Positions 1 through 35,161 of a DNA stretch of 35,161 nt are shown one piece after another. Location of the stretch: positions 1-35,161 of the IMG/VR virus record IMGVR_UViG_3300042731_005260; one strand, written 5' to 3'. The notes beneath the pieces are model-generated. The model was not told the origin of the DNA and made no database searches. It saw only the letters and a program-made list of their open reading frames with translations. Both the position numbers and the translations under genes were made by a program. Numbering within the stretch: position 1 is the stretch's first letter; every line of letters begins with the position of its first letter. This DNA comes from a virus.

Positions 1-1
1 C

Positions 2-277
2 ATGCGTGCTTCTGGACGGATGATGCCAGCTACGATCCACGGGTTTACCGTGATCGGTGGGGTAGTGTACGGCGCACACTACGCGGCAGCTGTGCATGAT
101 GGACGTCGCGCCCTGGTAATCAGGGCAAAACGGAAGAAAGCCCTTAAGTTCACGATAGACGGTGAAGTAGTGTATGCGAAGTCTGTTCGGCAGCCTGCCC
201 GCGCAGGTCGCCCGTTTCTGGCTACCGCGCTCCAAGAGGTTGCCCGCGGGGAAGGGTTCATCGTCAGCATCGGCTAG
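2..277 (+). CDS. Partial HK97 gp10-like head-tail connector / tail completion protein
   Basis: The reading frame is open from the first bases of the window, so the N-terminus is probably missing; 91 codons are visible. The core (VIRAKRKKALKF, then GEVVYAKSVRQP, then RPFLATAL) has the layout of HK97 gp10-like proteins: a basic strand, a beta hairpin 'ALKFxxxGEVVYAK' and a closing 'PFL..AL' helix. These proteins act at the head-tail joint or at the end of the tail tube. Its place just before the tail chaperone genes fits. A major tail protein gene would usually lie close by and is not seen here, so it is probably upstream. The family call rests on motif recognition only. Confidence 0.6.
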   Translation: MRASGRMMPATIHGFTVIGGVVYGAHYAAAVHDGRRALVIRAKRKKALKFTIDGEVVYAKSVRQPARAGRPFLATALQEVARGEGFIVSIG

Positions 278-307
278 TGCCCTCCAACGTTGAGGTACGC
301 TGACACT

Positions 308-685
308 ATGGCTGACGTCAAGTACCCAACAGCGGTGATCACGTTCAAGGGTCGGGAGATCCAAGTTAAGATCCCGAGTCCGGAACAGCTCTTGGTATGG
401 CGCCGGACCATGAAGAGTCTTCAAGCTGCCAACCCAGATGACTGGGGCAGCACGGAGGTTCTTGACGCGTTGGAAAGGACGCGTCGAATCGTCGATTCCT
501 TGCTGGACAAGGAAACTGTCACGTGGCTTGACGACGAGATGCTGTCCGGGAACGTCGGTTTCCAGGATTTGTCTGAGATCATCCTGGATGCTACACGGGT
601 GTTCGGGAGTGAGACACCCAGAAAGAAACCGGCGAAGACTGCCTCCAAGAAACCCGCAAAGAAAGCTACCAGAAAGGCTGTGTAG
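308..685 (+). CDS. Tail assembly chaperone-like protein
   Basis: The 125-aa product is largely helical and acidic, with a short N-terminal beta segment (AVITFKGREIQVKIPSPEQL) and a lysine/alanine-rich tail of KKPAK/KKATRK repeats. A 'beta strand plus P-S-P-E-Q' opening followed by helices is typical of the small proteins encoded before the tape measure that coat it during tail assembly. I chose ATG 308 over an upstream TTG at 290. The TAG stop overlaps the GTG of the next gene by one base (TAGTG), so the two are probably translationally coupled. I saw no convincing slippery site leading to a frameshifted G/GT product. The family call is by position and general character. Confidence 0.5.
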   Translation: MADVKYPTAVITFKGREIQVKIPSPEQLLVWRRTMKSLQAANPDDWGSTEVLDALERTRRIVDSLLDKETVTWLDDEMLSGNVGFQDLSEIILDATRVFGSETPRKKPAKTASKKPAKKATRKAV

Positions 686-966
686 TGGTTGACGTGAAAA
701 TGGACGACGGGTCCGTGACGAAGTTGGGGTCCCGCGCGTACCTGGAATCACTGGTTCGCAACCGGCACCCTGGAACCAAACACCTGATCAAGCTGTTCGC
801 CTGGTCGCACCTGCCGGAGAATTTGCAGCAGGTGTCGCGGCCTTCCGGTCTCTTAGCGTGCGAGATGGTCACCGTCTTGTCGGACGGTCCAGAGTTGACC
901 ACCGGTCTCCGCAAGCTCTTGGAGGCCAAAGACTGCTTCGTCCGTACCGCGTTGGACGGGAGGTGA
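685..966 (+). CDS. acb2: Acb2-like cyclic-nucleotide sponge (anti-CBASS)
   Basis: This 93-aa protein starts at GTG 685, overlapping the previous stop. Its second half (about residues 37-90) has the signature of the phage Acb2/Tad1 helical-hairpin family: a 'F-x-W-x-HLPE-x-LQ-x-VS-x-P' segment, then 'GPELTTGLRKLLEAKD' and 'VRTAL'. Known Acb2 proteins form hexamers that sequester cyclic di- and trinucleotides and so stop host CBASS and related signalling defences from firing their effectors. It is a cytoplasmic protein. Placement within the tail operon between two chaperone genes means it would be made with the late genes unless an internal promoter exists; I see none. Binding function is inferred from family resemblance; the specific ligand-contact residues were not checked. 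Confidence 0.75.
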   Translation: MVDVKMDDGSVTKLGSRAYLESLVRNRHPGTKHLIKLFAWSHLPENLQQVSRPSGLLACEMVTVLSDGPELTTGLRKLLEAKDCFVRTALDGR

Positions 967-970
967 TGGT

Positions 971-1300
971 GTGAGCGAGACTGATAACGTCTCGGACGGG
1001 TACCACACGTTCAAAGAGTTGTACACCCATCGTCGGGCACTCACGGCGGCACTGTGCAACGCTCTGCCATTCAACACTTGGCGGTCAAAGGCTCACCACC
1101 CAAAGGGTGAGCCGATGTTCGACGGGTACTTCATCGTCGGAATCGACCTGCCGACCGGTACGGTGACGTACCACTACAAGCTGGAGCACTGGGACGACTT
1201 TTTCGGTGCGAGGATTCTCGATCACGCGCCAGAGTGGGACGGGGCTACCCCGGATGACTCGGTGAAACGCCTCCTCATGTGGGCACGCGGGGAGCGGTGA
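971..1300 (+). CDS. WDGH-type phage protein of unknown function
   Basis: Starts at GTG 971, preceded by a GGGAGGTGA ribosome-binding site; 109 aa. The N-terminal 'DGYHTFKELYTHR' block, the 'FDGYFIVGIDLPTGTVTYHY' block and the C-terminal 'APEWDGATPDDSVKRLL' block match the widespread small phage family named for its WDG(H) motif. Here the usual H is A (WDGA). No catalytic function is established for the family. The gene ends TGATG onto the next chaperone gene, so it is translated as part of the tail operon. Next to the Acb2-like gene it may belong to a small counter-defence or host-interaction pair, but that is inference. Confidence 0.7.
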   Translation: MSETDNVSDGYHTFKELYTHRRALTAALCNALPFNTWRSKAHHPKGEPMFDGYFIVGIDLPTGTVTYHYKLEHWDDFFGARILDHAPEWDGATPDDSVKRLLMWARGER

Positions 1301-1911
1301 TGGCAGACGTCGACCCCATAGCGTCCCTGAACATGTGGGCGGTCGATGTCAAACTCAGCGGGGAAGTGTTCGAGATCCCAGCACTTCCCGCGGCAACATG
1401 GTTTCCGATCCTGGCGAGTGGGGACCTCGCCAGGATCCTGGATCTCATTGAAGATCCAAAGCTTGACGATGCGATCATCGATGGAGCCATTCAGAGCGAA
1501 GAGCTTTCCAGCGCGTTGACCGATGCTGTTGAGGCGGTTGCCGGCCGGTCGTGGCATGTCTCGCTGATATTGGTCACCATGGCAATGTCGAATTGGACGA
1601 TCATCGGTGGCGAGCTTGCTCGCCGCGGGTTCAGGTGGGATGCAACCCCCATCGGTGCCGCGCTGGACGCACTACATCTCACGATCATCGAAGCGTTGAC
1701 AGAGGATGGACGTCAGAGGTTTCAGCGTCTCTTGGACAACACGGTGCTTACAGCCGTGGGTGGTCGTCCGAACCGCGATCAGGCGATGTCTGATTTTGAG
1801 GCGATGGCTGGTCCGCGACCGGACACTGTGAGATCCACCGGCGAGCAGTCCGGTAGTGGACACCCCAGAACTCCGCCACAGCCTCAGCAGCACCACCAGG
1901 GCGACCGGTAG
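1300..1911 (+). CDS. Second tail assembly chaperone-like protein
   Basis: The 203-aa product starts at ATG 1300, which overlaps the upstream TGA and has GGGGAG just before it; a GTG at 1279 is less likely. It opens with a beta segment and 'FEIPALPAATWFPIL', then helices, as in actinophage tail chaperones encoded before the tape measure. The last 50 residues (PRPDTVRSTG... QPQQHHQGDR) are proline/glutamine-rich and probably disordered. The final 164 bp overlap, tail to tail, a gene on the opposite strand. No frameshift extension toward the tape measure is apparent, because the following DNA is occupied by the reverse gene. Confidence 0.55.
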   Translation: MADVDPIASLNMWAVDVKLSGEVFEIPALPAATWFPILASGDLARILDLIEDPKLDDAIIDGAIQSEELSSALTDAVEAVAGRSWHVSLILVTMAMSNWTIIGGELARRGFRWDATPIGAALDALHLTIIEALTEDGRQRFQRLLDNTVLTAVGGRPNRDQAMSDFEAMAGPRPDTVRSTGEQSGSGHPRTPPQPQQHHQGDR

Positions 1912-2245
1912 CCCGTGCCCACCGTGCTACGGAGGCCACCCGACGGAAGTGATCTGGTGGCCAACTTCGGTTCCCGGCCGGTTTCGGGGTCGCCAGCATG
2001 CGGTATTGCGCCTCCCCCTCCCCAGCCGTGAGGCTGGCCACGACCCGCGTGATCTGGCGTACCGGTATCTGGCTCAGCACGGACGATGTGATGGCGCGGT
2101 TGCCGGTGGCGGTCACGGTCAGCGTGTCGACAACCGGCCGGCCGTCCACCCGCATGACCGAGGCTTGGATGGTCCACGGCCACTTGGGATCGCAGAAGAC
2201 GACGGACTCACCAAGGTTGGCGACCTGCGCGCGGGACACATCCAT
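1748..2245 (-). CDS. HTH regulator on the opposite strand inside the tail operon
   Basis: This 165-aa ORF on the minus strand reads like a real protein. Residues 28-70 (VMRVDGRPVVDTLTV ... SQIPVRQITRVVASL) resemble the N-terminal part of a small Streptomyces/actinophage family, and residues 98-140 form a helix-turn-helix with the family pattern 'HFRRVASVARWA ... AVAEFWGVHYRTARRWIS'. The residues after the HTH are low-complexity and overlap the chaperone gene. It fills the otherwise empty 1912-2316 gap. No clear Shine-Dalgarno precedes ATG 2245. It probably binds DNA; its target is unknown. A gene facing against the late operon looks like a moron, possibly expressed in lysogeny, or antisense to tail transcription. 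Confidence 0.7.
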   Translation of the reverse strand: MDVSRAQVANLGESVVFCDPKWPWTIQASVMRVDGRPVVDTLTVTATGNRAITSSVLSQIPVRQITRVVASLTAGEGEAQYRMLATPKPAGNRSWPPDHFRRVASVARWARATGRPGGAAEAVAEFWGVHYRTARRWISQCPVADQPSPQNQTSPDRGSDDHPRL

Positions 2246-2300
2246 AAGGCCAGCCTAGCTGAGATGCCACCCCGTTTGCGGTTCGTTGACAGCTGGTGCG

Positions 2301-2321
2301 GCCATACGCTTGGTGTATGGC
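2301..2321. repeat. Inverted repeat over the tape measure start codon
   Basis: GCCATAC (2301-2307) and GTATGGC (2315-2321) form a perfect 7-bp inverted repeat with a 7-nt loop; the right arm contains the ATG of the tape measure gene. No Shine-Dalgarno is apparent upstream. It could be a hairpin controlling initiation or an operator shared with the divergent HTH gene starting at 2245. Confidence 0.45.
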
Positions 2322-5061
2322 TACCGATGTTGGTGCGGCACGCGTCAAAGTGACCGGTGACGTTCGCGGTTTCGCACGCAACACCGAGCGAGACCTGAAC
2401 AAGGCACTCGCTGAGATGGACATCGAACGTATCAAGATCCGGGCCGATGCTGAAAAAGCGTTGAAGGATCTTGAAGATAGCTTGGCCGACATGGATCGTT
2501 CCGGTGTAAAAGCTGGTGAGTCCTTCGGTGACGGTTTCGAAGACGGTGTCGACAAAAAACTTGGGAGTAGCCAGGAGAGGGTTACAAACACTGCTTCAAA
2601 GGTGGGCAGTGAAGCCGGTAAGGCAATGTCGGAGAGTTTGCACAAAAACACCGACACCAAAAAGACGGAGAGCAAGCTCAAGGCGTCGTTTACCAGCGTC
2701 GGTAAGACGTTGGTGAAATCCCTAGCATCTTCTTTGTCGGCCGGTCTTTCAACCCTGCCATCATTGGCTATGCCAGCACTGGTCGTTGCTGGTTTGGGAA
2801 TCGCTGCCGGTATTGCTGCTGTTGTGGGTCCCGCTCTCGGTGGCTTGATTGCATCGGCGGTTCTTGCGGCTGGTGGTCTCGGGGTAATCGGTCTCGGGGC
2901 GTTCTTGCTTCGTGAAGAACCTGGCTTGATAGCTGCCGCAAGCAAGCTCACGGACACCATGAAATCGGTTTTCACGAACGCGGCAAAGCCGATGTTGAAA
3001 CCGATGATTGAAGCTCTCGGTGTCTTTACAGCGTCTGTCGAGCGAATCGGGCCGATCGTTCGTTCTGCGTTTGGAGTTCTTGCACCAGCGATCAAGCCGT
3101 TTGCTGAAGGTTTGGCCGGCATGGTGGAGAAAACCATGCCGGGGTTCTTAAACCTGATGAGTGCTGCAAACCCATTCCTTCGCGGAATGGCTGCTGTCCT
3201 CCCCGATCTCGGGACGGACATATCGAGTTTCCTTGACAGCATTGCTGCGAGTGGTCCGGAAGCAACGATATTCTTCCAGGACTTCATACACTTCATCGGA
3301 AGCACGATCGAAAATCTCGGCCAGTTCGTTGGGTGGCTGTCCCGATCGTACGTGACCGTGAAAGAGTTTCTTGGCCCGCTCCCTGGGATTCTTCATGAGG
3401 CTTGGGCTGCTTTCCAAGAGGGCGAGTCAGCTGCCGCCGTATTCGACATTCTGAAAGGGGCTTTTGATCCAGGGTTCTTTAGCTCGGTCGTTGAGGCTAT
3501 CCGCAGCGTTGTAACAAACGGTATTCAGTTCCTGGCAAATAACATCGGGAACATCATCGGCATCATCTCAGACATGCGGGGTGCCGTATTCGACGCAGCC
3601 ATCAAGATGATCTCTGGTATTGCTGCCGCACTACCGACGGTCATCCCTAAACTGGTGGCCGGTATAGTTAGCATGGTCACCACCATGGTGAGCACGCTGG
3701 TTACAGCTATTCCAAGTTTGATGACTGCCGCTGATCTGCTCGTGAACGGGTTGGTCGACGGAATCATAGCGGCGTTGCCGGGTCTTATCACAGGTGCCAC
3801 AGCGATCGTTACCTCACTGATCTCTAGCTTGGTAACGCTGCTACCGAGCATCATTCAGGCTGGGTTGCGGTTGATTCAGGGTCTTGTTGAGGGAATCATC
3901 TCTGCCGCCCCGACCATCTACATGGCAATCGTGAACTTGCTCCCGGTGCTGGCAAACGCGGTCTTGACGCTACTGCCAAGCTTGCTTTCACTTGGCATGG
4001 ACATCATGGTGGCCATAGTCAAGGGCATCGGGAACACGCTGCCAACGGCTATCGAGACGTTCAAGACGCAGGTTATCCCCGCGTTGACGAACATGTTCAA
4101 GTCTGAAGGCCCGAAGTTTATAGAACAGGGTGGCGAGGTCATCCGGCAGATTCTCCAAGGTATGGTTGATTCTGCGTCGTTGATCCTGGACATCATCACC
4201 ACACAAATCATCCCTGCGATTACGTCGCTGTTGAAAGACAACCCGGACTTCATCGAGTCTGGGGTGAAGATTCTTACCGATCTCCTCTTGGGGATGATCG
4301 ATGGTATTCCGCCACTCATCGACTTCATTACGGAGACGCTCATCCCGCAGGTTACCGAGATGATCGAAGCTAATCTCCCGATCATCATCGACGCGGGTAT
4401 AGACATCATGGTAGCGCTTATGAAAGGATTGATTAAGGCGCTCCCGCGAATTATCTCCATCATCGTCACCAAGATTGTACCGGCGATGTTGTCCGCACTC
4501 CTTCAAGCCGTTCCGAAAATCCATCAGGCTGGTTTGCAGATAGCGCTGTCGCTGGCATCGGCGTTGATATCGGCTGGTGTCGAGCGTGCGAAATCGGCTA
4601 TGGGGTCGGTGAAGAACGCCATCACAGGATTCTTTTCCGGTGCTGCTGGGTGGCTGTCGAGCGCTGGAAGACGCATCATTGACGGGCTGGTGTCCGGTAT
4701 CAAATCCGGGTTCGAACGGGTGAGGTCTACGCTTAGCGAACTTACCGGCATGCTTCCCGACTGGAAGGGTCCCGCAGAGGTTGACCGAAAGATCCTTCGA
4801 GAGTCCGGTCGTCTGGTGATGGAAGGGTTCCGGCTTGGGATCGATGATCAACGTGGCTCAATCGAGAACGCGTTGCGAGCGATCACGGGTGACCTGCCGA
4901 GCTTCACGGCTGGTGCTGTCCGCGGGGGCGATGGTGCCGCAGCGTTTGTGATCAACTTCGAACCGGGGTCTATTGTGATCAATGGGCAGGGTGAGGATGC
5001 GGGCAACGAAGCCGCCGATGCGATCTTGGATAAGCTCAGCAGGGTAAGGGGGCTGATGTAG
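2317..5061 (+). CDS. Tape measure protein
   Basis: The 914-aa product sets tail length and is threaded through the tail tube; it usually also helps DNA cross the host envelope. It begins with a helical, charged region (residues 10-125), then a glycine/alanine-rich hydrophobic membrane-like segment (about 140-205). The middle (about 370-740) is a long run of degenerate amphipathic repeats of the type 'LVxGIIxALPxLI'. The C-terminus carries 'LPDWKGPAEVDRKIL ... GRLVMEGFRLGI', a typical ending for actinophage tape measures. ATG 2317 was chosen over GTG 2296; neither has a good ribosome-binding site. The TAG stop overlaps the GTG of the first tail protein. Confidence 0.93.
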   Translation: MATDVGAARVKVTGDVRGFARNTERDLNKALAEMDIERIKIRADAEKALKDLEDSLADMDRSGVKAGESFGDGFEDGVDKKLGSSQERVTNTASKVGSEAGKAMSESLHKNTDTKKTESKLKASFTSVGKTLVKSLASSLSAGLSTLPSLAMPALVVAGLGIAAGIAAVVGPALGGLIASAVLAAGGLGVIGLGAFLLREEPGLIAAASKLTDTMKSVFTNAAKPMLKPMIEALGVFTASVERIGPIVRSAFGVLAPAIKPFAEGLAGMVEKTMPGFLNLMSAANPFLRGMAAVLPDLGTDISSFLDSIAASGPEATIFFQDFIHFIGSTIENLGQFVGWLSRSYVTVKEFLGPLPGILHEAWAAFQEGESAAAVFDILKGAFDPGFFSSVVEAIRSVVTNGIQFLANNIGNIIGIISDMRGAVFDAAIKMISGIAAALPTVIPKLVAGIVSMVTTMVSTLVTAIPSLMTAADLLVNGLVDGIIAALPGLITGATAIVTSLISSLVTLLPSIIQAGLRLIQGLVEGIISAAPTIYMAIVNLLPVLANAVLTLLPSLLSLGMDIMVAIVKGIGNTLPTAIETFKTQVIPALTNMFKSEGPKFIEQGGEVIRQILQGMVDSASLILDIITTQIIPAITSLLKDNPDFIESGVKILTDLLLGMIDGIPPLIDFITETLIPQVTEMIEANLPIIIDAGIDIMVALMKGLIKALPRIISIIVTKIVPAMLSALLQAVPKIHQAGLQIALSLASALISAGVERAKSAMGSVKNAITGFFSGAAGWLSSAGRRIIDGLVSGIKSGFERVRSTLSELTGMLPDWKGPAEVDRKILRESGRLVMEGFRLGIDDQRGSIENALRAITGDLPSFTAGAVRGGDGAAAFVINFEPGSIVINGQGEDAGNEAADAILDKLSRVRGLM

Positions 5062-8000
5062 TGTCTACGATCACCACGCTTCGCCCATCGGCCACCAGCT
5101 CAGGTTCCGGGTGGTCCGCGGATCCCGCTGGGACCCTCCACGGCGTTACATCGGACGACAATGACGGTACGGCTGCTGAGTGGTCCGGTTCTGGATCAGC
5201 AATGGTGCTGGCCACCCCGACCAGTTCGCCTCCCGCTGGCGAGAAACGGCACCTTGTTCGGTTGCGGGTCCGCGGTGAAGATGGGTCCGCGTGGTGGGGG
5301 GTGCGAACAGCCGCAGGTGCCACGATCGCAGGTTCGGCAGGGACGTTCGGATCCAGCCCGGAAGAGATCGCAGGTGCATGGCAGAGCGGAGCACCGTTTA
5401 CCGGATACACCACGCTCAGCTGTTACGTGTCCGGGCAGACGATCGGGTTTCGCGCTGTCGAGTTGTACCTGGACGTTGATACCCGCGAGAACCCATCGTT
5501 TACCCCGGTGGTTCTCGACGGTTCGGGAGCGTCCGTAGTTACGGTTAGCGACACTGCTACCCCGACGATTCTTGCCAGCGCCATTGATTGGGATGACCTC
5601 CCAGCAAGGCGGTACCGGTATTGGGTAACACAATCTGGGGCGACGGTATGGGACACCGGGTCAACATTCGGTACTCCGGTTGGTCGCCAGACCACCCCGC
5701 TCGACAACGGCACGTACACCGCGTATCTCCAGATTTGGAGTACGCTCGGTGACGATACGTCGTACGCCTCAGACATCGAAGAAATTACATTCGATGTCGC
5801 GGTTGGTGTGACCCCCGCTCCCGACCCCCCGACAGTGGTGGAAGACCTCCCGTTCTACCGGATTCAGGCGTGTGCTCCAAGTGTCTATGATCTTGACGGT
5901 GCTGAGGGGTACCTGGAAGTTCAGCGGGTGGATTGCCTGCGAAGCGGGTACCTGGACCTTCCGGGGGCGAGCGATGCATATGCAGCCACCCCCGACCCTG
6001 CGAACATTACTAGTGATCTTGAAGTGACGGTGCTCGCTGGCAGGGATGATGGGTGGCGACCAGATTCCAACGAGATGATGGTCTCTCGGTACCTGACCGC
6101 GGGTAATCAACGAGCGTGGCGATTCGGTATCAGTGATGACGGTAATGGGAACCCGGCTCTTATCGGCTGCCCAATGTTCATTTGGAGCACCGACGGATCC
6201 GCCTTCAACACGGTGTACGCCACAGAGCGGGTCCCGGTAGACCCGTACGGTCGGGCACACCTGCGGGTGTTTCTTGACGTTGATGATGGGGCAGGTGGCC
6301 ATACCGTCACGTTCGAATACGTCAACGGTGATGGGGGTTGGGTTCAACTCGGGGACGTGGTTACTGGCGCTGGGACTACATCGATTTTCGCAAGTACCGC
6401 CGATCTTTATGCCGGTGCGTACGGTGGTAGCACCGGTCCCTTGAACCGGTGGACTGGGAGGGTTTATACAATCCAGGTGCGGGAAGGCCGGTCGGGGACC
6501 ATCCGTACGCTTGTGGATTTCACAGACCACCCGGCGGGTACCGACGTCTTTGACGATGACACGCTCAACACGTGGACGGTGTACAGTCCCGCCGCACTCA
6601 CCAGCGAGCAACAAGCAACCAGCCTTGCGATACTTGGACCTCTCGGCACCGGTGAATGTGCGGAATGGGTTGACTACACCATGCCGAGAACCGGTATCGG
6701 TGAGTCATGTTCGTACACCCCGGAATCGTGTTGCTCGTACTACCGAGTTCGCACTATTGGACGCATCGATGGGGTCATTGTCATTTCGTCGTGGTCCGAT
6801 GCGTACGACCCCAGTCTCTCCCGAGACCTGGTGTTCGCATGGCCGGGAACCGAGTCAAGCATTCCGCCTGGTTGGCGGAGGACCGATGACCTTGATGGGG
6901 TGTACTTGAAAGGTGTGCCGGACGCTGTAACGAATCCGGGCACTTCCGGTGGGTCCGCTACGCACACCCACACCGCGCCAAGCCACACGCACAGCCTTGA
7001 TCACTTGCATGCGGTATCCGCCAACACCGGTGTTTCAGACGACCCGCTGACAGCTGAGTACGACCCTGCGGGTGACTTGAAGGTACCCGCTCTCAGCCAC
7101 ATTCACACAGTCCCCGCAACGGGCACCACCGTTGTCAACTCGGGGTCCAGGTCCCCCGGAACATCGTCGGTGGCCAATGACCCTGATCATCTTGATGTGG
7201 TGTGGATCTCCCCCGACAGCGCTATCGGGGTGCCGGATGGCGCACTCTCACTTATGGGCGATATCACTCCATCCGGGTGGGACACGTACGCTGACGCCAC
7301 CAGCAGGTACCTGCGTGGTGCCAACACCGGGGACGATGGTGGGGCGACCGCGGCCGGTGTGCTTACAGCGCACTCCCACACGATCAACTCTCACACGCAC
7401 GCTGGTAAGAGCCATGATCACACCATCGCCAACACCGGAGACGCCGCATCGACGGTTGCTGCAAAATCAGGTGGAAACTCGACAATATGGGCTGATTCGC
7501 ACAACCACGCTGCGGTGGTTTACACGGACTCCACAGCCTCACTGGCGTCAGCCTCTGGCGGAGCATCTGGAACCACCACCCCATCGGGACCTCCGTACCT
7601 GGACCTGCGAGTCCGGCAGAACAACACCGGCTCGACAGACCTCCCGGTAGGGGTCATCGCAGGGTGGCGTGGGTTGGTCGCCAACGTGCCGGACTCATGG
7701 CAGCTTTGCGATGGAACCGGCGGCACCCCGGACATGTTCGGCCGGTACCCACGGGGTGCAACAGCTGGTATCGGTGGTACAGGTGGAAGCACCGCGACCC
7801 ACACGCACACCAGCCCCACCCACACGCACACCACATCCAGCCACTCGCACGGGATCTCTATAACCCCGAGCACAGCCGCTATCGACTACATCACGACCGG
7901 TGCTGTCGACGTGGTCACGAACGCACACGACCACCCGATCACTGGTACGGATTCCACCACCCCTACGGTCGGGGTGAGCGGGTCCGGCAGCCTCTCCAGT

Positions 8001-8483
8001 GTGAGTACGGAACCCCTATACCAAGAGGTGGCGTTCGTGCAACTCATGGAAACCCCGGAACCCCCGGACGATCCGGAGACGTTCTGTCTGGAATGGAGTG
8101 ACGACGAACATCTGATCAGAACGTACGGGCCAGACGGACCGATATACGCACCGGTCATCGGCATGTTCCAGTGGTCCGTTAGTCGCCCGTTCAACGCTGC
8201 CGTGGGGGTCAACGGGACACGGTTTTTCACCACGTCGGATCCCGGTGGACGCAACCTGAAGCTGACTGCGGCTGTTGAGTCGGAGGCTGATTTGGCCACG
8301 CTCCGAGCGGTGCTCGCTCGCCCCCTGGTTCTGATCTCTCCGTCCGACTCAGCAGAGGTGTGGGGCGCTCCCGTGGCAGAATCAGTGCGCGTGGTCAAGG
8401 TTGGGCGGGTTCGGCAGCTGACCGCGGATTTCATCGCTACCGGGCCGGAACCGGCACCACAACTTGCGGACATCGGGGTGTGA
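5061..8483 (+). CDS. Large minor tail protein with three HxH (collar-like) modules
   Basis: The 1140-aa protein starts at GTG 5061, overlapping the tape measure stop. The first 240 residues are beta-rich and open with the motif 'LHGVTSDDNDGT', shared with the next gene. A concanavalin-like segment covers roughly 270-500. From about 595 there are three consecutive modules, each beginning with an 'AWPGTExSIPPGWRR'-type or 'DSWQLCDGTGGTPDM'-type strand pair and followed by histidine arrays such as THTHTAPSHTHS, SHTINSHTHAGKSHDH and THTHTSPTHTHTTSSHSH. Such HxH runs in phage fibres coordinate metal ions and hold trimers together; the strand pattern resembles tail-collar domains. It is probably a receptor-binding or tail-tip fibre subunit. 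Confidence 0.75.
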   Translation: MSTITTLRPSATSSGSGWSADPAGTLHGVTSDDNDGTAAEWSGSGSAMVLATPTSSPPAGEKRHLVRLRVRGEDGSAWWGVRTAAGATIAGSAGTFGSSPEEIAGAWQSGAPFTGYTTLSCYVSGQTIGFRAVELYLDVDTRENPSFTPVVLDGSGASVVTVSDTATPTILASAIDWDDLPARRYRYWVTQSGATVWDTGSTFGTPVGRQTTPLDNGTYTAYLQIWSTLGDDTSYASDIEEITFDVAVGVTPAPDPPTVVEDLPFYRIQACAPSVYDLDGAEGYLEVQRVDCLRSGYLDLPGASDAYAATPDPANITSDLEVTVLAGRDDGWRPDSNEMMVSRYLTAGNQRAWRFGISDDGNGNPALIGCPMFIWSTDGSAFNTVYATERVPVDPYGRAHLRVFLDVDDGAGGHTVTFEYVNGDGGWVQLGDVVTGAGTTSIFASTADLYAGAYGGSTGPLNRWTGRVYTIQVREGRSGTIRTLVDFTDHPAGTDVFDDDTLNTWTVYSPAALTSEQQATSLAILGPLGTGECAEWVDYTMPRTGIGESCSYTPESCCSYYRVRTIGRIDGVIVISSWSDAYDPSLSRDLVFAWPGTESSIPPGWRRTDDLDGVYLKGVPDAVTNPGTSGGSATHTHTAPSHTHSLDHLHAVSANTGVSDDPLTAEYDPAGDLKVPALSHIHTVPATGTTVVNSGSRSPGTSSVANDPDHLDVVWISPDSAIGVPDGALSLMGDITPSGWDTYADATSRYLRGANTGDDGGATAAGVLTAHSHTINSHTHAGKSHDHTIANTGDAASTVAAKSGGNSTIWADSHNHAAVVYTDSTASLASASGGASGTTTPSGPPYLDLRVRQNNTGSTDLPVGVIAGWRGLVANVPDSWQLCDGTGGTPDMFGRYPRGATAGIGGTGGSTATHTHTSPTHTHTTSSHSHGISITPSTAAIDYITTGAVDVVTNAHDHPITGTDSTTPTVGVSGSGSLSSVSTEPLYQEVAFVQLMETPEPPDDPETFCLEWSDDEHLIRTYGPDGPIYAPVIGMFQWSVSRPFNAAVGVNGTRFFTTSDPGGRNLKLTAAVESEADLATLRAVLARPLVLISPSDSAEVWGAPVAESVRVVKVGRVRQLTADFIATGPEPAPQLADIGV

Positions 8484-8484
8484 C

Positions 8485-11295
8485 ATGTCAACCGTTGACG
8501 TTCTTCGACCGGTGTCCACGCGGTTCGCTGGCGCTGGGACTGCGGTCGGTGGCGGTACCCTCCACGGTGTCACCTCTGATGATAACGATGGGACGTACAT
8601 CGATTTTGATGTTGTCGACCACGGGGACAACTGGAGTCTCCGTCTCGAACCGCACACTCCAGCTGCGGGGTACGGCAGACATCAAATCCGCGGCAGGATC
8701 CGCGCACAGTGTGACGCGGGAACCTGTAGCGAAGACATCGACCTTGGCCGTGGTATCAGCGATTACGTTGAATACCAGGGCGTCAGCCTAGATGATTCGT
8801 TTGACGAATACGCTACCCCGTGGTATCAAAATTCTGACTTCGGACTTGATGTATCCGGCGCTCTTTCAGACCTCAACATCGGCGGGGGCTGGCCGAAATA
8901 CGAGGATGGAGCTACCGAGGTATACACCTCGGAGTGTTACGTTGACATCGACTGTCGGCAGCAACCCACATACACTGCCGAGGTTCGGGATGCGGCAGGT
9001 GTCGATCAGTCAGGTGGGACCATCACCGACACCAACAAACCGGTACTGTACTTCGGCGGGGTAGCTTACGACGGACTACCCCCGTTTGATTGGGCTGTCG
9101 AGATCAGTCAATCCGGATCCACGGTGTACGCCGAATCCGGTTCGGGGGAGCCACCCGAGCAAGTGACCTTGGAATCAGGACTGTACAACGGGACGTACAC
9201 CATTACGTTTTCCGTACAGTCAACGATTCGCGGTGTTGACCAGTTCGAAAGCGAGCAAGTCACCACTGTAACGATCAACAACACAACACCACCCCCATCA
9301 CCCCCTCTGGTCACGGTAACCGAACAGTTCGGCGGGTACCTGGTGGAGTGGTCTGATCCAGGTGGGCAACCGTGGGATGACGGCAGTGTTGTTGCCGAGG
9401 TGTGGCGGGAAGACTGTACTGGCAATCGACGTATCGCTACCATCCCTGACGGACTCAACGGTTCGTACCTCGATCTCGCGATACCGCAACTTGACCCGCA
9501 GCCATCGCAGGTGGCCGGTGTTTGTGAGACCGTGTCCGACGCGTGCGACATTACGTACCGGGTCCGTTATTGGGGTTACGTCTCCGAGCTGGTGGAGCTG
9601 CCTAGTAACCTGCCGGATGACCTGATTCTCGCGTGGCCTGGTTCGGAAGCATCGATCCCAGCCGGATGGTCCCGCGTGGCAGCCCTCGACAGCTACTACC
9701 TCCGCGGGTCTTCCGATGTCATCGCTCCCGTAGCGACCGGGGGGAGTGATACACACACCCACACCACGCCCGGCCACATGCATGTGATCGGGGACCATTA
9801 CCACACGTTGGGCGGGTACACCGGATCGAGTAGTTCCGGCACGATCAGTGCGCGATTCAACGGCGCGTCAGAGCCACAGGCCAACCAACCCCACTACCAC
9901 TCGCTTCCTGCCATAACTTGGGGTCAATACGCCCAGCACTCCGGTATCACCTCCCCTGGAACATCCAGCGCGGACAACCTTCCCCCGACCCGTGACGTTC
10001 TCTGGATCGAGAATGACGGTGCTCGAACTGAGTACCCGATCGGCGCTCTCGGATGGTCCACGGAAGATGTTTCCGGGTGGGTGGATGATGTGGACAGCTA
10101 CAGCCGGTTTCTTCGGGGTGCTGATGTCGGTGACCCCGGTGGGGTGAACTCCGGAGCGAGCACGCACACGCACACGGTTGACTCACACATACACACCGGG
10201 TTTGACCACACCCACACCGTGGACAATACTGGGCTGAGTCTGCCAGTTGGGGTTAACGCTGGTTACGGCGTGTCCTATCCGAAATGGCTTGCTCGCCACA
10301 CCCACCCCCTGACCGCTGGGAGTGGGTGGACGGGAAACCTTGTAGCGGCTGGTGGCGGAACCACCGGGAGCGCCAACCACGAGCCTTCGAACCGCAGACT
10401 CAGAGTCCTCCGAAACACCGGAGGTGGGGTTCAGACCAGAATCATCGGGGTGTACCTCGGGGACGTGGCGAGTCTTGATCCATTGCTAACGTTGTGCGAT
10501 GGGTCAGACGGTACCCCGGACATGAGGAATCGATTCTGTCGTGACAATGGATCGAGCTCTGTTAACAGCACCGGTGGGGCGAGCACCCACTCACACACCA
10601 CCGGAACACACACCCACGATATTCCAGCTCACTATCACACCATCGCGGTCGGTGCTTCTGGCAGCGTGAGTTTTACCGCTCCGAGTTGGGGTGACCTCGG
10701 GTACAGTCCAACGACCGGCCACACCCATTCAGCGGGAAACACCGCCACCACGAAACCAAGCATCTCCAGTGATGGGAGTGGCGACACCGACACTGTTAAC
10801 CATGTTCCCTCGTACCACGAGGTTCACTTCGTCAGATTGGATGGATCGATCAGTGTCACCCCGCTCGCTGTCCCTGAGCTAAGGGTGTCTGAGTTCGCCG
10901 AAGTTACGGTCCAGTCGTTCACTTATGGTGACGGATTGGACCGGCTCACCGATGGCTCTCGGATCGTGGCACTAGCAACAAACCGGGAGTATGTGTTCCC
11001 GAGGCTGGTTGTTGACTCGGTCCCCATCTCCGGTGGCCTCCACACGGTGGCCACTACACCGTCCGGGGAAGACGTTGCGCTGTCGATCGGGGTGGAGGGT
11101 GTACCGGCTATCGATGACTTGGAAGACCTGTTGTCTGTTGGTCTTGTGTACTTTTCGCCGGTCGGTGGGACACCGGGTTGGTACGCTCCAAGCGACTGGT
11201 CTGTAAACGCACCCACACCAGGTGTCAAGGTTCTTCAAGCGCGACTTGTTCGGCAGGATTGGCCGACGGTTGCCGATCCGTCCGAGTATCTGTGA
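8485..11295 (+). CDS. Paralogous large minor tail protein with HxH modules
   Basis: Starts one base after the previous gene; 936 aa. The N-terminus (MSTVDVLRPVST ... GTLHGVTSDDNDGT) parallels that of the preceding protein. The middle 'DLILAWPGSEASIPAGWSR' strand and the histidine runs (THTHTTPGHMHVIGDHYH, THTHTVDSHIHTGFDHTH, THSHTTGTHTHDIPAHYH) repeat its three-module plan. The concanavalin-like part is absent, and the end (about 800-936) corresponds to the final domain of the first protein. The pair most likely arose by tandem duplication with divergence, giving two fibre or tip proteins with different ligand surfaces. Function is inferred from the shared modules and position. Confidence 0.75.
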   Translation: MSTVDVLRPVSTRFAGAGTAVGGGTLHGVTSDDNDGTYIDFDVVDHGDNWSLRLEPHTPAAGYGRHQIRGRIRAQCDAGTCSEDIDLGRGISDYVEYQGVSLDDSFDEYATPWYQNSDFGLDVSGALSDLNIGGGWPKYEDGATEVYTSECYVDIDCRQQPTYTAEVRDAAGVDQSGGTITDTNKPVLYFGGVAYDGLPPFDWAVEISQSGSTVYAESGSGEPPEQVTLESGLYNGTYTITFSVQSTIRGVDQFESEQVTTVTINNTTPPPSPPLVTVTEQFGGYLVEWSDPGGQPWDDGSVVAEVWREDCTGNRRIATIPDGLNGSYLDLAIPQLDPQPSQVAGVCETVSDACDITYRVRYWGYVSELVELPSNLPDDLILAWPGSEASIPAGWSRVAALDSYYLRGSSDVIAPVATGGSDTHTHTTPGHMHVIGDHYHTLGGYTGSSSSGTISARFNGASEPQANQPHYHSLPAITWGQYAQHSGITSPGTSSADNLPPTRDVLWIENDGARTEYPIGALGWSTEDVSGWVDDVDSYSRFLRGADVGDPGGVNSGASTHTHTVDSHIHTGFDHTHTVDNTGLSLPVGVNAGYGVSYPKWLARHTHPLTAGSGWTGNLVAAGGGTTGSANHEPSNRRLRVLRNTGGGVQTRIIGVYLGDVASLDPLLTLCDGSDGTPDMRNRFCRDNGSSSVNSTGGASTHSHTTGTHTHDIPAHYHTIAVGASGSVSFTAPSWGDLGYSPTTGHTHSAGNTATTKPSISSDGSGDTDTVNHVPSYHEVHFVRLDGSISVTPLAVPELRVSEFAEVTVQSFTYGDGLDRLTDGSRIVALATNREYVFPRLVVDSVPISGGLHTVATTPSGEDVALSIGVEGVPAIDDLEDLLSVGLVYFSPVGGTPGWYAPSDWSVNAPTPGVKVLQARLVRQDWPTVADPSEYL

Positions 11296-11304
11296 GGGCT
11301 CGAC

Positions 11305-12384
11305 ATGGTCTCTGTATTCCCGAGTGCGAGGCACCAGGCCGCATTGTCGACCCCGACCGGTTATCGTCGATGGTCCCGGTACGTGTTTTTTCGTGGTGGA
11401 ACATCGTTGGAGTTGGAGCCGGTTTCCGGGAGCTTCACGCAGGATGCGAGACGTGCCGGACGCTGGAACGGGAAGCTTTCGTTTGTCGGGGACAACATCA
11501 TTCCGAACGGTCCGCAGGACATCCTCACCCCGTTCGGGACGCGGGTTTCTGTGGAACTTGGGTTGGAGCTACTAGACGGTTCGATTTCGTACATCCCGTA
11601 TGGGGTTTACGAGATCTCATCGTCCAGTGTGAAGACTTCGGCTGGCAGTCGATCTGTCAGTGTCTCGCTGGCCGACATATCTGGGAGGGTTGATCGATAC
11701 CGGTTCGAAAGCCCGTACACGGTGGCGAGCGGATCCGATCTGTCGGACGTGGTGAACAACGTCATCTCGAACAGGACCGGTGTCTACCCTGGTGTTGTTT
11801 CCACGGGTGTCACCACAGGTGCTGCAAGGGTGTTTGGACTCGAAACGGGGACCGGACCGTGGAAAGAGCTTATTGACGTCCTTGACAGTTTCAGCCGTAC
11901 CGTGTGGTACAACAGGTCAGGGTCGATCGCTATCGGAACCGTGAACCCGGATACCGATCTGGCGTACCCGGCGGGACCTATGATTGATCTCAGCGTTGAT
12001 TTCGACGACCGTCCACCGAACGTCATCGTTGCCCGTGGGGAAGGGCAGGGGGATGACGTCCCGGTACAGGCGGTTGTGGTAGACGACGAACCGTCTTCTC
12101 CGACGTACGCGGGACCTGCGGGCAGCCCTGGATCCAGCCCGTACGGGCGAGTGACGTACTACTACTCTTCGCCACTGATCAAGACGTCAAGTCAGGCTGC
12201 CAGTGCAGCCCGGACGATCCTGGACAGATACCGGGGTCAAGGTGCTACGTACGCCATGACGTGTCCGTATGACCCGACCATTGATGCCGATGATGTGATC
12301 AACTTCAACGGGACCAACTTCGTTGTGGACGCTGTCACGGTGGACATCACGGGGTCCACCGGTCTACAAGTAAGGAAACTGTGA
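11305..12384 (+). CDS. DUF5047-like minor tail / baseplate hub protein
   Basis: The 359-aa protein starts at ATG 11305. It has an N-terminal beta domain around 'GSFTQDARRAGRWNGKLSF' and 'FGTRVSVELGLEL', a central 'VVNNVISNRTGVYPG' region, and a C-terminal domain ending 'ARTILDRYRGQGATYAMTCPYDPTIDADDVI'. This layout fits the Streptomyces phage DUF5047 minor tail proteins, which are related in fold to tail hub (gp27/gpD-like) proteins. It would sit at the tail tip and connect tube and fibres. The TGA stop overlaps the ATG of the next gene. Confidence 0.7.
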   Translation: MVSVFPSARHQAALSTPTGYRRWSRYVFFRGGTSLELEPVSGSFTQDARRAGRWNGKLSFVGDNIIPNGPQDILTPFGTRVSVELGLELLDGSISYIPYGVYEISSSSVKTSAGSRSVSVSLADISGRVDRYRFESPYTVASGSDLSDVVNNVISNRTGVYPGVVSTGVTTGAARVFGLETGTGPWKELIDVLDSFSRTVWYNRSGSIAIGTVNPDTDLAYPAGPMIDLSVDFDDRPPNVIVARGEGQGDDVPVQAVVVDDEPSSPTYAGPAGSPGSSPYGRVTYYYSSPLIKTSSQAASAARTILDRYRGQGATYAMTCPYDPTIDADDVINFNGTNFVVDAVTVDITGSTGLQVRKL

Positions 12385-12878
12385 TGGATGCGACCAGGAT
12401 GGTTCAGCGGCTGTTTCCGGACAGCGGCGGGGTTGGAGACGTCACGTTACGGAAGATGACGGTCGACACGGTCAACGCTGATGGCACGGTAGATCTCACC
12501 TCGGGGGATACAACCGTCCCGAACGTGGCGAGGCTTGATTCGTCGATCGTGTTCGCTGGAGACAGCGTCCAGGTACTCGCAGCCCGCGGGCAGCTCCTGG
12601 TACTTGGGTCCGTGGCGACAGCTGGTACCCGGCGGGTGGTTGGGCGGGTACAGATCACCCCGGTGGCCAGCACCCCGACCAGTGCCGTTGTCACGTACCC
12701 TGCGCTACGGGGTACCGGCACGATCGCAGGTTTCACGACGATCAACAGTATTGCTCCTGGAAGCGCGGTGATCGCAACCGCAATCACTGGACTTGGAAGC
12801 ACGTCTGCAACGGTGTGGGTGTACCGGACCAACACAGTGGCCACGTATGTGTTTTACAGTGTGGAGAGGGTTACATGA
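12384..12878 (+). CDS. OB-fold tail tip protein
   Basis: The 164-aa product starts at ATG 12384 inside the preceding stop; a GTG at 12381 is in frame one codon before. Residues 25-75 (MTVDTVNADGTVDLTSG ... VFAGDSVQVLAARG ... LVLGSV) show the alternating-strand pattern of the OB-fold domains found in baseplate hub and spike proteins. The C-terminal half is a second beta domain rich in A, T and V. It probably forms part of the tail tip with the DUF5047-like protein. No enzyme motif is visible. Confidence 0.55.
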   Translation: MDATRMVQRLFPDSGGVGDVTLRKMTVDTVNADGTVDLTSGDTTVPNVARLDSSIVFAGDSVQVLAARGQLLVLGSVATAGTRRVVGRVQITPVASTPTSAVVTYPALRGTGTIAGFTTINSIAPGSAVIATAITGLGSTSATVWVYRTNTVATYVFYSVERVT

Positions 12879-13165
12879 ACGCGAGGATTTGGAATCGTCG
12901 GGGGGAGCCGATCGTGGATCGGGAGCGACCACTTCCTTTGTCGAAGTTTCAAGACAATGATGGTCATTGGTTGGATGCTGACCGGTGGCCGTCAATCGGG
13001 GCTATCCTCGTGTGCACCAACGATCAATGCTCGTTCGCAGGTCAAGAGATCCCGGCTCAGCTTGGCGAGAATGTTGACGGCCGGTACATCTCACGCTGTG
13101 GAGTGTGCGGGTGCGAGACGTCGCGCTATCACCTCCTTATGGGCGACGACGCGGTCATGGCGTGA
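12875..13165 (+). CDS. Small zinc-ribbon protein at the end of the tail operon
   Basis: The 96-aa product starts at ATG 12875 with a four-base ATGA overlap to the previous gene. Two cysteine knuckles, CTNDQC (about residues 47-52) and CGVCGC (75-80), suggest a single zinc-ribbon fold. The rest is hydrophilic with no membrane segment. It is the last gene before a strong terminator. Function is unknown; a structural role or a nucleic-acid-binding accessory are both possible. Confidence 0.6.
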   Translation: MNARIWNRRGEPIVDRERPLPLSKFQDNDGHWLDADRWPSIGAILVCTNDQCSFAGQEIPAQLGENVDGRYISRCGVCGCETSRYHLLMGDDAVMA

Positions 13166-13171
13166 ACACAG

Positions 13172-13210
13172 AAAATACCCCCGAGATGACAACCATCTCG
13201 GGGGTATTTT
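13172..13210. terminator. Bidirectional terminator, 17-bp stem
   Basis: Perfect inverted repeat 13172-13188 / 13194-13210 with a 5-nt loop. The A-tract on the left and T-tract on the right make it intrinsic in both directions. It ends the rightward tail operon (stop at 13165) and the leftward small-gene operon (stop at 13217). Confidence 0.92.
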
Positions 13211-13216
13211 TGTGCG

Positions 13217-13570
13217 CTATATCCAGCACGTGTTCCTAGATGGGTGGACGTACTTACCCGGCCAGCACGCGGAGACTGGCATTGTGAATGTTAGGGCATC
13301 CGGGAGTCCCAACTTTCGGAGTTCCAGGGTATCCCCGTTCCGCGCTACCACTATGAACAGCGAGTCCGACCCATCGATGAGCCGGACAACACCGTCATTT
13401 TCCGGCTCCCCGATGACCGGGGGCCGGTAGGGTTGCGGGTTGAAGTTTTTGAACAGGTCCTCTCGCAGGTATCCGGGACAGAAGAATCTGCCGCCGAAAG
13501 ACCGAGATGTATAGGCTGCCCAGAAATTATTTCCGTGGACTGCGCAACACCTGATAACTCTTCCGTCCAT
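13217..13570 (-). CDS. Hypothetical protein
   Basis: The 117-aa protein starts at ATG 13570, overlapping the stop of the gene upstream; a longer version from GTG 13624 would run through that gene and has no better ribosome-binding site. It contains 'CCAVHGNNFWAAYTS', 'FFCPGYLREDLF' and a C-terminal 'TFTMPVSACWPGKYVHP'. Four to five cysteines may bind a metal. It is third in a leftward operon led by the HTH-like gene at 13774. I do not recognise the family. Confidence 0.6.
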   Translation of the reverse strand: MDGRVIRCCAVHGNNFWAAYTSRSFGGRFFCPGYLREDLFKNFNPQPYRPPVIGEPENDGVVRLIDGSDSLFIVVARNGDTLELRKLGLPDALTFTMPVSACWPGKYVHPSRNTCWI

Positions 13571-13758
13571 CACCTGCGACCCCTGTTCTTTTCGCCGATG
13601 TGTCCAACGTGCCAAGAAAGGCACTGAATGCAGAAATAGGTGTTCGTCTTTCGGAGGGGGCTACCGAGTCTTACAAGCTCCCTCCGGTGCTTCTCTGCTT
13701 CAGTCTGTGTTGCATGTCGTCTCTTTCTCGCACATTTTCGTAGGTATCCGGCACTCAT
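13570..13758 (-). CDS. Small zinc-ribbon-like protein
   Basis: The 62-aa basic protein starts at ATG 13758 with GAGAGGAGG about 8 nt upstream. The pattern 'KCARKRRHATQTEAEKH ... YFCIQCLSWHVGHI' (a lysine/arginine helix, then CxxC and WHxGH) is common in small phage proteins that look like a one-knuckle nucleic-acid-binding module. The TGA stop overlaps the next start. Its function is unknown. Confidence 0.65.
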   Translation of the reverse strand: MSAGYLRKCARKRRHATQTEAEKHRRELVRLGSPLRKTNTYFCIQCLSWHVGHIGEKNRGRR

Positions 13759-13773
13759 GCCGGTCGCCTCCTC

Positions 13774-13977
13774 TCAGAAGAGTTCATCCATGGTTTCGTC
13801 CATCACACGTTCTTGTGCGATGGACCCCCTGCGGGTAAGCCCGTGTCCCGGTCCAATCAACCCGAGGTCTATGAGTTCTTGTAACACCGGTTCCGGTGTC
13901 CTTGGGTCAACTGTGGCACCCTGTCGATGGGTGCCACAGTTGATCAGCACCCGTCTTGCTCGATCACTCAACTTCAT
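13774..13977 (-). CDS. Small winged-helix-like regulator, leaderless mRNA
   Basis: The 67-aa protein (MKLSDRARRVLINCGTHR ... VLQELIDLGLIGPGHGLTRRGS) has the helix-helix-hairpin order of a small winged helix, with 'LIDLGLI...LTRRG' as the recognition helix and wing. ATG 13977 begins 6 nt after the -10 of the promoter at 13984, so the mRNA should start at the start codon; GTG 13983 abuts the -10 and is unlikely. Divergent from the 14083 gene, it is a fair candidate for a regulator of that intergenic region. Confidence 0.6.
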   Translation of the reverse strand: MKLSDRARRVLINCGTHRQGATVDPRTPEPVLQELIDLGLIGPGHGLTRRGSIAQERVMDETMDELF

Positions 13978-13983
13978 GATCAC

Positions 13984-14012
13984 ACTTTACAGTCACGCCG
14001 TGAAGGTGTCAA
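13984..14012 (-). promoter_or_regulatory. Early-type promoter (TTGACA-17-TAAAGT)
   Basis: The -35 TTGACA occupies 14012-14007 and the -10 TAAAGT 13989-13984, with exactly 17 bp between. The spacer ends in CGGCGTGACTG, a variant of the shared element. It faces the leaderless gene starting at 13977 and is back to back with the promoter at 14025. Confidence 0.85.
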
Positions 14013-14024
14013 CCTCCGGACGTA

Positions 14025-14053
14025 TTGACACACTAGCGGCATGACTGTAAGGT
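14025..14053 (+). promoter_or_regulatory. Early-type promoter (TTGACA-17-TAAGGT)
   Basis: The -35 TTGACA is at 14025-14030 and the -10 TAAGGT at 14048-14053. The spacer ends CGGCATGACTG. It drives the two rightward genes at 14083 and 14403. The two divergent -35 boxes are only 12 bp apart, so one repressor could shut both. Confidence 0.85.
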
Positions 14054-14082
14054 GTTGCCTACGTCAACAGGAGGGAAGAGAC

Positions 14083-14406
14083 ATGGCGCAAGTCTCCGGT
14101 TCAATCACGCTAGAAACCGGCCACCTGGAATACATGGTGGCTAAAGACGTGGCGGAAGCACTTGCCCCGATCTTTTCCAGGATCGCTCCGATCCTGGAAA
14201 GGATCGAGGCAGCGGCTACGGGTGAGACTGCGGGGGGGAACATACCCCCGCAAGCTCTTGGATCCCGGGAGGCGGTACGGGTGGTTTCTGGCCACCTTCC
14301 CGCGGGGGTTGGCTCCGTCGCCTGCCCCGTCCCGGACGATGTGGCTAACCACCTGGTGCGTCGTCTTGCGGAGAGCGGCTACCTGATTGTGAAGGTGGCG
14401 CAATGA
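14083..14406 (+). CDS. Hypothetical protein, first gene of a two-gene operon
   Basis: The 107-aa protein starts at ATG 14083, preceded by an AGGAGGG site; an in-frame ATG at 14041 lies within the promoter. It has a central helix 'VAEALAPIFSRIAPILERIE', a proline/glycine-rich linker, and a C-terminal 'PDDVANHLVRRLAESGYLIV' helix-strand unit. No family is recognised. It overlaps the next gene by ATGA. It is likely an early protein. Confidence 0.7.
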   Translation: MAQVSGSITLETGHLEYMVAKDVAEALAPIFSRIAPILERIEAAATGETAGGNIPPQALGSREAVRVVSGHLPAGVGSVACPVPDDVANHLVRRLAESGYLIVKVAQ

Positions 14407-14819
14407 GTTGGAAGTTCTTGGATGACTCCATCCCATCGGAGTGCCCACCGCTCCCGGATGACTTCAGGGCCGGTAGTGAGGTTATCATCAGGGATATTTA
14501 CGGATCTTACCCGGGAACAGTGATCGCTGTTGGCCGGGTGTGGGTCAAAGTGGAAGCGAACGGGTCCTCTGGCTCTGGCTCTGGGATTGTGCGCCGGTTC
14601 CGCCTAGACACGCAGGAGGATGAGTCGAACCGGGGGACACCTGGATACTTCCGGACTCCGGAACAACAACGGTTCTTCGAGTCGCAAGCCGACGCTGCGA
14701 AATACCTCCACACTATCGGTGTCCGGATGGAGTACGGGACACCGATGCTACAGGGGAAGGTGCTTGAACTCGCCAGACTGATCCACGGGTCGGGGCTGGT
14801 GCCGAACGTCGAACCGTAG
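14403..14819 (+). CDS. Hypothetical beta-barrel plus helical protein
   Basis: The 138-aa product starts at ATG 14403, four-base overlap with the gene before. Residues 20-70 (FRAGSEVIIRDIYG ... GTVIAVGRVWVKVEA ... RRFRLDTQ) look like a small SH3-like barrel with a GSSGSGSG loop. Residues 80-130 are helical (TPEQQRFFESQADAAKYL). Proteins with this 'RRFRLDTQ' barrel occur widely in actinophages with no known role. The TAG stop lies inside the left arm of the 65-bp palindrome. Confidence 0.65.
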   Translation: MSWKFLDDSIPSECPPLPDDFRAGSEVIIRDIYGSYPGTVIAVGRVWVKVEANGSSGSGSGIVRRFRLDTQEDESNRGTPGYFRTPEQQRFFESQADAAKYLHTIGVRMEYGTPMLQGKVLELARLIHGSGLVPNVEP

Positions 14820-14879
14820 CCACACAGAGAAAGACCGCACCTGTTGTGAACAGGTGCGGTCTTTCTCTGTGTGGCTACG
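14815..14879. terminator. 65-bp perfect palindrome, bidirectional terminator
   Basis: The arms 14815-14845 and 14849-14879 are perfect reverse complements of 31 bases around a 3-nt GTG loop. Each arm contains CGTAG, so the symmetric element supplies the TAG stop codon of both convergent genes (14403-14819 plus, 14875-15069 minus). A/T bases in the arms (AGAAAGA/TCTTTCT) give a U-containing stretch in either direction. It should fold to a long RNA duplex that RNase III could cut. Confidence 0.93.
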
Positions 14880-15069
14880 TACCCCGCTTGACGGGTGTGT
14901 TGGCTGCCGCAATAGCCGGCAACCCGAACCCGAGTGCCGCCCCGAGCACACCGACCCACAACCCGGCCGTGCTGTCGTCCAGCAGCCCGTACGACACCAG
15001 CAGCGGCACCGCAGCCATGCCGACCCGGTACATCCACGCTCGGACCGGTTGGGAAAAGATCTTACCCAT
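14875..15069 (-). CDS. Holin-like small membrane protein
   Basis: The 64-aa protein starts at ATG 15069. It has a short basic N-terminus (SQPVRAWMYRV), one hydrophobic segment 'GMAAVPLLVSYGLL' and a second 'GLWVGVLGAALGFGLPAIAAA', then a charged end. Small actinophage holins and holin-like proteins have this two-helix plan. A holin would permeabilise the membrane at lysis. No endolysin is seen nearby, so the assignment stays tentative; another small membrane protein is possible. Confidence 0.55.
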   Translation of the reverse strand: MGKIFSQPVRAWMYRVGMAAVPLLVSYGLLDDSTAGLWVGVLGAALGFGLPAIAAANTPVKRGT

Positions 15070-15072
15070 CTG

Positions 15073-15261
15073 TCACCTTCTCCGAGCTGCCCTGGTTCGG
15101 GCAGCCTTACGTGCCATCCTGGACCGTCCGGCTCTGGTACGGCCAGCGTTCGCGATGCGGGCAGCCTTGCGCTTGCTGGCACCCTTCCTGCGGAGTGCCT
15201 TGTACGCCCGGTGTCTGCCAGGTGCGACGTAGCCTTTCTTCCCACCAGCACTGCTCACCAT
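15073..15261 (-). CDS. Very basic small protein with SKxKAARIAN motif
   Basis: The 62-aa protein starts at ATG 15261, preceded by GGAGGTGA. Almost half of the residues are R or K. The core 'AYKALRRKGASKRKAARIANA' matches a small actinobacterial/actinophage family (DUF7218-like) of unknown role. The remainder is an Arg/Ala helix likely to bind nucleic acid. It precedes the holin-like gene by 3 nt. A weak possible promoter (TATAGG near 15275) lies upstream, after the terminator at 15304. Confidence 0.6.
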   Translation of the reverse strand: MVSSAGGKKGYVAPGRHRAYKALRRKGASKRKAARIANAGRTRAGRSRMARKAARTRAARRR

Positions 15262-15303
15262 GGGGTCACCTCCGCCCCTATACTGTCAGTGCCACTACAC
15301 ACG

Positions 15304-15338
15304 GCAGAACCCCCCGAGACACTGTCTCGGGGGGTTCT
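15304..15338. terminator. Bidirectional terminator, 17-bp stem
   Basis: The arms 15304-15320 and 15322-15338 are perfect complements around a single C, each with CAGAACCCCCCGAGACA or its complement. In DNA this is a near-continuous palindrome; an RNA hairpin would open a few inner pairs. It separates the gene ending at 15341 from the basic-protein/holin pair. Confidence 0.85.
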
Positions 15339-15340
15339 GT

Positions 15341-15511
15341 TCAGTACGCCGCTCGCAGGGTCCGCCTGGTTTCCCGGCGGAACCGCCGGTTGATGGCTGC
15401 CTTAACGGCGGCCCGTTCCCCAGCTTTCCAGTTGAGATCCCGCTTGTGTGCTACGCAGTCCAGCTCAGTGCCGGACTTGCATGCAGTCTTGAAATTCAGA
15501 ACAAGATCCAT
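15341..15511 (-). CDS. Small basic hypothetical protein
   Basis: The 56-aa protein starts at ATG 15511 with GGGAG 5 nt upstream; longer in-frame versions would start inside the promoter at 15555. The sequence 'FKTACKSGTELDCVAHKRDLNW' followed by 'RAAVKAAINRRFRRETRR' suggests a small strand-helix DNA- or RNA-binding protein with two cysteines. Single-gene transcript: its own early-type promoter upstream and a terminator just downstream. Confidence 0.6.
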   Translation of the reverse strand: MDLVLNFKTACKSGTELDCVAHKRDLNWKAGERAAVKAAINRRFRRETRRTLRAAY

Positions 15512-15554
15512 CTTGGCTCCCACTGTTGAGTTGTTGTCCCCCGTGCTGGAAACA

Positions 15555-15583
15555 ACCTTACAGTGGTGGCTGTGAAGTGTCAA
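15555..15583 (-). promoter_or_regulatory. Early-type promoter (TTGACA-17-TAAGGT)
   Basis: The -35 TTGACA is 15583-15578 and the -10 TAAGGT 15560-15555. The -35 is built on the TGA stop of the upstream gene (T-TGA-CA). The spacer half-element is CAGCCACCACTG, a weak match to the shared palindrome. Confidence 0.82.
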
Positions 15584-15975
15584 CCCGCGGCGATGGCTGA
15601 CAGCACCGCCTCACGGCAACGCTCGTACACCGCGCGTCTCCGCTTGACCTCAACCACCTCGGACATCGGTGCGCCGTCCCGATTGAGCTGGTGAACCCCA
15701 CAATCCATGTCCGCCAAGATTTGTGCGTTGATCGCTAACCACTCTTCCCGGTACGCCCGGTTGGCGATGATGTCACGAAGAGAATTCTTCGTGATCTCGT
15801 CACCAGTCTGCCGGGCTTTCTCCCGGCAGGTCGCGCAGATGTTTCGGTCGGTCGGGTACTCCCGACCAAACCCGATGGCTGGTGCGCCACAGTAGTGACC
15901 GCCGGAGTCATCTGAGATGAAGTTCTGACACTTGCCGAGGTGGATACCGCTGGGATCACCGTAGAAACAGCTCAC
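15580..15975 (-). CDS. Cysteine-containing hypothetical protein
   Basis: The 131-aa protein starts at ATG 15975 (four-base overlap with the gene before). The N-terminal 50 residues hold five cysteines (C3, C16, C29 and a CATC pair at 47-50) in a zinc-finger-like setting: 'GKCQNF', 'HYCGAPA', 'NICATCREKA'. The C-terminal part is helical (SLRDIIANRAYREEW ... VKRRRAVYERCREAVL). Probably a zinc-binding, nucleic-acid-associated protein; the family is not recognised. The stop codon forms part of the -35 of the next promoter. Confidence 0.6.
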   Translation of the reverse strand: MSCFYGDPSGIHLGKCQNFISDDSGGHYCGAPAIGFGREYPTDRNICATCREKARQTGDEITKNSLRDIIANRAYREEWLAINAQILADMDCGVHQLNRDGAPMSEVVEVKRRRAVYERCREAVLSAIAAG

Positions 15976-16310
15976 GGTTGATCTCCCGCCTCATCCTCGT
16001 AGTCCTCGTAACCCTCTTCGAAGAGGACTACGAACATGTACTGTCGACGTATTGTCTGACGCATTGTCAGATATATGATTACTGCGCTACAAGCTGCAAA
16101 AACAGCTGTAATACAGTCGATTACTAGGGGGTAGTTGCCACCCCCGAACTCCCCTAGAAAAGCCCTGGTTATGGCCAGAAGACACACCACGATACTCGCT
16201 GTGAATGCCGCAATAGCTGAACGAACAGTTTTCCGAGCAACAAACAAGATCAGACAAACCAGGTACACAAGACTGAGTACAACAGAGATATTGTCTACAA
16301 GGTTCCTCAT
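15972..16310 (-). CDS. Membrane protein with three predicted helices
   Basis: The 112-aa protein starts at ATG 16310, overlapping the previous stop; a GTG-type extension upstream would lie in the neighbouring gene. Three hydrophobic stretches are clear: 'ISVVLSLVYLVCLILFVA', 'AIAAFTASIVVCLLAIT' and 'LVIDCITAVFAACSAVIIYL'. The C-terminus is acidic (EEGYEDYEDEAGD). It is in an operon of small genes transcribed from the promoter at 16730. Membrane-located early phage proteins of this size often affect superinfection, but nothing here shows that directly. Confidence 0.6.
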   Translation of the reverse strand: MRNLVDNISVVLSLVYLVCLILFVARKTVRSAIAAFTASIVVCLLAITRAFLGEFGGGNYPLVIDCITAVFAACSAVIIYLTMRQTIRRQYMFVVLFEEGYEDYEDEAGDQP

Positions 16311-16540
16311 ACTGGTCCCCCAATGTGCCGGACAGCCCGGTCGCCGTCGGCGAGGCACGCGGCTTCAATCAGCCGCACACCAATCATCCGAGCCTCATCC
16401 GGGCTCATGTGCCGAGGTGAAACGATGGCTTGCACCGTTCCGTCTTCTGGAAACGCGGACACCTTCATGTCGCTGAGAATGTCTGCGTCATAGATGGACC
16501 TGTTTTTAGTCCACCGTGTGTACGTCCCTCTCAAGACCAC
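16307..16540 (-). CDS. Hypothetical protein
   Basis: Up to 77 aa from GTG 16540, which lies inside the end of the previous gene with GGGG upstream; an internal ATG at 16468 would give 53 aa. The conserved-looking part is 'VSAFPEDGTVQAIVSPRHMSPDEARMIGVRLIEAACLADG', a strand followed by a helix of the kind found in small phage proteins that modulate other proteins. No family is recognised. Confidence 0.55.
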   Translation of the reverse strand: MVLRGTYTRWTKNRSIYDADILSDMKVSAFPEDGTVQAIVSPRHMSPDEARMIGVRLIEAACLADGDRAVRHIGGPV

Positions 16541-16722
16541 AACCCCATTCCATCGCAGTACTCTTTTTCTGCTTCCTCGTAACTCAACAGCGGTTCAACC
16601 GATGCTGAGTTTCCGGGGTGTTCCTTGTTCCACCTAGCGGCAACCTTCTCCGCTTTCTCTTCGCTTCTGAACGGTCCGATTGGGACCGCTGAAATCTCAG
16701 CTTCAACGATGACTACGAACAT
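16531..16722 (-). CDS. Small protein from a leaderless mRNA
   Basis: The 63-aa protein (MFVVIVEAEISAVPIGPFRS ...) starts at ATG 16722, 7 nt after the -10 at 16730, so the transcript should begin at the start codon. An ATG at 16728 lies upstream of the expected transcription start. Residues 1-45 read as strand-helix-strand ('FVVIVEAEISAVPIGPFRSEEKAEKVAARWNKEH' pattern), typical of small single-domain phage proteins that show a quantity or 'mask' fold. First gene of the 16722-15580 operon. Confidence 0.6.
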   Translation of the reverse strand: MFVVIVEAEISAVPIGPFRSEEKAEKVAARWNKEHPGNSASVEPLLSYEEAEKEYCDGMGLWS

Positions 16723-16729
16723 GCACATA

Positions 16730-16758
16730 ACCTTACAGTTATGGCTGCCTAGTGTCAA
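16730..16758 (-). promoter_or_regulatory. Early-type promoter (TTGACA-17-TAAGGT)
   Basis: The -35 TTGACA is 16758-16753 and the -10 TAAGGT 16735-16730. The TGA stop of terL is the middle of the -35. The spacer has CAGCCATAACTG. The distance to ATG 16722 predicts a leaderless transcript. Confidence 0.85.
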
Positions 16759-18224
16759 CTGAACGGGGACACCCTGGTCACAGGCATGTTTCCGACCGGT
16801 GCCGCGTGCTGGGATGATCCCCGGTGCTTGTCAGGCCACAGCGACATTACGACCGCGTCACCTCGGTCGGGGGAGCGACCAAGACGTTCCACCACGTGTT
16901 CCTTGGTCTCGATCTTGATCTTTGGCGGCAGCCCGGTTGTCACCTCCCATGTCGGGGTGGTGAGATCCGAGATCATCAACTCATCCGGGGGGAGCGCCAA
17001 CACCGGGTCATAGGTAGGGTCCAGCAATTCTCGCAGGTGCCAGTACGCCGCTGACCGGATGTTGGTGAACCCGAACTTTCCCGAGCGATCGCGAACCGTG
17101 GTCTTCCCGCTCCCTACGTACGCGAGTGGCCTGGTGTGCACTTCCCGCAACCGGTCATACACCCCAGCACCAACCCCGACCGCGTCAATGATTGACCGGC
17201 CGTCAAGCGCTTGCACCAGTCCAACCGTCGACATGGTGTCCCGTTTCCGGTTGGTGTCGATGGTGATAGCCCACCCGTCACGCTTGGCCAGCACGGTTTC
17301 GTCACCACCCCGACCGACGTCCACCCCGGTCCACAGCGGTCCACCAGGGGAGGGGCGACCGGCTCGATTCCACACGTGCCACCGTTCGATCGCATCTTCC
17401 AGCCACGCGAGCGGGATCACGGAGTCTTCATCGCTCGCGTGGAACTCACCCAACACCCGGTTGGCGTACATCGCGGACCCGGTACCCCACTGCTTGGCGC
17501 GCTGGACAGCCCAATCCCGAGAGATCCGACCAGCCTCGATTGCTTCGCTTAAGGTGATGTGACGGGTCCACCAGTCCTCATACCCCGGTGCGCGACGGTG
17601 GATATCGTAGAATCGCCCCGACGGAGGTCCAGGGGTCGACATAGCGAGTGCGTACGCGTTGCCCTCGACATCGTCACCAGCGTTCGAGAACGCGCCTTCA
17701 ATCGAGTCCCATGTCTCTGGTGGGATGATCTTGGCTTCATCGAGAAGGTACAACAGCTCAACCGCGTGAGCACCTTCAATTCGTTCCGGCTGGTTGCTGG
17801 CAACCGCTGTCGCGGCACCGTGATCGAGCTTCAGCCGCAGGTCGAGCAATTCACGACGCGGGTCGTACGGTGTCCTACCGAGCGTTTCGAAGTCTATCCT
17901 TTTCGCCCATTTGTGGATCTCTGGCCACAAGTACACTTCCAGGTGTCGCCATGCTGAAGCGGTAGTGATGATCTTCCACTCGATACCGGACAGCTCCCGC
18001 GTGGTGGCGAACCAGTGCACCACGACTGCACCGATGAATGACTTCCCTAGCCCGTGGGGACCACGAAGAGCTACCCGCTTGCGGACCGGTAACTCATCCA
18101 ACACCTCCCCCTGGTATCCAGAGAGGTTGACGGAGAGGCAGTCTATTGCCCAGCGTCGGGGGGAAGACCGCCACACAGCCAGCCGCGACCGGGCGAGCAC
18201 ACGATCCGCAAGGTTGATGATCAT
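16755..18224 (-). CDS. terL: Terminase large subunit
   Basis: The 489-aa DNA-packaging motor and nuclease. Walker A is RGPHGLGKSF (residues 54-63), Walker B LLYLLDE (157-163), followed by a coupling segment 'ALAMSTPGPPSGRFY'. The C-terminal RNase H-like nuclease begins with WTGVDVGRGGDET (298-310) and a later acidic block 'SPDRGDAVVMSLW' carries the last metal-binding aspartate. It starts at ATG 18224 with a four-base overlap to terS. It uses ATP to push DNA into proheads and cuts the concatemer. Unusually, it sits on the minus strand next to early genes rather than upstream of portal and capsid. Confidence 0.93.
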   Translation of the reverse strand: MIINLADRVLARSRLAVWRSSPRRWAIDCLSVNLSGYQGEVLDELPVRKRVALRGPHGLGKSFIGAVVVHWFATTRELSGIEWKIITTASAWRHLEVYLWPEIHKWAKRIDFETLGRTPYDPRRELLDLRLKLDHGAATAVASNQPERIEGAHAVELLYLLDEAKIIPPETWDSIEGAFSNAGDDVEGNAYALAMSTPGPPSGRFYDIHRRAPGYEDWWTRHITLSEAIEAGRISRDWAVQRAKQWGTGSAMYANRVLGEFHASDEDSVIPLAWLEDAIERWHVWNRAGRPSPGGPLWTGVDVGRGGDETVLAKRDGWAITIDTNRKRDTMSTVGLVQALDGRSIIDAVGVGAGVYDRLREVHTRPLAYVGSGKTTVRDRSGKFGFTNIRSAAYWHLRELLDPTYDPVLALPPDELMISDLTTPTWEVTTGLPPKIKIETKEHVVERLGRSPDRGDAVVMSLWPDKHRGSSQHAAPVGNMPVTRVSPFS

Positions 18225-18952
18225 TTTCCGGGCCGACCGCCGTTGGTCCGGGCACCGTGGTCGGGGTCGAATGCACCGACGTCGATCGATCCGAGGTGGG
18301 TGGTCAAGAGATCAGGCACTCTGGCGTACTGCTCAGGGGTGAGATCCAGGGAATCCAGTATCAGGGTGATCCTGCCTGCGACCACGTCACCCCACCGTTC
18401 GGCCAGCGAGGTCAACCGGTCCGAGATCCCCATGTCGTGAGCAGTCTTCGCGTACTTGACGACCCGATCTCGCTCGGCAGCCTCCAGCACCACCAGTGCC
18501 CGAACCTCTTCGGATTGGACGTACACTCGTCCGTCTTTGCCACCCGCCCCATACCGGTGCCCGATGAGACCGGAAACCCCGTCACCATCCGGGTTCCCAT
18601 CCTCATCAACTACCAGGTCTTCAGCGTCACCCACCTGCCGACGGAGTAGCTCGCTGTAGCTTGCGAGTCTCAGCCACGTCATCTGCAAGACGCCGAGAAC
18701 CGCCATCCGGTAATCGATGCTGGCGTCACCTTGGGTGGCGTTCCACGCCGTGATCCTGGCTTGACCTTGCGCTTTCGCGATCTCGGATTTCACCCCGATG
18801 TGCATCCGACACGCGTTCGTGCCGCGGATAGCTACGTTGTGACACGGTCCGCGACCTTTCCGACGCTGTTTCGTGCACTCCCATCGCTGGTGCTCTTCAC
18901 ACCAACGTGCGCCACCAGGGTTCGGATCCGTAGGACTCGCCATAGTGACCAT
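18221..18952 (-). CDS. terS: Terminase small subunit with zinc finger
   Basis: The 243-aa protein precedes terL with an ATGA overlap. A zinc finger lies near the N-terminus (C18, C26, C37, C48, H51: 'CEEHQRWEC ... GPCHNV ... ACRMH'), as in actinophage small terminases that recognise the packaging site. The middle is helical (YRMAVLGVLQMTWLRLASYSELL), suited to ring assembly, and the C-terminus (LTPEQYARVPDLLTTHL) likely contacts TerL or the portal. Start is ATG 18952, or ATG 18943; neither has a good ribosome-binding site. No promoter of the shared class is seen between it and the terminator at 18966. Confidence 0.8.
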   Translation of the reverse strand: MVTMASPTDPNPGGARWCEEHQRWECTKQRRKGRGPCHNVAIRGTNACRMHIGVKSEIAKAQGQARITAWNATQGDASIDYRMAVLGVLQMTWLRLASYSELLRRQVGDAEDLVVDEDGNPDGDGVSGLIGHRYGAGGKDGRVYVQSEEVRALVVLEAAERDRVVKYAKTAHDMGISDRLTSLAERWGDVVAGRITLILDSLDLTPEQYARVPDLLTTHLGSIDVGAFDPDHGARTNGGRPGK

Positions 18953-18965
18953 GGTACGGGGGACA

Positions 18966-19006
18966 CGAAGAAACCCCCTCCTGGCGTCAGAGAGGGGGTT
19001 TCTTCG
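18966..19006. terminator. Bidirectional terminator, 15-bp stem
   Basis: Arms 18966-18980 (CGAAGAAACCCCCTC) and 18992-19006 pair perfectly around an 11-nt loop. It lies between the leftward gene 19025-19321 and terS, so it would isolate terS from transcripts coming from the right. Confidence 0.88.
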
Positions 19007-19024
19007 ACTGGTTGCCCTACGTGG

Positions 19025-19321
19025 CTAGACTACCTCACCCAGCCAAGCTGTTCCATCCGCTTCCATCTCGGAGGCCATCTCAACGGCAACCTTCTCTGCG
19101 ATCCGGTCGCATTGGGCGAACACCGCGTTTGCGGTGTCGATCAGAGTCCTGACCCCCGGGTCGTGGTACTTTTTGACCGTGGCAAACGCGGTCGCGTTTA
19201 CCAGGGCGTGCCGGCCCAGTGCTACGTACGCAGCGTTCTTCCATGTCGGGTTCTTGTCGTACCGGTCGAGATGGTCACGACACTCGTTGATCTCGTCTTC
19301 AAGAAACCCGTAAACGTTCAT
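19025..19321 (-). CDS. Hypothetical helical protein
   Basis: The 98-aa protein starts at ATG 19321 (GTG 19324 is in frame) with AAGGAAAAG just upstream. It is all-helical and acidic: 'FLEDEINECRDHLDRYDKNP', 'NAAYVALGRHALVNATAF', 'LIDTANAVFAQCDRIAEKVAVEMASEME'. It is a monocistronic unit with its own promoter (19368), a 15-bp leader hairpin and a terminator downstream. Family not recognised. Confidence 0.7.
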   Translation of the reverse strand: MNVYGFLEDEINECRDHLDRYDKNPTWKNAAYVALGRHALVNATAFATVKKYHDPGVRTLIDTANAVFAQCDRIAEKVAVEMASEMEADGTAWLGEVV

Positions 19322-19330
19322 CACTTTTCC

Positions 19331-19365
19331 TTCCTGTCAGCGGGGCCGTTCCCCGCTGACAGGAA
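19331..19365 (-). promoter_or_regulatory. 5'-leader hairpin, 15-bp stem
   Basis: Arms 19331-19345 and 19351-19365 pair perfectly. In the leftward RNA the inner part reads GCGGGG-AACGG-CCCCGC. It begins right after the -10 of the promoter at 19368 and ends a few bases before the ribosome-binding site, so the RNA starts with a stable stem-loop. The inner part is shared with three other leaders (31479, 32198, 32309). Confidence 0.75.
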
Positions 19366-19367
19366 CA

Positions 19368-19396
19368 ACATTACAGGCATGCCTGCACAGTGTCTA
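19368..19396 (-). promoter_or_regulatory. Early-type promoter (TAGACA-17-TAATGT) with perfect palindrome
   Basis: The -35 TAGACA is 19396-19391 and the -10 TAATGT 19373-19368. The spacer contains the perfect 12-bp palindrome CAGGCATGCCTG. Confidence 0.8.
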
Positions 19397-19401
19397 CCGG
19401 G

Positions 19402-19554
19402 TCACCCGTACGGGGTACGGCACACGGGGACGGGACCCGAGTTGGCCACCGTCACCACCACAACCACGATCCCGCACACCAGTACGGCAACCCCGATCGT
19501 GATCACCAGGACAGCCCACAACGGCGGTCCAACCGGCTGTTGATCACTTGTCAT
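19402..19554 (-). CDS. Small single-span membrane protein
   Basis: A 50-aa ORF starting at ATG 19554, overlapping the polymerase stop by 11 nt. One hydrophobic helix covers most of it (LWAVLVITIGVAVLVCGIVV, continuing VVVTVA), with a polar N-terminus and a short C-terminal tail. There is no strong Shine-Dalgarno, so translation may depend on coupling with the polymerase gene. Function is unknown. Confidence 0.5.
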   Translation of the reverse strand: MTSDQQPVGPPLWAVLVITIGVAVLVCGIVVVVVTVANSGPVPVCRTPYG

Positions 19555-21337
19555 AGCAGTGACCCCAACTCTCCCCGAGAGGTCCCGAGTCAGCCGTGAT
19601 CGGGACGTCCCGCCACTCAAACGTCAGGCACTCCACCACAGCGCGGGAGATGTCTTCGGCGTAGTCCCGCGGCACGCTCAGCACGATTTCGTCATGCACC
19701 TGCGCACGCAGCATCGACATCGTCTCGGGGTACTGATCGGCGAGTCTGAGCAGCCCGTGCATCATGATGTCCCGCGCCGCACCCTGCCCCATGAGGGCAG
19801 GTCCCTGCGTGTAGGCACGCTGTGGATCCGCACGCATCGGGCGACCAAATCCGTTGTTCATCAGTTCGCCGGACTCCGCCAGTGCACGTACCTCCCCCTG
19901 CCACTCCACCAGCCGCGGGAAGCGCTCACGCATGGACGTGTCGAACTGGCGCACCAGCATCGGATCAATGTCCTCACCGTTGGCGATGGCTTTGATACTG
20001 CGGCCATAGTTCCATCCGTGCCCAATCGCTTTCGCGTCGCTGCGTCGGGAGGCGTCCCCAAACAGGGCGAGAGCAATTTCGGTGTGCGGGTCGTCGCGCT
20101 TCAACATATCAATGTACGCGAGGTCTTGACTCAACCCCGCGACTGCACGCATGTCAACCTGCGAAAGGTCCACAGTCAAGATGACCTCACCCGGATCGGG
20201 AAGAAACACCTTGCGTTCAACATGGCGACCACCACGTTTGCCCATCACAGTGAGTCCAGGTTTCGTGAGACTCCACCTTCCGGTTGCCTGCTTGAAACTC
20301 ACGCGGGGGTGAACCCGCTCCCCAACCAGGCTGTTCGCCACAGTCTCATACACTGTGCGCGCACCAACGACCCGATGCACTAGCCTCGCAATCTCCACCA
20401 CAGCGGGCAAGTACATGTACTCATCAGCGATATGGCACATGTGATCAGCACTAATATCGATCTGGCCCGTCTTCTCGGTCGTCCAAATCGACGTTGCACC
20501 CGCATCCCGGAACGCCTTCTCTAGCGCGTACTTTCCGGCTTTCGTGCCGATCGGTGCCTTGTACGGCTTCCCTTTCGCATCGTGAAGCGGCAACCCGTAC
20601 CGGGCTGCCAGGATCTTCAATGACTCCGCTTTCAAAGACTCGATCTCGGCAACCCTACGCTGAAGCTCCGGAACATCCACCCGGAACCCATTTACACTGA
20701 TCTGTGCAGCGATAGCGGCCACCCGGTGTTCACGGACAAGGTAGTCCGGAATCGTGCCACCGAGATCCGTCATCAGAGCCGCGTACACGTCGCGGCTGGC
20801 CTCGACGTCCCGAACCAGATACCGCCGGAACTCAGCACCATCGGGGTTGTCAGGATCCGTGGGGATGGCGCCCCAACCGCCGTATTTCTTTGCAAGCTCT
20901 TTCGCGGTACCGAGCTTGCCGGCCACCCCGTACCGGGCAGCTACCGCGTCCAGACCGTACCGGCGGTCAGCGTCTACCCCTTTGTCCCGTGCCATCGGGG
21001 GGTCCAGGTGACGTGCCGCCAGCATGGCATCAAACAGCCGCCCATCACGCGCCATCTCGTGCACGGTGGCCATGTCCAGCACACCGGCCTTGACGAGAAC
21101 GGGGAGGTCAAACGCCATGATGTTGTGGCCGGTGACCAGAGGTGCCACCCGAACCAACCCACCGGCGAACCCCTCCGCGTTCGTGGTGTGATCGACTACC
21201 ATGACATTGTCATCCCCGTGTGCCGCACCAGCGAGACGGATGTACCCGGCATCGCCGTTGTACATGTTGGCAGCGTCGCCGGTTTCCAGGTCGAGCGTGA
21301 CAACCTGGTTATCTGAAGTCAACCCTTGGTGTTTCAT
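19544..21337 (-). CDS. Family A DNA polymerase (internal start in the 1434-codon frame)
   Basis: From ATG 21337 the frame gives 597 aa, a usual length for phage family A polymerases with proofreading. GGAGGG ends 3 nt before the ATG, which overlaps the stop of the embedded 80-codon gene by four bases (ATGA). Exonuclease motifs: TLDLETG (14-20), HNIMAFD (71-77) and RDVEASRDVY (176-185). Polymerase motif A: VDLSQVDMRA (389-398); motif B helix: RRSDAKAIGHGWNYG (431-445); motif C: VHDEIV (547-552). It would replicate the phage genome. Independent translation is inferred from these start signals and could run alongside the fused form. Confidence 0.55.
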   Translation of the reverse strand: MKHQGLTSDNQVVTLDLETGDAANMYNGDAGYIRLAGAAHGDDNVMVVDHTTNAEGFAGGLVRVAPLVTGHNIMAFDLPVLVKAGVLDMATVHEMARDGRLFDAMLAARHLDPPMARDKGVDADRRYGLDAVAARYGVAGKLGTAKELAKKYGGWGAIPTDPDNPDGAEFRRYLVRDVEASRDVYAALMTDLGGTIPDYLVREHRVAAIAAQISVNGFRVDVPELQRRVAEIESLKAESLKILAARYGLPLHDAKGKPYKAPIGTKAGKYALEKAFRDAGATSIWTTEKTGQIDISADHMCHIADEYMYLPAVVEIARLVHRVVGARTVYETVANSLVGERVHPRVSFKQATGRWSLTKPGLTVMGKRGGRHVERKVFLPDPGEVILTVDLSQVDMRAVAGLSQDLAYIDMLKRDDPHTEIALALFGDASRRSDAKAIGHGWNYGRSIKAIANGEDIDPMLVRQFDTSMRERFPRLVEWQGEVRALAESGELMNNGFGRPMRADPQRAYTQGPALMGQGAARDIMMHGLLRLADQYPETMSMLRAQVHDEIVLSVPRDYAEDISRAVVECLTFEWRDVPITADSGPLGESWGHCYDK

Positions 21338-23848
21338 GAGCCCTCCATCGGTATTCTTATCTCCATCCAACAGACTCTCCTGTTTTCCCGGCTCCCCCAA
21401 GCGAACCCGAGTTTCTTCAACTCTTCCCGAAATGTCGCTGGGTGACTCGGTACCCTCTCGTTCCTCCAAGCTATCTCGGCGTACCACATGTAAAGCCTCG
21501 ATTCCGAGTACGGCTTCCCCGTTTCCAACATCGCTACCATCGTCCTGACATCTTCCGGAGCAACCATCGTTGTCACTTTCTTTCGGCGGGTGGATAATAA
21601 TCGGTGGGTCGTCTTCTCGGACAGTCCACAGCGAGACGTGACCTCTCACGCTGCCAACACGTTCCACGTATATTCCCTCGTACCGCCTCCCTCTGAGTCT
21701 CGAATACGCCTCCCCGAGAAGCTTCGGATACGTCTTCTCTGTCGGGTCATCCAACTTCGGGGGAGCCATGAAATTCTGCGGCTCAGTAAGCGCTCTCGTA
21801 CGGACGTCCCCGGTTCGAAACGGCGTGTCCTTGAATTCATCCCGCAACCACCGCAGGTGACCTGCCCAGTATTGGGAGTCGAAGTCTGTCTCAGAACGCC
21901 ACGACTTCATATCGCCGAGGAAACCAGGTACACCCGCAGTCTCGACGATACCGCCAGCATACCGCTCCCAAGTCTCGAACGATCCGAACGAGACCCCGCG
22001 GGAAGGGTACGGCTGACCATCTGCGAACCAGGCACGAACCAGGGTAAGGATGGCGGTCAAGAGTTCCCGCCGGTGCTTGCGGGTCCAACTCCCGAGGTCA
22101 AGACCGCTCTGTCCGGGGTGGCGGAAACTTGACGCTTTCCGATCCTGCGGGTTGGCGTAGTTCGGTCGCAGCGCGATGCGGTACACCCGCCGGGTGAGGT
22201 CCCCTCGCACCTGGACGTTGTTCCCCAAGCTGATCCACGTGACCCGGTTCGGGAACTCCGCCATGGTGGACACCCCGAGAATCCGGTCCTGCCATGTCGA
22301 CGCGGTGAGCGCTTGAGCAAGGGCAGCACCCTCGATCGTGTGCGCCTCATCGAAGACGAAGAACTCCGCACCGGTGCGGAACGCCGCGGTGATCTGTTTA
22401 CGGAGTTCTTCCCTGTCATCTACGAAGTTCATCGGCCGGGCTGGTTCCCCGGTGTACACCGTGAGAATAGAGTCCGCGAGAAGGTTTTTCCCCACCCCCA
22501 TCTGCAACCCGTCCACCACCGCGAGCGGGACGCGTGGAACCAAGCCGCGGACAGCTGGTGTCGCCATCAACGCGAGCACGTTAGCTTTGTCAGCGTCGCT
22601 GGCAAACGGGAAGTCACCCAACCACTCGGTGAGCAGAAGCTCCCGTGCGGCCAGTATCTCAGCTGATGTTGGAGTCTCCGGAATCGTGAGCCCTTTCAAC
22701 TCGGGATCTGGAATCAGCATGGTCTCGGTGTCTTTGTCGTATCCCGGCTCTGTGCAGATGGATCCGTCTGCACGAGCAAACGGTGCGTTTGAGATCCGCT
22801 TTAGGGTGCTGAACTGGTCGGCTCTGCTCATGACTGCTGAAATCGAGTTGGAGTCCGGCCACGTGAAGTTGTACCGGGTCCCTTGCTTGTCTTGAATCTC
22901 ATCAACGGTGATGGCGGTTTCCTGTATTAGGTCCCGTTGTGCACCTCGGTCGATAGGGACCATGGCTCGGTCCCTCAACCGAGAGATCACACCACCGTGG
23001 TTGAACAGCTCCCGTCCGTCCCATTTTGTAAGGAATGCTTCGGTAAGTTCGTTGATCACTGTGAACCGATCTTGGTTGCACACGATCGTCACTCGACCGG
23101 GGTCGCTCGGGGCGACTACCGGTGCCTGCTTGGCTTTCGGCTTGGTGTCGGCTGGCTTGGTCTTCGCCCCGTCGATCAACCGGGCGAGGTACCCGCCGCG
23201 CCGTTCAGGGGAGCGGGAAGCCAACACGTCGTCAAGGCCAGACTTGCCGCTTGCTGGCAACCGGGCGAACTTGACGGATGTGGCACCTTCCATCTCCAGC
23301 GCATCAGCGAGGTTGGCACCTGCGTTGTAGACGTCCGGGTTTTCCGCGGCGTCAGCGTCGAGGATGATCACAACGTCTCGACCGTCCGCCACGCTGAGAT
23401 CAGGGATCGGGTTGCCACCGTGCTGCCACATCCGGCAGCCAGCCATGCCGTAGACCGCTACACCAGGGGGTGCGTAGCTCGCTGCGGCGAGACACTGTTT
23501 CGTCCCCTCAACGACGATGATCCGCTCAGAATCTGGGACCACTCGGACAGCCCAGAGAACCGGTTCCATGTCCTTGCGGAACATGTACTTGCGCGGACGT
23601 CCCTTGCTGTCCGTGGTGGGGTTGTCCGGTCGCACCTGGATCTCAACCCGGCCGTTCGGGTTGGTCCAGGGGAAGAGCAAGGCGGGGACGTTGGCGAAGT
23701 TGTTCCATGGTTCAGGCAGGTTTGTGACGTCTGCCCGCGTCTCCAAGGATCGTACCCCGAGCGACGCTGCGAGCTCGACATCCACGGCATGTTCCCGCAG
23801 GTAATCGGCATGCTTGGAGGTGATCGGACTCGCTGTGTTACGATCCAT
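19544..23848 (-). CDS. Primase-helicase joined in frame to family A DNA polymerase
   Basis: One uninterrupted 1434-codon frame. Residues 1-230: primase-type TOPRIM domain with VVEGTKQ (E114) and IILDADA (D164, D166). Residues 400-600: AAA+/SF3-like ATPase with GLQMGVGKN (447-455, the usual S/T after GK replaced by N), FFVFDE (496-501), sensor SLGNN (540-544) and RR (553-554). About 700-750 looks like a closing winged helix. Residues 752-837 are a low-complexity linker; 838-1434 is a complete polymerase with 3'-5' exonuclease. ATG 23848 has GGAAGGA upstream. Either a natural primase-polymerase fusion or two genes without an intervening stop; an internal start at 21337 favours at least some separate polymerase. 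Confidence 0.8.
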   Translation of the reverse strand: MDRNTASPITSKHADYLREHAVDVELAASLGVRSLETRADVTNLPEPWNNFANVPALLFPWTNPNGRVEIQVRPDNPTTDSKGRPRKYMFRKDMEPVLWAVRVVPDSERIIVVEGTKQCLAAASYAPPGVAVYGMAGCRMWQHGGNPIPDLSVADGRDVVIILDADAAENPDVYNAGANLADALEMEGATSVKFARLPASGKSGLDDVLASRSPERRGGYLARLIDGAKTKPADTKPKAKQAPVVAPSDPGRVTIVCNQDRFTVINELTEAFLTKWDGRELFNHGGVISRLRDRAMVPIDRGAQRDLIQETAITVDEIQDKQGTRYNFTWPDSNSISAVMSRADQFSTLKRISNAPFARADGSICTEPGYDKDTETMLIPDPELKGLTIPETPTSAEILAARELLLTEWLGDFPFASDADKANVLALMATPAVRGLVPRVPLAVVDGLQMGVGKNLLADSILTVYTGEPARPMNFVDDREELRKQITAAFRTGAEFFVFDEAHTIEGAALAQALTASTWQDRILGVSTMAEFPNRVTWISLGNNVQVRGDLTRRVYRIALRPNYANPQDRKASSFRHPGQSGLDLGSWTRKHRRELLTAILTLVRAWFADGQPYPSRGVSFGSFETWERYAGGIVETAGVPGFLGDMKSWRSETDFDSQYWAGHLRWLRDEFKDTPFRTGDVRTRALTEPQNFMAPPKLDDPTEKTYPKLLGEAYSRLRGRRYEGIYVERVGSVRGHVSLWTVREDDPPIIIHPPKESDNDGCSGRCQDDGSDVGNGEAVLGIEALHVVRRDSLEEREGTESPSDISGRVEETRVRLGEPGKQESLLDGDKNTDGGLMKHQGLTSDNQVVTLDLETGDAANMYNGDAGYIRLAGAAHGDDNVMVVDHTTNAEGFAGGLVRVAPLVTGHNIMAFDLPVLVKAGVLDMATVHEMARDGRLFDAMLAARHLDPPMARDKGVDADRRYGLDAVAARYGVAGKLGTAKELAKKYGGWGAIPTDPDNPDGAEFRRYLVRDVEASRDVYAALMTDLGGTIPDYLVREHRVAAIAAQISVNGFRVDVPELQRRVAEIESLKAESLKILAARYGLPLHDAKGKPYKAPIGTKAGKYALEKAFRDAGATSIWTTEKTGQIDISADHMCHIADEYMYLPAVVEIARLVHRVVGARTVYETVANSLVGERVHPRVSFKQATGRWSLTKPGLTVMGKRGGRHVERKVFLPDPGEVILTVDLSQVDMRAVAGLSQDLAYIDMLKRDDPHTEIALALFGDASRRSDAKAIGHGWNYGRSIKAIANGEDIDPMLVRQFDTSMRERFPRLVEWQGEVRALAESGELMNNGFGRPMRADPQRAYTQGPALMGQGAARDIMMHGLLRLADQYPETMSMLRAQVHDEIVLSVPRDYAEDISRAVVECLTFEWRDVPITADSGPLGESWGHCYDK
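21334..21576 (-). CDS. Embedded 80-codon gene, winged-helix-like
   Basis: This ORF is in a different frame inside the primase-polymerase linker. GTG 21576 or ATG 21567 starts it; ribosome-binding sequence is weak. The protein looks natural: 'PEDVRTMVAMLETGKPYS', then 'YMWYAEIAWRNERVPSHPATF', 'REELKKLGFAWGSRENRRVC', 'WMEIRI', much like the C-terminal winged helix of D5-type primases. By contrast the same DNA in the polymerase frame encodes a disordered linker. It ends ATGA on the polymerase start. If real, about 240 bp encode two proteins. Confidence 0.5.
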   Translation of the reverse strand: MTTMVAPEDVRTMVAMLETGKPYSESRLYMWYAEIAWRNERVPSHPATFREELKKLGFAWGSRENRRVCWMEIRIPMEGS

Positions 23849-23872
23849 ATCGATCCTTCCTGTTTGCTCCGC

Positions 23873-23907
23873 GTATGACCCCCGAGAGGGCTACTCGGGG
23901 GTCATAC
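23873..23907. terminator. Terminator upstream of the primase gene, 14-bp stem
   Basis: Arms 23873-23886 (GTATGACCCCCGAG) and 23894-23907 are perfect complements with a 7-nt loop. It separates the leftward repeat-protein genes from the primase gene, 25 nt before its start. No shared-class promoter lies between, so read-through or another promoter type must feed the primase. Confidence 0.8.
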
Positions 23908-23918
23908 CATATCCGGGG

Positions 23919-24539
23919 CTACTCGGACACCCGTGCGTTGCCGGACACCCGTGCGTTGCCGGACACCCGAGCACTCATGCGTATCCATGCGTCACCGAAC
24001 ACCTGCGCACGGCCGTACACCCACGCGTTGTCGTACACCCACGCGTTGTCGTATACCTGCGCTTGACCGAACACCCGGGCGTTACCAGACAACATCGCGT
24101 TGCCGAACACCCGCGTGCTACCGAACGCCTGAGCGTTGTGGCGTACTTGTACATCGCCGAACATCCGGACGTTACCGGATACCCGCGCGTTGTCGAACAG
24201 CTGAACGTTTCCAGATACTTGCGCACTGATGTACACCCATGCGTTTTCGAACACCTGCGCGTTGCCGAACACCTGAGCGTCGTTGAACACCCGCGCGTCG
24301 TCAGACACTTGTGCAGCCCCGTATACCCGTGCAGCCCCGTATACCCGTGCAGCCCCGTATACCCGTGCGCCACCTAACACCCGTGCGTTATCAAACACCC
24401 AGCACAACCCATTTTGCGAGAGGTTGTTTTCGTTACAAACCAAACCTCCGAGATCCCCCGTTTTTACACCAATTTCGGGAATGTCGCGGAGAGCTTTCAC
24501 CCGGAACAATCCTGTTTCCGGAACAAGTTCGTACTTCAT
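23919..24539 (-). CDS. Hexapeptide-repeat (YdcK-like) beta-helix protein, copy 1
   Basis: The 206-aa protein starts at ATG 24539 with AAGGGG upstream. The first 45 residues (MKYELVPETGLFRVKAL ... VKTGDLGGLVCNENNLSQNG) form the conserved cap seen in YdcK-like proteins, followed by about 26 hexapeptide coils of the form [AV]-x-V-x-[GDN]-[NDA] such as ARVYGA, AQVFGN, AWVYDN. This predicts a left-handed parallel beta-helix. Role unknown. The same cap recurs in the genes at 24542 and 26653. Coil number appears to vary by whole 18-bp units. Confidence 0.75.
   Translation of the reverse strand: MKYELVPETGLFRVKALRDIPEIGVKTGDLGGLVCNENNLSQNGLCWVFDNARVLGGARVYGAARVYGAARVYGAAQVSDDARVFNDAQVFGNAQVFENAWVYISAQVSGNVQLFDNARVSGNVRMFGDVQVRHNAQAFGSTRVFGNAMLSGNARVFGQAQVYDNAWVYDNAWVYGRAQVFGDAWIRMSARVSGNARVSGNARVSE
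24311..24364. repeat. Three perfect 18-bp tandem repeats
   Basis: The unit GTGCAGCCCCGTATACCC occurs three times in a row (24311, 24329, 24347). Each equals one hexapeptide coil of the protein on the minus strand. Similar 18-bp pairs are seen at about 23926-23965 and 24012-24055. In-frame units suggest recent slippage or recombination. Confidence 0.9.
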
Positions 24540-24541
24540 GA

Positions 24542-24988
24542 TTACCCCTTGTCGCATACCCGTGCGTTGCCGAACACCCGCATTTCTCCGGACACTTTAT
24601 CGTTGTCGCACACCCACGCGTCGCCGAACACATGCGCATCGCCGAACACGTTCGCGTCATCAAGCACCCGCGCGTTACCGAACACCTTCGCATTTTCGTA
24701 GATCCACGCATCACCGCACACATGCGCGTTGTCGTACACCTGCGCGTTTCCGTGGATCCACGCATCACCAAACACCCTCGCGTTACCGAACACCCACGCG
24801 TTGCCGGACACCCACGCGTTATCAAGCACCTGCGCGTTACCGGACACCCAGCACAACCCGTTTTGCGAGAGGCTGTCTTCATCGGAGACCACACCCCCGA
24901 GGTCCCCAACCTTTACCCGAATACTAGGAATGTCGATTAGTGCACGGACCCGGAAGAGGTTGCCCTCCGGAACAAGTTTGTACTTCAT
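24542..24988 (-). CDS. Hexapeptide-repeat (YdcK-like) beta-helix protein, copy 2
   Basis: The 148-aa paralog starts at ATG 24988 with GGAGAG 5 nt upstream. Cap: 'MKYKLVPEGNLFRVRALIDI ... VKVGDLGGVVSDEDSLSQNG', then about 17 coils (NAQVLD, NAWVSG, NARVFG, DAHVFG). It ends 2 nt before copy 1 begins, so both are probably translated from one message that also carries the helicase. Coils here are less repetitive at DNA level than in copy 1. Confidence 0.75.
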   Translation of the reverse strand: MKYKLVPEGNLFRVRALIDIPSIRVKVGDLGGVVSDEDSLSQNGLCWVSGNAQVLDNAWVSGNAWVFGNARVFGDAWIHGNAQVYDNAHVCGDAWIYENAKVFGNARVLDDANVFGDAHVFGDAWVCDNDKVSGEMRVFGNARVCDKG

Positions 24989-24997
24989 AATCTCTCC

Positions 24998-26656
24998 TCA
25001 CACAGTAAGTTTGCGGACTGCACGACGTGCTTGAATCCTGGTGATCAAATCGGCAGCATCACCCCGAGTCCGAATCAGTTGAACCTTGTTGCTCGGAAGA
25101 CCTTCCCGAACCAATCGGCTGAGTTGCTGATCGGTCGGGGGTGCGGTGAGCCACCGGGCTTTCCGCTCCGCAAGAGACTTGAACGCTTTCGCTCGGTCCT
25201 CCCCGATACCTTGTGCCCAGTCAACTGGCAGCTGTTCGTGGAGGACCGTGAGCTTGCCCGCGTTGTACGCGGCAAGCTTCCAGGTGTCCACCCCGTTGGG
25301 AACCATGACCACGACTTCCCTGCCCGCACCGAGACACCAGCCGGACTCAACTGGCAGCCACCTCAGACGCGAGGCACCGAAGACGTCAACCGTCTTTGAA
25401 GCCTTCACCGCGCAGGTCTCGTGTTGGAGTTCACCAGCAGCAACCAGCCGCTTGGGGAGGGGGCGAGTGCACAACCGGCACCGGTGGTTGGGGTACTCAC
25501 ACTGTGACATCGGAACGCCGCAGGTTGGGCACGTCTGCTCTTCGCTATCCTCCCGCTTGCGCTTCGCATCGTCAGCTTCAAGACCGAGATCGAGGTCCAC
25601 CAGCGACACCAACTCATGCCGCTCGCTGGCACCGGTCACGTCCAGTACCAGGAGGTCCTTTTTACCGGGGTGAAGCCGGGTACCGCGCCCAACCATCTGC
25701 ACGTACAAGCCGTGGAATTTGGTCGGTCGGGCCACCACAACGCAGTCAATAGATGGTTCGTCGAACCCCTCCGTCAAAACCGCGCAGTTTGTGACCACCT
25801 GCGTTTCACCAGTCTTCAACCGCGCCAACACGGCTTTCCGGTCGTCTGTTGGCATGTCCCCGTACACCGCTTCAGCGGCGATACCGCGGGCAGACAGTGC
25901 CTCAGCGAGATGTTGCGCGGTCTTCACGGTGGGGGTGAATGCTACCCCTTTCCGGTCGCTCGCGTACGTCACGTACGCGTCGGCAATCTGGTCGATGACA
26001 CCGGTAGCTTCCATGGCGTCACCGAGAGAACCTTTCGAAAAATCCCCGCCCGATTTCTTCACCCGGTCGAGATTCATAGTGGTCTCGACAGTTTGAGCGG
26101 GAAGGATCGGGCACAGGTAGCCCCCGTAAATCGCTTCCCGAATCGACATGTAGGAAACAACTTTTTCCCACACCCCGAGTGCTTTTCCATCTCGCTCGGG
26201 GGTGGCTGTGAAGCCGACAGTTAGCGGACCGTACGGTGAGAACGACCCGAGTGCCGTAAGGGTTTTCATGTATATCGGGGCTACCGCGTGGTGCGCTTCA
26301 TCGACAACAACAGTCGCGAACTCTCCGAGCTGAGAGAGCCGGTTGTCCCGGTGCACAGTGTCTATACTGGCGACCACGATATCCCGGTTAACCTCGTTGT
26401 GTTTTGCCTTCACCAAACCGGTACTAAGTTCAGGTGCGATCCATGACAGACTCTCAATCGTTTGGGAAGCAAGCTCTTCCCGGTGCACTAGCACTAAGGA
26501 TTTGCCCAACGATGAGCGTTCTTTGATAGCCGCGCTGAATGCCACAGTCTTTCCGGTCCCGGTCGGGTGCACCACCAGGGGGCGACGCACCCCCTCCCGC
26601 TCTGCTTGGTGAATCGCCATCAGCGCTTCCTGCTGATACGGCCTGAGAGTAATCAC
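24998..26656 (-). CDS. SF2 DEAH-box helicase with zinc-binding insert
   Basis: The 552-aa protein starts at GTG 26656 overlapping the previous stop (GTGA). RecA domain 1: LRPYQQEA (Q-motif-like, 4-11), PTGTGKT (31-37), DEAH (119-122), GFTATPER (148-155). Domain 2: 'GVAFTPTVKTAQHLAEAL', 'TEGFDEPSIDCVV' and 'QMVGRGTRLHPG'. After residue 365 a cysteine cluster (CPTCGVPMSQC ... CRLC) suggests zinc binding. It is typical of phage helicases of the RadD/UvsW group that unwind or remodel branched DNA during replication and recombination. It lies between beta-helix genes. Confidence 0.9.
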   Translation of the reverse strand: MITLRPYQQEALMAIHQAEREGVRRPLVVHPTGTGKTVAFSAAIKERSSLGKSLVLVHREELASQTIESLSWIAPELSTGLVKAKHNEVNRDIVVASIDTVHRDNRLSQLGEFATVVVDEAHHAVAPIYMKTLTALGSFSPYGPLTVGFTATPERDGKALGVWEKVVSYMSIREAIYGGYLCPILPAQTVETTMNLDRVKKSGGDFSKGSLGDAMEATGVIDQIADAYVTYASDRKGVAFTPTVKTAQHLAEALSARGIAAEAVYGDMPTDDRKAVLARLKTGETQVVTNCAVLTEGFDEPSIDCVVVARPTKFHGLYVQMVGRGTRLHPGKKDLLVLDVTGASERHELVSLVDLDLGLEADDAKRKREDSEEQTCPTCGVPMSQCEYPNHRCRLCTRPLPKRLVAAGELQHETCAVKASKTVDVFGASRLRWLPVESGWCLGAGREVVVMVPNGVDTWKLAAYNAGKLTVLHEQLPVDWAQGIGEDRAKAFKSLAERKARWLTAPPTDQQLSRLVREGLPSNKVQLIRTRGDAADLITRIQARRAVRKLTV

Positions 26657-27111
26657 CGGTACACCCTCTCGTTCCCAGAAACCACGTCGTATCCAGACAC
26701 CGCCGCATCACCCGATACCAACGCGTTTTCACACACTAACGCTCTTCCAGATATAACTGCATTACCACGCACCCTCACTTGGCCACGTACTAACGCGTCA
26801 TCACATACTTTCGCGTACTCATGTACAACCGCGTACTCACATACGTGTGCATACCCGCATACATGCACACACCCATACACGCGCGCATGCCCACCCACAC
26901 GTGCAAACCCATATATTTGCGCATCACCGAACACCCTTGCATCGTCAGTTATCGATGCACACTCCGACACCCAGCACAACCCAGTTTGACAAAGGTTGTC
27001 TTTGCCGGAAACCAGCCCCCCGAGGTCACCAACCTTTACACGGATACTCTGGATACCAATGAGTGCGCGAATTCGGAAGAGGTCACCTTCCGGAACGAGT
27101 TCGTATTTCAC
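26653..27111 (-). CDS. Hexapeptide-repeat (YdcK-like) beta-helix protein, copy 3
   Basis: The 152-aa paralog starts at GTG 27111 with GGGGAGA upstream, overlapping the gene before it (GTGA). The cap (MKYELVPEGDLFRIRALIGI ... VKVGDLGGLVSGKDNLCQTG) is nearly that of copies 1 and 2. About 17 coils follow (DARVFG, QIYGFA, HARVYG, DALVRG), more diverged than in the other copies. The helicase gene now lies between copies 2 and 3. Confidence 0.75.
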   Translation of the reverse strand: MKYELVPEGDLFRIRALIGIQSIRVKVGDLGGLVSGKDNLCQTGLCWVSECASITDDARVFGDAQIYGFARVGGHARVYGCVHVCGYAHVCEYAVVHEYAKVCDDALVRGQVRVRGNAVISGRALVCENALVSGDAAVSGYDVVSGNERVYR

Positions 27112-27440
27112 AGTTTCTCCCCAGCCTGATTCTTGTCAAGCTCGGACACGCAAGTGTTACCAGACACCCAGTTCGGTGCCGCCCCAATCTCGGCGTCGCT
27201 TCTCCAGAGCAGAACCCCGTGGTCCATCTGGATCACGTGCTGGACGTTCCGACCGCTCTGAGACAGCCACCTCTTGACGGCACCCCAACCCGCCATCTGC
27301 GGTGCCTTACCCCCGCCGGTGGCGTACCACAGTCCACCGGCTTTCAACAGGACATAGGTCCACAGTTTGGGGTGGTCCCCGTACCGCAAGGTGACAACGA
27401 GAATGGTGTTGTCTGAGAATGTGTCTGCCATCTCGAACAT
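27108..27440 (-). CDS. Conserved actinophage-type hypothetical protein
   Basis: The 110-aa protein starts at ATG 27440 with AAAGGAG 5 nt upstream. It has 'MADTFSDNTILVVTLRYG', 'LWTYVLLKAGGLWYATGGG' and 'GWGAVKRWLSQSGRNVQHVI', a compact alpha/beta pattern that I have seen in many small actinophage proteins of unknown role. It begins just after a terminator and ends on the beta-helix gene start, so it leads the 27440-23919 transcript. Confidence 0.65.
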   Translation of the reverse strand: MFEMADTFSDNTILVVTLRYGDHPKLWTYVLLKAGGLWYATGGGKAPQMAGWGAVKRWLSQSGRNVQHVIQMDHGVLLWRSDAEIGAAPNWVSGNTCVSELDKNQAGEKL

Positions 27441-27462
27441 AAGAGCTCCTTTTGAATACGAA

Positions 27463-27499
27463 AAAGCAGCGGGAACCACGCCTGTATTCCCGCTGCTTT
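27463..27499. terminator. Terminator after the SSB-like gene, 13-bp stem
   Basis: Arms 27463-27475 and 27487-27499 are perfect complements; the leftward RNA ends in a U-run from the A-tract at 27461-27465. It closes the 28712-27511 transcription unit. Confidence 0.85.
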
Positions 27500-27510
27500 C
27501 TCTGTGCTAC

Positions 27511-27900
27511 CTACCGGTGCCGGACGACCACGCCGAAATGCTTGTACGGTTTTCCGGCAAACCGACCCTTCTTGATCAGCTTTTCCCCGAAGTACTTGAC
27601 GGCCATGAGGTCGCCAACCTTGGGGTTCGCGTCCATCAGTTCACGGCGCAACACCGCGCCGTAACCGATGACACGGAACTTCGAACCATCCTTCGTTCGG
27701 ATGGTGACGGTCGGGACCATCGGGTCTTCGCCATCCTTGGCGAAATCCGACCGAGTCTCCCCGACCGCGACCACGACACCCGAGATACCCTCACCGGGCT
27801 CACTCGGGACCCAACCCTCTGAGTCGTCTTCGATGACCTCATCCAAGAGGTCATCGAGATCAGTGTCGTCACCGAGCTGGTCAAGCAGGTCATCAGACAT
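27511..27900 (-). CDS. OB-fold, ssDNA-binding-like protein
   Basis: The 129-aa protein starts at ATG 27900. The N-terminus is very acidic (DDLLDQLGDDTDLDDLLDEV). Residues 30-129 read as an OB barrel: 'GISGVVVAVGETRSDF', 'PMVPTVTIRTKDGSKFRVIG', 'VGDLMAVKYFGEKLIKKGRF', 'HFGVVV'. Its place with exonuclease, resolvase and polymerase suggests it coats single-stranded DNA in replication. The acidic end is N-terminal, unlike the C-terminal tail of bacterial SSB. A nucleotide-binding role other than SSB is possible. Confidence 0.55.
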   Translation of the reverse strand: MSDDLLDQLGDDTDLDDLLDEVIEDDSEGWVPSEPGEGISGVVVAVGETRSDFAKDGEDPMVPTVTIRTKDGSKFRVIGYGAVLRRELMDANPKVGDLMAVKYFGEKLIKKGRFAGKPYKHFGVVVRHR

Positions 27901-28046
27901 GCTCTACCTACTTCCCTAATTGATCTACCTAGTTGGTTGGGTGTCCGTCTCTCCGGACTGTCACGCCGCTCACGGTAGCGTTCCCGGCCGTTACCAACCC
28001 TCCGTTTCTAGAGCTAGGAGACGTCACGGCTAACCGTCCGTAACTC
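27901..28046 (-). other. Non-coding stretch between tRNA-like element and SSB-like gene
   Basis: There is no ORF of note. It contains short inverted repeats (CCGTCTCTCCGG near 27946, GGTAGCG/CGGCCGTTACC near 27976) but no terminator-like stem. RNA starting at 28712 could therefore continue into the SSB-like gene as a long structured leader. Confidence 0.5.
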
Positions 28047-28132
28047 GTGTTGGAGCGGGAATCGAACCCGCGTATTCCCCGTAGCCCGTTCAACCGGGAT
28101 CAGGGGTTGCTCTACCGCTGAGCTACCCAACC
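28047..28132 (-). tRNA. tRNA-like element 1 with enlarged anticodon arm
   Basis: 86 nt. Acceptor GGTTGGG/TCCAACA pairs at 6 of 7 positions, followed by TA, D-arm GCTC-AGCGGTA-GAGC, and T-arm GCGGG-TTCGATT-CCCGC. Between D- and T-arms there are 37 nt where 22-23 are normal. They fold as CCCC/GGGG, a 4x4 internal loop (TGAT/CTAC), CCCG/CGGG and a GTTGAA hexaloop, so no normal 7-nt anticodon loop forms. An alternative fold shows GAT with a C-C mismatch. No CCA is encoded. Real tRNA function is doubtful; amino acid not assignable. Confidence 0.6.
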
Positions 28133-28226
28133 GCTCACACTGGCATGTGAGCCCTGCCAATGTCTTTGAAACTGATCTTGAGGGTGCCAGCCCCCTTGAT
28201 ACTCGTTCGCCGACAGTGACAAACCG

Positions 28227-28295
28227 CGTTGAGGCGAGGAATCGAACCCCGGTCGCACCCCACACGGGTGTGCTCTCCCATTGAGCTACCTCAAC
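28227..28295 (-). tRNA. tRNA-like element 2 with shortened anticodon loop
   Basis: 69 nt. Acceptor GTTGAGG/CCTCAAC is a perfect 7-bp stem; D-arm GCTC-AATGGGA-GAGC; T-arm CGGGG-TTCGATT-CCTCG. The D- to T-arm gap is 20 nt. A perfect stem CACCC/GGGTG leaves a 5-nt GTGTG loop; forcing a 7-nt loop (GTGTGGG, anticodon GTG, His) breaks two pairs. The discriminator is G and there is no encoded CCA. It could be a degenerate tRNA-His or a purposely altered tRNA mimic. Confidence 0.6.
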
Positions 28296-28367
28296 AGCCG
28301 CGAGCATCGCGACTGGTCTGCACTTCACGTTGCCTGAGATGTCGCTCAGGCAGGCTGTGCCTCACCG

Positions 28368-28437
28368 TACCGCCGAGAGGATTCGAACCCCTCGTGTGCC
28401 CATGCGACCGGTATGGGCACAATCAACCTGATACGGC
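28368..28437 (-). ncRNA. tRNA-like element 3 with truncated D-arm and 9-bp central stem
   Basis: The T-arm AGGGG-TTCGAAT-CCTCT is canonical. The acceptor keeps only GCCG/CGGC, the D region is reduced to TCA-GGT-TGA, and the middle is a perfect 9-bp stem TGTGCCCAT/ATGGGCACA around a 9-nt loop ACCGGTCGC. I could not fit a standard tRNA or a class II tRNA. It is placed in line with elements 1 and 2. Confidence 0.45.
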
Positions 28438-28442
28438 TTAGG

Positions 28443-28708
28443 GAGGGGATTACGGTGATCACCCCTCTGTCAGGCATTGCCACCGACTTCAATAGCATAC
28501 GTACCGAAGCGAGTATCCTGTCAGCCGAATACAAACCACTATTCAGTTGTGGCAGGGCTGATGCCGCGAACACCAGCCCCTACGGATGGTCGAGCCTGCC
28601 GCTACAGGCTACCTCCCGGAAAGCTTCCGGCCCTCCGGAACACCAGGTTGGGATCGAGCCGAACACGATCCCCGGTGTCGGGGTTGGGGGTCGATCACCC
28701 CGACACCG
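28443..28708 (-). ncRNA. Structured RNA region: tandem perfect hairpins after a promoter
   Basis: No protein gene. In leftward order: a 12-bp stem 28697-28708/28673-28684 at the RNA 5' end; a directly adjoining 7-bp stem 28666-28672/28650-28656; CCGGAA stem 28635-28640/28625-28630 with a 4-nt loop; 6-bp stem 28605-28610/28593-28598; 6-bp stem 28574-28579/28555-28560; 6-bp stem 28462-28467/28443-28448. The density of perfect stems suggests a functional RNA or a structured leader. Confidence 0.5.
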
Positions 28709-28711
28709 AGA

Positions 28712-28740
28712 ACATTACAGTCATGCCGATTCGGTGTCAA
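28712..28740 (-). promoter_or_regulatory. Early-type promoter (TTGACA-17-TAATGT) of the structured RNA locus
   Basis: The -35 TTGACA is 28740-28735 and the -10 TAATGT 28717-28712. It is embedded in the last codons of the exonuclease gene, with the spacer CGGCATGACTG containing its TGA stop. Expected RNA start is near 28705, at the first hairpin. Confidence 0.85.
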
Positions 28741-29815
28741 CCGTGCTCTTAGGTGCACAGATCGTGAGCCTACGGTGACTAGATGGCACTGTAACAGCGT
28801 CGGCCACGTCCGGGTACTTCGCCTTCAGAAGCTTGGTGTCGATCCGAGATCCGGTGATCTCGGGGTAGCTCACCACCCTGGTGTCGCCGAGGTACCCAGC
28901 TCCCGCGTCCCCGACCATCATCCGGAAGTAATTCTTGATCTCTTCCAACCGGTTGGCAGCCTGCTTCGCCTCATCCTTGGCTGTGCGGTACTCCGCCAGC
29001 CACATCCTTGCATCGTCCGGCAGCTCCATACTCGGGTGAACCACCTTGGGGTGGAGGCGCTTCAACAGCTCTTCCGTGCGCGGGTGCCGCAGGTCATGCA
29101 TCGGCGGTTCGTCTCCCAGAATGTGATCATTCCAGAACCGCATCGCCGCGTTTGTCATCTCGGCGAACCAATCGCGATCCCGCAGGATCTCCACCACGAA
29201 AAACTGGCGTTCTGCCCCGAGCACGAAGCAGCCCAACCATCCGCGTTCCAACCCGAGGATGCCGAGCTGCCATTGCACCTGCGCTTGATACGACAGCGGG
29301 GCAGACCCGGTGTTCCCGCCGGACGGGTTGATGGTGCCAGACTGCCAGTGTTCGTCGTCCCCGGCGGTCTTGCACTCGATCACCCCGACTGCCTTCCACG
29401 ATCGGGGTCTGCAAGCGAACCGGTCGGGGGTCACCCGCAACACCGGGTTGTCCCGGACAGCCCACAACCCACCAGCGAACCGGGACACCAGCCCCAACTC
29501 GTCGGCAGTCTTCTGAGCGACCACCTCTTCCAGCCGGTGACCCCACTCGATCGCAGGGATGTCAGAAAGATCCTTCCCACCCCGCTTTTTGATGTTGTAC
29601 ACCGAGAAAGCGGTCTCGTACTCGCTGACCCCAATCAAGGCACCCACCTCAGAACCACCGACACCTTCTCTCCGAGCTGCCAACCACGCTTCGCGACCGG
29701 CACACTCGGGGAGGATGAGATCGGCAGGGCTGTTCGCCACGGAGGCGAACCGGTGTTTGGGGTGCTGGCATGCGCGGCGTCCCCCGGTGGTCCGCAGCCA
29801 GAACTGCGTGTTCAT
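28721..29815 (-). CDS. YqaJ-type viral exonuclease / recombinase
   Basis: The 364-aa product starts at ATG 29815, whose A is the last base of the upstream TGA. It has the lambda-exonuclease-like core: 'REGVGGSEVGALIGVSEYE' (about 50-68), 'EWGHRLEEVVAQK' with the first acidic residue, 'VTPDRFA', and the catalytic 'VGVIECKTAG' (E-x-K). 'SYQAQVQWQLGI' follows as in YqaJ proteins. It degrades one strand of duplex DNA for recombination with the nearby SSB-like and RuvC-like proteins. The C-terminal 100 residues are helical and may carry a partner-binding domain. Confidence 0.88.
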   Translation of the reverse strand: MNTQFWLRTTGGRRACQHPKHRFASVANSPADLILPECAGREAWLAARREGVGGSEVGALIGVSEYETAFSVYNIKKRGGKDLSDIPAIEWGHRLEEVVAQKTADELGLVSRFAGGLWAVRDNPVLRVTPDRFACRPRSWKAVGVIECKTAGDDEHWQSGTINPSGGNTGSAPLSYQAQVQWQLGILGLERGWLGCFVLGAERQFFVVEILRDRDWFAEMTNAAMRFWNDHILGDEPPMHDLRHPRTEELLKRLHPKVVHPSMELPDDARMWLAEYRTAKDEAKQAANRLEEIKNYFRMMVGDAGAGYLGDTRVVSYPEITGSRIDTKLLKAKYPDVADAVTVPSSHRRLTICAPKSTVDTESA

Positions 29816-30327
29816 CACAGTTGCACACTCCCCTGGTACTCGATTTTGATCTTGTCAAGTGCCGACCGGTTGGCGGTCGGCAGGTCAAACAGCCATGTCC
29901 CCGTGTAGGCGAGTGCCGCCACCATGAGCCACCAGGCGTCACACTGGTTGTCGTCTTTGAACTCCATGCCATCCCGTTTCAGGGCAGCAACCGCCATCGC
30001 GGTCTTGTCCGCGTTACCACGCCCGGTAGCAAACTTTTTCAGGCTGGTTGGCGGCAGCGTGGCATACTGAATCTTGGCCTCGATCAGCGCGGTTCGAACC
30101 GCGCCGTGGACCATGCCGGTAATCCCGGCCGTATGCGAGTGGTTCAAGTACCCCTCGATCAGTACCAGCTCACATCCGGCACACCGGCTCAACACCCGGT
30201 GTGCGATCTGAGCCAAGCGTTGGTCACCCGTGCCTTGCGGACGGATGATGCCTACCGTCATAAGACTGGTCACCGAGGTTGCTACCCCGGTCCCGGTCAT
30301 GGACAAATCCAACCCAGCAACGTCCAT
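29815..30327 (-). CDS. RuvC-like Holliday junction resolvase
   Basis: The 170-aa protein starts at ATG 30327 with GAGAGGGA upstream. RNase H-like fold: 'VAGLDLSMTGTGVA' (first aspartate, 7), 'CELVLIEGY' (glutamate near 58), 'PPTSLKKFATGRGNADK' and 'DDNQCDAWWLMVAAL' (last acidic residues). This is the pattern of phage RuvC-type endonucleases that resolve four-way junctions before packaging. It is the first gene of the recombination pair from the promoter at 30357 and shares a base with the exonuclease start. Confidence 0.82.
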   Translation of the reverse strand: MDVAGLDLSMTGTGVATSVTSLMTVGIIRPQGTGDQRLAQIAHRVLSRCAGCELVLIEGYLNHSHTAGITGMVHGAVRTALIEAKIQYATLPPTSLKKFATGRGNADKTAMAVAALKRDGMEFKDDNQCDAWWLMVAALAYTGTWLFDLPTANRSALDKIKIEYQGSVQL

Positions 30328-30356
30328 AATGTCCCTCTCTGCTGTCGGCGGTAAGA

Positions 30357-30385
30357 ACCTTACAGTACTGACAGCAAAGTAACAA
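30357..30385 (-). promoter_or_regulatory. Early-type promoter (TTGTTA-17-TAAGGT)
   Basis: The -35 TTGTTA is 30385-30380 and the -10 TAAGGT 30362-30357. The spacer has the palindrome CAGTACTG instead of GGCATGCC. It drives the resolvase and exonuclease genes and is divergent from the LuxR-type regulator. Confidence 0.72.
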
Positions 30386-30390
30386 CGGAC

Positions 30391-30426
30391 CCCCTCAACC
30401 AGCGGTTAAGAGGGTGCTTGTAAAGT
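30391..30426 (+). promoter_or_regulatory. Promoter of the LuxR-type gene with poor -35 and inverted repeat
   Basis: The -10 TAAAGT is at 30421-30426, 7 nt before GTG 30434, so the mRNA should be leaderless. The expected -35 (ACCAGC at 30398) is a poor match. An imperfect inverted repeat CCCTC-AACC-agc-GGTT-aa-GAGGG overlies this region, so an activator or autoregulator may bind here. Confidence 0.6.
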
Positions 30427-30433
30427 AGGTGTC

Positions 30434-30892
30434 GTGCAAGATCCGTTGAAACCTTGGCCAGTCCGACCGTTGAAACAGCGCGAGTTGGAGGTGATCTCAC
30501 TTGCAGCCAACGGCAGGTCAAACGCGAAAATCGGGGAAGAATTGCACATCTCTGAAGAAACAGTAAAAAGCCATATGAGGCGTGCTAACAAGGCTCTTGA
30601 GTCTCATGACCGGGCTCACGCCGTAGCTCTTGCCATCACTATGGGGCTACTTCCTATGGACGTGGTATCGGCTCCAAGATCGCGTACCGTACCGCAACGC
30701 GAACAACTCTTGCTTTCAATGGCAACAAGGTGTCTCGGACGTGACGTATGTCTGCGGCTGATCGATGGGAAGATCATTCCATGCAGTATCGCCGCAATCC
30801 TGCCAAAAGACACTGTTGGCATTTTTGTGATCCCGACAAGAGCGCAACACTGTTACCGGGTTCAAGAGATTTATTCAATTACCCAAATCTGA
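30434..30892 (+). CDS. LuxR/FixJ-type HTH transcription regulator
   Basis: The 152-aa protein starts at GTG 30434. Residues 12-62 are a typical GerE/LuxR DNA-binding domain: 'PLKQRELEVISLAANGRSNA', 'KIGEELHISEETVKSHMRRA'. No receiver or autoinducer domain is present. The C-terminal 70 residues (LLLSMATRCLGRDVCLRLIDGKI ... GIFVIPTRAQHCYRV) may be an oligomerisation or small-ligand domain. It stands alone between a divergent early promoter and a terminator. It is the best candidate in the window for a transcription switch of the early promoters. Confidence 0.85.
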   Translation: MQDPLKPWPVRPLKQRELEVISLAANGRSNAKIGEELHISEETVKSHMRRANKALESHDRAHAVALAITMGLLPMDVVSAPRSRTVPQREQLLLSMATRCLGRDVCLRLIDGKIIPCSIAAILPKDTVGIFVIPTRAQHCYRVQEIYSITQI

Positions 30893-30901
30893 TATACAAC
30901 A

Positions 30902-30928
30902 AACCCCCTGCCGGTTCGGCAGGGGGTT
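30902..30928. terminator. Bidirectional terminator, 12-bp stem
   Basis: Arms 30902-30913 (AACCCCCTGCCG) and 30917-30928 are perfect complements with a 3-nt loop. It lies between the convergent LuxR-type and kinase genes. Confidence 0.88.
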
Positions 30929-30948
30929 ACAAGGTGAGGCGGTCGCGG

Positions 30949-35161: not shown

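Follow-up and report, generated by a model that had tools for sequence, protein, structure and literature searches.

A candidate winged-helix gene in a second frame of the linker of a fused primase-helicase-polymerase in a phiAsp2-like actinophage

The fused replication gene and its relatives

The stretch of DNA analysed here (the window) is an IMG/VR virus record of 35,161 bases. It belongs to a phiAsp2-like actinophage, with several stretches of phiAsp2 resembling it at 72-84% DNA identity. The same sequence was found in one other record only, a second IMG/VR contig with 100% identity over 12,963 bases, which was not counted as independent evidence because it is identical. The minus strand carries one long gene for a fused primase, helicase and DNA polymerase, and a second open reading frame lies within its linker (Table 1). 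No internal stop interrupts the 1434 codons of the fusion. Both ATPase motifs, DGLQMGVGKN and FFVFDEAH, are present, and Pfam placed the DNA_pol_A domain at residues 1165-1429. Separate Streptomyces phage polymerases, when aligned with the polymerase part, begin just ahead of the same DxETG motif. Elsewhere in the window, three proteins (23919-24557, 24542-24988 and 26653-27111, minus strand) contain YdcK-type beta-solenoid repeats, the last one slightly below the Pfam cut-off, and a helicase gene lies between them.

Table 1. Features of the fused replication gene and of the reading frame embedded in its linker
Feature	Position	Strand	Basis or remark
Fused Toprim-type primase / ATPase (helicase) / family A DNA polymerase	19544..23848	-	1434 aa, one open frame
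Toprim-like primase domain (DUF3854), residues 109-214	23207..23524	-	Pfam PF12965, E 1.2e-6, above cut-off
Walker A GVGKN of the ATPase, residues 451-455	22484..22498	-	Sequence motif
Frame-0 linker from the primase-helicase C-terminal domain to the polymerase exonuclease domain, 105 codons	21305..21619	-	In-frame, stop-free, acidic
Embedded gene in the +1 frame, 80 aa, predicted winged-helix protein of the Pas1/RFX-like family	21334..21576	-	Profile match and AF2
Alternative ATG of the embedded gene (codon 4), 8 nt after AGAAAG	21565..21567	-	Duplex energy, weak signal
GGAGGG, Shine-Dalgarno-like site ahead of the polymerase ATG	21341..21346	-	Duplex -10.2 kcal/mol
ATGA overlap of the embedded gene stop and the possible internal polymerase start (residue 838)	21334..21337	-	Sequence
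Polymerase part (exonuclease and family A polymerase), residues 838-1434	19547..21337	-	Pfam PF00476, E 2.9e-27

A preliminary description of this DNA had proposed that primase-helicase and polymerase share one frame of 1434 codons. This holds, since the frame is free of stops and has a full-length fused homologue in Pas55 of Actinoplanes phage phiAsp2 (AY576796; PHROG 17), with 59.5% identity in an alignment from residue 2 to the end. Pas55 likewise combines primase, GKN-type ATPase and PolA in one ORF, but its P/E/D-rich linker is without an embedded gene. Further relatives were gathered by IMG/VR scans for the polymerase motif GHGWNYGR and the Walker A motif DGLQMGVGKN. Among records holding both sides of the junction (17 including phiAsp2, then 14 more, of which G034 ends at the contig edge inside the polymerase), the junction was in frame and stop-free in 30 IMG/VR relatives plus phiAsp2. 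The gap between the enzymes was a multiple of three in length in every near relative spanning it. The polymerases of the fused records formed one clade with a support of 100/100, within which basal branching was without resolution and G019 and G020 were nearest to the window. Scans of genome contigs yielded no relative in the first round and only two distant polymerases in the second.

No near relative has a stop between the enzymes; the distant relative G026 (L133) is unfused. It shares 46% identity over the primase-helicase, and its polymerase follows separately after a stop with a GTGA overlap, which possibly represents the pre-fusion state. The G026 primase-helicase is of the GVGKN type, yet the polymerase encoded as its own gene is a different one. 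Two statements of the preliminary description stand in part. That the two enzymes are usually separate applies to most phages, but not to this clade, where they are fused. The GVGKN in place of GKT/S is present, but it is no oddity of this genome and is fixed throughout the clade: GKN was found in all members checked, GKT or GKS in related plasmid replication ATPases. With Pas55 and 30 IMG/VR relatives fused likewise, the fusion is a conserved, previously annotated architecture and thus known in itself. A joining of the frames by assembly or sequencing error is hardly credible. The sole second record is identical and may stem from the same reads; against this, a fused frame is what the clade normally has, so that no error is needed to explain it.

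Related arrangements occur in other replicons. In Woodruffvirus (TP1604, phiSAJS1) a related primase N-terminus and PolA are adjacent in the same order, but they are separate genes about 100 bases apart and the helicase is different. At the same primase/polymerase junction, Streptomyces phage Abt2graduatex2 (L009 3692-4027) carries a 111-aa gene of no known family. The Streptomyces plasmid pS1D4-14.2 also encodes a primase-helicase, in this case P4-type, fused to PolA in one ORF of 1446 aa; unlike in the window, primase-helicase type and polymerase branch are others, and this fusion apparently arose independently. The GP55 replicase of lactococcal phage 1706 unites helicase, primase and family B polymerase in one chain (PMC12205980); it differs from the window in its archaeo-eukaryotic primase and its family B polymerase, and the description consulted mentions no embedded gene.

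The linker and the identity of the embedded gene

The linkers of the relatives sit at the same place, measure 174-459 nt and are mostly P/E/D-rich. Acidity is a property common to the linkers of the clade (D/E content of 24% in the window, 16-33% in the clade). The proline content was 6% in the window versus 12-23% in 17 relatives measured. By eye, short modules that resemble each other, many of them containing cysteines, turn up in frame and in differing order across the linkers of relatives (G008/G039, G035/G038, G021/G038, G028/G038 and G016/G033/G036), with WDGKLGCSLHGGV..CGHE, LCPHGV..FCGNCHEE and HGEAPG.L.EM..AL as examples, which suggests module shuffling within the linker.

Other short elements were also seen in linker DNA. 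The sequence CTGTGGA(C/T) is repeated in the linkers of G002, G006, phiAsp2 and G021 and is near the actinobacterial DnaA box, TTGTCCACA; the window linker carries TTATCCACC. Judged by this likeness, the repeats could mark an origin within the coding linker. A second element, TTGACA-N7-GTCAA, is scattered in phiAsp2 (G007; L095), G002, G005, G006, G008, G013, G015, G016 and G021 with up to 16 strand hits per genome (0 for the reversed control pattern) and has no site in the window. In phiAsp2 several copies are followed by TGTAAT-like -10 boxes ahead of genes, and these sites look like promoter-operators. Several relatives have one copy inside the fusion linker, without a -10 box in those seen. 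An Rfam search of the region gave no match.

The preliminary description had also placed a second gene within the linker. An ORF of 80 codons is indeed present, and its protein matches a winged-helix family beyond chance. The ORF was not found in the linker of any relative examined, and direct comparison of the protein with Pfam, PHROGs and phage records gave nothing significant (a Mycobacterium phage match was weak, E 0.4). In the records of the relatives, the 80-aa protein weakly matched small free-standing genes, and through one of these phiAsp2 Pas1 was reached, which GenBank lists as a putative RFX1-like DNA-binding protein. The homologues comprise Pas1 and genes of G006, G016 (two), G021 (two), G005, G008, G013 and more. 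Using a profile of six family genes without the window protein, the window ORF was recovered from the whole genome at E 2.1e-8, and among 515 window ORFs it was the sole significant match (E 1.2e-8). A non-circular profile, built from members not reached through the window protein (Pas1, G005, G008 and G013 twice), gave 18.4 bits (E 6e-5 to 9e-5), with 8.1 bits for the best of 2000 shuffles. Over all profile tests the embedded ORF scored 18-32 bits versus 8-9 bits for the best shuffle. We consider it very improbable that an ordinary drifting linker merely happens to be open in this frame and that the resemblance to the family is spurious. Several linkers of relatives do have other frames that stay open for at least 80 codons; nevertheless, independent profiles without the window sequence pick this ORF as the only significant one of the window, far above 2000 shuffles.

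The relationship to known members is distant (about 20-25% identity), and the family core (LY, P, L and G positions) is intact. The family profile matched the RFX1 winged helix 1dp7 in PDB (E 0.0026), and single members weakly matched profiles of RFX, the Cdc6 C-terminus and the phage primase C-terminus. AlphaFold (AF2) with an eight-sequence alignment predicted three helices and a two-stranded wing (HHHEE) at pLDDT 74 and pTM 0.61, with low confidence for the wing itself; a single-sequence fold (pLDDT 51) was discarded in favour of this model. Structural neighbours of the model are nearly all winged helices, with Z up to 7 and none strong, and Foldseek with the model gave no match below E 0.2. 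By profile and predicted fold, the embedded protein is thus assigned to the Pas1/RFX-like winged-helix family, and from its family it would be expected to bind DNA, perhaps at the replication origin or at regulatory sites. Pas1 and the stand-alone Pas1-like genes share profile and predicted fold with it, but are free-standing near the portal gene, whereas the window gene lies inside another coding frame. These genes often form tandem pairs (phiAsp2 1-640; G016, G021, G039 and L093), which lie near the portal gene in the genomes inspected for this; Pas2 fits the profile weakly.

Two frames over one stretch

In coding potential, the +1 frame of the embedded stretch scored 7.6-13 nats above frame 0, in agreement with the earlier impression that the embedded frame is the more protein-like. 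In real window genes the +1 frame lies about 30 nats per 240 bases below the true frame. Coding potential favoured frame 0 in the linkers of fifteen relatives, with two exceptions among further relatives. The divergent, proline-rich linker of G040 gave a contrast as strong as that of the window without a recognisable protein, so coding potential counts as supporting evidence only. Given the linker protein, the probability of an open +1 frame of 80 codons is 0.22. ORF length and coding potential as sole evidence were therefore judged insufficient, considering this value, G040 and the open frames in relatives. Taken literally, only one frame is kept across the linker, as only frame 0 is open in relatives; the embedded frame still has homologues outside the linker.

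Frame 0 was evaluated in the same way. Given the winged-helix protein and the codon usage of the window, the probability that it is stop-free is 0.03-0.06. Its reading over the embedded gene contains 20 acidic residues out of 79; in the same shifted frame of 547 overlapping stretches of real genes the mean was 6.4 and the maximum 15. Synonymous codon permutation within the embedded gene yielded a mean of 14.4 acidic residues (P 0.0025). Third-position purines make up 72% in the embedded gene versus 46-63% in homologues. Together, these values suggest that both frames are constrained, in line with the 240 bp of dual coding proposed earlier, which the sequence supports. We read this as an adaptation of synonymous positions to the linker, being aware of the fact that a purine-rich gene would look acidic too. 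It is quite improbable that only the embedded gene and two separate enzymes matter, with frame 0 open by chance and the fusion non-functional here. The chance value of 0.03-0.06 is not extreme and the distant G026 has an unfused primase-helicase, but every near relative has the fusion, the two enzymes stand in the correct frame relation (1 in 3), the linker is read as a strongly acidic peptide like those of relatives, and without a stop, ribosomes reading the primase must enter the polymerase.

The embedded gene starts at GTG 21576 with an ATG at codon 4, and the duplex energies of the two starts are -5.1 and -7.0 kcal/mol, respectively. Ahead of the polymerase, a duplex of -10 is reached by only 3.6% of all ATG/GTG. 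Its GGAGGG and ATG, as well as the end of the embedded ORF in ATGA on the polymerase start, were confirmed in the sequence as first described. The acidic linkers of relatives contain comparable Shine-Dalgarno-like internal starts; a free polymerase made from GGAGGG-ATG is therefore plausible as a possibility only. With no stop at the junction, ribosomes reading the primase must continue, and the fusion is expected as the main product. Programmed -1 frameshifting into an AAGTGA stop was set aside, as no slippery heptamer was visible by eye.

The embedded gene might be a recently captured, unexpressed passenger on DNA that codes only for the linker, only the fusion being made. The weak ribosome site, the absence of the gene from this place in all relatives and the fair chance of an open +1 frame (P 0.22) speak for this explanation. 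It is disfavoured by the codon signal, and also because the family core and the HHHEE fold, as predicted, are intact although identity to known members is only 20-25%; unless captured very recently, a passenger frame would hardly be expected to retain residues typical of the family. We regard it as unlikely, though as the most serious competitor.

Probable capture of a gene into the linker

We consider it probable that the linker captured a winged-helix gene out of frame, with the fusion remaining open. In one replication chain of 1434 aa, a Toprim primase and a P-loop ATPase (helicase) would be joined by a flexible acidic linker to a family A polymerase, with the linker as the place where modules are taken up. 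In the lineage of the window, a gene of the phage group's own Pas1/RFX-like winged-helix family would have replaced the linker in the +1 frame. An insertion at this place, though in a different frame, agrees with the mosaic pattern of the relatives' linkers. Frame 0 over the inserted gene would have stayed open and acidic, so that the fusion is still made and its linker peptide is an out-of-frame reading of a DNA-binding gene. The small protein is probably produced by internal initiation at GTG 21576 or ATG 21567, and free polymerase may arise where some ribosomes re-initiate at the overlapping ATGA. We infer the direction of insertion, the expression, the DNA binding and the free polymerase.

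Several observations count against capture: the gene lies in no relative's linker, the family match is distant (18-32 bits), the ribosome site of the embedded gene is weak, the acidity may partly be a by-product of purine richness, and G040 shows a similar contrast. The more specific claim is that the linker of an essential replicase fusion received an existing DNA-binding gene in another frame, that synonymous changes gave an open acidic tether, and that a 240-bp stretch serves both proteins by gene capture instead of overprinting. We regard this as nearly evenly balanced, leaning slightly toward doubt.

Overprinting is the usual route to overlapping viral genes and gives a new protein without homologues (PMC8227390). 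Overprinted genes resemble the window in having two sense frames on one DNA stretch, one reading being disordered (PMC8227390). In usual overprinting, however, the new, homologue-less gene lies inside the old one, whereas in the window homologues exist for the nested gene, and the new sequence would be the linker reading. By profile and predicted fold, a winged-helix family member sits here where no other clade member has one. A limited literature search found no paper on the phiAsp2 fusion and no description of an overlap by out-of-frame capture.

The fusion places primase, helicase and family A polymerase on one chain throughout the clade, so that the idea of a compact replisome made of a single protein can be put to the test. 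The overlap is unusual in that the homologues belong to the nested gene, and in that an essential enzyme appears to have a linker adapted to being read through this gene. Phages may thus be able to use disordered linkers as landing sites for additional genes and leave the enzyme intact.

Follow-up and report, generated by a model that had tools for sequence, protein, structure and literature searches.

A predicted pseudoknotted leader RNA with tRNA-shaped domains ahead of the replication genes of phiAsp2-like phages

Introduction

Structured RNAs with tRNA-like parts are already known from phages, and the RNA described here appears to be an unrecognised form of them. In T4 phage, the leader of the gene 32 mRNA carries a 5′ pseudoknot ahead of the gene for an ssDNA-binding protein. 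The locus reported here, located on a viral DNA stretch of 35,161 nucleotides (IMG/VR record IMGVR_UViG_3300042731_005260; hereafter the window), likewise places a pseudoknot ahead of a (probable) ssDNA-binding protein gene, but has several knots, tRNA-like parts, and a length of hundreds of nucleotides. The tmRNA also combines a tRNA-like domain with H-type pseudoknots within one RNA; in contrast, the cloverleaf here is continuous rather than split round a reading frame, and there is no tag peptide. ARAGORN found no tmRNA in the window or the phiAsp2-like loci, and a tmRNA remnant was rejected given there was no split domain or tag. The only tmRNA match was a partial one at the level of the T-arm (22.2 bits; cut-off 47).

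GOLLD and ROOL are RNA cages that adjoin tRNAs, and the present RNA resembles them in being a large, structured, pseudoknotted phage RNA near or with tRNAs (PMC12286853). Unlike them, it is a chain of small swappable modules in which the tRNA-shaped domain is integral and repeated, and the Rfam covariance models of GOLLD and ROOL gave no match in the window or its relatives. The theta (HDV-like) ribozymes are a further comparison, as pseudoknotted phage RNAs beginning at a tRNA(-like) 3′ end, and are defined by a nested double pseudoknot, a P3 hairpin, and a catalytic C in J4/2 (PMC10879173). The knots here are simple H-type knots with no P3 between the knot strands. When the aligned modules were checked by eye against that motif, the closing strand of stem 1 followed the second knot strand by too few nucleotides to accommodate P3, and a ribozyme of this type was rejected.

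Like tRNAs (RF00005), including those of phages, the elements display an acceptor stem and a T-arm with a TTCRANY loop, and one of their two shapes (type B, below) also has a D-arm with GG. Unlike tRNAs, they have either a long hairpin or a loop of 4, 5, or 9–14 nt in place of a normal anticodon arm; they also encode no CCA, lack U33 in five 7-nt loops, and are followed by a pseudoknot. Phage tRNAs that evade anticodon nucleases are reported to be working tRNAs whose 7-nt anticodon loop carries altered bases (PMC10264068), whereas that loop is absent or of another size here. In Rfam release 15, the only family that covers any of the locus is the generic tRNA model, which matches elements 1 and 2, and a literature search, weak evidence given its thin coverage of subscription journals, returned no name for such an RNA. 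By comparison across phages, the locus is a conserved, covarying RNA with tRNA-shaped domains that would be unable to decode in the usual way.

Results

Layout of the Locus and Flanking Genes

The first-pass annotation had marked three tRNA-like elements with abnormal anticodon arms at 28047–28437, all of which were recovered in our analysis (ARAGORN, Rfam, MFE folds, and relatives at the same place). That interval omits a promoter-like sequence (28740) and a 3′ pseudoknot and hairpin (to 27943), and the elements are domains of one longer RNA, conserved and pseudoknotted, that has a promoter-like sequence to itself. All three lie on the minus strand, as do the surrounding genes. The features are as follows:

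28721–29818, minus strand: RecE-like exonuclease gene, upstream of the RNA (phrog_434, E 9e-80)
28712–28740, minus strand: promoter-like sequence overlapping the RecE gene 3′ end (TTGACA, 17-nt spacer, TAATGT)
28674–28707, minus strand: 10-bp hairpin at the predicted RNA 5′ end (GGTGTCGGGG/CCCCGACACC)
28369–28437, minus strand: tRNA-like element 3, a four-way junction without linkers, with a 9-bp stem and 9-nt loop as the anticodon arm (MFE fold)
28309–28352, minus strand: candidate H-type pseudoknot behind element 3 (TGCCTGAG/CTCAGGCA; loop GCGAC with GTCGC), read from a single sequence
28228–28295, minus strand: tRNA-like element 2, with canonical acceptor, D- and T-arms, a 5-bp anticodon stem, and the 5-nt loop GTGTG (ARAGORN, Rfam, MFE)
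28048–28132, minus strand: tRNA-like element 1, with canonical D- and T-arms and an enlarged, nested anticodon arm at 28077–28106 (ARAGORN, Rfam, MFE)
27987–28039, minus strand: H-type pseudoknot directly behind element 1 (GGACG/CGTCT; loop GCCGT with ACGGC)
27963–27981, minus strand: helix P_a, ahead of the GTGAC hairpin (ACG-CTA-CCG-TGAG-CGG-CGT), a layout shared with relative L013
27943–27964, minus strand: GTGAC hairpin (GTGAC..GGANAGAC; GTGACA-GTCCG-GAGAGA-CGGAC)
27511–27900, minus strand: first gene downstream of the RNA, a homologue of phiAsp2 Pas50 with an acidic N-terminus and an OB-like fold (alignment, AlphaFold2, Foldseek)

In relatives, the sequence TTGCNAC..17..TAANGT lies directly behind RecE, equivalent in position to the promoter-like sequence of the window. 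Transcription of the window's leader would start at ~28705. The predicted RNA is ~800 nt long, reaching the gene start at 27900, and relatives carry different hairpins at its predicted 5′ end. Some relatives (e.g., L006, L036, and L041) also have an imperfect palindrome, such as TGACACTTAAGTGTCA, just behind RecE and ahead of the promoter-like sequence; it resembles a repressor operator. A hidden reading frame across the elements was considered and rejected, the ORF in question (28014–28328) having no Pfam or PHROG match.

The operon downstream of the RNA encodes an OB-fold protein, a helicase, and a DNA polymerase. The AlphaFold2 model of the first product (27511–27900; pLDDT 86) is an OB-like barrel with an acidic N-terminus, for which Foldseek returned phiAsp2 Pas50 (1e-17) and, weakly, the SsDNA-binding protein of Gordonia phage Parada (8e-4). 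Matches in the PDB were weak (best 0.012) and included several OB-fold/SSB entries. The product is probably an ssDNA-binding protein. Among the replication genes lie three related beta-solenoid (YdcK/bactofilin-like) proteins (23919–24557, 24542–24988, and 26653–27111, minus strand). The window also encodes an AAA_33/polynucleotide-kinase-like protein (30949–31647, minus strand), which might be linked to RNA repair; a relative of it was not seen beside most other copies of the RNA.

The Three tRNA-like Elements

Element 1 is called by ARAGORN as an 86-nt tRNA-Ile (GAT) and scores 39.5 bits with the Rfam tRNA model (RF00005; cut-off 29), with six of its seven acceptor pairs formed. Its middle folds (MFE) into a long nested hairpin, CCCC-tga-tCCCG-gttgaa-CGGG-cta-CGGGG; it may also be read as a 4-bp anticodon stem with a 20-nt variable arm, which tRNA-Ile is not known to have. 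A BHB-type intron was rejected here, as the two 3-nt bulges lie opposite each other and do not form a bulge-helix-bulge. Element 2, with all seven acceptor pairs formed, is called as a 70-nt tRNA-Thr (TGT; Rfam 50.8 bits, cut-off 29). Its anticodon arm, CACCC-GTGTG-GGGTG, has no U33 (G at 33 if read as a 7-nt loop), and its plan recurs in L026 (loop TGCA) and L031 (loop CTAG).

Element 3 was detected by neither ARAGORN nor Rfam. Its MFE fold comprises an acceptor of 4–5 bp (CCGU/GCGG), a 4-bp D-like arm (AUCA-GGU-UGAU), a 9-bp stem (UGUGCCCAU/AUGGGCACA), and a 7-bp T-stem with the canonical loop UUCGAAU. The first-pass annotation was thus right as to the 9-bp stem and the T-arm; it had also implied an abnormal D-arm, where the fold gives a short D-like one. 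The linkerless plan is that of the type A elements of relatives (below), without the type A sequence. None of the three elements has the usual 5-bp anticodon stem, 7-nt loop, and U33 of a tRNA. Folded singly, each barely betters its shuffles (z of -1.8 to -2.0), and the decisive evidence therefore comes from relatives; a 511-nt stretch folded as a whole gave a z of -3.4.

Conservation and Covariation in Related Phages

Protein identity between the window and a group of phages, the Actinoplanes phage phiAsp2 among them, is 60–70%. We retrieved relatives via their RecE and helicase proteins and retained the 31 non-redundant loci in which both RecE and the small gene (the homologue of 27511–27900) could be placed. 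In 29 of these, at least one tRNA-shaped element lies on the gene strand in the gap between RecE and the small gene. The exceptions are L040, which has no RNA, and L008, which has no element in that gap. Between the same flanking genes, L040 (2360–2536) shows a promoter-like sequence and a gene start with no tRNA-like RNA between, so the RNA is dispensable or replaceable. L008 (5100–5400) has its tRNA-like element upstream of RecE rather than behind it, and the anticodon arm of that element is long.

Across 22 whole records, matches to the Rfam tRNA model were confined to this locus (in nine records), and thus these phages are without tRNA clusters. The sole near relative of the window (L002) is identical in the compared proteins, and the covariation is therefore drawn from more distant phages; the locus of the window, used as a nucleotide query against phage records, gave no match, being too divergent. 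Short exact-pattern scans of 84,980 prokaryote genomes found neither the type A pattern nor RecE relatives, as expected for non-integrating phages, and with no host-genome copy of either we rejected an attachment site.

The elements take two shapes. In type B, seen in elements 1 and 2 of the window and in ~15 relatives, both the D-arm (GTAGCTCAAYGGNAGAGC) and the T-arm are canonical. Type A is a highly conserved form, present in phiAsp2 between pas49 and pas50, where it is unannotated; its 16 distinct copies share a near-invariant GATAGGCAGTTGTCA and the T-arm CGTGGTTCGAGTCCACG, with the caveat that they were collected with a pattern fixing part of these letters. In type A, the "D-arm" (RNAalifold) is a hairpin, GATAG-GCAG-TTGTC, set against the acceptor and followed by a stem, GCCC/GGGC, which is maintained via U-A and A-U compensations. 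The D-arm-like sequence is near-invariant in all 16 copies, the acceptor/T stack is long (~8 + 6 bp), and the hairpin abuts the 5′ end of the element.

Acceptor pairing exceeded that of shuffled controls in both shapes (type B, 92/98 vs. 57.2; type A, 114/128 vs. 97.7; each 0/20000), and the type A alignment held 19 double changes (4.5 in shuffles, 0/500). Compensated stems had been put forward in the first-pass annotation as an argument against simple decay, and acceptor stems indeed covary in relatives at the same place; rather than ordinary tRNAs with random loss of pairing, the relatives carry equally abnormal elements that are still paired.

The anticodon arm behaves otherwise. Its stems range from 3 to 10 bp and its loops measure 3, 4, 5, 6, 7, 9, 10, 11, and 14 nt, with unrelated sequences that mostly lack U33 (missing from all five 7-nt loops in our hand-made table). 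The anticodon arm is thus the part of the element that is free to vary. Self-complementary short loops (TGCA, CTAG, GTAC, and ACCGGT) were noted in L003, L020, L025, L026, L031, L036, L065, and the window (28369–28437, minus strand), and would permit kissing dimers. A self-complementary 4-mer occurs in 13 of the 24 anticodon-arm loops vs. 5.2 in shuffles, a soft statistic and no more than a lead, given the loop borders were set by hand and several copies (type A) share descent.

Pseudoknots behind the Elements

One or two pseudoknots lie behind an element, beginning within ~1 nt of the acceptor end. Homologues of the knot at 27987–28039 occur in L007, L009, L013, and L032, and also in L093, a contig that is otherwise unrelated. 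The alignment of the window knot with these five is too shifted for formal pair counts; compared by eye, the two strands shift in step (GCCGT/ACGGC in the window, CCGGT/ACCGG in L013, CCGT/ACGG in L093, and GTCGT/ACGGC in L009).

Two knots stand in tandem in ten phages, including phiAsp2. The four helices of this module are 99.2% paired; eight pairs show changes in both partners, and double-change cells number 19 vs. 5.0 in shuffles (0/500). Slid controls gave 26–48%. In the second version of the module, carried by ten further phages, pairing is complete (100%), and one pair of the knot appears as G-C, C-G, A-U, and U-A. On a 55-kb contig (L193:1700–1720), the two-knot module stands immediately behind a promoter-like sequence and has no tRNA-like element in front of it; the module is thus independent and can act as a 5′ end alone.

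The GTGAC Hairpin

Several of these RNAs, that of the window among them, finish in a hairpin of the form GTGAC-R-NYCYG-GANAGA-CRGRN, for which an Rfam search gave no match. A scan of viral contigs placed it in >100 others (at least 120 matches, L072–L191), although the pattern in its first form was too loose to size the class, and the counts that follow hold among the matches listed. The pair left unconstrained by the pattern forms in 99 of 103 unique sequences (GC 55, CG 32, AU 5, UA 4, GU 3). Known phiAsp2-like loci excluded, a T-arm lies ≤300 nt before or ≤150 nt behind the hairpin in 29/103 (0.9% of control windows; 30-fold), and a Shine–Dalgarno sequence with a start codon lies just behind it in 30/103 (14% of control windows; ~2-fold). 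According to ARAGORN, the neighbours of the hairpin in other phages are mostly ordinary-looking tRNAs.

A helix pairing with the GT of the hairpin usually precedes it. The hairpin occurs both beside tRNAs and in 5′ leaders, and two or three stand in tandem in L123, L126, and L147. One match inside a real phage tmRNA (L136) was taken as chance, its free pair being mismatched.

Discussion

The reading that we put first, and hold tentatively, is that the three elements are domains of one non-coding structured leader of ~800 nt, which would run from its own promoter-like sequence behind RecE into the operon for the OB-fold (probably ssDNA-binding) protein, helicase, and DNA polymerase. The tRNA-like parts would be recognised via their acceptor stem and T-arm rather than serve as decoders, most likely by the host enzymes RNase P in front and RNase Z behind, and cleavage would leave an mRNA with a pseudoknot at its extreme 5′ end, which may protect the message and/or set its translation. 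The processing signals suggested in the first-pass annotation are a possibility that forms part of this reading.

RNase P and RNase Z do not read the anticodon arm, which would leave that arm free to be swapped. We put processing first for the following reasons: the knots begin where the acceptor ends, the elements lack an encoded CCA, tRNA-end enzymes do not attend to the part that varies freely, and the knot module can form a 5′ end by itself. We also count in its favour the presence of elements in 29 of 31 loci, the covariation of acceptors whose anticodon arms differ, the covariation of the knots, the enrichment of the GTGAC hairpin near T-arms and near ribosome-binding sites with start codons, the OB-fold-like product of the next gene, and the lack of any other tRNA in 22 records (Rfam). 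Against it stand, in type A, the long acceptor/T stack and the hairpin lying against the 5′ end, which would make a poor RNase P substrate and favour an architectural role, the near-invariant D-arm-like sequence of type A, which RNase P does not demand, the drawing of covariation only from distant phages, and L040, which lacks the RNA.

An architectural role is at the centre of the main rival, a possible though doubtful one, under which the locus would be an "ornate" large RNA of the GOLLD/ROOL kind, with junctions and pseudoknots as architecture and the anticodon-arm loops (TGCA, CTAG, GTAC, and ACCGGT) mediating dimerisation or assembly. In size, pseudoknots, and phage origin it resembles those RNAs (PMC12286853), the excess of self-complementary loops points the same way, and the near-invariant type A D-arm-like sequence would suit a tertiary contact. 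However, neither the GOLLD nor the ROOL model matches, the loop statistic is soft for the reasons given above, the loop of element 2 in the window is not self-complementary, and the modules are freely exchanged among phages, unlike a single fixed large fold. We consider it unlikely that the leader is chiefly autoregulatory, with the pseudoknots binding the OB-fold protein of the next gene and repressing its translation, as in the T4 gene 32 leader, and the tRNA-like parts acting as spacers or stabilisers: the product is OB-like and the RNA lies immediately upstream of its gene in 29 of 31 loci, but the retention of tRNA shape would go unexplained, and in other phages the GTGAC hairpin and pseudoknots precede different genes.

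Retention of tRNA shape would be accounted for if the elements were decoys or sponges, whether for host enzymes that read tRNAs or for defences that target them. Anticodon nucleases act in, and need, the anticodon loop, and the decoy role for such nucleases raised in the first-pass annotation fares poorly given this loop is absent from the elements or replaced by unrelated loops of 3 to 14 nt, mostly without U33. Phages are reported to escape tRNA-cutting defences with tRNAs of their own (PMC10264068 and PMC11555353), but decoys would leave the conserved pseudoknots and hairpin unexplained, and we regard them as improbable. Least probable, in our estimate, is the decay of ordinary phage tRNAs. 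Elements 1 and 2 still pass as tRNAs with ARAGORN and Rfam, and the elements may descend from tRNAs like the ordinary-looking ones beside GTGAC hairpins elsewhere. Yet decay would disrupt stems at random, which the covariation already contradicts: acceptor, T-, and anticodon stems are compensated across many divergent phages, and type A is near-invariant in 16 copies.

More broadly, we propose, with even confidence for and against, that these RNAs belong to a new and widespread class of phage RNA built from swappable modules (a tRNA-shaped junction, H-type pseudoknots, and the GTGAC hairpin) in operon leaders, in which the tRNA fold would serve as a non-decoding "tRNA scaffold" with an exchangeable arm. 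One practical warning is that software for finding tRNAs labels such elements "tRNA-Ile" or "tRNA-Thr". Because phiAsp2, which grows on Actinoplanes, is a cultured carrier, the question is directly accessible. If the proposal is true, phages would possess an unrecognised family of structured RNA in which the shape of tRNA is under selection without decoding, and which would offer a small, testable system for how viruses recruit tRNA-end enzymes or RNA assembly.
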